Shown here: positions 1-39,373 of the stretch, one piece after another
How the letters are laid out: each line of letters opens with the position of its first letter
Numbering within the stretch: position 1 is the first letter of the stretch
IMG/VR virus record: IMGVR_UViG_3300032245_000183
Coordinates: 1 to 39,373 of that record
Direction: 5' to 3' (one strand)
Source of the DNA: a virus
Length of the DNA stretch: 39,373 nucleotides
Notes under the pieces: model-generated
Database searches by the model: none
Seen by the model: the letters and a program-made list of their open reading frames with translations, nothing else
Told to the model about the DNA's origin: nothing
Made by a program: the position numbers and the translations under genes

Positions 1-78
1 CGTCCAACTTGGAAGTCACTTCAAGAAATGATGGTATCCCACGATCCCGTCATGGCTGGATTTGACCCAGGAGGATAA
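1..78 (+). CDS. 3' end of large terminase gene (duplicate of 39251-39328)
   Basis: These bases are the last 25 codons and stop of the large terminase that is complete at 37904-39328. They appear twice because the window is a circular molecule opened with an overlap. The short protein tail carries no domain by itself. It should be counted as the same gene as the one at the other end, not as a separate partial gene. Confidence 0.95.
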   Translation, partial: RPTWKSLQEMMVSHDPVMAGFDPGG

Positions 79-123
79 ACACTATGAATATCTGGAATTG
101 GATTACTTCAAATTGGCAAGAGA
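1..123. repeat. Direct terminal overlap, identical to 39251-39373
   Basis: The first 123 bases are repeated without change as the last 123 bases. The terminase gene is open through the junction and continues correctly into its stop, so this looks like a circularly closing assembly, giving a 39,250-bp unit. A true short terminal repeat in the virion cannot be excluded from sequence alone, but lying inside coding sequence with an odd length fits assembler overlap better. Confidence 0.9.
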
Positions 124-254
124 TCGTAGCCGCTGTTGGTGGCATCGTTCTTGCAGCCCGCATCATTGTTAAACTCACACCGACCCCAGCGGATGATTCG
201 TTCTTGGAAAAGATCGTAAACTTCCTCAAGACAGTCGGACTGAATATTAAATAA
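84..254 (+). CDS. Small single-span membrane protein, holin candidate (56 aa)
   Basis: The start at 84 follows a clear GGAGG at 70-74. The 56-aa product has an aromatic N-terminus, one hydrophobic segment at about residues 14-30 (EIVAAVGGIVLAARIIV) and a charged C-terminal half. It sits directly after the terminase gene and before two overlapping genes that look like spanins, which is the usual place for a holin. Holins have little sequence conservation, so the call rests on size, one membrane segment and context. A minor structural membrane protein is the alternative. Confidence 0.5.
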   Translation: MNIWNWITSNWQEIVAAVGGIVLAARIIVKLTPTPADDSFLEKIVNFLKTVGLNIK

Positions 255-260
255 TCTTTT

Positions 261-449
261 GTGCTGCGTGCAATCCTTGAGATCATCGCAGCCGTGTTTC
301 GCATCATTCCAGGCTGGAAAGAAAAGCGAACACAAAACCTTGAGAACGACTGGCGCAAGAATCGCGAAGCTATTGAGCGTGATCTGCGTGGTGAGTCTTG
401 GTGGTTGCGCAACAATGACACCAGTAACCCAGACAACGGGGGCAGTTGA
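261..449 (+). CDS. Small protein overlapping a lipoprotein gene; inner-membrane spanin candidate (62 aa)
   Basis: A GTG start at 261 gives 62 aa with a short hydrophobic, partly amphipathic N-terminus (AILEIIAAVFRIIPGW, residues 4-19) followed by a strongly charged helix and a polar tail. The lipoprotein gene at 340-579 begins inside it in the +1 frame, the same relation as lambda Rz and Rz1. I infer an i-spanin-like role from that layout. The product is shorter than typical i-spanins and its N-terminal segment contains Glu and Arg, so membrane insertion is uncertain. It could be a different small lysis-associated protein. Confidence 0.45.
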   Translation: MLRAILEIIAAVFRIIPGWKEKRTQNLENDWRKNREAIERDLRGESWWLRNNDTSNPDNGGS

Positions 450-579
450 GTCTTTAATGCGAGATGAAAACTATTCTTCTATCCGTACTGCTGATCCAAA
501 AGTTCGCGCTTGGGCCAAGCGTGCTTTGCATTACGTCAACGATCTGTCGTTTGAATTGAGCAGAGAAAGACAAAAATGA
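340..579 (+). CDS. Outer-membrane lipoprotein, o-spanin candidate (79 aa)
   Basis: The frame is open from a TTG at 259, but a TTG at 340 gives a convincing lipoprotein signal: Arg-rich n-region (MRTTGARIAK), hydrophobic core LLSVICVVS and lipobox LGGC with the lipidated Cys at residue 23. The mature part is about 57 residues and includes TADPKVRAWAKRALHYVNDL. The gene overlaps the preceding 62-aa gene in the +1 frame and ends 4 bases into the portal gene. Lipoproteins in this position normally act as outer-membrane spanins that fuse inner and outer membranes during lysis. The start codon is a choice; there is no strong ribosome-binding site. Confidence 0.6.
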   Translation: MRTTGARIAKLLSVICVVSLGGCATMTPVTQTTGAVESLMRDENYSSIRTADPKVRAWAKRALHYVNDLSFELSRERQK

Positions 580-2456
580 ACGCCAAAGATACACGCCGTA
601 CAGATTATTATACAAGGATCATTGATGCGCTTAACCAGCGAGAGACTTGGGAGAACCGTCAACGGCTGTTCTATCAAGCCCGCTACTTTGGTGTACGCCG
701 CAAGGTCAAGCCTTGGCCTACAGCAGCCGATCTACACGTTCAGCTAATTGACACAGCAATTGAGAAGCTGAAGCCAAGCTTCGTCAACAGCGCAATTGGC
801 AACGACATTCTTTCTAGCTTCGTACCGATGCGCCAGCAGTTGACACCGCTGACCGTATCAGCCGAGCGTTGGTTTGATTACAATATGCGTGAGCGTACCA
901 ACTTTCAGAAAGAGATTGTTTCCGTAATTGACAACTTGCTGCTCTACGGGCGTGGCGTGTCAAAAGTAATCTGGAACGAGGACAAAAAGCGCATTGAGTT
1001 TGAGGCAATTGATCCATTCCATATCATCGTTCCTTCCTATACCAAGGAGTTTAAAGATGCAGATTTCATCGTTCACATCATCTCAACGAGTGTCGATTCC
1101 TATAAGGCAAATTCCTTGTACAAGCAGGATGAGGACTTTATCAAAACAATTTCGGGTAAACCCTCCAAATCGGTGGGCTTACGAAGTGAGATTCAAGACG
1201 AAATTTATAGACGCGAGGGAATTACTCAGGAAGCTGAGAATGATCGCATCATTCTTTGGGAGATGTACACACCTTCTGAAGACGGATGGAAGGTGGAGAC
1301 GTACAGTCCGCTTGTAGTAACTGAAGATGTCCGCAAGCCCTTCACATTGCCCTATCGTCACGGTGAACCACCTTTCGTAGATTTCCCCTATGAGGTCACA
1401 GGGGGCGGTTGGTACAGTCCGAGAGGCGTAGCAGAGATCCTGCTCCCTAATGAGAATCTGCTAAATAAGCTCAAGAACTCCCTCTCCGATTACGTTGAAC
1501 TGGCCAACCGACCCGTTTTTGAAGCACAGAATCCTATCTCGCTAAACACATCGAACTTGAAGATGCAACCTGGGCAGATTCTGCCACAAGGCTTGAAGCC
1601 AGTTCAGTTCAGCCAGCCTCCATTTGACTTCCAGAAATTAATGCTCGAAGAGCGTCTGCTTTCAGAACAGCGGATGGGCAATCCAGACTTTGGTTCTGGC
1701 TCGCAGTTCCAGGTATCGGATCGCAAGACTGCCACCGAGATTCAAGCATTGCAGGCGCAGTCGGCTGCTTCTGGCGATTTACGCAATCGTATGTTCCGAA
1801 TGGGATTGGCACATTTATTTAAGCAGTGCTGGTCACTTTACACGCAGTACAACAAGAAAGATTTGATGTACCGCTATGCGGAAGAAACTGGTGCAATGCC
1901 ACCCGAAGGTATCCACGATGAGTATTCGATTGAGCCAAAGGGTGGATTGGACTTTATCAACCGCCAGTTTGCGTTGCAGAAATCTGTATCGCGGATGCAG
2001 ATGTTCCAAAATAATCCTTTCATCAACCAAGGCGAACTGGTAAAGTCAGTGCTTGAACAAGACGATCCCTCGCTGGTCCGTAGACTCTTCCAAGATCCAA
2101 ACGCAGCCTCTGGCGATCAAGCTGAAGATCAAGCGACTGAAATCGCGACTATGCTTGCAACTGGATTCCCAGTCGCAATCAAGCCTAGCGATGATCACAA
2201 AGCGCATATATCCGTTCTCTTCGCGTTTAACCAAGCGGCTCAACAGCGGCAACAGCAGGTCGATCAGAGCGCAATGCAAGTTCTAATGGCACACTTACAA
2301 CAGCACTTGGCAGCCTTGGAACAGGTTGACCCCAATACATCCCGCGCTATCCAGAAACAGCTTCGTGATGCAGGTAAGGCTCAGATGCAACAGCAGGGGC
2401 AACAATTGCCTCCAGAAGCAATGCAAGGCCAAGCGCCAGCACCGATGGCGGGTTGA
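576..2456 (+). CDS. Portal protein (626 aa)
   Basis: The product should form the dodecameric ring at the capsid vertex through which DNA is packaged and ejected. The 626-aa length, the N-terminal helical region with aromatic residues, the central segment around residues 265-305 (HGEPPFVDFPYEVTGGGWYS then GVAEILLPNENLLNK) and the later TATEIQALQAQS stretch are typical of podovirus portal proteins. The C-terminus after about residue 550 is Gln-rich and likely disordered. ATG at 576 overlaps the stop of the lipoprotein gene by 4 bases. Terminase lies upstream across the junction and scaffold and coat lie downstream, which is the normal morphogenesis order. Confidence 0.88.
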   Translation: MNAKDTRRTDYYTRIIDALNQRETWENRQRLFYQARYFGVRRKVKPWPTAADLHVQLIDTAIEKLKPSFVNSAIGNDILSSFVPMRQQLTPLTVSAERWFDYNMRERTNFQKEIVSVIDNLLLYGRGVSKVIWNEDKKRIEFEAIDPFHIIVPSYTKEFKDADFIVHIISTSVDSYKANSLYKQDEDFIKTISGKPSKSVGLRSEIQDEIYRREGITQEAENDRIILWEMYTPSEDGWKVETYSPLVVTEDVRKPFTLPYRHGEPPFVDFPYEVTGGGWYSPRGVAEILLPNENLLNKLKNSLSDYVELANRPVFEAQNPISLNTSNLKMQPGQILPQGLKPVQFSQPPFDFQKLMLEERLLSEQRMGNPDFGSGSQFQVSDRKTATEIQALQAQSAASGDLRNRMFRMGLAHLFKQCWSLYTQYNKKDLMYRYAEETGAMPPEGIHDEYSIEPKGGLDFINRQFALQKSVSRMQMFQNNPFINQGELVKSVLEQDDPSLVRRLFQDPNAASGDQAEDQATEIATMLATGFPVAIKPSDDHKAHISVLFAFNQAAQQRQQQVDQSAMQVLMAHLQQHLAALEQVDPNTSRAIQKQLRDAGKAQMQQQGQQLPPEAMQGQAPAPMAG

Positions 2457-2983
2457 AAGTACCAGTAATGCGGGATGCCTTTCAAGCGGAAGGCTTGGCA
2501 AAGCTGTGTGAGTGGGCGAATGAACAGGGTGCAAATAATAGGGCGGTTGAGATTGGCTCTTATAGTGGTGAGGGAACAGTAGTTCTCGCAAAGTATTTTA
2601 AGGATGTTCTTGCCGTAGATCCCTGGCTGAATGGCTACGATATTAACGATAGGGCGAGTCAGCAATGCCCGATGAAGTTTGTCTTTGACGCATTCCAAGA
2701 GCGCGTATCTCCATTTAAGAATGTTTTATATAGCAGGGGCAAAAGCCTAGATGCGCTTGAATTCTTCAAGGATGGCGAGCTAGACCTAGTTTATATTGAC
2801 GGAGATCATCGCTACGAAGGCGTGCTGGCAGACCTAAAAGGTTGGCGCAAGAAGCTTAAAGAAGGCGGGATTATGGCTGGTCACGACTGGAGTTGGAAGT
2901 CAGTTAAGATGGCCCTACTTGAGGAAATAGGACAAAAGGACTATACGCTATTCCAGGGCGATTCCTGGGCAATAAAACTATGA
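2453..2983 (+). CDS. Class I SAM-dependent methyltransferase (Methyltransf_24-like)
   Basis: A Rossmann-type methyltransferase: motif I VEIGSYSGEGT near residues 32-42 (TTG start) binds S-adenosylmethionine, LAVDPW follows as the acidic end of strand 2, and DLVYIDGDHRYEGVLADL is the signature of the family often found beside sugar-modifying enzymes. TTG at 2453 overlaps the portal stop; ATG at 2468 is an equally good start and would give 171 aa. The substrate is unknown. Position between portal and scaffold is unusual and suggests cargo inserted in the head operon, possibly acting on a surface glycan or a small molecule. Confidence 0.75.
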   Translation: MKVPVMRDAFQAEGLAKLCEWANEQGANNRAVEIGSYSGEGTVVLAKYFKDVLAVDPWLNGYDINDRASQQCPMKFVFDAFQERVSPFKNVLYSRGKSLDALEFFKDGELDLVYIDGDHRYEGVLADLKGWRKKLKEGGIMAGHDWSWKSVKMALLEEIGQKDYTLFQGDSWAIKL

Positions 2984-3303
2984 GAAAACTAAAAGCAGCA
3001 TTGGCGTTTATTCGCAACCAAGAATGGGTCAACGAACCTAAGTGGGAAGATGAGGACGAGAAGGCGTGGACTGGATTCTTGTCAACCCCAACAGGACAGA
3101 AGCTAAGTCTTATTTTACTTAACCTAACCTTGCGTCAAAACGCCTCTGCGGTAATGAAGAAACCAGAGGAACTTGCAGACGCTTGTGGACGTGCTAAAGG
3201 GTTTAGAGGATGTGTAGCGACTTTAGAGTCGTTGGCATCCCAAAAACTTAACTCCGCCATCCCAGGCTATGGGGATGGATCGGATGAACCAGTAGCCGAC
3301 TAA
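2980..3303 (+). CDS. Hypothetical protein between methyltransferase and scaffold (107 aa)
   Basis: I do not recognise this protein. It begins with an ATGA overlap on the methyltransferase stop, so it is translationally coupled. It is Lys/Glu-rich at the N-terminus, has a helical middle (LSLILLNLTLRQNASAVM) and a Gly/Asp-rich end, with no signal peptide or clear membrane segment. Small proteins at this site in related gene orders are often minor head or head-assembly proteins, but nothing in the sequence proves that here. Confidence 0.7.
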   Translation: MRKLKAALAFIRNQEWVNEPKWEDEDEKAWTGFLSTPTGQKLSLILLNLTLRQNASAVMKKPEELADACGRAKGFRGCVATLESLASQKLNSAIPGYGDGSDEPVAD

Positions 3304-3351
3304 CCTTTAGGTAGAATGACTCCCTACCGAAAAGTGTAAGAAAGGGTCAAA

Positions 3352-4323
3352 ATGGCGGATTCAAACAACCTAACTGAAGCGGATGTATTGGCGATGGCGC
3401 AAGCGGCTGACGAAGGACGAGATTTTAATCTCACTCCCAAGGAAGACGAAAAAGCCAAAGTAGAAACAGAAGCTACAGAAAAGGCCAGCGGAGATAACGA
3501 GCAGACACCCGCGCCTGCTGATAAAGCCGAACAAACAAAACTAGAAGCCTCGGATGAGGTTTCAGCGACCAAGGAGAAATCCGAGGAAGCCAAAAGTTCT
3601 TTAACAACGCAATCTTCAGAAGACAAGTCGGAGTCGGCTTCCGAAAAGAAGCCCACCCGTTACGAGAAGGCTAAGTCACGACTTGAGAAGGAGTGGGAAG
3701 ATGTCCGAGCAGAGAAAGCCAGAATCAAAGCAGAGCGTGAGCAGATCGAGGCTGAAAGGGCAAGGAAGACTCCAGAAACTCCTCAAGGCGAGACAAAGTC
3801 GGGAAGTCGCAAGTTTAGCGCGGAAGATTACAGGGAAGCAGCAAAGAGCTACCGTGATGAAGGCCGTGACGATCTTGCAAAACTTGCCGAACAAAAAGCT
3901 GGTGACATTGAAGTCGAGGATCGGAAAGAAGTCGAGCAAAAAACCCAAGCAGAACTAAAGTCTGCCTGGGATAAAAATTTGCTTGATGAAGTAGAAGCAA
4001 ATCCAGAACTTAAAGATTCAACCAGCACATTATATAAAGCCGTATCGGAAATGTTGCAAAACCACGCAATCCTGCGTAATTACCCAGCGGGTATCAAGGA
4101 TGCGGTTGGAATTGCCAAGGTAAAGCTCCAAGCGGAGTCCGCCTCCGATTTGTCGAAAAAGGTTGCAGAGTATGAGAAAGAACTTTCTCAACTCAGAAAA
4201 GCGACTACTCCAGCGTCTGGACAACCCAAAGGTCCTGCCAAGACTAAAGCTTTTCACGAACTGACTCTTGATGAGCAAGAACGTGAATTGATGAAAATGG
4301 CAAGCGAAGTTGACAGAGGTTGA
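3352..4323 (+). CDS. Scaffold-like capsid assembly protein (323 aa)
   Basis: Placed directly upstream of the major capsid gene, this 323-aa protein is highly charged (Glu, Lys, Ala), predicted mostly helical and coiled-coil between about residues 110 and 180, with a low-complexity acidic N-terminal third and a basic/helical C-terminus (ELTLDEQERELMKMASEVD). That composition and position are characteristic of phage scaffolding proteins, which fill the prohead during assembly and leave before packaging. There is no protease domain, so removal would be by exit or an unlinked protease. Start ATG is preceded by AAAGGG about 10 bases upstream. Confidence 0.75.
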   Translation: MADSNNLTEADVLAMAQAADEGRDFNLTPKEDEKAKVETEATEKASGDNEQTPAPADKAEQTKLEASDEVSATKEKSEEAKSSLTTQSSEDKSESASEKKPTRYEKAKSRLEKEWEDVRAEKARIKAEREQIEAERARKTPETPQGETKSGSRKFSAEDYREAAKSYRDEGRDDLAKLAEQKAGDIEVEDRKEVEQKTQAELKSAWDKNLLDEVEANPELKDSTSTLYKAVSEMLQNHAILRNYPAGIKDAVGIAKVKLQAESASDLSKKVAEYEKELSQLRKATTPASGQPKGPAKTKAFHELTLDEQERELMKMASEVDRG

Positions 4324-4354
4324 GTAGTCATAACAAACAAGGATACTTAATTAT

Positions 4355-5374
4355 ATGGTAACTACTGGTTCAGTCAGCGCACAGTTCCAGACGTACTTCT
4401 CGAAGGCGTTATTGGAACGTGCAATCCCATTGCTCCAAATGGAGCAATTCGCAATGAAAGCCCCCTACCCGACAAAAACGGGTGGAAACAAAACGATTCG
4501 GTTCTTCCGCTTCGGTGATCCCAGCATCTCTGCGATCTCCGCTTTGTCGGAAGGAACAACCCCATCCTCTGGTGACGAGCGTGATCTCACGTTGTCCTCA
4601 GTCGAAGCCACGCTTGTCCAATACGGAAGCAAGATCATCCTAACGGATGTTGTTCTCGCAACCGAATTGTTCTCGCACTTGGCACAGGCCACCAAACAAC
4701 TCGGCGAAGATGCCGCCCTCCACGCTGACACCCTCTGTCACCGCGCGTTGGTGCAGGATTCCTCGACCAGCACTGGCACTAACGTAGCCACCAAATCGTA
4801 TGCCCGTTATGCTCAGAATGGCACTAACGGCACGAGCTGGGCTACCTCGTCCGTTGCTAACAGCGCAATGACCGCCACCGACTTGCTCGATGGTGCGACT
4901 GCGTTGTTCATTAACCGCGCTCCCAAGATCAAGGACGGCTACGCGCTTGTCGCGCATCCTGCCGTTATCCGTGACTTGCAGCAGGACGATGATTGGTTGA
5001 AGGTGTCGAGCTACTCGGCAGCCGACCAAATCTTCAAAGGCGAAACTGGTAAATTGTTCGGGGTGTCGGTGATTTCCTCGACCAACGTCCAGACCTTTGC
5101 AACCGCCACTGCTGGTATCGCTGATGCTGCTACCGCTAATGCTGCTGGTTATGCCAACGTCCTCCTCGGTGGCGGCGCGTTTGGTGTTCCTAGCTTGTCC
5201 TCATTGGCCGCCTCTGGCTCGCCCTTCGCTCCGAAGGTAACGATCCTTGATGCTGCTGATAAGAGCGATCCTTATGGACAGCGCGTTGTTGCGTCCTTCA
5301 AGACGTTCTACGCGGCCAAGCAACTCGATCCTCGGTTCTTCCGAGTCATCGTTGCAAAGTCCAACTATAGCTAA
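4355..5374 (+). CDS. Major capsid protein, N4-gp56 family (339 aa)
   Basis: The N-terminal pattern (MVTTGSVSAQFQTYFSKALL, then ERAIPLLQMEQFAMKAPYP, KTIRFFRFGDPS and LSEGTTPSS, residues about 1-70) is that of the N4-gp56 family of HK97-fold coat proteins. Length 339 aa is within the family range. The gene has an AAGGA 13 bases upstream and codon choice enriched in C-ending codons compared with neighbours (tcg, acc, gcc), as expected for the most expressed gene. A terminator-like hairpin follows at 5419-5444. Confidence 0.88.
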   Translation: MVTTGSVSAQFQTYFSKALLERAIPLLQMEQFAMKAPYPTKTGGNKTIRFFRFGDPSISAISALSEGTTPSSGDERDLTLSSVEATLVQYGSKIILTDVVLATELFSHLAQATKQLGEDAALHADTLCHRALVQDSSTSTGTNVATKSYARYAQNGTNGTSWATSSVANSAMTATDLLDGATALFINRAPKIKDGYALVAHPAVIRDLQQDDDWLKVSSYSAADQIFKGETGKLFGVSVISSTNVQTFATATAGIADAATANAAGYANVLLGGGAFGVPSLSSLAASGSPFAPKVTILDAADKSDPYGQRVVASFKTFYAAKQLDPRFFRVIVAKSNYS

Positions 5375-5418
5375 TAGTTAAAATGGGAACTCTAGTAATC
5401 GCTATGAGTCCTCGGAAA

Positions 5419-5455
5419 GCTGGGGAGGGTAACACCTCCCCAGCCTCTTCCTCAT
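5419..5455 (+). terminator. GC-rich hairpin after the major capsid gene
   Basis: A perfect 10-bp stem (GCTGGGGAGG at 5419-5428 with CCTCCCCAGC at 5435-5444) around a six-base loop is followed by a pyrimidine-rich CTCTTCCTC. It lies 45 bases after the capsid stop. The T content of the tail is modest, so it may act as a partial terminator or as a 3' stabiliser of abundant capsid mRNA. Confidence 0.6.
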
Positions 5456-5466
5456 CTGAAAAACCT

Positions 5467-5751
5467 ATGAATAAAATGATGAAGTCTGGAATGGTGATGC
5501 TTCCCGTTTCCAAGTTTGAAATGAACGATGGCAGCGAGAATGTTTCGCCAGAAGTAGGTGATTCTGTAGAACTCTCTGGAACAATTGACATGATCGAGAA
5601 TGGCGTTGCCCACGTTAATGTGGAACACGCTATGAGCGAGAGTGAGTCCAAGGACAAGTCGGAAGACATGGCCGAAGGCGAAAACTCAATGTCCGAAGAG
5701 GAAAAGATGATGAAAATGGCAGAGGAGTCCGATAAGGAAAACTATAGCTAA
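5467..5751 (+). CDS. Acidic hypothetical protein after the capsid gene (94 aa)
   Basis: The frame is open from 5383, but that would translate through the hairpin at 5419-5444, so I place the start at ATG 5467. The product has a small beta-rich middle (SPEVGDSVELSGTIDMIENG) followed by a very acidic, Met- and Ser-rich tail. It is downstream of the coat gene, where capsid accessory or decoration proteins often lie, but no family is recognised. The stop overlaps the next start (TAATG). Confidence 0.6.
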   Translation: MNKMMKSGMVMLPVSKFEMNDGSENVSPEVGDSVELSGTIDMIENGVAHVNVEHAMSESESKDKSEDMAEGENSMSEEEKMMKMAEESDKENYS

Positions 5752-6038
5752 TGCCTATTTACGAGTACGAAGACACCAGAAATGGGAATGTTATCGAACT
5801 CGAAAAGGCTGTGGCCGAAAGGGATTCTGTCCCTCGTCACCTTAAACGATTTACTGTTCCGAAAAGATTGAGCCTAGTGGGGGTTGGCGAACCCCTCGAC
5901 AACCCGCTGGGAGTCAATCAAACAAATCTATTGAAGGGGTACTATCGCCAGGAACAAAAGCTTGGCAGTAGGTTCAAAAGCAAGTACACGCCAGATAGTA
6001 TCAAACGTGCGACTTTAAGGAGAAAAAAATATGAGTAA
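5751..6038 (+). CDS. Small protein with FmdB-like N-terminus lacking cysteines (95 aa)
   Basis: The first residues, MPIYEYEDTRNGNVIELEKA, match the start of the FmdB-type zinc ribbon (MPIYEY then two CxxC knuckles), yet every zinc-binding cysteine is missing; the only hint of the fold is the beta-hairpin. The C-terminal half is basic (GSRFKSKYTPDSIKRATLRR). Related phage proteins sit in head modules. Function unknown; the zinc site is clearly lost. The gene overlaps the next by 8 bases. Confidence 0.65.
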   Translation: MPIYEYEDTRNGNVIELEKAVAERDSVPRHLKRFTVPKRLSLVGVGEPLDNPLGVNQTNLLKGYYRQEQKLGSRFKSKYTPDSIKRATLRRKKYE

Positions 6039-6225
6039 TGAGTTCTTTCGCAGCCCGATTAAGGCCAAGAATAAGTCTGTCCGCATTGACGGATCTAACT
6101 TTGCCAACGTAATTGAGTTTACGGCAAGCTCCAGCGGTGGAACAGTTAATACTGTTGCAACAGCCCCTGCGTCCTTGAACGTGACTCTTAACGGTACGTC
6201 TTACAGAATCGCACTACACACCTAA
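6031..6225 (+). CDS. Small beta-rich hypothetical structural protein (64 aa)
   Basis: A 64-aa product rich in Ser, Thr, Ala and Asn with alternating polar and hydrophobic residues, suggesting a beta-sandwich or beta-strand protein. It starts with a good GGAGA at 6019-6023 and is followed after 4 bases by another short Thr/Ala-rich gene. I infer a minor capsid or decoration role from neighbours only. Confidence 0.6.
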   Translation: MSNEFFRSPIKAKNKSVRIDGSNFANVIEFTASSSGGTVNTVATAPASLNVTLNGTSYRIALHT

Positions 6226-6229
6226 TTGT

Positions 6230-6466
6230 ATGCGTCTCTTATCCCGCCTTACGCTTGGTAATGCTGGGACAATTATTGCATCGTCAGCTTCCACTAATAC
6301 TGGAAGCTACGATGCGGTAACTGCTCTTACATTATCAACAGCTACGCTCGTTATCAGTGGTGCTACAACTGCGGCCACTTTTAACGCAGGTGTTACAGTC
6401 TACGGAGACATTGACCAAGTTGCACTTACTGGTGGAGCTATGGCAATTTACAATCGCAAAGATTAA
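6230..6466 (+). CDS. Small Thr/Ala-rich hypothetical structural protein (78 aa)
   Basis: Basic N-terminus (MRLLSRLTLG) then a run of Thr, Ala, Ser and Gly in short beta-like strands, ending with VALTGGAMAIYNRKD. Its composition resembles the two small proteins around it and the fibre proteins further down. It may be a decoration protein or a small tail-side component. No family recognised. Confidence 0.6.
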   Translation: MRLLSRLTLGNAGTIIASSASTNTGSYDAVTALTLSTATLVISGATTAATFNAGVTVYGDIDQVALTGGAMAIYNRKD

Positions 6467-6477
6467 GGAGCAATAAT

Positions 6478-6717
6478 ATGTCAAGAGCATTAGATAAATT
6501 TCAAGGCCAATACGGATTTTCAGTAGGAAGCACTGGTACGGCAATACCTGGTTATTGGGCGATCCAAATGCTCACAGACACCACGTTTAGCACAATCAGC
6601 GGCAGGTATGATGGAACGCTTACTGGAATTACAATCGGATCTGGCAATATCATCTATGGCGAGTTCAACAGCTATACGGCTGGAACTGGAACGGTGATTG
6701 GCTACATAGCTGGTTAA
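6478..6717 (+). CDS. Small beta-rich hypothetical protein (79 aa)
   Basis: Preceded by AAGGAG 9 bases before the ATG. The protein is Gly/Thr/Ile-rich with repeated short strands (TGITIGSGNIIYGEFNSYTA), suggesting a compact beta fold. It is the last gene before a strong terminator at 6726-6779, so it closes the capsid transcription unit. Likely a virion accessory protein by position. Confidence 0.6.
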   Translation: MSRALDKFQGQYGFSVGSTGTAIPGYWAIQMLTDTTFSTISGRYDGTLTGITIGSGNIIYGEFNSYTAGTGTVIGYIAG

Positions 6718-6725
6718 TGATTCAA

Positions 6726-6779
6726 GTAATCATAAAGCCAAGCGTTCAAGTCCTTGGCTAGTGATTACATTTTGATTTT
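6726..6779 (+). terminator. Strong rho-independent-type terminator closing the capsid module
   Basis: An outer stem GTAATCA (6726-6732) with TGATTAC (6762-6768) and an inner stem AGCCAAG (6736-6742) with CTTGGCT (6753-6759) enclose a ten-base loop; a small internal bulge separates them. The hairpin is followed by ATTTTGATTTT and then the next ATG at 6780. Stem, loop and T-rich tail are what intrinsic termination needs. Confidence 0.75.
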
Positions 6780-7796
6780 ATGCCAAGATTATCCTTAGGA
6801 CTTGGGATTCAAAACTCTCGTAAGGTTGGTGGAGCAGCCGCCCTCATCACCACCTCAAGAGCCTTTAACTCTTCAAATGTCCAAGTCGGCTCGACAAATA
6901 CAGGAGCTATACCAGATGATTGGGTAAGATCAGAAAGCACAGTAAGCTACGTCATCTTTGCAAACGACAACAGCGTAACAAGTATTGGAAGTTATGCGTT
7001 TTCTTATAGTGGCTTAACTAGCATCACGATTCCAAATAGCGTAACAAGTATTGGGAATCATACGTTTCGAAATTGTACCAGTTTAGCCACAGCTACTATT
7101 GGTACTGGAGTAACAAGTATTGGAGATTATACGTTTCGAAATTGCACTAGCCTATCCAGCATTACTATTCCTAACAGCGTAACAAGTATTGGAAGTTATG
7201 CGTTTTCTTATAGTGGCTTAACTAGCATCACTATTCCTAACAGCGTAACAAGTATTGGAAGTTATGCGTTTTCTTATAGTGGCTTAACTAGCATCACGAT
7301 TCCAAATAGCGTAACGAGCATTGGAAATAGTGCGTTCCAAAATTGTACCAGTTTAGCCACAGCTACTATTGGTACTGGAGTAACAAGTATTGAGTCTCGC
7401 GTATTTAGGGGAACCAGCCTAACCAACATTACCATCCCTAACAGCGTCTTAACTATTGGAAGTAGTGCGTTTTATCAATGTGCAAACTTAGCCAGCGCGA
7501 CCATTGGAACTGGAGTTACAAGTATTATGGATGGTGCGTTTAGGGAAGCAAATTTAACCAGCATTACCATACCAAGCAATGTAACCAGTATTGACACATA
7601 TGCTTTTCGTGGTAATACCAGCTTATCCACAGTTATTTGCCGTGTTGCACAATCAGTTTTTGTTGGACACGACGCATTTTTTGGAACCGCCTCGCCATTA
7701 GTTATACAAGCCAGAATTACCGACACATCTTGGACGGCTGGGGTTGGACTAACCTTCCAAGGAAACACAAATGTTACAGTGTTAAAGACCTTGTAG
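6780..7796 (+). CDS. BspA-type leucine-rich repeat protein (338 aa)
   Basis: After an N-terminal region of about 55 residues the protein is built from about ten LRR_5 (BspA/TpLRR) repeats of 22-23 residues, with the core pattern VTSIGSYAFSYSGLTSITIP. Such repeats form curved solenoids used for binding surface ligands. At DNA level three 56-base segments (from 6972, 7176 and 7242) are identical, two of them in tandem, so repeats have duplicated recently. There is no signal peptide. Its place just before fibre genes suggests a virion adhesin or fibre-associated protein. Transcription presumably comes from read-through or a promoter I cannot identify. Confidence 0.85.
   Translation: MPRLSLGLGIQNSRKVGGAAALITTSRAFNSSNVQVGSTNTGAIPDDWVRSESTVSYVIFANDNSVTSIGSYAFSYSGLTSITIPNSVTSIGNHTFRNCTSLATATIGTGVTSIGDYTFRNCTSLSSITIPNSVTSIGSYAFSYSGLTSITIPNSVTSIGSYAFSYSGLTSITIPNSVTSIGNSAFQNCTSLATATIGTGVTSIESRVFRGTSLTNITIPNSVLTIGSSAFYQCANLASATIGTGVTSIMDGAFREANLTSITIPSNVTSIDTYAFRGNTSLSTVICRVAQSVFVGHDAFFGTASPLVIQARITDTSWTAGVGLTFQGNTNVTVLKTL
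6972..7297 (+). repeat. Three identical 56-bp copies inside the LRR gene
   Basis: The 56-base unit beginning AGCGTAACAAGTATTGG recurs exactly at 6972-7027, 7176-7231 and 7242-7297. The last two are spaced by 66 bases (22 codons, one LRR), which is a clean in-frame tandem duplication. The first is 204 bases (68 codons) from the second. Confidence 0.9.
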
Positions 7797-7825
7797 AAAT
7801 CCTTATTTTAGTTCACACTACTTCT

Positions 7826-8626
7826 ATGTCTAAAACCATCCACTTTGTATCTGGCCTACCAAGAGCAGGGTCAACTTTGCTGATGAATTTGCTCGCACAA
7901 AACGAGAAAGTCCATTCAACAGCCACTAGCGGATTGCACGAAATTGGCTACATAGCCAGACAATTCCACAGTACCGAAGAGTTTAAGACCATCCCCAACC
8001 CCAAGGATGGCGAGACTTTGTTCTATGACTATGTAAGGGGTGGGTGCGAGAATGCTTTTAATAGGCTAACAGACCGCCCTATTGTAGCAGACAAATGCCG
8101 TTCTTGGATTGGGCATTTAGATATGCTTTTTGCAATCTGGCCTAATGCCAAAGTACTAGTTCCGCTTCGTGATATGCGGGGCATCCTATCTTCTTTTGAA
8201 AAGAAATGGCAGAAGCATCCATTTCCATTTACTGGCGTTGAAAAAGAAAATCCTCAAAACTGGACAACAATCGAGAAGAGGTCGCAGGGGTGGCTAAATA
8301 TGCCACCACTTGGCATTGCAGTTGAAAGATTGTCTGATGCGGTAAAGAGGCATAAAGACAAGTTGCATTTTGTTCACTTTGAATCTTTGACTGAAGAACC
8401 AAAAGAAACGATGCAAGCCGTGTGGAATTATTTAGAGCTAGACTCACCAATTCACGACTTTGATAATGTAGAACAATATACCACAGAACACGAACTTGGC
8501 TGGCCTTATGGAGATCACACTATCCGCAATAAGGTTGAGCCATTGAAAAAAGATTGGGATAACTTGCTTGGAAGAGAATTTTCTCGCAAGATTGACGAAT
8601 CATTTAAATGGATTAAAGAACTATAA
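7826..8626 (+). CDS. Sulfotransferase (PAPS-dependent, 266 aa)
   Basis: Residues 9-19, SGLPRAGSTLL, form the 5'-phosphosulfate-binding loop of sulfotransferases, and residues 111-128 (VPLRDMRGILSSFEKKW) match the 3'-phosphate-binding motif with its conserved Arg and Ser. The enzyme would move sulfate from PAPS to a hydroxyl or amine, likely on a glycan or protein. ATG 7826 is chosen because it starts right at the fold; the frame extends upstream but overlaps the LRR gene. It lies in the virion module beside receptor-binding genes, so modifying fibre, capsid or host surface glycans is plausible inference. Confidence 0.85.
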   Translation: MSKTIHFVSGLPRAGSTLLMNLLAQNEKVHSTATSGLHEIGYIARQFHSTEEFKTIPNPKDGETLFYDYVRGGCENAFNRLTDRPIVADKCRSWIGHLDMLFAIWPNAKVLVPLRDMRGILSSFEKKWQKHPFPFTGVEKENPQNWTTIEKRSQGWLNMPPLGIAVERLSDAVKRHKDKLHFVHFESLTEEPKETMQAVWNYLELDSPIHDFDNVEQYTTEHELGWPYGDHTIRNKVEPLKKDWDNLLGREFSRKIDESFKWIKEL

Positions 8627-8748
8627 TGCCAATTATGTTTATTGCCCTATTGCTATGTTCCTGCTCTCACAAGCCAGTGGATAGCAATGTTTTACCGCGC
8701 TATTCAGATATGGGTGCAGCATCCGACCTGGGGGCTACTAAGCCATGA
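8626..8748 (+). CDS. Very small lipoprotein-like protein (40 aa)
   Basis: Its ATG overlaps the sulfotransferase stop (TAATG) and its stop overlaps the next start (ATGA), so it is tightly coupled on both sides. The 40 residues begin with MPIMFIALLLCSCSHKP: a short hydrophobic segment ending in an LCSC lipobox-like site, then a Pro- and Ser-containing tail. It could be a second small outer-membrane spanin-like lipoprotein paired with the membrane protein that follows. The n-region has no Lys or Arg, which weakens the signal-peptide reading. Confidence 0.5.
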   Translation: MPIMFIALLLCSCSHKPVDSNVLPRYSDMGAASDLGATKP

Positions 8749-8972
8749 GCGAGGAGCAAGTGTGGAACATGGAAGTTAGGCTTGCTAGGATGGAGGAGCG
8801 TCAGCTTCAGCTTTACGCTATGGTAGAAAGGTCACTTGCTTTCCACGGGGATGTTGCTAATAGATTAGGAGCGTTGGAACATCTTCGCACGAAGGTTCTG
8901 GCTGTAGCTGGGCTGATAGGGCTTGCTTGCTCAATGGCCTGGGACGTGCTAAAAAACCGCCTTTCTAACTAG
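8745..8972 (+). CDS. XhlA-like coiled-coil/tail-anchored membrane protein (75 aa)
   Basis: An N-terminal heptad-rich helix (residues about 4-48) is followed by one C-terminal membrane segment (VLAVAGLIGLACSMAWDVL, about residues 51-69). This is the layout of the haemolysin XhlA family, which works with holins in several phages and prophages. Here it follows a tiny lipoprotein. It may be a holin-associated lysis protein or a membrane protein linked to the sulfotransferase island. Confidence 0.6.
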   Translation: MSEEQVWNMEVRLARMEERQLQLYAMVERSLAFHGDVANRLGALEHLRTKVLAVAGLIGLACSMAWDVLKNRLSN

Positions 8973-8980
8973 GAGACTAA

Positions 8981-9937
8981 ATGCCCACACTTGGAACACA
9001 GACGATCCAGACAAGCTATCCACAGCTACTCAAGACTGATGGCTTGGGCGGTATAGACGGCACGTTGCAGGCCATTACGGATGGTGACAATACATCTAGT
9101 GCGTTGCAACTATCTACTGCTGGGGTTAGATCTACAGGCACGCTGAATGTTGCTGGCGCGACCACGCTATCCTCCAGCCTAGCAGTTACTGGCGCAGTAA
9201 CATTGTCCTCTAGCCTTGGCGTTACAGGAGCAGTTACCTTTAGCTCCAGCATCTCTGCAACTACTGGAACTGCCACGATTGGCACGCTTTCAGCCAGTAC
9301 AGCTACAATTAGCACAGCAACTATTTCAACAGCCACAATCAGCACAGCAACAATTCCTCTCCAGCTTGGCAATGTTACCTTTGGGTCAAACATCACAGCC
9401 TCAACTGGTACGGCTACGATTGGAACTTTGTCGGCAAGCACAGCAACAATTTCTACGGCCACAATTCCGCTTCAACTTGGATCTATTACATTTGGCTCAA
9501 ATATAACAGTTTCTACTGGCACTGCCACGATTGGCACTGAGTCGGTAAACGTATCAACGATTGCTTCTGCTACATTTGGAACAGCTAGGATTACTGGCTC
9601 TACTGGGGGAGTTACAGCATTTAATTATGGCACTGCTGCATTTACTGGCGCAACCCTCCAAGACCTTGACTCAATAACAACTGGATCAAACATAACAACT
9701 GGAACATTTACAGTTTCTGGCGCAGCGATTGGTGATATTGTATTTGGTGGACTTACTTCACTTAGTTCAAGTTCTGGTACTGCTGGAGTTCCCGCCGCAG
9801 GAGCAAGAATGATGAGCCAATTTAGGGTTGAAGGCGCAAATGTTATTAGATACACAATTCTTAATACAGATATAGTTTCACACGGAACAATTCCAGCTGG
9901 CACGCTTTACGCAACTGCAATGAGGTTTATAGCTTAA
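8981..9937 (+). CDS. Repetitive tail-fibre-like protein (318 aa)
   Basis: An N-terminal region (MPTLGTQTIQTSYPQLLKTD) is followed by a low-complexity shaft of short repeats, notably STATIS/TATIGTLSAS and SSSLAVTGAVTL, then a C-terminal beta-rich knob from about residue 240. Such six-residue repeats form triple-beta-helix shafts in fibres. Two more fibre proteins follow. It most likely attaches to the tail through its N-terminus. GGAG lies 8 bases upstream of ATG. Confidence 0.75.
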   Translation: MPTLGTQTIQTSYPQLLKTDGLGGIDGTLQAITDGDNTSSALQLSTAGVRSTGTLNVAGATTLSSSLAVTGAVTLSSSLGVTGAVTFSSSISATTGTATIGTLSASTATISTATISTATISTATIPLQLGNVTFGSNITASTGTATIGTLSASTATISTATIPLQLGSITFGSNITVSTGTATIGTESVNVSTIASATFGTARITGSTGGVTAFNYGTAAFTGATLQDLDSITTGSNITTGTFTVSGAAIGDIVFGGLTSLSSSSGTAGVPAAGARMMSQFRVEGANVIRYTILNTDIVSHGTIPAGTLYATAMRFIA

Positions 9938-9938
9938 T

Positions 9939-10898
9939 ATGGCAAACATAATCAATCGTCAGCAGACATTTTCCACCAATGGTACGGTTACTGCGGCTGG
10001 ACTGCATAACCTAATTGATACCGCGCTTGTAAATTCTGCAATCATTAAGAATCAGCAAGAGATAACAACGATTGGTACGGCTGACTTGCTTCTCATTGCT
10101 CCAGACAGCGTTGACGCATCTCTAGCCCCACGGAAGGTAACAGTCCAGAACCTTGTTGACGATGCGTTTACTTCTGGAACTTTTACAAACCTTACTCTTT
10201 CTGGCGGCTTGACATACGGTAGTTCTACTGGAAGCAACACAGTCAGCACGAATGCGACAATTTCAACAGCTACAATTTCAAATCTTACCGCTGGAACTAC
10301 TACTGGAACTGCCGCAACAATCACAAATCTTACGGCTGGAACGACCACATCGACTGCTGGCAACATCACTAATGGGACAGTACAGACGCTTACGGCGAGT
10401 ACGGCAAATATTAGCCAAGGCTCTGCAAGTCTTACCCAGGGAACAATTGCTACGCTAAATTCAACAACTGGAACAATTGGTAACTTCTCAACAACTCTTG
10501 TTGGTGATCTAACAATCAGCACTGGATCGGCCACAGTTGGAACTAGGGTTGCTGTTGTTAATACCGCGCAGGAATATACTGCAGCACATAATTTTAACGC
10601 GACCACACTTGTGAGTGGCAACTCCATAGCGTGGAATTTGCAGTCTAATCAAGTCACAAGGCTTGTTCTTTCTACAAATGGAACAATGGCAGATGCAACC
10701 AATAAAGTTGACGGAGCTACATACATTCTGCTTGTTACCCAAGGCACTGGATCAAACACGTTGGATTGGAACGCAACGTATAAGTGGCCTAGCGCGACAA
10801 AGCCAACGCTAACTACTGGGTCAGGAAAAAGTGATATATTTACGTTTGTATCCGATGGGACGAGTTTATTTGGCGCGACATCGAAAAATTACTCTTAA
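9939..10898 (+). CDS. Tail-fibre-like protein with TATI repeats (319 aa)
   Basis: The N-terminus (MANIINRQQTFSTNGTVTAA) resembles attachment regions of phage structural proteins in which a short domain of about 80 residues precedes the shaft. Repeats such as ITNLTAGTTTGTAA and TATISTATIS follow, sharing motif style with the previous gene, so the two shafts are related. The last 90 residues (KVDGATYILLVTQGTGSNTL onward) look like a globular beta domain common at the end of fibres of aquatic phages. Probably part of the same fibre. Confidence 0.75.
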   Translation: MANIINRQQTFSTNGTVTAAGLHNLIDTALVNSAIIKNQQEITTIGTADLLLIAPDSVDASLAPRKVTVQNLVDDAFTSGTFTNLTLSGGLTYGSSTGSNTVSTNATISTATISNLTAGTTTGTAATITNLTAGTTTSTAGNITNGTVQTLTASTANISQGSASLTQGTIATLNSTTGTIGNFSTTLVGDLTISTGSATVGTRVAVVNTAQEYTAAHNFNATTLVSGNSIAWNLQSNQVTRLVLSTNGTMADATNKVDGATYILLVTQGTGSNTLDWNATYKWPSATKPTLTTGSGKSDIFTFVSDGTSLFGATSKNYS

Positions 10899-10901
10899 TG
10901 T

Positions 10902-11774
10902 ATGGCTTGGCCTGTTTTCCCATTTGGATTTCTTGCGCCTAAAGAATCGCAATTTAACCTAGAATTTTTAATTGCTGGTGGTGGTGGTGGTGGCGGCGGA
11001 GTTCCATCTTCTGCTGGTGGAGGTGGTGGAGGAGCAGGTGGATATAGAACTAGCTCTACTTTTACTGCATCTATTTCTCAAGCTTATTCTGTTATAATAG
11101 GAGCAGGTGGTGCTGGTGGTGCATCTGGCTCAAATAATGGATCAAGCGGCAATTACTCGGCATTTTCAACAACAACTGCTGCTGGTGGTGGATATGGAGC
11201 AACATTTTCAAGCAGCGGAGGAAATGGTGGATCTGGAGGAGGAGCATCTTGGAGTGGAACTGGTGGAACTGGAAACACTCCTTCCGTATCTCCATCACAA
11301 GGAAGTAATGGTGGCAATGCTTCATCTAGTCGAGGAGGTGCTGGAGGTGGAGGAGCATCTGCTATTGGGGTAGATGGTTCTTCTGTTGGAGGCAATGGAG
11401 GTGCTGGTTCTGCAAATGCAATTACTGGTTCAACTGTATATTATTCTGGTGGTGGTGGAGGAGGAGGAGGATTGGCTACCATTGGTGGAACTGGTGGAAC
11501 TGGCGGAGGTGGAAATGGTGGTACAAATTCAGATGGTACTGCTGGAGCAGTTAATTCTGGCGGAGGCGGAGGAGGACCCGGACTAGATGGCGGAGGATCA
11601 CCTGCTAGGGCTGGATCTGCTGGTGGGTCTGGTGTTATTATCCTAAAAGTACCAAGCGATTATTTGGCATCAGTTTCTGGTGGGGTAACAATATCAACAA
11701 GCACAGCAGTTGCTGGATTCTTGGTTTATTCAATTACAACTGCTGGAGCGTCTGATACAATAACATTTGAATAA
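10902..11774 (+). CDS. Glycine-rich fibre tip/adhesin-like protein (290 aa)
   Basis: From about residue 25 to 245 the protein is dominated by Gly-rich stretches (AGGGGGGGGVPSSAGGGGGG, GGTGGTGGGGNGGTNSDG), reminiscent of the polyglycine sandwich of fibre-tip adhesins and of glycine-rich phage fibre proteins. The last 45 residues (VIILKVPSDYLASVSGG onward) form a conserved-looking beta cap. The Gly tracts are coded mostly by GGT/GGA and give repetitive DNA that can recombine. A receptor-binding role at the end of the fibre is inferred from composition and order. Confidence 0.75.
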   Translation: MAWPVFPFGFLAPKESQFNLEFLIAGGGGGGGGVPSSAGGGGGGAGGYRTSSTFTASISQAYSVIIGAGGAGGASGSNNGSSGNYSAFSTTTAAGGGYGATFSSSGGNGGSGGGASWSGTGGTGNTPSVSPSQGSNGGNASSSRGGAGGGGASAIGVDGSSVGGNGGAGSANAITGSTVYYSGGGGGGGGLATIGGTGGTGGGGNGGTNSDGTAGAVNSGGGGGGPGLDGGGSPARAGSAGGSGVIILKVPSDYLASVSGGVTISTSTAVAGFLVYSITTAGASDTITFE

Positions 11775-11775
11775 T

Positions 11776-12141
11776 ATGGCACACTACGCATATCTTAATG
11801 AGGATAACATTGTAACCTCTGTAATTGTAGGGAAAGAAACTGACTCTACGTTTGATGGAGAATCCTATTACGGAAACGGATCAAAATGCAAAAGGACAAG
11901 TTACAATACAATTGCAGGCGTTCACTTGAATAATGGAGTTCCATTTCGCAAGAATTACGCTGGAATTGGATTTACATACGATGAGGCGCGAGACGCATTC
12001 ATTCCTCCAAAGCCATTTCCATCTTGGATTCTAAACGAACAAAGTTGTACTTGGGATGCTCCAGTAGAAAAGCCGATTGGCGATTATACTTGGGATGAAA
12101 ATGAGTTAAACTGGAAAGAGGTAACAAATGACGCTAACTGA
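11776..12141 (+). CDS. Fibre-associated hypothetical protein (121 aa)
   Basis: Starts MAHYAYLNEDNIVTSVIVGK, a beginning I recognise from small proteins next to fibre genes in aquatic phages. The rest has Trp- and Tyr-rich segments (GIGFTYDEARDAFIPPKPFP, SCTWDAPVEKPIGDYTWDEN) that resemble short carbohydrate- or chaperone-type domains of fibre assembly proteins. ATG 11776 is preferred to an in-frame start nine bases upstream inside the previous gene. It overlaps the tail tube gene by 14 bases. Confidence 0.7.
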   Translation: MAHYAYLNEDNIVTSVIVGKETDSTFDGESYYGNGSKCKRTSYNTIAGVHLNNGVPFRKNYAGIGFTYDEARDAFIPPKPFPSWILNEQSCTWDAPVEKPIGDYTWDENELNWKEVTNDAN

Positions 12142-12826
12142 AATTGCACAATTTGCTGGCGAGAAGGTTGGCAAGACCGACTCGGATACGCTTACATTCT
12201 TGCAGAAGTCGGCAAGCTTAGCCTACAGGCGTGTATGGGACTTTGCGCCTTGGCGTGAGACTGTTACTAACTCAACCTATTCGGTTGGTACAACTCGTCT
12301 TATTACTTTAGGGACAAATGTTGAAACACCTCTTTCTGTATCTTACAATGATGCAGAGGTTGACCCAATTGACTTGGCTACAATCATCAGCCAAGACCCA
12401 GGATTGCTTGACGATGCGCGTACTGGAGATCCAGACACTTACCATTTTACAGGTCGAAACAGCAGTGGCATTGCTGAACTAAACCTTTACCCAAGGCTTA
12501 AAACTGCTGGAACTACTCCATTGCGTGTTGTTGAGAAACTGAAGTGCCTTACCCGCACGAATGTTATTGTTGACTTTCCTCCATCACAAGCTGCGCTGGA
12601 TGACGAACTTCGTCTACCCCACGTTCATCATTTAGTTCTTGCATTGACCCACGCAGATGCACTTGAGCGTGAACGGCAGTATGCCAAGGCGCAGGCTATT
12701 ACGCAATCGGCCAATGCCGATCTTGCTTTGATGGCTAATTACGAATTGAGCCAGGTTGGTGGCGTGAAACAGATCACTCCACAGAGTCTTGGCGAGCTAA
12801 CCATAGAAGAAATGTTCTCGGCTTAA
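12128..12826 (+). CDS. Tail tubular protein A-like head-tail adaptor (232 aa)
   Basis: The N-terminal helix pair (MTLTEIAQFAGEKVGKTDSD, then AYRRVWDFAPWRETV) and the C-terminal helical part (LRLPHVHHLVLALTHADALE, residues about 165-205) fit the T7 gp11-type tail tube adaptor that binds the portal and nozzle. Length 232 is close to the family. The next gene fits the nozzle, supporting the pair. The call is by pattern and order rather than a strong motif. Confidence 0.65.
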   Translation: MTLTEIAQFAGEKVGKTDSDTLTFLQKSASLAYRRVWDFAPWRETVTNSTYSVGTTRLITLGTNVETPLSVSYNDAEVDPIDLATIISQDPGLLDDARTGDPDTYHFTGRNSSGIAELNLYPRLKTAGTTPLRVVEKLKCLTRTNVIVDFPPSQAALDDELRLPHVHHLVLALTHADALERERQYAKAQAITQSANADLALMANYELSQVGGVKQITPQSLGELTIEEMFSA

Positions 12827-12835
12827 AGGAGGCTT

Positions 12836-14686
12836 ATGCCTTTATATTCCGACAATTTGGACGATGCTCTGTCGTTTGACGGCATCCGCAGTTTTGCGGG
12901 TGGTCAAGCCAGCGGTCTTCAATCTGACCTATTAGCAGAGAATCAAGTCCAAGAGTTATACAATATGACCCTTTCTCCAAAGGGCAATCTTGAAACTCGC
13001 GTTGGGACTACAAGCTTTGCAACTGGAGCTACAACAACAGTAAATTCCGTTGGTGGGATGCGCTACTACGAAACATCAGCGTATCAACAACTGATTACTG
13101 TTAGCGGTGGAAGATTTTACAGCATTGAATCAAGCGGAAGCGCAACAGTTCATACTCCGTATACTGAATGGGCTAATACAAATATAACTTGGACTTCAGC
13201 TACAAATCAATGGAGAGATGGATACAACGTTGCTGAAGACATCGCTGTTTCATTTGCTCAATTTGTTGACAAGATGTATCTATCCGATTCTGATAATGAC
13301 CTGCATTTTTGGGATGGAACTGCCGTTGAAAGGCAGGGAGGAAAGGTAAGGGCAATCACAGTAAAAACTGGTGGAACTGGATATACAAGCGCAACAGCAA
13401 TTATTACTGGTCCTAGCCTTGGTGGTACGATGCCAGACTTAATAACAACTGTTGCTGGCGGTGCTGTAACTGGAGTAACAGTTGTTGATGGAGGGTCTGG
13501 ATACTCTGGCACGCCTACTGTTACAATCGTTGGAGATGGTTCTGGAGCTACGGCTACAGCCACAGCCAGTCCTCCTCCATCCAACTTGAGGCTTTTGGTC
13601 AATGCTGAAAACAGATTGTTTGGCGTTGGATCTGGTGCGAAAAGAAACACGCTTTATGCGTCCGACATTCTCGATCCTTCAGTATGGGACTTGACCAATA
13701 GCATTGTTGTAAACGGAGATGATGGGGATGAGATTACAGCAGTTGTTCCTTACTATAAAAACAGACTTATTGTATTCAAGAAACGCAGGGTATTCCAGGT
13801 TGATATTCCAAACGATGCCGCATCTGGTGCGGATTGGGTTGTTTCAATAATTTCAAACAATACTGGATGCGTGGCAAATGGAACTGCCGTACAAGTAAGT
13901 AGCGACATTCTATTTTTATCCGATAACGGAATACGCTCTCTTGTTAGGTCTGTTGCCGATGATTTTAGCTCAGTAGGAATACCAATTTCAGAAGTTGTCA
14001 AGAATGTTATTCAAAGCATCAATACGGATGCTATCCGAGTAGCTACTGCAATTTACTACGATAACCGCTACTTCCTTGCCATACCAACTGGATCAAACGA
14101 TTACAATGACACGCTGTTGGTTTATAACACAGCATTAAGCGCATTTGAGGGAACTTGGAGTCCACAGGTTATGCAATTCACCCTAACCAACTTCAACCAA
14201 GAAGGCTCTAGGGCGATGTTCAAGAAGACGGATGGGATTATTGAAAGGTATGCTGGTTACAAATCTCCAGCAGGAACTACATCTGAAGACTACAAAGATG
14301 CAGGCGTTGACTACGAATCCTATGTGCGCACAAAAGACTTTAACTTCGGCGATCCATTCTCGTTAAAGTACGGAAGTCATTTTGAGATTATTTTTGATAA
14401 TTCTTACTCAACCGATACGACTGTATCAATCCAGCGTGACATTGACGTTGGAGATATTGACGTTCAATCAAACATTGACATTTCAAGTTCTGTGCTGACT
14501 CTTCCATTTGTACTTCCAGCCGTCCTTCCAACATCAGTCAAGAAAAAGCTTGCCAGCGACCTGCGTAAGTACGAGAAATGGCGTTTGCTCAACATCAAGA
14601 TTTCAAGTGTTGCAAACAAGCTTGCTGTGCGCCAAATCACGGCAGCCGCAAATCCAGACACAATCGAGGTACAAAAGATTATATGA
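12836..14686 (+). CDS. Tail nozzle (tail tubular protein B-like), 616 aa
   Basis: Strong AGGAGG 4 bases before ATG. The protein begins with a region describing a DNA-facing beta domain (SGLQSDLLAENQVQELYNMT) and contains a beta-propeller style centre with NRLFGVGSG, YKNRLIVFKKRRVFQVDIP and DILFLSDNGIRSL, seen in nozzle proteins of T7-like and related podoviruses. A Gly/Thr repeat pair near residues 175-245 (TGGTGYTSATAIITGP; GGSGYSGTPTVTIVGDG) looks like inserted tandem adhesin-like units. Follows the adaptor gene and precedes internal virion genes, as in T7. Confidence 0.78.
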   Translation: MPLYSDNLDDALSFDGIRSFAGGQASGLQSDLLAENQVQELYNMTLSPKGNLETRVGTTSFATGATTTVNSVGGMRYYETSAYQQLITVSGGRFYSIESSGSATVHTPYTEWANTNITWTSATNQWRDGYNVAEDIAVSFAQFVDKMYLSDSDNDLHFWDGTAVERQGGKVRAITVKTGGTGYTSATAIITGPSLGGTMPDLITTVAGGAVTGVTVVDGGSGYSGTPTVTIVGDGSGATATATASPPPSNLRLLVNAENRLFGVGSGAKRNTLYASDILDPSVWDLTNSIVVNGDDGDEITAVVPYYKNRLIVFKKRRVFQVDIPNDAASGADWVVSIISNNTGCVANGTAVQVSSDILFLSDNGIRSLVRSVADDFSSVGIPISEVVKNVIQSINTDAIRVATAIYYDNRYFLAIPTGSNDYNDTLLVYNTALSAFEGTWSPQVMQFTLTNFNQEGSRAMFKKTDGIIERYAGYKSPAGTTSEDYKDAGVDYESYVRTKDFNFGDPFSLKYGSHFEIIFDNSYSTDTTVSIQRDIDVGDIDVQSNIDISSSVLTLPFVLPAVLPTSVKKKLASDLRKYEKWRLLNIKISSVANKLAVRQITAAANPDTIEVQKII

Positions 14687-15051
14687 CGGCTATTGAGTAC
14701 ATTGAGCAAAGCAATGTTCCAGAGGCTATGTGGCCAAACCTGGCTGAATGGTTTAGATGGTTTGAGAAGCAGGGAATGGTTGGGATTGTGCGTGATAAGG
14801 ATGGCATAGCTGGTGTAGCTTTGGCTAGGTGCATAAAAGATGGGCAAGAGCCTAATCATTATGTGCATAGCGAAGATGGCGAGAATGTGTTTGTAGACTT
14901 GACGATATCCTCAAAGGGTGCTAAATCCTTGGGATGCTTGCTGTTGCTCCTGGCGGAGCGTTTTGGTCCTCGCAAGCGGATCACTTTTAATCGTTCTGGT
15001 AAACCAAGGAGTTATGACTATATGAGTTTTATGCGAAAGGCGTTACGCTAA
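14683..15051 (+). CDS. GNAT-fold-like protein at internal virion protein A position (122 aa)
   Basis: ATG at 14683 overlaps the nozzle stop. The 122-aa sequence has a GNAT-like order: central strand VGIVRDKDGIAGVALARCI, then VFVDLTISSKGAKSLGCLLL and a C-terminal RITFNRSGKPRSYDYMSFMR strand-helix. Phage T7 has its gp13 gene directly after the nozzle, and that protein has been compared to acetyltransferases; I infer an equivalent place here. It may be an inactive structural derivative. Confidence 0.55.
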   Translation: MTAIEYIEQSNVPEAMWPNLAEWFRWFEKQGMVGIVRDKDGIAGVALARCIKDGQEPNHYVHSEDGENVFVDLTISSKGAKSLGCLLLLLAERFGPRKRITFNRSGKPRSYDYMSFMRKALR

Positions 15052-15602
15052 TGGGCGGATCACCATCTATTCCCTCACCTCCTCCTCCGCCCGATCCAAT
15101 GAAATCGGCGCAGGCTAATGCGTTATTCTATCGTTCTTCGCTTGAAACCTATATCGAAAAGTCTCCAGATATTGCTGCGCTTGAGAATGCTCTTCGAATC
15201 AAGTATATGCCCGAACAACGCCAACTGGAGCGTCAGCTTACGGCTGCCGACCAGCTTGCCCAGGTGCAGGCAGGACTACAGATAGAGCGTCAATATGGTG
15301 GTCAGCGCACGCTGGAAGGCTTGCGTAGGCAGTATGAGTACAGCCCACAAGCTTATTCCCTAAACCGCGCACTAGGCAATCAGCTTACAGCCCAATTTGC
15401 CAGAACTTACGGGCAAGCACCACAGGCATCTGTTGAGCGCGAAGTTGCAATGGGCGGCGGTGTAGCCCCAGTTAATTACACGGCTGGCATATCGCAACCT
15501 ATCGCTGCTCCTTCATACACGACAAACATTGAAGATGTATTAGCAAGAAACGAAGAAGCCAAGAAGGTCACGACCAAGAAGTACCAGGCTGGAGAAATTT
15601 AG
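15051..15602 (+). CDS. Virion-associated protein with proline-rich N-terminus (183 aa)
   Basis: The beginning GGSPSIPSPPPPPDPMKSAQ followed by Gln/Arg-rich helices (EQRQLERQLTAADQLAQVQA) is typical of a class of internal or tail-associated phage proteins placed before large injection proteins. No catalytic motif is visible. Start ATG overlaps the previous stop by one base (TAATG). Possibly an internal core or ejection-complex component, by order. Confidence 0.6.
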   Translation: MGGSPSIPSPPPPPDPMKSAQANALFYRSSLETYIEKSPDIAALENALRIKYMPEQRQLERQLTAADQLAQVQAGLQIERQYGGQRTLEGLRRQYEYSPQAYSLNRALGNQLTAQFARTYGQAPQASVEREVAMGGGVAPVNYTAGISQPIAAPSYTTNIEDVLARNEEAKKVTTKKYQAGEI

Positions 15603-15603
15603 T

Positions 15604-17109
15604 ATGGCAAAATCAGCTTCTCAACAATTGGCAGAAAAGTATCCACCAAGATACAAGGTTAATGAAGACGGGACAATTTCTACCTATCCATCGCCATCGC
15701 CAAACACAAATGATGTGTTTTTTTACAATAGGGATGCTGGTCAATTTCCATACGCAAACATAATTGACGCTCAAAATCAAGTGGCAAAGCAACAGCAGGA
15801 AAGCTTAAAAAATCTTCAAGATACATACGAACAGCGTATTGCTGATTTGACAAGCCAAGAGAACACGCGCAATACTCTTGCCTCACAAATCCAAGCGTTG
15901 ACGGGTGGAGCAGGAATGAGGGGTCAAGGTGTTTCTCAATTCTCAAACCAAGCACCACCCAGCCTTTCTGCTGATGCCAACTTTGGCGCGTCCGACCTTT
16001 CTACTCGCCTAAACTTTCAAGTATCAGACAATGATATTATTAGCGATTACAACAACACAAAGCTTGGAACATTGAACAGAATTATTGAGGACGGCAATTC
16101 ACAGATTGCTGGAATCAATAGCAGGATAGAGGCCGCACAGAGTTTATACGATCAGCTTCCTTCTGGTGATGCTAGGCGTGCAAGTGCCAAAGTATCAATT
16201 GACGAGCTTAAATCCGACCTAGCTAGCGTCCAAGGTGCTGTCACCAAGGCAAGCCAGCAGGTCACAGACTTTAAGCCAGTTACTTCTGCTGACGAAGAAG
16301 GATTAAAACAGATCACATCGTTCCGCGAGTTTGCCAAGCTACCCGAACAGCGTGCTGGAGATCAACTACGCCAGATTGATCCAGAGGCGTACAGGACGGC
16401 TGTTGGCCTTGGCCGTCAGTATCGCCAGATGGCTACTCAGCCTCTTGGTGAAACCACTACAGCACAGACTGAAGAATTGCGGAACACTCTTGAACAAGAA
16501 GCATTGAATCAATTACGCCTTGGTTCGACAATTGGTGCGGAAGAACGGCGTGGATATGAACAATCCATCCGAGCCGCACAGACTGCCCGTGGAAACATCT
16601 TTGGCCTTGGACCAGCAGTACAAGAAGCTGCACAGTTAGGTGCGGCTGGCGAAGCAAGAAAGCTTGCGCGCTATGGCGCGGCACAAAGCTTCCTTGGTTC
16701 TGGCGAAACAACTGGTGCTGCCACAGCAAGAGACTTGGCGTTGCGAGAGGGATTACAACAGAATAGACTTGGTGCTGCTGCCAACTTCATCGCTGGCGGT
16801 CCTTCGCTTTACAACTTGGCTGGCCAGAGACTTGCCCAGCAGAATGCAGCGTTCCAAGGATATATCCAAGCCAATCAAGCTATGCCTGGTCAGTTCCAAA
16901 CTGGACCTGCTGCCAATCAATTCTACCAGACAACGAATCCTGCAATTCCTGTGCAGTTGGCTAGCAATGCTGCAAACATCTACAATACGATGTCTGATTA
17001 TCAAGCCAACACATACGGTGCGCAGATTGCTGCGATTTCTAGGCAACCGAGTGGGGCTGAACAATTCGGTCAGATTGCTACTGGTCTTGGAAACCTAGTT
17101 AAGATATAA
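15604..17109 (+). CDS. Internal virion/ejection protein candidate, Gln/Ala-rich (501 aa)
   Basis: The protein is helical and rich in Gln, Ala and Asn with long coiled-coil-prone segments (residues about 60-105 and 160-210), and a Gly/Ala-containing C-terminal half (TARGNIFGLGPAVQEAAQLG). There is no signal peptide or enzyme motif. Internal virion proteins of podoviruses have this composition, and the position between nozzle and the 1169-aa gene fits. Which T7 protein it would correspond to cannot be told. Confidence 0.6.
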   Translation: MAKSASQQLAEKYPPRYKVNEDGTISTYPSPSPNTNDVFFYNRDAGQFPYANIIDAQNQVAKQQQESLKNLQDTYEQRIADLTSQENTRNTLASQIQALTGGAGMRGQGVSQFSNQAPPSLSADANFGASDLSTRLNFQVSDNDIISDYNNTKLGTLNRIIEDGNSQIAGINSRIEAAQSLYDQLPSGDARRASAKVSIDELKSDLASVQGAVTKASQQVTDFKPVTSADEEGLKQITSFREFAKLPEQRAGDQLRQIDPEAYRTAVGLGRQYRQMATQPLGETTTAQTEELRNTLEQEALNQLRLGSTIGAEERRGYEQSIRAAQTARGNIFGLGPAVQEAAQLGAAGEARKLARYGAAQSFLGSGETTGAATARDLALREGLQQNRLGAAANFIAGGPSLYNLAGQRLAQQNAAFQGYIQANQAMPGQFQTGPAANQFYQTTNPAIPVQLASNAANIYNTMSDYQANTYGAQIAAISRQPSGAEQFGQIATGLGNLVKI

Positions 17110-17117
17110 GGAGATTT

Positions 17118-17849
17118 ATGGCAGTATTAGATGTACCAGAATTGATGAATATGTTTCGCCAAGATGAACTTCAGAAGCAAGCCGTAGCTGAAGCACAGAG
17201 GAAGCAAGCCCTCGAAGAGCGTGCAATGGCACTCAAAGAACAGCCAGATGTTGACTTCAGCTTTGAGAAGGGTGGATTGAAGGTTAAAGGAAAGCTAAAG
17301 GATCTGCCAGCATTAAGCCAAGACCCAGCGTTTGCTCCGTATCTTTCTGGAATTGGACAAACAATCAGCAACGAGCAGAGCCTTCAAAATGAAGACATTG
17401 AAACCCAGCGCGCAGAATTAAACGACAGATTAAAAGACCTACAGAAGAAGCGCGTAAAGCAAGAGATTGAAATTGCGAAGGGTGATAGGCGTACATTTGC
17501 TATGGAAGCTGGACTTGGATTGATTGGGGCAAAGCCACGCGCTGATGTACTAAAAGACATCGAGGCTGAAGCTGGTGTTTATAGGAACAAGCTTGCCGAA
17601 CTTGGATTTAACAGACAAGCGGGTCAGATGGAAACGAATGTTCCAGATTATCAATCTGAAGCAATGCCGTTGCAAACCACACCACAAGCAGCACCGCAAG
17701 TTGCTCCAGAGACTCCAGCGCAAGCACCAGCGCAGCCAGAAGCACCAAGGAACTTTAAGAGCCTCCAAGAAGCAAAGGCAGCAGGCGTAAAGCCTGGGCA
17801 ACTCATTTATATCAACGGAAAACCAGGTAGACTGCAAGCGAGGCAGTAA
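17118..17849 (+). CDS. Internal virion-region hypothetical protein (243 aa)
   Basis: A GGAG 7 bases upstream supports ATG 17118. The N-terminal half is charged and helical, with a likely coiled coil at residues about 85-125 (NEDIETQRAELNDRLKDLQK). The C-terminal third is Pro/Gln/Ala-rich (TTPQAAPQVAPETPAQAPAQ) and ends in a short region (KAAGVKPGQLIYINGKPGRL) that resembles a small beta motif. Likely virion-associated; no known family. Confidence 0.6.
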   Translation: MAVLDVPELMNMFRQDELQKQAVAEAQRKQALEERAMALKEQPDVDFSFEKGGLKVKGKLKDLPALSQDPAFAPYLSGIGQTISNEQSLQNEDIETQRAELNDRLKDLQKKRVKQEIEIAKGDRRTFAMEAGLGLIGAKPRADVLKDIEAEAGVYRNKLAELGFNRQAGQMETNVPDYQSEAMPLQTTPQAAPQVAPETPAQAPAQPEAPRNFKSLQEAKAAGVKPGQLIYINGKPGRLQARQ

Positions 17850-17852
17850 GCA

Positions 17853-20800
17853 ATGGCTATAGAGCCAGAGCTTGAGTTCGTTCCAGAGCAGGAACAAGAT
17901 TTAGAGTTTGCTCCACTTTCCCAAGAAGATGCTGGCAATTTAACCAAGGCTGATTATTTAGCATCTGGTGGTGCGCCAGAGGATGTTATCTCCCCAGAGC
18001 GTGAAGCTGTATTACAGCAAGAAACACAGCGTCAGTTACAAGCTGGCGCAACGCCACAGCAAGCATCCATTGAGGCTGGCAAGGCTGTGGACGCGATGGG
18101 GACGATCCGCAGACCAGATGGCACAATAGCGGAAGGATACAAACCGACAGCGCAGGCGTTGGCTGAAGGCATTATTGAAACGCCAGCAATCCCAGCCGTA
18201 AAGGAAGCGCAGAGGCTTGGCATTGAAACCGTATCGTCTGGAACAGACAAGACCACTGGCGTTGGCTTTGCGATTGGCAGGAACAAGGATGGCAAGGTAG
18301 TACGCTTCGAGGCTGACAAGGATGGGAATGTTGACTCCTTTGAGCTTGAGCCAGAAGAACCGAGCAGGCTTGGTGCGATTGCGCGCACTGTGGCGAGCCA
18401 AGTAATCCCCGCAACTACTGGTGCTGTTGCTGCTGAAACTGCTGCTGCTCTTACTCCTGGTGGCATTGTTCCCAAGTTAGTAACAGGAGCAATTGCTGGC
18501 GTGGGTGGATTTATTGCAGGCCAAAAGGGACAAGAGGCTGCTGGCAAGGCGTTACTAGGTCCAGAGCGTATGGCTCGCATCAGCGAAGTATTACAGCGCG
18601 ATGTTGAGAAGTATCCAATAACCACAACGGCTGCATCCATTCTAACGCCTACTGGCGGTGGGTTGGTTGGGTTGGCAAAAGGAGTTCGGGGTGCATTAAC
18701 TCGCCCAGCCACTCAAGCCGCTGAAGCTGTTGCGCCTGCTGTAGCCCCAGCGGTTGAGGGTGCATTGCCGAAGGCAGTTGAGGCAGTTGCGCCGAAGGCA
18801 GAGGAAGCAGCAGCAAAGGTTGCAGCAGAACCTATCCAGCTTCCAACTCCAGGTGTTGGCGATAAGATTAGAAAGACACCACAGAGAATCATTGAGCAAA
18901 AGTTAGCTCCAGAGGCAACGATGCGTGAGGTAGCTAAAGGTGATGTTCTTTACAAGACTAAATCAATCAAGGAACTGGAACAACAATTTATAGATTTACC
19001 AAATGAAGACGTTATAAGCGCGGCAAACTCAAGGAATGACATTGTTGGCGATGTAGCGAAGGTCACGATGTATAAGCGGTACGCCGATGCTGGTGACCCT
19101 GTTCGTGCAAACCAATATCTTGAGATGGTTACTAAGCCTGGGACTGATCTTGGTCAAAGACTTAATGTTTTTAAGCTGATAAAGATGGAGCCATCAGCTT
19201 ATGCAAGCGCGGTTGCAAAGGTTGTTGAAAAGAGTGGATATAGAATAGATGAGGCTATGGCTGGAAGGATTGCCAACCTAAAGAAGCTTTCCAATAGTGC
19301 AGAAAATAGATTTAATTCATTGGCTGAAAAGGCTAGGAATAGCCTTGATGATGTTGACATAAGGGCAGCAATAAATGCCGAAAAGAATTACACAAAATCA
19401 CTATATGATTTACAAGTTGTTGAGGGAAGACTTATCCCGAAGAAGCTACTTGCCGAAACATTGCCAACAATAATTCAAGGCAATCTTCTTTCTCCAATAT
19501 CTCTAGTAACAAATCTTTGGAGCAACGTAATTAACTCGCCACTACGAATGGCTAGCAGGCAAGGAGCTTTTGTTACGCAGGAGGTTGGTAGGGCATTTCA
19601 AAAACTTGCTGGTAAAGAGCTAGGACCAAGGCTAATTGCGCCTCCAACTGGTGGAATAACTAGGACAATTGAGGCTGGCAAAGCTGGACTGCGCGGGATT
19701 GGTGAAGGTCTTGTCGGTGTACGGCGTGGATTAAGTGCGGAAGGTCTGCTATCTGGCGAGAAGATTAAGGGATTCAAACCTCTTACTGCGTTCAAACAAT
19801 TCTGGACAGGAGAAGGTCTGGCGAAACCAATCCAAAAAGGATTTAGGGGTGCGTCAATCCAAGCATTGGATAGGTTAAGGCTGGCAACAGAGGCAACGCT
19901 AGGAGTTCCAGCCGAAACTATGTTGCGCCTATTGCAACTTGGTGACGCTCCGTTCAGAAGAATAGCCCAGGCTAGGTTGCTATCGGAGCAAGCACAATTG
20001 GCTGGCCTAACTGGCAAAGCATTACAAACAGCAGTTCGTCTTCCAACAGCACAACAGCTATCCAAGATTGAGCAAGAGGCGGCAGAAGCAGTATTCCAGC
20101 AGGATACTGTATTGACAAGGGCTGCACTTAGCGCGGCAAATCTATTTGGTGCTGGGAATAGGTCTGGAATAGCAAGATTGATTGGCAAATCAATCATCCC
20201 ATACGCAAAGACACCAGCAAACGTGATTGACGAAATGCTTGAGTTTTCGCTTCCTCCTTATGCTTTAGAGAAAGCACGGCGTGCTGCTGTGGCAAAAGAT
20301 TACAGAAAATCACAGATGCTTATTGGAAAAGCATTAACGGGATCAGTATTGCTTGGAGTTGCAAAAACTCTTTCAGATCAAGGTATAATTGGATCAAAGC
20401 CATCGACATCCGAAAAGATTAGGGATGTACAGTATCAAACTCTCGCACCAAGAAACATAAATCTTTCAGCGTTAAACAGATTTGCAAATGGTGAATCAAC
20501 CGCAATAGAGCCAGGGGATAAGGTGATTTCCTTGGACAAGATGGGTATTACTGGAGCAATTTTGTCGATTGTTAATTCTGCTATGGATGCAACAAAACAA
20601 GGCAAAGAAGGATCATTTGAGCTTTCATCGCTTCTTCCAGAAACGCTTTCGTTTGCATTCAACCAAAGCTTCTTGAAGGGTACGAATAGCTTGCTTTCAG
20701 CTATGTTGGATGGAAGCGGGGCAACGCTCGATAAATGGATTTCAGATTACTACGGCGTTGTGGCATCAATACCTTTCCCGAACACTCTTACCGCAGTTTC

Positions 20801-21362
20801 TAGGTCTATGCGGGAAACAATGCCAGAGAAGTTCCAGATCAAGGATGTGCCAGGTGATGGCGTTGAAAGAATGATTAACGTGTTTGGAGAAGTATTGAGC
20901 AGAAGGCTACCAAGCATGGATGAGGATATGCCAAGAAGGATTGATATTTGGGGAAGGGAAGTTCCGCAGACTCCAGAGGGTGCTGATCCGATTGCATACA
21001 ACTTCTTTGACGTTACGAAAGGGCGGGAAGTTTCTTACGATCCAATCACGCTTGGAATCTACAAGATATTCAAGGCAACGGATGATGGTGACGTTGTTCC
21101 TCCAAAGCCACTGCGTAATTTCACGCTTGATAATGTTAAGTATAGGCTTGATCCAGAGCTATACGAGGATTACGCAAGAATGCGCGGAAGGGCAAACAGA
21201 AGGGCAGCAGAGGCTATGTTTGATGACAAGACTTTCAAGAGAATGAAGGACGAGGATAAGGTGATCGTATTACGTAGTGCCTATGCTCAAGTTGGCGATG
21301 ATGTAAGGAAGCAGTTTATATCAAAATATGGCAACAGAATTAAGCGAGGCGAGAAACAATGA
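17853..21362 (+). CDS. Large internal virion/ejection protein (1169 aa)
   Basis: The longest gene in the genome. Its N-terminus is acidic, then a hydrophobic Ala/Gly-rich segment at about residues 180-235 (ATTGAVAAETAAALTPGGIV, KLVTGAIAGVGGFIAG) could insert into the host membrane. Later parts are helical and basic, with amphipathic stretches (LPTIIQGNLLSPISLVTNLW). Size, composition and place before a muramidase gene match large ejection proteins that form a DNA channel through the envelope. I see no transglycosylase motif in it, so that activity may be supplied by the following gene. The overlap with that gene is 4 bases. Confidence 0.65.
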   Translation: MAIEPELEFVPEQEQDLEFAPLSQEDAGNLTKADYLASGGAPEDVISPEREAVLQQETQRQLQAGATPQQASIEAGKAVDAMGTIRRPDGTIAEGYKPTAQALAEGIIETPAIPAVKEAQRLGIETVSSGTDKTTGVGFAIGRNKDGKVVRFEADKDGNVDSFELEPEEPSRLGAIARTVASQVIPATTGAVAAETAAALTPGGIVPKLVTGAIAGVGGFIAGQKGQEAAGKALLGPERMARISEVLQRDVEKYPITTTAASILTPTGGGLVGLAKGVRGALTRPATQAAEAVAPAVAPAVEGALPKAVEAVAPKAEEAAAKVAAEPIQLPTPGVGDKIRKTPQRIIEQKLAPEATMREVAKGDVLYKTKSIKELEQQFIDLPNEDVISAANSRNDIVGDVAKVTMYKRYADAGDPVRANQYLEMVTKPGTDLGQRLNVFKLIKMEPSAYASAVAKVVEKSGYRIDEAMAGRIANLKKLSNSAENRFNSLAEKARNSLDDVDIRAAINAEKNYTKSLYDLQVVEGRLIPKKLLAETLPTIIQGNLLSPISLVTNLWSNVINSPLRMASRQGAFVTQEVGRAFQKLAGKELGPRLIAPPTGGITRTIEAGKAGLRGIGEGLVGVRRGLSAEGLLSGEKIKGFKPLTAFKQFWTGEGLAKPIQKGFRGASIQALDRLRLATEATLGVPAETMLRLLQLGDAPFRRIAQARLLSEQAQLAGLTGKALQTAVRLPTAQQLSKIEQEAAEAVFQQDTVLTRAALSAANLFGAGNRSGIARLIGKSIIPYAKTPANVIDEMLEFSLPPYALEKARRAAVAKDYRKSQMLIGKALTGSVLLGVAKTLSDQGIIGSKPSTSEKIRDVQYQTLAPRNINLSALNRFANGESTAIEPGDKVISLDKMGITGAILSIVNSAMDATKQGKEGSFELSSLLPETLSFAFNQSFLKGTNSLLSAMLDGSGATLDKWISDYYGVVASIPFPNTLTAVSRSMRETMPEKFQIKDVPGDGVERMINVFGEVLSRRLPSMDEDMPRRIDIWGREVPQTPEGADPIAYNFFDVTKGREVSYDPITLGIYKIFKATDDGDVVPPKPLRNFTLDNVKYRLDPELYEDYARMRGRANRRAAEAMFDDKTFKRMKDEDKVIVLRSAYAQVGDDVRKQFISKYGNRIKRGEKQ

Positions 21363-22126
21363 AATTTTCCGTAAACCCATCCAAGGATGTTTCCTTGAGA
21401 AATGATATGGTGGCTAGGGAGCTTACTGGAACTGGATACGAGCCAGTACCAGAAGAGATAAGAAGGATCGCTCCAATTGAGAAGGCCAGAGAATACGCCA
21501 AGCAAATGCCACAAGTCACACCAGAACAGCCAACACTTGAATTTATAGAGGAACAGCAACCTATGCAAACAAAACCAGAACAAGATGCGCTACAAACAGC
21601 AGCGTTAAAGACGATTGATTTCGAGGCAAGGAAGGACAAGCAGGGCAACGTGCAGGTCTATAAATTGCCAGCAGGAGATATGGGTGGTAATTTTGAGGTT
21701 GCTGGTATTAACGACAAATATCATCCAGATGCCTTCAAAAGAATCTCATCGCTCCCAGCGCAAGAAAGAGCGCAGGCTGCGGCGCAGTACGTCAAGGAGT
21801 ACACCAGCCCATTCGTCTCTAAACTCCCCCAAGAAGTCCAGCCATTCGCACAAGATCTCGCGTTTAATCGCGGGATGGGCGGTGCAACGAAGTATATCCA
21901 GCAAGGATTGAACACGCTGGGGCAGAAGGTGGCTGTAGATGGAGGATTAGGTCCGAAGACATTGCAGGCTATCAACCAAGTTGACCCAAAGGCGTTAATG
22001 CGTGCAGCCAGCCAAGCCCAGCTTGAGGACGAATACCGAATGGCTCAACGCAACCCAGCCAGAAAGAAGTTTATTAGTGGACTCGAAAGCAGAATACGAA
22101 ATAGGCTCGCAATATTTGGAGCTTAA
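21359..22126 (+). CDS. GH108-like muramidase with peptidoglycan-binding end (255 aa)
   Basis: The first 80 residues are charged and look like a virion- or partner-binding extension. From about residue 84 the sequence IDFEARKDKQGN, AGDMGG (105-110) and AGINDKYHP resembles the catalytic part of GH108 N-acetylmuramidases, with Glu89 a likely catalytic acid. LAFNRGMGGATKYIQQ (168-182) and VAVDGGLGPKTLQAI (191-205) match the C-terminal half of the same fold, where the DG-GP pattern also occurs. It may serve as the endolysin, as a virion lysin, or both; the N-terminal extension and its link to the ejection gene favour a virion role. Confidence 0.7.
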   Translation: MKFSVNPSKDVSLRNDMVARELTGTGYEPVPEEIRRIAPIEKAREYAKQMPQVTPEQPTLEFIEEQQPMQTKPEQDALQTAALKTIDFEARKDKQGNVQVYKLPAGDMGGNFEVAGINDKYHPDAFKRISSLPAQERAQAAAQYVKEYTSPFVSKLPQEVQPFAQDLAFNRGMGGATKYIQQGLNTLGQKVAVDGGLGPKTLQAINQVDPKALMRAASQAQLEDEYRMAQRNPARKKFISGLESRIRNRLAIFGA

Positions 22127-22488
22127 TCATTATCCTCTTCTTGAGATCCAACCCAAACAGCATCTCCATTCATATAGGCAGAACCAGCCTTAATCGTTGC
22201 GGAAGTTCCATAAAAGAAATTCCTAGACTTCGATATGAATGTCGCATCTTTCCCAACAATACTACTTCCAGATTTATAGTAAAAACCTTCAGTTGAAATT
22301 ATTGACCTACCAGATGACGATGAATAAGCCATTCCACCATTCTCTGATATTACGCATCCACGGCCACATGAGAATCCGTTGCGCTTCAGCACTGCTCCCA
22401 CAAAATCAGCAGCGTCAGCGTCATCATCTTCCGCCATTCCCGATGCCATCAGCATCGCCATCAGTGTTATCATTGTTATTGCTTTCAT
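22123..22488 (-). CDS. Secreted small protein on the minus strand, moron-like (121 aa)
   Basis: The only minus-strand gene between two long plus-strand blocks. It starts with a clear signal peptide (MKAITMITLMAMLMASGMA, cleavage probably before EDDD). The mature protein is acidic at both ends, has a close Cys pair (SCGRGC) and a centre of short repeated Ser/Gly/Ile strands (GFYYKSGSSIVGKDATFISK), suggesting a small beta-solenoid. It has its own promoter at 22496-22524 and no Shine-Dalgarno, so the mRNA may be leaderless. Such lone genes often alter the host envelope or block superinfection; that is inference. Its stop overlaps the muramidase stop convergently. Confidence 0.6.
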   Translation of the reverse strand: MKAITMITLMAMLMASGMAEDDDADAADFVGAVLKRNGFSCGRGCVISENGGMAYSSSSGRSIISTEGFYYKSGSSIVGKDATFISKSRNFFYGTSATIKAGSAYMNGDAVWVGSQEEDND

Positions 22489-22495
22489 AGTGAAA

Positions 22496-22524
22496 AGTAT
22501 CTAGGACAAACCGAAAGCCGTCAA
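22496..22524 (-). promoter_or_regulatory. Sigma70-type promoter for the minus-strand secreted protein gene
   Basis: On the minus strand TTGACG (22524-22519) and GATACT (22501-22496) are separated by 17 bases. The expected start of transcription falls at about 22489-22488, at or next to the ATG at 22488, which would give an mRNA with almost no leader. Confidence 0.6.
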
Positions 22525-22526
22525 GG

Positions 22527-22910
22527 ATGAAATTAACATCACGCCAAGTTGGAGCAGTAGGGGTAGCTCGCGTCACTGGCGCGTTGCTGCGTTGCGGGTA
22601 CAACGTGCTTACGCCTTACGAAGATTTTGCTGGTTATGACGTAGTGGCAGAGAAGAACAATAAGTTCTTCCGCATCCAAGTTAAGACCGCGCAGACCGTA
22701 GAGCCTGGGCGCACTAAGTATCGCTTCACTACCAGCAGTGGCAATGGTTTCAATATCCCCAAGCGCGCCATCAGTGGCGTGGATTATGTGGCCTGCTGGG
22801 GCATGAACGATGATCTATTCTGGCTGTTACCCATCGCCAAGTGCAAAAGCATAACAACTAAACTTTGCCCATCGACAGGCCAGAACTGGCGTGTATTCCA
22901 AAGCTTGTGA
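22527..22910 (+). CDS. PD-(D/E)XK endonuclease, PDDEXK_5-like (127 aa)
   Basis: Signature order VARVTGALLRCGYNVLTPYE, then GYDVVAEKNNKFFRIQVKTA matches the PD-(D/E)XK family linked to group I intron endonucleases and Holliday-junction resolvases: acidic Asp in GYDVV (about residue 39), then IQVK (about residues 50-53) provides the catalytic Lys. The rest ends in a WLLPIAKCK strand. Being the first early gene, it could act on recombination intermediates or host DNA. I see no intron near it. ATG 22527 has a weak AAGG directly upstream. Confidence 0.7.
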   Translation: MKLTSRQVGAVGVARVTGALLRCGYNVLTPYEDFAGYDVVAEKNNKFFRIQVKTAQTVEPGRTKYRFTTSSGNGFNIPKRAISGVDYVACWGMNDDLFWLLPIAKCKSITTKLCPSTGQNWRVFQSL

Positions 22911-23086
22911 ACGAGAAAGAGGCTTGGGCTAAGTTCGAGGAAGGGCTGAAGGATGCGGAATCCTTTGATGAGGCTGTGGCTTGGGTGAAGAAGAACAAGA
23001 AGATCGTAGAGAAACTAACCATGATGGCAATGATTAGACGATTTAATGATGATATTAGCAGAGCTAATAAGACTTGGCGGAACTGA
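22907..23086 (+). CDS. Small helical hypothetical protein (59 aa)
   Basis: A GTG at 22907 forms a GTGA overlap with the nuclease stop and starts a short, charged, helical protein (MNEKEAWAKFEEGLKDAESF). The frame is open from a TTG at 22865, which would add 14 residues, but the overlapping GTGA start is more likely. No family recognised. Confidence 0.5.
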   Translation: MNEKEAWAKFEEGLKDAESFDEAVAWVKKNKKIVEKLTMMAMIRRFNDDISRANKTWRN

Positions 23087-23116
23087 AATAGATTAAAATA
23101 TATATCGACACCATTG

Positions 23117-23136
23117 CGGGTTGACAGCTAAACCCG
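23117..23136 (+). promoter_or_regulatory. Small inverted repeat before the resolvase-like gene
   Basis: CGGGTT (23117-23122) and AACCCG (23131-23136) pair around an eight-base loop, ending four bases before the ATG at 23141. It could mask the start or act as an operator. A TTGACA within it has no good -10 partner, so I do not call a promoter. Confidence 0.3.
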
Positions 23137-23140
23137 ATGG

Positions 23141-23602
23141 ATGGGCAAAATCAATAGTCGGGCCAAAGGCGCAGCGGGTGAGCGCGAGTTAGCAAACTAC
23201 CTGCGGGAGCAGGGCTGGCAGAAGGCTCGCCGTAGCCAACAGTTCGCAGGCAATCCCGAAGGCGGTAGCGGTGATGTGGTTTGCGAGAACTTCCCGTTTC
23301 ATATCGAAGGCAAACGATGCCAAGCACTCAAACCCGAAGAGTGGATGGAACAGTCCAAGCGTGATTGTCCGAAGGGCAAGATCCCATCAGTATTCTTCCG
23401 CCGTAATGGTCGCAAAGAATGGCTAGTCATACTTACCGCAGACAGCGTGTGTGAATTAGCTCGACAGATTGCGCCTGCAAATGTGAAGATCGAATATGTA
23501 CCCAGCAATCCTATGTCAACCACAGTCGGTGCTGGATTTTGGGTACACAATCAAGAAGAACTTACCCCATACATACAACCAAAACTAAACCCAAATAAAT
23601 AA
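23141..23602 (+). CDS. PD-(D/E)XK Holliday-junction-resolvase-like nuclease (153 aa)
   Basis: The pattern KGAAGERELANYLREQGW, then GGSGDVVCENFPFHIEGKRC contains the Glu of the first helix, the catalytic Asp (GDV) and the ExK pair (IEGK) of resolvase-type PD-(D/E)XK nucleases. A Trp/Lys-rich C-terminal half follows. Phage enzymes of this type cut branched DNA made during recombination or before packaging. It is placed before the single-strand-binding-like protein and an exonuclease, forming a recombination group. Confidence 0.72.
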   Translation: MGKINSRAKGAAGERELANYLREQGWQKARRSQQFAGNPEGGSGDVVCENFPFHIEGKRCQALKPEEWMEQSKRDCPKGKIPSVFFRRNGRKEWLVILTADSVCELARQIAPANVKIEYVPSNPMSTTVGAGFWVHNQEELTPYIQPKLNPNK

Positions 23603-23614
23603 AGGAGAAATAAC

Positions 23615-24256
23615 ATGGCACTAACATTAAGTGAATCAGCAAAACAAGAACGCAAACTACCAGAAGCGGGAGCTACTGTAGGCGTTCTCTACAGCCTAGT
23701 CGATCTAGGCCACCAGAAAACCAATTGGGACAACCAAGAGAAGTGGACACCTAAAGTCCGCTTAACCTTTGAGTTGCCCGATCAAACCGATGAGTTTGAG
23801 GTCGAGGAGAATGGCAAACGCACCACAGTCCAAAAGCCAATGGTCGTTTCCATCGAGCAGACCCGCAGCCTTGGCGAGAAAGCAAGCCTTCGCAAGCTTC
23901 TCGAACAATGGCGCGGTCAGACCTTCACCTCAAAGGAACTCCAAGCATTCAGCTTGAAGAACCTTCTTGGCAAGCCAGCTATGCTCACGCTGATCCACAA
24001 GACCAGCCAGCAGGGTCGGCAATACTGCGCCATCGCAGGTGCATCCAAACTCCCCAAGGGCATGAAAGCACCAGCTACCACCACCAACGATCAGTTGTAT
24101 TACGAGATCGAACAGGGTGAGGCTGGGCAGTTCAGCGATATGCCCGATTGGTTGCAGGAAAAGATCCGCGCATCCAAGGAGTTTGCTACCGCTGCTGGAA
24201 AGTCCACGGCCACTAAGGTCGAGGTGGACGCAGACGGCAATCAAGTTCCGTTCTAA
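23615..24256 (+). CDS. Single-strand DNA-binding-like protein with SSB-type C-terminal tip (213 aa)
   Basis: An AAGGAG 10 bases upstream drives this gene. The N-terminal 160 residues are beta-rich with a pattern (VGVLYSLVDLGHQKTNWDNQ, KVRLTFELPD, PMVVSIEQTRSLG) seen in phage proteins thought to bind single-stranded DNA. The last residues, EVDADGNQVPF, end in Pro-Phe preceded by acidic residues, like the tip by which bacterial SSB recruits partner proteins. Together with the nucleases on both sides this suggests an SSB role. A recombination mediator is an alternative. Confidence 0.6.
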   Translation: MALTLSESAKQERKLPEAGATVGVLYSLVDLGHQKTNWDNQEKWTPKVRLTFELPDQTDEFEVEENGKRTTVQKPMVVSIEQTRSLGEKASLRKLLEQWRGQTFTSKELQAFSLKNLLGKPAMLTLIHKTSQQGRQYCAIAGASKLPKGMKAPATTTNDQLYYEIEQGEAGQFSDMPDWLQEKIRASKEFATAAGKSTATKVEVDADGNQVPF

Positions 24257-24261
24257 ATTGT

Positions 24262-25080
24262 ATGGCTCTTACAATCACATCTAAAGAGCCTACTAATTCC
24301 CGTCTGGTCCAAACGGATCAGGCGGGACATTGGTACACAGCCGAGGGTGAATCCGCCCACGTTGTGATTGGCAAGAACGGAAAAGAAAGAAACACAACCG
24401 TAGCCGATGCGCGCCAGATGGGATTGTACCCATCCGTAACCAGCGTGCTTGGCATTATGGATAAGCCGCAATTGACGGCGTGGAAGATAGAGCAGGCCAT
24501 TATGTCCTCGCTCACGCTTCCGAAGGAGGCAGATGAAACGCTCGAAACCTACGCTCGAAGAGTGGTTAAGGACTCTAAAGAGTCAACAACGAAGGCAGCT
24601 GAACACGGCACGAAAATGCACACCGAAATGGAGAACATCCTCCTTGGAAGAGCCGTATCCAGAGATGAAACACTTGCTCCGTACATCAAAACATTCAGCG
24701 AGTGGGCAGAAAAGAATGTCGAAAAAACCTACTGGTGCGAAAAGGGTCTTGTCGGCGCAGGCTATGCGGGAAGGTGTGATGCCTACGTCAAGCTACGCGG
24801 TATTGGTGACGCTATCATCGACCTAAAGAATCGTAAGGTTAACCCCAAGTACGATCCTTTCTACGATACAGATTGCGCACAGCTTTGGGCATACCGAGCC
24901 GCAAGCGAGAATCCAAAGTGTGCCTGCGTGTCGGTGGTCCTAGCATCAAACGATGCTACCAAGCTGACAACGAAGGTGTGGGACGAGGACGAACTATACA
25001 AAGCTGGCATTGCATTCTGCGCGATGCAGAAAGTGTGGGCTTGGGTCAAAGGCTACACGCCTCCTGGGATGAAGTTGTGA
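24262..25080 (+). CDS. RecB/Cas4-type PD-(D/E)XK exonuclease (272 aa)
   Basis: Motifs run in the RecB-nuclease order: EHGTKMH (residues 114-120) with its His, GYAGRCDAYV (168-176) with the metal-binding Asp173, AIIDLKNRK (184-192) with Asp187 and Lys189, and CAQLWAYR (205-212), the QxxxY motif. The enzyme probably resects DNA ends, giving single strands for the neighbouring SSB-like protein. Lack of cysteines at Cas4 iron-sulfur positions argues for a plain phage exonuclease. Confidence 0.8.
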   Translation: MALTITSKEPTNSRLVQTDQAGHWYTAEGESAHVVIGKNGKERNTTVADARQMGLYPSVTSVLGIMDKPQLTAWKIEQAIMSSLTLPKEADETLETYARRVVKDSKESTTKAAEHGTKMHTEMENILLGRAVSRDETLAPYIKTFSEWAEKNVEKTYWCEKGLVGAGYAGRCDAYVKLRGIGDAIIDLKNRKVNPKYDPFYDTDCAQLWAYRAASENPKCACVSVVLASNDATKLTTKVWDEDELYKAGIAFCAMQKVWAWVKGYTPPGMKL

Positions 25081-25148
25081 TCGACCCAGCAGATGTCTTA
25101 TGGCCAGAAGGATTACTTGACGAATTCTATAGGAGGCTTGCAAAATGA
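25077..25148 (+). CDS. Possible 23-aa micro-ORF
   Basis: GTG at 25077 overlaps the exonuclease stop (GTGA) and the frame ends at 25148, overlapping the next ATG (ATGA). The peptide (MIDPADVLWPEGLLDEFYRR and three more residues) has one amphipathic helix. Overlaps at both ends suggest a real coupled micro-gene, but it may only be a bridging frame that keeps ribosomes moving. Confidence 0.3.
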   Translation: MIDPADVLWPEGLLDEFYRRLAK

Positions 25149-25441
25149 CTGCACCGACAATCCAAGAGATGGGTCTTGCCGCGCAGGAAATAGTCTGGCG
25201 CGTGATGGGTAAAGGGTCAGATAAGTCTGGTTACGGAGATTGGCTGGAGAAGGATCGGCCTACCCACGATTACCATATTGCCAGAGCCATTCGCCACCTA
25301 GCTACGGCGCAGATGCAACTGCACAAGTCCTCGCCTTGTCCAGATAATAACGGTGAAACAAGTGTTGACCACCTGGAGCGTGCGCTGGTAAGGTCGCTCT
25401 TCGTGTTAGCACAAATCAAAAAGGAAGTACCAAGACTATGA
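25145..25441 (+). CDS. Small helical hypothetical protein (98 aa)
   Basis: The centre (YGDWLEKDRPTHDYHIARAI, RHLATAQMQLHKSSPCPDNN) with conserved-looking His, Asp and Arg and the tail ETSVDHLERALVRSLFVLAQ weakly resembles phage proteins annotated as dATP/dGTP diphosphohydrolase N-terminal-like (DUF5664). I am not sure of this; the metal-binding HD pattern of true HD hydrolases is absent. Good GGAGG 10 bases before ATG, inside the preceding micro-ORF. The stop overlaps the next start. Confidence 0.6.
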   Translation: MTAPTIQEMGLAAQEIVWRVMGKGSDKSGYGDWLEKDRPTHDYHIARAIRHLATAQMQLHKSSPCPDNNGETSVDHLERALVRSLFVLAQIKKEVPRL

Positions 25442-25608
25442 ACCAAGAAGAAATAGACAAAGATTGGGATGAGTTTTTCAGCAAGCCTCGCCCTTGGCTT
25501 TACTCAAACTACGGAGACAAAGCAAGCGATAGCGATGAATCTGAAACAGATAAATCGTTCCAGAAGTTCTGCGATCACGATGGAAACAATAAGTATCCAA
25601 GAGAATGA
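25438..25608 (+). CDS. Small acidic hypothetical protein (56 aa)
   Basis: ATG overlaps the previous stop (ATGA) and the stop overlaps the next start. The product (MNQEEIDKDWDEFFSKPRPW start) is rich in Asp, Glu and Ser and probably mostly disordered. Small acidic early proteins can mimic DNA or bind host enzymes; nothing more can be said here. Confidence 0.5.
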   Translation: MNQEEIDKDWDEFFSKPRPWLYSNYGDKASDSDESETDKSFQKFCDHDGNNKYPRE

Positions 25609-25760
25609 AACTTGCCTTGTCTTGGATCTGTTATCAGATCGGTGATCTGATTAGCCTCACGCTGATGAGGTTTGGCTACGCCTACAGTATCTACAACAAA
25701 ATGATGATCTGGTCATCCGCGCTGGATGAGCATGGCAAAATATGGAAGAACGTAAAATGA
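25605..25760 (+). CDS. Small hypothetical protein (51 aa)
   Basis: Begins MKLALSWICYQIGDLISLTL with hydrophobic and aromatic residues, then MRFGYAYSIYNKMMIWSSAL, and ends charged. The N-terminal half could lie in or on a membrane. ATGA overlaps on both sides show it belongs to the same operon. The hydrophobic start is not a clean signal peptide. No family recognised. Confidence 0.5.
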   Translation: MKLALSWICYQIGDLISLTLMRFGYAYSIYNKMMIWSSALDEHGKIWKNVK

Positions 25761-26422
25761 AACAAGCATTAGTCACGCAATCGTTTGGTGAGGATTGGCA
25801 AAAGATTATTGATCTGACTAGGCCACGCATGGAGGCGTATTGCAAACGCCATGACACTGACTTTATTCTGATCGACAAGCCTCTCACGCACCCAGCCCAA
25901 TACTCCAAGTCTGCCATTGGAAACATTATGGCTACCAAGGGCTACGACCAGGTGACATTCGTTGACGCTGATGTTCTGATTGCAACCGATTGCCCCAAGC
26001 TGTCCGAGGACGCTGGCGTGTTCTGCGCCTTTGACGAAGGAGCTTATCTGGACCGAAAGCCAGATATGGTCAAGCTGGCTGGAGCTTTCGGCGGTGTGAT
26101 TGAACCTAAGTTCTATGTCAACACTGGCGTGTTCGTAGTTCATACCAAGGCCGTTGGTATCTTATCAATGCCGCCCATTGGCCTGCACCCAAACCACTTT
26201 GCCGAGCAGACTTGGCTCAACGTGATGGCGCACTTGTGGAACATCCCGCTGACCGAGCTTGACCCGTCATTTAATTGTATGACCAGCGTGGAGTCGCATT
26301 TTGGTTTGGACCGCTACAAGGATGCGATGATTATTCATTACGCTGGTCAATCAAACGATCTAACTAGATTATCTAACCAGATTAAAGAAGACGAAGCGAA
26401 GCTGGTGGAGCTAGGCCGTTGA
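25757..26422 (+). CDS. GT-A fold glycosyltransferase, GT8-like (221 aa)
   Basis: VTFVDADVLI holds the metal- and nucleotide-sugar-binding DAD at residues 70-72, FYVNTGVFVVH (119-129) is the second typical motif, and IIHYAGQ near residue 200 matches the His-containing end of GT8-like enzymes. The enzyme would move a sugar from a nucleotide donor to an unknown acceptor. ATG 25757 follows GGAAG with good spacing; an ATG 15 bases upstream is possible. It begins a run of modification genes, so a DNA base or a virion glycan could be the acceptor. Confidence 0.75.
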   Translation: MKQALVTQSFGEDWQKIIDLTRPRMEAYCKRHDTDFILIDKPLTHPAQYSKSAIGNIMATKGYDQVTFVDADVLIATDCPKLSEDAGVFCAFDEGAYLDRKPDMVKLAGAFGGVIEPKFYVNTGVFVVHTKAVGILSMPPIGLHPNHFAEQTWLNVMAHLWNIPLTELDPSFNCMTSVESHFGLDRYKDAMIIHYAGQSNDLTRLSNQIKEDEAKLVELGR

Positions 26423-26739
26423 GATCGACCCAGCTATGTCGCGGTGACTACGATGATAGAGTGCAGCAGCTGGCTGGTGAGGTTGCGCTCCAGGCTATCC
26501 GCGATCTACGGATGCTGCGCAAGCGAGGGATGGTTAAGGGTATGAAGATTGTTAAGGATCACACAGGCGTGCCACTCAACGATGCGCTGGAGTATAAGAA
26601 CTCTCACGAAGTGCAGAAGCTACTGCGTGACTTTAAGACTGGCGTTGTCTCTTGGTGGTGCAGAGCCAGCGGGGTGCAGATCGACAATAGAACGCTGTTA
26701 AGGAAGCTAAAGGAAAACGACTATGTTCTGCCTACTTGA
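26419..26739 (+). CDS. Hypothetical protein (106 aa)
   Basis: TTG at 26419 overlaps the glycosyltransferase stop (TTGA). The protein is basic, with a helix-rich front (DDRVQQLAGEVALQAIRDLR) and a C-terminal part with paired Trp (GVVSWWCRASGVQIDNRTLL). Arg/Lys content hints at nucleic-acid binding. No family recognised; the non-ATG start is the only one that uses the whole frame. Confidence 0.5.
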   Translation: MRSTQLCRGDYDDRVQQLAGEVALQAIRDLRMLRKRGMVKGMKIVKDHTGVPLNDALEYKNSHEVQKLLRDFKTGVVSWWCRASGVQIDNRTLLRKLKENDYVLPT

Positions 26740-26869
26740 AATTGGCGCAATAGTTTGGGTTATTAGTTCTTTTATACTTTACAGTTCGTTGCTTTTGTCT
26801 GCACTCTATTGCGCAGGTTATATCATCTTCAAGCTGATTGATTTTATAAGAAAGGAATTGGACCTATGA
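26723..26869 (+). CDS. Small two-span membrane protein (48 aa)
   Basis: A 48-aa protein made almost wholly of two hydrophobic segments (IGAIVWVISSFILY and LLLSALYCAGYIIFKLI) with a basic end (DFIRKELDL). It overlaps the previous gene by 17 bases and its stop overlaps the next ATG, with AAGGAAAACG close upstream as a ribosome-binding site. Possibly an early inner-membrane protein, for example in superinfection exclusion; that is speculation. Confidence 0.55.
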   Translation: MFCLLEIGAIVWVISSFILYSSLLLSALYCAGYIIFKLIDFIRKELDL

Positions 26870-27063
26870 AAAAGAAAAGCAGAAAGATAGCTTTGGTAAA
26901 AACATTGGAAGAAAAATCCGTAAGAGTAATGATTGATGTTGACGATGAACTTTACGAGGCTTTGGCAAAGGCTGGCCGCCATCATTTTGCTAAAGATAAG
27001 ATGGCCTGTTTTGAGTACGCGCTGAACAAAGCGTTGCTGGAATTATGCGAGGAACTGAAATGA
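26866..27063 (+). CDS. Ribbon-helix-helix-like small protein (65 aa)
   Basis: After a basic N-terminus (MKKKSRKIALVK) the sequence SVRVMIDVDDELYEALAKAG followed by a helix fits a ribbon-helix-helix DNA-binding fold: one beta strand, then two helices. Such proteins are usually repressors. It overlaps its neighbours on both sides by 4 bases. The call rests on pattern only. Confidence 0.5.
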   Translation: MKKKSRKIALVKTLEEKSVRVMIDVDDELYEALAKAGRHHFAKDKMACFEYALNKALLELCEELK

Positions 27064-27629
27064 GCGAGTTTAAGCAGAAGGTATTAACAGCAGCAGTTGA
27101 CCGCTACGTCCTAACAAAGACACAGTGCGAGATGTTACGCCAGGATGCGGAAGTGATCGGGATGAAACGTGCAACTGTAATGAAGAAGGATGGCACTACG
27201 CGCAGGTCGTTTGCTAGAAGTTGCTCGTCTTGCTGGATACCTTACGCCAAGCACAACAACTGGATCTACAATATTATGCGTGAGCTTACAGATGCCATTA
27301 ACGCAGAGCATTGGCGCATTGACATTACTGGCGTGCAACAGTTGCAGATTCTAAAGTACAATCCACTCCAGCAGTTTTGGTGGCACTTCGATGCGTTCAC
27401 ATCAGAAGCACCAGTGCGCAAGCTTACAGCGGTAGTCAATCTATCTGCACCAGATGAGTACATTGGAGGTGGCCTGCAAGTTAAGGCTGACCTAGACAAT
27501 GCCAAGTTTATCCGCGAGCAGGGAGCAGGTTGTTGGTTTCCGTCCTACATCGAACATCGTGCGCGTGCGCCAATATGGGGAACGCGCTGGGTGTTGGTGG
27601 CTTGGTTTACTGGACCTGCCTGGCGATAA
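27060..27629 (+). CDS. 2-oxoglutarate/Fe(II)-dependent oxygenase (189 aa)
   Basis: The iron-binding triad is visible: His109 and Asp111 in WWHFDAF, and His166 in SYIEHRARA; Arg176 in WGTRWVLVAWF would bind 2-oxoglutarate. GGGLQVKAD lies between, as in prolyl-4-hydroxylase-type enzymes. ATG 27060 overlaps the previous stop (ATGA). Phage members of this superfamily hydroxylate proteins or nucleic acids. In this cluster, with a C5-cytosine methyltransferase and glycosyltransferases, oxidation of a methylated base is possible, but the sequence looks closer to the prolyl hydroxylase branch than to TET/JBP. Confidence 0.78.
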   Translation: MSEFKQKVLTAAVDRYVLTKTQCEMLRQDAEVIGMKRATVMKKDGTTRRSFARSCSSCWIPYAKHNNWIYNIMRELTDAINAEHWRIDITGVQQLQILKYNPLQQFWWHFDAFTSEAPVRKLTAVVNLSAPDEYIGGGLQVKADLDNAKFIREQGAGCWFPSYIEHRARAPIWGTRWVLVAWFTGPAWR

Positions 27630-28255
27630 TGGCAACGCTCAACGAGAACATCCCTAGCTTCAAGGCTATGGTGAGAAAGTCATTCTTTACCAAGGACGAG
27701 TCAGACAAGGAGTTTTACAACGTCTATGTGTTCGCCTTGCAGTCTTGCGCTGGTGCAATCCTAACCTTCCACGTTATGACTGACTCTGGAATGTTGCGGA
27801 GTCGAGTACCGCTATCGGAGATATACACGCACGAGCCAGAGGCCGACATCCCATTTAACTACAAACAACTTTGGGATTGCTTCAGCGAGAATGTAACCGT
27901 AACCGAGTATAGCTTCCTAGCCTACCATCGCGCGCAGATCCTGCTTAGGGATGCGACCAAGGTATGGGGTACATACTTGTTTACTGTGGATTGGTTTAAC
28001 AATCCCTACAGCGATGAGCCGTCCGACTACAAGTGCGGTCACGTCTTCGCTGGTGACGATGGCTACTTACTCTGTATGCCTAACAACCGCATCTTCTGGC
28101 GGGATAGTAATTGGGTTACAAAGAAGTTGCCAGATAACCTAAAGCAGTTTCGAGTTGATACCGAGCTGCCATCTGTGGAGAATCAGAGTGACAAGTGGGT
28201 GACGGAGGATACAGATTCTTTTTACTACGATCTTTGCAAGAAGGAGACGGCATGA
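27629..28255 (+). CDS. Unrecognised protein between oxygenase and Mom-like genes (208 aa)
   Basis: ATG 27629 overlaps the oxygenase stop (TAATG). The 208-aa protein is rich in Tyr, Trp and Phe, acidic, with FYNVYVFALQSCAGAILTFH and KVWGTYLFTVDWFNNPYSDE. I do not recognise a family or active site. Position between two modification enzymes makes a role in the same pathway possible. It overlaps the next gene by 4 bases. Confidence 0.65.
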   Translation: MATLNENIPSFKAMVRKSFFTKDESDKEFYNVYVFALQSCAGAILTFHVMTDSGMLRSRVPLSEIYTHEPEADIPFNYKQLWDCFSENVTVTEYSFLAYHRAQILLRDATKVWGTYLFTVDWFNNPYSDEPSDYKCGHVFAGDDGYLLCMPNNRIFWRDSNWVTKKLPDNLKQFRVDTELPSVENQSDKWVTEDTDSFYYDLCKKETA

Positions 28256-28920
28256 CAATTTTACGCGCAGATAGTTCAGTAGTAGAACTTCCACTATTCC
28301 AAGGGAAAAACGGCGGTGCAATTCCGACCTCTGCGCTCCAGCTTAAATTCAAAGTGATAACATCACAGACGCTCAATGATGTGGTGGTTGAGAATCATTA
28401 TGCCCATAGAGCCGTGCCTTGTAGTTGGTCGTTTGGATGTTTTAATTCCAGCGAGCTGCTTGGTGTAATATCATTCGGAAAACCAGCATCGCCACACCTG
28501 TGCAGAGGTATATGCGGTGAGGAGAATGCGCCAAGGGTATATGAGTTGAACAGATTATGGCTTGATGACAGATGCCCAAAGAACTCTGAGAGCAGGTTTA
28601 TATCTTGGAGCATAAGAGAGCTTTCTAAATTGCGTCCATACTTGATTCTTGTTAGCTATGCAGATACTGGTGCTGGTCATAATGGCGCGATCTACGCGGC
28701 CACAAACTGGACCTATACTGGCCTATCGGACAAGAGGTCATCTGGTGACAAGGTGGTTGGCAACAAGCACAGCAGGCACTCAAGAACGATGGAGGATGCT
28801 GTGATAGTTCCCAGGACTAGGAAACATAGGTTTGTATATTTTTGCAACCCAGCAGATAAGTGTCTGCTCAAATGGGATATTGCAAATTGGAAAGAATGGA
28901 AAGAATATAAAGGAGAATAA
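28252..28920 (+). CDS. Mom-like DNA adenine modification protein (222 aa)
   Basis: The arrangement VVVENHYAHRAVPCSWSFG (residues 44-62), GVISFGKPAS, YELNRLWLDD (97-106) and SYADTGAGHNGAIYAATNW (135-153) matches the Mom family of phage Mu, a GNAT-fold protein that converts adenine in DNA to a bulky acetamido form and shields phage DNA from restriction. A strong AAGGAGA stands 5-11 bases before ATG. Mu controls mom tightly because the modification is toxic; no such control site is visible here. Confident on family, less on exact product. Confidence 0.8.
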   Translation: MTILRADSSVVELPLFQGKNGGAIPTSALQLKFKVITSQTLNDVVVENHYAHRAVPCSWSFGCFNSSELLGVISFGKPASPHLCRGICGEENAPRVYELNRLWLDDRCPKNSESRFISWSIRELSKLRPYLILVSYADTGAGHNGAIYAATNWTYTGLSDKRSSGDKVVGNKHSRHSRTMEDAVIVPRTRKHRFVYFCNPADKCLLKWDIANWKEWKEYKGE

Positions 28921-28922
28921 AT

Positions 28923-29102
28923 ATGCCATTAGGTAAAGACGTATCGAAGAATATGAGTGAGTTAGCCAGGGATAACCGCAGGAAGGGTAGCGAGCGTGGA
29001 GCAGGCGGTAAGCCGCGATCACGCGAGCAGATGATTGCCATTGCGCTATCCGCAGCAGGCAAGAGTAAGCCACGTAAGTTTCGGATGCGATCTGGTTCGT
29101 GA
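28923..29102 (+). CDS. Small basic hypothetical protein (59 aa)
   Basis: AAGGAG lies 10 bases upstream. The peptide is very basic (KNMSELARDNRRKGSERGAG, ending GKSKPRKFRMRSGS) and has one helix (REQMIAIALSAA). Similar short Arg/Lys-rich proteins are common in aquatic phages but uncharacterised. Nucleic-acid binding is likely from charge alone. Confidence 0.6.
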   Translation: MPLGKDVSKNMSELARDNRRKGSERGAGGKPRSREQMIAIALSAAGKSKPRKFRMRSGS

Positions 29103-29281
29103 TGCAAGTCGAGGCTAGAGATCGCCTCAAGTGGGCGCGCGAGATCCTTTCAATTGCACGCAATAAGCTTGTAGTTGAGAGGGATCGCGCGACTCACGGA
29201 CACGCTATAGATATGATTCAGATTATAACGATGGTGGATGCGGCGAGCTTGGTGTGCAAAGAGGTAGCGGGGGATGAATGA
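29102..29281 (+). CDS. Small helical hypothetical protein (59 aa)
   Basis: ATG at 29102 overlaps the previous stop (TGATG). The sequence is entirely helical with alternating charge (RDRLKWAREILSIARNKLVV) and ends just inside the methyltransferase start. A GTG three bases upstream is possible. No family recognised. Confidence 0.55.
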   Translation: MQVEARDRLKWAREILSIARNKLVVERDRATHGHAIDMIQIITMVDAASLVCKEVAGDE

Positions 29282-30161
29282 AAAAACACACCTCGACTTA
29301 TTTAGCGGGATCGGAGGATTTGCCTTGGCAGCCAAGTGGAATGGATATAGAACCGTTGGCTTCTGTGACAACGAACCCTACGCACAAGCAGTCCTCAAAA
29401 AGCATTGGCCCGAAGTGCCGTGCCACAAAGACATCCGCGAAGTACGAGGCGAGCTATACGCAGGAGTCACTCTTCTCACAGGCGGATTCCCATGCCAACC
29501 ATTCTCAGTCGCAGGGAAACAACGAGGTAAGGATGACAACCGTTACCTCTGGCCTGAAATGTTGCGAGTTATACAAGAAGCAAAGCCAGTTTGGATCATT
29601 GGTGAGAATGTTGCTGGGATCGTCAACTTGGCACTCGACCAGGTGTGCGCTGATCTGGAAGGTCAAGGTTACGAAGTCGAACCGATCATTGTTCCAGCTT
29701 GCGCCGTTGACGCGCCACATAGAAGAGACAGGTGCTGGATCATCGCCAAATATATGGCCGACACCGTCAGCCTGTCCGAGAGGGGCGCACACGGGAGCAA
29801 GGAGTGGGGCTGTGTCCGAGGACGGCAAGACGAGGACATCAGCCAACGGAACGAAGTGGGGGGCAATACTCCAGACTGCCGTGAGAATGTGGCCGACTCC
29901 GTCAAGCAGGGACGGGAAGGGCGGGTACATAGGCGGGAGGATGCGGAACGGGAAAGTGTCGATGGATACGCTGGATGTAGCGGTACAACATACGGACAAT
30001 CAGGAGAAGCAATCTGGCTCGCTGAACCCAACGTGGGTCGAGTGGCTAATGGGATACCCAATAGGTCACACCGACTTAAAGGATTGGGTAACGCCGTCGT
30101 CCCGCAAGTCGCGTCAGAAATCATCAGATGTATCAACAAAATAATGGAGGATAACAAATGA
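29274..30161 (+). CDS. C5-cytosine DNA methyltransferase (295 aa)
   Basis: All main motifs are present: I DLFSGIGGF (8-16), IV GGFPCQPFS with catalytic Cys74, VI ENV (111-113), VIII RRDR (150-153) and X GLGNAVVPQVA (about 270-280). It should transfer a methyl group to C5 of cytosine at a short target site. The target-recognition part (about 160-250) is low in hydrophobic residues and odd in composition because the DNA there also encodes a second open frame (29278-30144). No partner restriction enzyme is seen, so it is an orphan protecting phage DNA or feeding further modification. Confidence 0.9.
   Translation: MNEKTHLDLFSGIGGFALAAKWNGYRTVGFCDNEPYAQAVLKKHWPEVPCHKDIREVRGELYAGVTLLTGGFPCQPFSVAGKQRGKDDNRYLWPEMLRVIQEAKPVWIIGENVAGIVNLALDQVCADLEGQGYEVEPIIVPACAVDAPHRRDRCWIIAKYMADTVSLSERGAHGSKEWGCVRGRQDEDISQRNEVGGNTPDCRENVADSVKQGREGRVHRREDAERESVDGYAGCSGTTYGQSGEAIWLAEPNVGRVANGIPNRSHRLKGLGNAVVPQVASEIIRCINKIMEDNK
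29278..30144 (+). CDS. Overprinted +1-frame protein inside the C5-methyltransferase gene (288 aa)
   Basis: A second ATG four bases after the methyltransferase start opens a 288-codon frame that covers almost the whole gene. Its translation carries blocks I recognise from stand-alone phage proteins: LLGSSTWHSTRCALIWKVK (112-130), IWPTPSA, MWPTPSSRDGKGGYIGGR (204-221) and SGSLNPTWVEWLMGYPIG (246-263). In other phages these blocks occur in proteins often labelled as methyltransferase-related. Both starts share one GAGGT ribosome-binding region. It is therefore a candidate true dual-coding gene. Opposite-strand frames are also open for about 160 codons, so composition alone explains part of the openness. 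Confidence 0.5.
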   Translation: MKKHTSTYLAGSEDLPWQPSGMDIEPLASVTTNPTHKQSSKSIGPKCRATKTSAKYEASYTQESLFSQADSHANHSQSQGNNEVRMTTVTSGLKCCELYKKQSQFGSLVRMLLGSSTWHSTRCALIWKVKVTKSNRSLFQLAPLTRHIEETGAGSSPNIWPTPSACPRGAHTGARSGAVSEDGKTRTSANGTKWGAILQTAVRMWPTPSSRDGKGGYIGGRMRNGKVSMDTLDVAVQHTDNQEKQSGSLNPTWVEWLMGYPIGHTDLKDWVTPSSRKSRQKSSDVSTK

Positions 30162-31264
30162 AACTATGGACAAATAACACAAACGCAATTCACAAAGTCG
30201 ATGACAATATGCTTTACCCGCGCACTACCTATGTACTGCCCGATGAGCTAACTGGACCAATCTGGGATGACTCAATCCCTTGCCCACACAAGATCAAGCC
30301 TTACTACAAGGGACGCGCTGCTGGTGGGGCAACAGCCGTCTACCGCGCTGGTGCAATTGGTGACGCGATCATCGCTACTGCATTCGTCAACTACTTGGTG
30401 CAAGAGTCGGGTGGGGTTGTTGAAGTGTACGCTCCTGCCCGCAACCTGCCTCTCTACGCTGGGCTGGGTGCAAAGCTGTGGCCGTTGCCATCATCGCTGG
30501 AAGCTTGGGATAGTTTTGATAGTCACTTGCCCTGCGATGATTTGTTTAGCGGACAGGTTGGCAACACAAAGCTAGGCACTGGTCCTGGCAACTGCTACCA
30601 GCGGATCTACGAGTGGATGGGCGTATGGGATGAGAAGACGATGGCTAAGTATTGTAAGCCAGTTCTGCATCTCATCGAGCCAGACCACGAAGAGTTGAAG
30701 GCGATGGGCAAGTGGCCGATGCCAGACCCATTCTTTGCCTACCACGTTAGCAGTTCTGGTCCGACCCGTACCTACCCGCCAACGATGGGGCAGGAGGCGG
30801 TGTTGGCGTTGCTTGAGGCTTACCCAAAACATCACGCTGTGATTATCGGGCTGGACAACTCAAACAACTTTAAGGTGGATCATCCTAGAGTTATCGACCT
30901 ATTTAACTGCACCAAGGCTGTACGCTCGCTGTTCCCGATTATCAGCGGGGCTGACTTTGTTGTTGCGCCAGATAGTAGCGTCAATCACATGGCTGCTGGA
31001 TTGGATACGCCGTGTGTGTCGCTGTGGGGTTCGTACGATCCAAAAGATCGCGTTTCCTTCTACCCTAAGAACGTGTCGGTGTTCAAACCCGATACTTGCC
31101 CACACGCACCTTGCCGTCCGCACGCTGGATTACCGCAGTCCAAGTGTAAGGATGCGACCAACAAAACACCCAAGACTCAATACTGGTGCAATGCTCTGCG
31201 GAACATAACAGCGCAGGATATTGTCGAGGCATCCAAAAAAGCAATAGAACTAGAAACCAAATAA
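30158..31264 (+). CDS. GT9-like glycosyltransferase (368 aa)
   Basis: YRAGAIGDAIIATAFVNYLV (62-81) corresponds to the N-terminal glycine loop of GT9 heptosyltransferase-like enzymes (GxxGD), and VVAPDSSVNHMAAGLDTPCV (about 274-293) with SLWG matches the donor-binding end (D-S-H-A-G, then P-LFG). It is a GT-B fold enzyme using a nucleotide sugar. GGAGG 8 bases before ATG is strong. A cysteine-rich end (CPHAPCRPHAG, C at ...SKCKD, WCNAL) may bind zinc. Acceptor could be LPS, a virion glycan or modified DNA. Confidence 0.75.
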   Translation: MKLWTNNTNAIHKVDDNMLYPRTTYVLPDELTGPIWDDSIPCPHKIKPYYKGRAAGGATAVYRAGAIGDAIIATAFVNYLVQESGGVVEVYAPARNLPLYAGLGAKLWPLPSSLEAWDSFDSHLPCDDLFSGQVGNTKLGTGPGNCYQRIYEWMGVWDEKTMAKYCKPVLHLIEPDHEELKAMGKWPMPDPFFAYHVSSSGPTRTYPPTMGQEAVLALLEAYPKHHAVIIGLDNSNNFKVDHPRVIDLFNCTKAVRSLFPIISGADFVVAPDSSVNHMAAGLDTPCVSLWGSYDPKDRVSFYPKNVSVFKPDTCPHAPCRPHAGLPQSKCKDATNKTPKTQYWCNALRNITAQDIVEASKKAIELETK

Positions 31265-31281
31265 CTAACTGGCGTTGTGGT

Positions 31282-31300
31282 ATGCAGGGAGATCCTGCAT
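31282..31300 (+). terminator. Small hairpin downstream of the GT9 gene
   Basis: ATGCAGG (31282-31288) pairs with CCTGCAT (31294-31300) around a five-base loop, in the 87-bp gap before the HNH gene. There is no T-run after it, so it may be a processing or attenuation site rather than a terminator. Confidence 0.35.
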
Positions 31301-31351
31301 CGGGCGTTTCCTCAGTGTGTCTCCTCTTGAATCAGAGCCAGTTTGAATTTT

Positions 31352-31810
31352 ATGAAAACAATAAAAGCTAAAAAAATTGATGACAAAATACTTGAATTGA
31401 TTAGGAATCCAATCACAACTATGGGCAGTAAAATGTGGGATGAAATAGCATTGGTTGTAGATTATTTGCGCAATACTCTGCATTTTTCTCGTGAATCTAT
31501 ATTGGCTGTAATTAATGCTAAGGGTGGTTATGGAAAAAATCCAGAAGTACCACATAAGGAATTAATTAAGCATATAGACAACATTCTTAAAGTTAACAAA
31601 AAGAATTATAAAAATTATTTACTATGTCCAGAATGGGAAAAGAAAAGAAGGTTTATAATTCAAAGAGATAAAATTTGTCAAGGGTGTTTAGATGCACCCA
31701 TACATCAAGTGCATCACTTGACCTACAGGAATGTTGGCAACGAACTTATGTTTGAACTTGTAGGTTTATGCAGAGAATGTCATTCAAGATGTCACCAAGA
31801 ATATAAATGA
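31352..31810 (+). CDS. HNH endonuclease, AT-rich insert (152 aa)
   Basis: The C-terminal third has the HNH pattern: FIIQRDKICQGC (first Cys pair), IHQVHHLTYRNVGNELMFEL (catalytic His pair and Asn) and LCRECHSRCHQ (second Cys pair). The first 90 residues are a Lys/Ile-rich region of unknown fold. The gene is clearly more AT-rich than both neighbours and starts after a small intergenic gap, which suggests it came in as a free-standing homing-type nuclease. ATG 31352 is used; a TTG nine bases upstream is possible. Confidence 0.8.
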   Translation: MKTIKAKKIDDKILELIRNPITTMGSKMWDEIALVVDYLRNTLHFSRESILAVINAKGGYGKNPEVPHKELIKHIDNILKVNKKNYKNYLLCPEWEKKRRFIIQRDKICQGCLDAPIHQVHHLTYRNVGNELMFELVGLCRECHSRCHQEYK

Positions 31811-32739
31811 CCCCAGCACAACGGCAAGCTGAAGAGATCGTAGGCCAAGTGGATTGGCAGTCCGAGAACCACGGGCTGTGCAAGTGTCCTGGTGAAGCTG
31901 CGCACACCAGCCACACTCGCATCCGCGATACAACGGTGTTCGTAGATGGCGCGCCTACCATCTTCTGCTGGCATACTTCCTGCACGCCGTATCGTGATGA
32001 GGCTAACCGCAAGCTACGCCGAGCCATATCGAGCGATGTTCTCTACAAGCCAGCAAACATTATGTCGGGTGGTACAGCCGTACCAAAGCTTGTCATCAAG
32101 AAAAACCAGCACTCCGAGGTGTTGGATAGGATTAAGACTGTTGCTGAGTCAAACAAGCAACGCTATCTCACACACTACAATTGGGAGACTGCGGATATGT
32201 TTGAGGAGAGTCCGACCAAGCTGGACGATCCAGCCCAGGACTATCAGTTGTTCCTATCATTGTTCAACGCTGTTGATAATATCTGGATAGGTAACGTCAC
32301 GGATAGCGGTAAGCATCCACAGAACTTCCGCACCGCTTACGATTGGAAGAAACTGGATGAACCAATTGGGCAGTACACAACTGGAGCGACCTACAAGCAA
32401 GGCACAGTCAGCAGGTCCAACGATACGGTTGAGGATAGGATATTTCTAGTTGTCGAGTCGGATGTGCTTACTAAGCCACAGATGGGCGCGGTGTTCCAAC
32501 TGATGCGTGACCTATTCAGCATGAAGCTGCACGCCGTTGTTAATACTGGCGGAAAGAGCTTGCATGGTTGGTTTGAGATGCCACCAAAGAATGAATGGGT
32601 GGAACAGTTAAAAGCTTTTCTTATTCCGTTAGGATGCGATCCTGCAACATTCAAACCCAGCCAACCCGTTAGGATTCCTGGGGCAAAGAGAGAAGACAAA
32701 ATGCAAAGCCTATTATGGTTTTGCAAAGGAGGAAAATGA
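31807..32739 (+). CDS. Zinc-finger primase, AEP-like (310 aa)
   Basis: An N-terminal zinc-finger-like set (Cys25, Cys27, His33, then Cys54, His56, Cys59) precedes a domain with DRIFLVVESDVL (Glu217 and Asp219 as metal ligands), VVNTGGKSLHGWFEMP (245-260, with the SGG-H-W motif of archaeo-eukaryotic primases) and QPVRIPGAKR. The enzyme would make primers or short DNA at the phage origin. It is followed with a 4-base overlap by a helicase gene, a normal replication pair. No polymerase gene is present, so host polymerase would take over. Confidence 0.72.
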   Translation: MTPAQRQAEEIVGQVDWQSENHGLCKCPGEAAHTSHTRIRDTTVFVDGAPTIFCWHTSCTPYRDEANRKLRRAISSDVLYKPANIMSGGTAVPKLVIKKNQHSEVLDRIKTVAESNKQRYLTHYNWETADMFEESPTKLDDPAQDYQLFLSLFNAVDNIWIGNVTDSGKHPQNFRTAYDWKKLDEPIGQYTTGATYKQGTVSRSNDTVEDRIFLVVESDVLTKPQMGAVFQLMRDLFSMKLHAVVNTGGKSLHGWFEMPPKNEWVEQLKAFLIPLGCDPATFKPSQPVRIPGAKREDKMQSLLWFCKGGK

Positions 32740-33749
32740 TTGAGCCAGCAGTAGCACTTGGTATCAAACCGAAGACGGACGAGTGGCCGCCGATCAAATC
32801 TTATGCACAACTTGTTAAGGAAGACTTACCCGCACCAGAGACGTTAATTGAGGGAATGTTGCACAGAGGCGGGAAGATGTTGTTGGGTGGAGGAAGCAAG
32901 GCGTTTAAGAGTTGGTCGCTCATTGACTTAGCCCTTTCGTTACATGCTGGTGTGCCTTGGTGGGGGCAGCAGTGCAAGATGTCGCGGGTGTTGTTTATTA
33001 ACTTCGAGATCCAAGAGTGGAGTTTCCGCAATCGGTTGGCCGATGTTATCAAAGCTAAGGGGCTGGAAGAGAAGGCCGATGACTTTGATGTGTGGACGCT
33101 CCGAGGTCACGCCGCCGACTTGACTCTCATCCGTCCTATGATCGAGAAGCAGATTGAAGGTAAGGGCTACCAAGCGATCATCCTTGATCCAAACTATATG
33201 CTGATGGGTGAGAGAGATGAGAACAGCGCAGGCGATATGTCATCACTGATGAATGAGTTTGAGTACCTAGCAACGCGTCACAATCTGTCGATCATCCTGT
33301 CACATCACTTCAGCAAGGGTAACAAGAGTGGCTCTGAGTCGATTGACCGCTTCAGTGGGTCGGGCGTGTTCGCCCGTAATCCAGATACGTTGGTCGTTCT
33401 GACTGCCCACGAGGAGGATGAGAAGACTTACACTTGTGACATCACATTGCGTAACTTCCCACCAGTAGATAGCTTTGTAGTTCAGTGGCATTATCCGCTG
33501 TTCCAAGCCAACTTCGCGCTCAACCCCGATAAGCTAAAGAAACCAGGCGCACACAAGGCGGTTGACGATAAAAGGTTTTTAACTGAGATGGGTAGCAAGC
33601 AGTGGCAAGCGGGTGATTTATGCCGCCATATCATTGAAAAGTTGGAAGTATCGGAAAGCACCTTTTATAGGTATCTAAAACGCCTTCATAAAGCAAACAA
33701 GATATTGTCTGACAGCGGCTTGTATATAGCCAATCAGACCACTTTCTAA
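32736..33749 (+). CDS. RepA/RecA-fold replicative helicase (337 aa)
   Basis: Walker A GGGSKAFKSW (51-60), a Glu in VLFINFEIQ (85-93), and Walker B AIILDP (147-152) define an AAA_25/RepA-like ATPase; LSIILSHHFSKGNKSGSE (about 181-198) contains the sensor region. The last 80 residues form a winged-helix-like end (HIIEKLEVSESTFYRYLKRL). A hexameric DNA helicase is expected. AGGAGG 4 bases before the ATG at 32736 is one of the strongest ribosome-binding sites here. The non-coding region with palindromes begins right after it. Confidence 0.8.
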   Translation: MIEPAVALGIKPKTDEWPPIKSYAQLVKEDLPAPETLIEGMLHRGGKMLLGGGSKAFKSWSLIDLALSLHAGVPWWGQQCKMSRVLFINFEIQEWSFRNRLADVIKAKGLEEKADDFDVWTLRGHAADLTLIRPMIEKQIEGKGYQAIILDPNYMLMGERDENSAGDMSSLMNEFEYLATRHNLSIILSHHFSKGNKSGSESIDRFSGSGVFARNPDTLVVLTAHEEDEKTYTCDITLRNFPPVDSFVVQWHYPLFQANFALNPDKLKKPGAHKAVDDKRFLTEMGSKQWQAGDLCRHIIEKLEVSESTFYRYLKRLHKANKILSDSGLYIANQTTF

Positions 33750-33790
33750 TCCACTTTCAAAACACTATCATCTCTTGAGCAGTCAAACCC

Positions 33791-33805
33791 TTATATAGTA
33801 TATAA
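33791..33805. repeat. Perfect 15-bp AT palindrome
   Basis: TTATATA, one central G, then TATATAA. It is symmetric, so it can bind a dimeric regulator or serve as an easily melted element. Confidence 0.7.
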
Positions 33806-33823
33806 AATAATTCGCGAAGGAAA

Positions 33824-33866
33824 GTAGGGGAAAGGGACTCCTTTTGTCCCGTCCCTTCCCCACTAC
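33824..33866 (+). terminator. Long imperfect hairpin after the helicase gene
   Basis: GTAGGGGAAAGGGAC (33824-33838) pairs, with one slipped base, with GTCCCTTCCCCACTAC (33851-33866). The loop of about 12 bases is T-rich. It may stop transcription from the replication operon, but a clear T-tail is missing, so a structural role at an origin is possible. Confidence 0.45.
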
Positions 33867-33868
33867 CA

Positions 33869-33892
33869 CTACGTTCTTTCCGTAGCGTTTTC
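33869..33892 (+). terminator. Small stem followed by a T-run
   Basis: CTACG (33869-33873) pairs with CGTAG (33881-33885), followed by CGTTTTCC. It lies directly after the larger hairpin and may complete a bipartite terminator. Confidence 0.4.
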
Positions 33893-33954
33893 CTAAATGA
33901 ACAAACAAAGCTGGCAGGGCTGGCTCGCACACGCTCGCACCTGCCGAGACGGAG

Positions 33955-33984
33955 TTGGTGATAAGGTGGTGGGTGTGGTACAAT
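33955..33984 (+). promoter_or_regulatory. Extended -10 promoter before a small early gene
   Basis: TTGGTG (33955-33960) and TACAAT (33979-33984) are 18 bases apart, and TGG directly before TACAAT gives the TGn extension of strong extended -10 promoters. Expected transcription start is close to 33991, the A of the next ATG, so the message may be leaderless. Confidence 0.6.
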
Positions 33985-33990
33985 CGTGAA

Positions 33991-34134
33991 ATGAACAACA
34001 GCAAGCCAGGTCTGTACGCCAACATTAACGCTCGCCGCAAGGCTGGCACTAGCCGTCCTAAATCTAAAAGCACCATCCAGCCTAAAGTATGGCGTATGAT
34101 GAAGGCCAAGAAGGGCGGGTTTGAACCAAGATAG
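33991..34134 (+). CDS. Small basic phage protein of the GLYANI type (47 aa)
   Basis: PGLYANINARRKAGTSRPKS matches a widely seen small basic protein of aquatic phages, of unknown function. It is Lys/Arg-rich throughout. It follows a promoter with its predicted start at the ATG and lacks a ribosome-binding site, consistent with leaderless translation. It overlaps the next gene by 14 bases. Confidence 0.65.
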   Translation: MNNSKPGLYANINARRKAGTSRPKSKSTIQPKVWRMMKAKKGGFEPR

Positions 34135-34405
34135 AGAGCAGTTGAAGGTAGCGCACAAGTTCATTGCCCTGCTTCAACGTGAGAATGCACAGTTGCATGG
34201 CGTGCTACGTTTGCTAGGTCAACTGGTAGACGATATGAATGCCAACTGCTCCTATGAGGTCTTTGAAGTGCAATGGAACAGCCTTACTGAGCAGGTCAAG
34301 AGGCTGTCGGGATTCTTTGAAAGCCACCAGAAGGCACTCCAGTTGCTTCAGGACTCGATTCCTGACGTTTGGGACCAAGATGAGGTAGATGACCTTGAAT
34401 CCTAG
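34121..34405 (+). CDS. Small coiled-coil hypothetical protein (94 aa)
   Basis: TTG at 34121, with GGGCGG a few bases upstream, opens a 94-aa helical protein with heptad pattern (LKVAHKFIALLQRENAQLHG; SLTEQVKRLSGFFESHQKAL) and an acidic end. It overlaps the previous stop and the next start. No family recognised; a dimeric accessory protein seems likely from the coiled coil. Confidence 0.55.
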   Translation: MNQDREQLKVAHKFIALLQRENAQLHGVLRLLGQLVDDMNANCSYEVFEVQWNSLTEQVKRLSGFFESHQKALQLLQDSIPDVWDQDEVDDLES

Positions 34406-34631
34406 AGAACTTCCATGCAATAGTCCGAGGCGTACGCCTGGAGGACCAAAGAAGTTCGTAGTGCGTGCTTGCAGTGGGGGTGAAAGCAAGACCATCCGCT
34501 ACGGCGACCCCAAAATGACCATTAAGAAGAGCAATCCAGATAGGCGTAGGAGCTTTAGAGCTAGGCATGGGTGTGACAGCAAGCCACCAAGCAAGCTAAC
34601 CCCACGTTTCTGGAGCTGCCGAAATTGGTAG
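34389..34631 (+). CDS. Conserved small phage protein ending in RHxC...WSC (80 aa)
   Basis: The C-terminal part (TIRYGDPKMTIKKSNPDRRR, then SFRARHGCD and PRFWSCRNW) is a pattern I know from many phages of different types, always small and uncharacterised. Two cysteines and a His in the RHGC and WSC parts could bind a metal. Start ATG 34389 overlaps the previous gene. It is the last clear plus-strand early gene. Confidence 0.65.
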   Translation: MTLNPRELPCNSPRRTPGGPKKFVVRACSGGESKTIRYGDPKMTIKKSNPDRRRSFRARHGCDSKPPSKLTPRFWSCRNW

Positions 34632-34868
34632 TTTGATGAAAAACAAAAAGGCTTTAAAATCGATTCCTTGCCACCCAGAAGCCTCGCTACATGGTCTGGA
34701 TAGGCAAAATGGTAAAAGATGCGGAAGCAAAACAAAACCCCAAGAATCGAGTTTAAACGTCAAGTTCAAGGTTGAACCGCTAGACAACCGAGCCTGTTGT
34801 TGCCGTATTGGTCGCTAGACTGCCGTTTATAGCACCCTTATAGGCTATCGCTCCCGCGAAAGGCTACG
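34632..34868. other. Convergent gap between plus and minus early operons
   Basis: No well-supported gene lies here. A short plus-strand frame (34636-34818, Lys/Cys-containing) has no good ribosome-binding site and no recognisable content. One member of the CCGTTT repeat family is at 34816-34832. I see no clear hairpin with a T-run, so how the facing operons end is open. Confidence 0.5.
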
Positions 34869-35042
34869 CTACCGTTTGGATGCCTGCGCTTCCGTTTGTT
34901 GACGCTCCCGATACTTAGCCCAGCGGATTCCTACTGCCTTCTGGTAATGTTCCCTGGGCCGCACCTTCTGCGGACCTTTGACGCTCCCGCCCTTCTTACC
35001 TAGGCGCGAAAGGTAGGCCTTAATAATTTCATCTTCTGTCAT
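34869..35042 (-). CDS. Small basic KGG-type protein (57 aa)
   Basis: AAGGAG 11 bases before ATG 35042 supports translation. The protein begins MTEDEIIKAYLSRLGKKGGS and continues VKGPQKVRPREHYQKAVGIR, then WAKYRER: a basic helix-rich protein like small DNA-binding or antitoxin-type proteins with a GKKGG turn. Its end is coded by two tandem CCGTTT repeats. It is the last gene of the minus-strand operon. Confidence 0.65.
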   Translation of the reverse strand: MTEDEIIKAYLSRLGKKGGSVKGPQKVRPREHYQKAVGIRWAKYRERQQTEAQASKR

Positions 35043-35131
35043 ATTTTTATATGCTCCTTATAGGCTGCGCTGCCGTTTGTAAGCAAGCGCGAAAAGCCGT
35101 TGGGGTTTGAACCCTTGTGATGCGTTGTTTA

Positions 35132-35332
35132 TTATGATTCTACATTGTCCCAATCACGAATAACTACATTTATATTTTCGGGCTTGCTAACTACCTCAGC
35201 AACACCGCCGCGAACATCAATCACTACTGTTATGGATTCATAATGCTTTTTCAATCGCACCGCTTCATCGAATAGCTTACTCATCCTTGCGTTATATCTT
35301 TGCGCTCCTGTTATTGTCTTAATCATTTTCAT
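35132..35332 (-). CDS. Small minus-strand hypothetical protein (66 aa)
   Basis: AGAGGA lies upstream. ATG 35332 is very close to it, so ATG 35326 (MIKTITGAQRYNARMSKLF) is the likelier start, giving 64 aa. The protein has a basic helical front and a beta-rich end (SITVVIDVRGGVAEVVSKPE; INVVIRDWDNVES). No family recognised. Confidence 0.6.
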   Translation of the reverse strand: MKMIKTITGAQRYNARMSKLFDEAVRLKKHYESITVVIDVRGGVAEVVSKPENINVVIRDWDNVES

Positions 35333-35456
35333 ATCCTCTTTCTTTCTTATTCATTCGCGCAATCTGTAAGGACTGCGCTGCCGTTTATAGGATGCCCTGG
35401 CGAGAGCCAGAATCCATCCTCCGACCACCTCCGTTACGAGGCGGAACGAGGAGGGA

Positions 35457-35615
35457 CTAGCGAATCTCCCAATCAATTAAATCATTTTCTATTTCTGTTT
35501 TAGTGTCTGGATGAATAAATTTAATATCCATATCCTCGGCTATGCGTTGAGCGTCCTCACGATCAATGGCATTGAAGTGAACATTGATTGTCAATGTGAT
35601 TGTATGTTCTTTCAT
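35457..35615 (-). CDS. Small minus-strand hypothetical protein (52 aa)
   Basis: AAAGGA 10 bases before ATG 35615. The protein MKEHTITLTINVHFNAIDRE continues DAQRIAEDMDIKFIHPDTKT and ends acidic; one beta strand then a helix suggests a small alpha-beta fold. Codon-by-codon reading is clean with no alternative frame of similar quality. Function unknown. Confidence 0.6.
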   Translation of the reverse strand: MKEHTITLTINVHFNAIDREDAQRIAEDMDIKFIHPDTKTEIENDLIDWEIR

Positions 35616-35669
35616 ATATTCTGTGTCCTTTCTTTTACTTTTCTTTAGGTCATCTCTAACGAGTTTGAC

Positions 35670-35696
35670 CTCTCCTCCCCTCAGTAACGAGGAGAG
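35670..35696. promoter_or_regulatory. Perfect 8-bp hairpin between minus-strand genes
   Basis: CTCTCCTC (35670-35677) pairs with GAGGAGAG (35689-35696) around 11 bases. A related sequence (ACGAGG...ACGAGG) is at 35435-35453 behind the 52-aa gene. There is no T-tail. These may be processing or stability elements of the minus-strand message. Confidence 0.4.
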
Positions 35697-35708
35697 ACGA
35701 GGGAAAAC

Positions 35709-35792
35709 TTATTTCCAAACCAACTCAATCCAACTTGCTAGGCTCAAGCCTAACAAGATCCCAAACATCAAAATGGTATATGCCTTAATCAT
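35709..35792 (-). CDS. 27-aa membrane microprotein
   Basis: ATG 35792 follows AAAGGAGGT with a five-base gap, the best ribosome-binding site in the genome. The peptide MIKAYTILMFGILLGLSLAS then WIELVWK is one hydrophobic span with a Lys at residue 3 and Trp anchors at the end. Its start overlaps the end of the preceding 44-aa gene by 8 bases. An early membrane-acting peptide is plausible; the target is unknown. Confidence 0.6.
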   Translation of the reverse strand: MIKAYTILMFGILLGLSLASWIELVWK

Positions 35793-35919
35793 TCCACACC
35801 TCCTTTCTGATAACAAAGTTTTGGATGCCGTGAAACTTCCTCCACATTTCGGCTTTGCTGCGTTCCACAAAACGGCAGACGAAAGAACCTGATCGAGAGT
35901 AAATGGAGAAGCAGATCAT
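35785..35919 (-). CDS. Small minus-strand hypothetical protein (44 aa)
   Basis: GGAGG seven bases before ATG 35919; the start overlaps the stop of the upstream gene (TAATG) and the end overlaps the 27-aa gene. The protein (MICFSIYSRSGSFVCRFVER, KAEMWRKFHGIQNFVIRKEV) has mixed basic and aromatic residues. Overlaps on both sides support coupling. No family recognised. Confidence 0.55.
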   Translation of the reverse strand: MICFSIYSRSGSFVCRFVERSKAEMWRKFHGIQNFVIRKEVWND

Positions 35920-36347
35920 TAAATCTCCTCCGTCATATCGCAATAAGCCCTTGCTACTTCTTCACCCGCATACCAAGCGAGGCCGCTTGGAACTTGGGTC
36001 TGGTCGGTGTTACCAGCCAAACCCTCTACAATCTCGGCTTCAGTTGCACCATCCATACATCTAAAGCACTTAATCATTTCGACCAATCCCAACCCTAGTT
36101 CTTTCGATTGCTGAGATGCCATTTCGAGAATCACTTTTCTATGGGCATGAGCAAAGCGAAGCGTTTCAGTATGATAAATGAATCCATGAAAGCCCCCGCT
36201 AATTCCGTGGCGTGTGATGTCGTGGGCGGATTGCTTGAAGGATTCCCAACCGCCCATCTGACGGACTACTCCTCGAACAAGTGATGCCGGGATGTTGGTT
36301 GAGTCGATTAGGTTTTTGAGACTTGGTTTTTTTGTTTCTGTTATCAT
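35919..36347 (-). CDS. Conserved accessory protein, DUF7222-like (142 aa)
   Basis: The stretch NIPASLVRGVVRQMGGWESF, followed by HGISGGFHGFIYHTETLRFA and SGLAWYAGEEVARAYCDM, resembles a family of uncharacterised phage and plasmid accessory proteins (I think DUF7222). AAAGGAAA lies upstream of ATG 36347. It is mostly helical with Trp and Tyr. Early accessory role, function unknown. Confidence 0.65.
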   Translation of the reverse strand: MITETKKPSLKNLIDSTNIPASLVRGVVRQMGGWESFKQSAHDITRHGISGGFHGFIYHTETLRFAHAHRKVILEMASQQSKELGLGLVEMIKCFRCMDGATEAEIVEGLAGNTDQTQVPSGLAWYAGEEVARAYCDMTEEI

Positions 36348-36396
36348 AGTGTGTCGTTTCCTTTCGTTTTGGTTTCTTTTATTCCAGCCTATCGGC

Positions 36397-36435
36397 CAGA
36401 CCGAAAGCCACCCTTGCAGATGGCTTCGGGGTCTG
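36397..36435. terminator. Imperfect hairpin between two minus-strand genes
   Basis: CAGACCGAAAGCCA (36397-36410) pairs with TGGCTTCGGGGTCTG (36421-36435) with small imperfections. It sits between the genes at 36441-36842 and 35919-36347. On the plus strand a CTTTTT run follows a few bases later (36445-36450), so it could stop antisense plus-strand transcription; on the minus strand it has no T-run and may only attenuate. Confidence 0.4.
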
Positions 36436-36440
36436 ATCGC

Positions 36441-36842
36441 CTAGCTTTTTAACGCCTTGTAATTCTCTCCGAATATCTCAACCAACTCCTCGTGATTGAA
36501 TCCATAGTCTTTTTCTGGGTCTGCCTCGAATCTTCCGCAATCAGACTGAAAAGGATTGGTCACAAAGATTCCTTTATGAGTAAACCCGCATACTTGGGAG
36601 CAATGGCCGTCAAGAGAATACAGACCGAACTCATCAGCTTCCGCATTGTCGTAATCCTCCACATCTCCTCCTTGTTCCTCACAGATTTTCCTCAACTGAT
36701 TGAATGTGGATTTATCAACTCGGACGCAATCCCAGCCGTTCCAAGTTCCCCCAGCATAATAACCGACAAAGAAGGTCGGGTCATCATATCGGAATATGAC
36801 TTTGCTATCTCCGCAATCGTCTGGTGTTTTGTTTTTGTTCAT
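36441..36842 (-). CDS. Minus-strand hypothetical protein (133 aa)
   Basis: Begins with a run of charged residues and continues VIFRYDDPTFFVGYYAGGTW, NGWDCVRVDKSTFNQLRKIC; acidic and rich in Gly, Tyr and Asp, with several Cys. It overlaps the upstream gene by 4 bases (ATGA). I see no enzyme motif. Acidic early proteins can be inhibitors of host DNA-binding enzymes, but that is not supported beyond composition. Confidence 0.6.
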   Translation of the reverse strand: MNKNKTPDDCGDSKVIFRYDDPTFFVGYYAGGTWNGWDCVRVDKSTFNQLRKICEEQGGDVEDYDNAEADEFGLYSLDGHCSQVCGFTHKGIFVTNPFQSDCGRFEADPEKDYGFNHEELVEIFGENYKALKS

Positions 36843-37105
36843 TTGCTGATTACCTCCGCAAACTCAACAAACCCAACTCTGCGACCCTTTGCATCCTCGA
36901 AGTGATCTTTCCGTAGTCTGGTGATCATAAACTTCTCGCCATCGGAAGCACGAGCGATGAGATAAACTGGTTGGCCGTAGAAGCCACGATCAACCACAAT
37001 CATCTCCTCACAGATCACCTCGACAAAGCCGTGATCGTTTATGGATTTCATATAGTATCGTTTCCCAACCTCTAAGAGATTGGCCGTTAGTTGTGTGTTA
37101 TTCAT
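36839..37105 (-). CDS. First gene of the minus-strand operon (88 aa)
   Basis: ATG 37105 is nearest the divergent regulatory region. The product (MNNTQLTANLLEVGKRYYMK, then GFVEVICEEMIVVDRGFYGQ, VYLIARASDGEKFMITRLRK) is mostly beta strands, suggesting a small barrel-like fold. It starts the operon that runs to 34869. No family recognised. Confidence 0.6.
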   Translation of the reverse strand: MNNTQLTANLLEVGKRYYMKSINDHGFVEVICEEMIVVDRGFYGQPVYLIARASDGEKFMITRLRKDHFEDAKGRRVGFVEFAEVISK

Positions 37106-37179
37106 AAGGTCAAACTAAAGCGGATTGCCTATAAGCACAATACTTTTTTTATGCTCAAAGTATGGTAGTAGTTTAACTA
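37106..37179. promoter_or_regulatory. Divergent regulatory region between minus operon and terminase
   Basis: A 74-bp gap between diverging genes. It holds an inverted repeat ATACTTT (37140-37146) and AAAGTAT (37157-37163) around an AT-rich centre, plus a minus-strand TTGAGC with TATAGG at about 18 bases that may be a weak promoter for the minus operon. The small terminase gene has no visible ribosome-binding site. Confidence 0.5.
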
Positions 37180-37842
37180 ATGGATCTTGCAGCGGACTCC
37201 ACCGCACCAGAAAAGGCTAAGAATGGGCGTGAGATATTTACCGATAAGATTGCCGATGAGATAGTGGCAGCTTGTGGAAGTGGATTTACCTTAGAGAAAG
37301 CGGGCGCGCTTGTGGGCGTTAATCCCTCCACCATTCGAACGTGGGCGCAGCGTAAACCCGATTTTGGTAAGAGAGTGGAGACGGCGCGGAAAAAGCACGA
37401 ATTGTCTCTTTTGAAAGATATACAACTTGCGGGCGAGAAATCATGGCAGGCCAAGGCTTGGATTCTAGAGCGTGGCTACAATTGGGCGCAACCCTCTGCC
37501 AGGTTGAATGTTACGCAAGAACACACTCACGGCATCAGCGGAAACTTGGCCTCATTGCTGGCGGGGATTGCGGGGAGAAAGAAAGAGAAGAAAGCGGAAG
37601 TTATTGAAACGCAAACACTTCAACAACCTAAAATGCAAATACCTTGTGTTGCAATTACTTCTGCTCATAAGTCGCAAAATGAATATTGTATCGAATCTGA
37701 AACGCTACAACCAGAAGCACTTACACCCAAAATTCCTAGGACTAAACACAAGCGAATGAAACTTCGCAAGCCTAGAGCCGAGTCACTTGCAAAGTATCCG
37801 CCCACCACCACGCCACCCGCCAACCCCCCAGCCCCCATTTAA
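37180..37842 (+). CDS. Small terminase subunit (220 aa)
   Basis: Residues about 20-70 (FTDKIADEIVAACGSGFTLE, KAGALVGVNPSTIRTWAQRK) form a helix-turn-helix typical of small terminase subunits that bind the packaging site. A helical middle (KHELSLLKDIQLAGEKSWQA) would give oligomerisation; the end is basic and proline-rich (PPTTTPPANPPAPI). The large subunit follows after 61 bp. It starts the late transcription unit. Confidence 0.78.
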   Translation: MDLAADSTAPEKAKNGREIFTDKIADEIVAACGSGFTLEKAGALVGVNPSTIRTWAQRKPDFGKRVETARKKHELSLLKDIQLAGEKSWQAKAWILERGYNWAQPSARLNVTQEHTHGISGNLASLLAGIAGRKKEKKAEVIETQTLQQPKMQIPCVAITSAHKSQNEYCIESETLQPEALTPKIPRTKHKRMKLRKPRAESLAKYPPTTTPPANPPAPI

Positions 37843-37903
37843 TACGCATATACCCCCCCAAATTATTGTGGCTCAAAACAAAAAGAGGTCTTAACATACA
37901 CCT

Positions 37904-39328
37904 ATGCCAAAGCCTCCAAAGCGTAGTCAAGAAGAGATACTCGAAGACCTCTCTAAACCATCTGCTTTCGCATCTAACGTCCTTGGCATCAATCTGTACG
38001 ACTGGCAACGCAAGGTATTACGCGATTTAGAGCCTAGAGACTGTCGCGTAGCCCTGCGTGCAGCCAACGGCTCTGGCAAGACCAGCACCGTAATTTCGGC
38101 TATTTTGATATGGCACGCGCTCGTTTACCCGCGCTCAATCGCTGTAACAACGGCAGGCGTTTTCCGTCAAGTCGAAAGTCAACTCTGGCCTAGCCTGCGA
38201 AATCACATTGCCAAGCTTGGTGGGGCTTGGGAGGTAACATCTGGCGAGATCCGCTACCTCCACTCCAACGGCAACACATCACGCATTATAGGCTACTCAG
38301 CGACTGATCCTGGGCGTGCTGAAGGATGGCACGCAGAAGACCACGAATACCATCCGTTGCTGATGGTTGTGGACGAAGCCAAGACCGTAGCCGACCCGCT
38401 GTTTGAGGCTATCAGCCGATGTCAACCAACTAGGCTGCTAATTGCATCCAGCCCAGGCGGGACTAGCGGTGCATTCTATCGTGCGTTCACCAAGGAAGCG
38501 AATATGTGGTCAAAGCACGCAGTCACAGCGTTTGACTGCCCACACATAACGCAGACCCAGATTGATGAGGTAGTCCAGCGTTACGGCGAGAAGCACCCGC
38601 TGACCCGATCTATGATCTACGGCGAGTTTGTTGACATAGGGCTGGAAAGCTTAGTTATCAACCTTACCCAGCTACAGAACTGCTACAACACGCCACCACG
38701 ATTCAAGCCAGGTGTACGCATAGCAGGCGTGGACTTTGCAGCGGGTGGCGATCAGAACGTGATCTGTATAAGTGACGGCAACAAGATTCTGCCTATGATT
38801 GCTTGGCGTGAGAAAGACACGATGGCAGCGGTTGGCAGGTTTATAGTCGAGTTTAAGAAGGCTGGTTTGGAAGCAAGCAACATCTACGCTGACGCAAGTG
38901 GTATGGGGATGGTTATGTGCGATGCCTTGGCTGAGTCTGGCTGGGCAGTCAATCGCGTGAACTTTGGAGGCACGGCATACGACAACAACGCCTATACCAA
39001 TCGGTCTGCCGAGATGTGGTATGGGATGGCAAAGAAGATTGAGAATGCCGAGATCATATTGCCAGAGGATGAGGACTTGACAGCGCAGTTGACTTGCAGG
39101 CGCACAATCACCAACAGCAAGGGCAAGCTTGGCGTGGAGTCAAAGGATTCAATGCGCGCCAGAGGCATAGCCTCACCCGATAGGGCTGACGCGCTGGCCT
39201 TGTGCCTCAGTAGCTCAAATGTCGGTCTTGACTTGACATTTCAGATAGAACGTCCAACTTGGAAGTCACTTCAAGAAATGATGGTATCCCACGATCCCGT
39301 CATGGCTGGATTTGACCCAGGAGGATAA
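37904..39328 (+). CDS. Large terminase subunit (474 aa)
   Basis: ATPase: Walker A AANGSGKT (53-60), Walker B LLMVVDEAK (152-160) and coupling motif IASSPGG (180-186). Nuclease: IAGVDFAAGGDQN (first Asp), IYADASGMGM (second acidic residue) and SPDRADALAL (third). All needed residues are present, so the packaging motor and nuclease should be active. GAGGT lies 13 bases before ATG. The gene crosses the arbitrary end of the window, and its last 78 bases are repeated at the beginning. Confidence 0.93.
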   Translation: MPKPPKRSQEEILEDLSKPSAFASNVLGINLYDWQRKVLRDLEPRDCRVALRAANGSGKTSTVISAILIWHALVYPRSIAVTTAGVFRQVESQLWPSLRNHIAKLGGAWEVTSGEIRYLHSNGNTSRIIGYSATDPGRAEGWHAEDHEYHPLLMVVDEAKTVADPLFEAISRCQPTRLLIASSPGGTSGAFYRAFTKEANMWSKHAVTAFDCPHITQTQIDEVVQRYGEKHPLTRSMIYGEFVDIGLESLVINLTQLQNCYNTPPRFKPGVRIAGVDFAAGGDQNVICISDGNKILPMIAWREKDTMAAVGRFIVEFKKAGLEASNIYADASGMGMVMCDALAESGWAVNRVNFGGTAYDNNAYTNRSAEMWYGMAKKIENAEIILPEDEDLTAQLTCRRTITNSKGKLGVESKDSMRARGIASPDRADALALCLSSSNVGLDLTFQIERPTWKSLQEMMVSHDPVMAGFDPGG

Positions 39329-39373
39329 ACACTATGAATATCTGGAATTGGATTACTTCAAATTGGCAAGAGA
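39251..39373. repeat. Second copy of the 123-base overlap
   Basis: Identical to bases 1-123; it includes the last 78 bases of the large terminase gene and the first 40 bases of the holin-candidate gene. It shows the molecule closes on itself. Confidence 0.9.

Follow-up and report, generated by a model that had tools for sequence, protein, structure and literature searches.

Can one stretch of phage DNA encode two long proteins at the same time and, if it does, what is the second protein for? The question is raised by a locus in a viral sequence of 39,373 nucleotides (IMG/VR record IMGVR_UViG_3300032245_000183; the whole stretch is called the window below), in which a C5-cytosine methyltransferase (MTase) gene and an open +1 frame run together over most of their length. 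The initial annotation, made from the letters of the sequence, took the first frame (here alpha) for a full MTase and the second (here beta) for a member of a stand-alone phage protein family that would have arisen by overprinting on an MTase gene, with the window perhaps keeping the ancestral dual-coding state. The motif content of the two frames and the behaviour of their relatives lead us to a different identity for beta: it is, most probably, the motif-IX subunit of a two-polypeptide C5-MTase resembling M.EcoHK31I, both chains of which would be read from the same DNA.

Results

Two frames open at adjacent start codons

The two long frames do open at neighbouring ATGs, as had been noticed: the start codons lie four bases apart in ATGAATG (start context ATGAATGA) and the frames are 295 and 288 codons long (Table 1). 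Beta has no Pfam or NCBIfam match and is recognised by phrog_1008, a family named "DNA methyltransferase". Its conservation begins only at about residue 62, and its translation may start at 29278 or internally, for example at 29533.

Table 1. Features of the MTase locus and its surroundings (positions in the window)
Feature	Position	Strand	Evidence and remarks
Mom-like DNA modification protein	28195-28920	+	phrog_1384, 7e-50; just upstream of the MTase
Alpha, C5-cytosine MTase chain, 295 aa	29274-30161	+	PF00145, 6e-42 (profile 4-162/324); phrog_363, 5e-76
Beta, +1-frame ORF, 288 aa, proposed motif-IX subunit	29278-30144	+	phrog_1008, 8.9e-29; kept in relatives; purifying selection
Beta N-terminal extension, residues 1-60	29278-29457	+	lineage-specific, open, weakly constrained
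Alpha motif I, DLFSGIGG	29295-29318	+	near-invariant in alpha alignment
Beta conserved core, residues 62-267 (N-domain, WPTP linker blocks, motif IX)	29461-30078	+	alignments; AF2 of moderate confidence for parts only
Alpha catalytic motif IV, PCQ	29490-29498	+	invariant in alpha alignment
Possible internal beta start, M86	29533-29535	+	GAGG in front, context gaggtaaggATG; not universal among relatives
Alpha motif VI, ENV	29604-29612	+	E111 and N112 invariant in alpha alignment
Alpha motif VIII region, HRRDR	29718-29732	+	alpha alignment
G6 run in linker common to alpha and beta	29858-29863	+	relatives have G9-G15 or (AG)n tracts there
Beta motif IX, LNPTWVEWLMGYP	30022-30060	+	near-invariant in beta alignment; same block in L196
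Alpha motif X, GNAVVPQ	30087-30107	+	near-invariant in alpha alignment

Motif IX is missing from alpha and present in beta

Alpha contains the C5-MTase motifs I, IV, VI, VIII and X. The statement that frame 0 carries all motifs nevertheless fails on one of them: motif IX was sought in alpha and is absent, the PF00145 match ending at position 162 of the 324 in the profile. On the DNA where motif IX would be expected, frame 0 gives EPNVGRVANGIP and the +1 frame gives LNPTWVEWLMGYP. The sequence blocks listed in the initial annotation are present, and these two are superposed as it described; LNPTWVEWLMGYP, at the end of beta, is the most conserved block of that chain.

The identity of this block is best seen in a relative from a Rickettsiales MAG (L196, positions 3125-4156), a natural single-chain MTase in which motifs IX and X lie in one frame and which ends in a phrog_1008-like tail. 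Its sequence reads ...RLNPDWVEWLMGYPISWTEGGSRKQRLMALGNSVVP..., with the block LNPDWVEWLMGYP immediately before motif X in the same frame. We conclude that the tail of beta is motif IX because (i) PF00145 covers L196 over positions 2-322 of 324, against 4-162 for alpha, (ii) phrog_1008 matches L196 over the C-terminal motif-IX block only and (iii) phmmer aligned this block and GNSVV of L196 to the motif IX region of M.HhaI, KLHPRECARVMGYPDSY...GNSVV, in a low-scoring second domain of about 7 bits. The arrangement in L196 is possibly the ancestral one. Structure prediction was less informative: two AF2 models of beta had mean pLDDT values of 57 and 64, a low confidence that became moderate only in parts. 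Foldseek found no fold match for these models in the PDB, and a beta profile matched no PDB sequence.

These observations bear on two other ways of reading beta. It might be an independent phage protein acting outside the enzyme, such as a regulatory protein or a further anti-restriction factor, as the conserved N-domain with no known fold matched would allow and as the clear selection on beta (see below), which holds whatever its function, would equally permit. We consider this improbable, given the precedent of M.EcoHK31I, the distribution of motif IX between the two frames and the fact that beta is never found away from the alpha gene in the viral loci listed (160). Less probable still is a programmed ribosomal frameshift, by which the frames would be joined into one MTase chain bearing motifs I-X. 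The order and spacing of motif IX (+1) and motif X (frame 0) are indeed those of a normal MTase, a single-chain relative exists and some relatives have alpha-N and beta-C in one ORF; yet two shifts of opposite sign would be required, beta has its own conserved N-domain, the short-beta ORF described below begins at a start codon, and inspection by eye revealed no conserved slippery site.

The +1 frame is under selection

Dual coding at this locus is real, and both frames are conserved and under selection. When frame 0 was redrawn synonymously with the codon usage of the phage, a stop-free +1 frame was obtained in 0 of 20,000 draws (mean 12.7 stops). Permuting the codons of alpha gave the same count (0/20,000; mean 7.3 stops), and redrawing with the codon frequencies of the alpha gene itself left the +1 frame open in 0.0003 of cases. 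In 13 other genes of the window the +1 frame stays open for at most 153 codons.

The relatives provide an internal control, since in many distant ones beta starts only at about alpha codon 55-60. Across 39 such short-beta sequences, 140 stops interrupt the +1 frame within alpha codons 0-52, immediately before beta starts, and codons 60-154 are free of them; between the same two segments the 4-fold synonymous divergence of alpha falls from 0.34 to 0.14, from 0.60 to 0.38 and from 0.68 to 0.49 in three divergence bands, all of these figures being counts rather than independent events because the sequences have common ancestry. The claim of dual coding is thereby upheld: synonymous divergence drops where beta is coded, by up to more than half, and the +1 frame of homologues does not freely gain stops. 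A chance ORF is ruled out by the codon resampling together with the stops and synonymous divergence in relatives. Against the same evidence, the idea that the long +1 ORF is an untranslated by-product of MTase codon bias and sequence constraint deserves almost no credence, even though coupling of the superposed motifs at the DNA level makes alpha responsible for some of the conservation seen in the +1 frame, and in most genes of this phage the +1 frame contains fewer stops than the +2 frame.

The long-beta relatives, to which the window's clade belongs, behave differently at the 5' end. Over the 60-residue N-extension of beta only 2 stops were counted in 95 sequences, and the 4-fold synonymous divergence in the window's clade is 0.27 in this extension versus 0.20 in the core. 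Being open and yet more divergent at synonymous sites than the core, the extension appears lineage-specific and weakly constrained.

The whole family is dual-coding

Viral relatives were collected as 160 loci among the matches listed, 80 recruited by beta and 80 by alpha. Both chains are encoded, in the same +1 register, in all 160, and both are intact in 132 of the 149 in which all four domains (the N and C domains of alpha and of beta) were found. Relatives in bacterial genomes with all parts found overlap again, except for the single-chain L196 and a few rearranged loci. The same design occurs in gp58 of E. coli phage N15, in K1ind2, in Paenibacillus phage Lily, in E. coli prophages and in a Citrobacter plasmid bearing terminase genes. 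In four bacterial contigs (L169, L179, L187 and L191) the motif IX and motif X parts are adjacent or far apart and do not lie on common DNA; these are possible intermediates or rearrangements.

A stand-alone beta was found neither in the viral contigs (0/160 among the loci listed) nor in the phages, plasmids and bacterial genomes searched. Records that look like one result from annotators having picked one of the two frames: both frames are annotated in K1ind2 (as "Mte8-like protein") and in Lily (beta as "g62 internal gene"), whereas in Stenotrophomonas phage SOVA965 beta alone is annotated, under an MTase name, and in Pseudomonas phage phPA-G beta alone, as hypothetical. One-frame annotation also explains why the blocks of beta had been taken for those of stand-alone proteins. 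The original interpretation therefore survives in its first half, dual coding under selection, and is lost in its second: the apparent stand-alone homologues are annotation choices, the window is no special keeper of an ancestral state since its whole family is dual-coding, and the overprinted protein, rather than being unrelated to the MTase, most likely supplies the motif-IX portion that alpha lacks. Annotation has also affected an E. coli prophage (L229, positions 2489-3658), in which RefSeq splits an intact 404-aa alpha ORF into two fragments marked incomplete and gives no beta; we rejected this "incomplete" split MTase as a case of frame switching because the ORF is intact.

Repeat tracts are associated with frame states in relatives

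The linker common to alpha and beta carries repeats in part of the family. A tract was defined as a homopolymer of at least 9 or a dinucleotide repeat of at least 8 units, and 253 distinct complete loci were compared. Among the 51 tract-bearing loci, 21 have both chains in frame, 18 have alpha-N fused to beta-C and 12 have beta-N fused to alpha-C; the 202 loci lacking a tract comprise 198 in frame, 2 with alpha-N/beta-C, none with beta-N/alpha-C and 2 others, all prevalences that are not population estimates because at most 80 loci were taken per scan and some were recruited by pattern, a bias that leaves the association of state with tract unaffected. This association is strong (Fisher p 8e-23 over the 253 loci), and the 21:18:12 split does not differ from 1:1:1 (p 0.29). 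The alpha-recruited sample gives a similar picture: all 56 complete loci that lack a G-tract are in frame, against 9 of the 20 that have one. As the fused frame is open in 29 of the 30 off-phase tract loci, there is no sign of decay.

Alignments of the relatives trace the different frame states to G-runs or AG repeats in the common linker that differ in length. This is seen most directly in three near-identical loci, L042 (G10), L017 (G11) and L050 (G12), which are in three different frame states. In L134, L135 and L141 it is (AG)10-19 that has the role played elsewhere by G-runs. Poly-G encodes glycine in every frame and would therefore be a harmless linker for both chains. When 2.9 million viral contigs were scanned for G9 next to motif VIII or the WPT block, most of the matches belonged to this MTase family. 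Besides G11-G12, the linkers of L014, L201 and L211 contain a pentanucleotide repeat, (GTTCT)3 or (AACAG)3. Hypermutable coding-region repeats with lengths in different frames are thus a property of relatives and not of the window, where the linker has only G6 and the locus is in the in-frame state.

In another subclade, poly-G of 11-14 lies inside alpha motif I, beside the ATGAATG double start; its length is 11-12 in L299, L300, L303, L306, L307, L310, L340 and L346. A run of G12 puts alpha in frame, and at G11 reading from the alpha start leads into beta. These tracts may form a second switch site, at the 5' end of the gene.

Based on the tracts, we lean towards the view that slippage by one base in a G or AG tract would act as a three-state phage switch that changes both MTase subunits at once. 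Its states would be both chains in frame, alpha-N with beta-C, and beta-N with alpha-C, and overprinted genes would thus exchange their tails. A full-text literature search of partial coverage found no earlier report of such a switch. Every switch locus is a metagenomic contig, G10-G15 runs are error-prone and the poly-G is corrupted at some contig ends, e.g. in L342, so the slipped-strand phase variation that we infer here might instead reflect assembly or sequencing errors in long homopolymers. This is a serious objection, which we nonetheless judge unlikely to hold: tracts recur at fixed positions across divergent lineages, both as G-runs and as (AG)10-19; among loci recruited by means other than a tract, the density of G/C runs of at least 9 is 469 per Mb for the linker and 8.8 per Mb for the flanks; all but one of the off-phase loci retain an open fused frame; and one state is repeated in the separate contigs L042 and L043.

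Discussion

The closest counterpart of this locus is M.EcoHK31I (recognition sequence YGGCCR), where an alternative frame within the large-chain gene (309 aa) encodes the small chain (176 aa), as in M.EaeI. The large subunit of M.EcoHK31I carries motifs I-VIII and X and the predicted TRD, and the smaller polypeptide motif IX only (PMC3404938). The window's locus shows the same partition, alpha holding motifs I-VIII and X while beta holds motif IX, and the same nesting of the small chain in another frame of the large-chain gene. It differs in being phage-borne and, judging by the genes examined, an orphan; in the almost complete overlap, beta starting 4 nt after alpha in the window's clade; and in the frame-switching repeats of its relatives. 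By motif division and gene layout we liken its working to that of M.EcoHK31I, and we regard it as a probable member of that type. M.EcoHK31I itself was sought among the E. coli matches, and those opened were prophages, not restriction systems. In M.AquI (CYCGRG) the motifs are also divided between two chains, the small subunit holding the distal part of the variable region together with motifs IX and X (PMC3404938); however, AquI is an ordinary split, whereas here IX and X lie on the same DNA in two frames.

A working model may be suggested. Alpha would bind AdoMet and provide the catalytic cysteine and motifs I-VIII and X, while beta, with its own conserved N-domain and a WPTP-rich linker ahead of motif IX, would complete the small domain. 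We infer that the two chains form a heterodimer, that both are needed and that the assembled enzyme methylates phage DNA, most likely allowing the phage to evade host restriction. The last role appears likely because a Mom-like modification gene lies directly upstream. Two small ORFs follow this Mom-like gene, and the region resembles a modification cassette; a 2OG-Fe(II) oxygenase-like protein (27045-27629, + strand; phrog_61, 1.8e-23) is encoded near the modification genes. In relatives, not in the window, linker repeats would set one of three relative frames, and slippage would switch both chains on or off together.

This putative switch recalls the MTases (Mod) of bacterial phasevarions, where a repeat tract in an MTase gene likewise takes lengths over all three frames. 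The differences are that the carriers here are phages, that the enzyme is a C5-MTase, that a single tract determines in which frame two overlapping subunits are read and that tails are exchanged instead of chains being only truncated.

By itself, the window is a new phage example of a known enzyme type, and what is new in the family is the switch in its relatives. If our reading is correct, the common annotation "phage DNA methyltransferase" conceals a second gene, systematically missed and needed for activity, so that MTases of this family would seem inactive when cloned or annotated; the name of phrog_1008 already hides members that are read from the other MTase frame and have motif IX only. 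The locus would also be among the clearest examples of long dual coding where the two products belong to one enzyme. Finally, in the relatives the modification of phage DNA would in addition be switched by repeats, that is, phase variation of phage DNA methylation via tail exchange between overprinted genes, which bears on how phages escape restriction.
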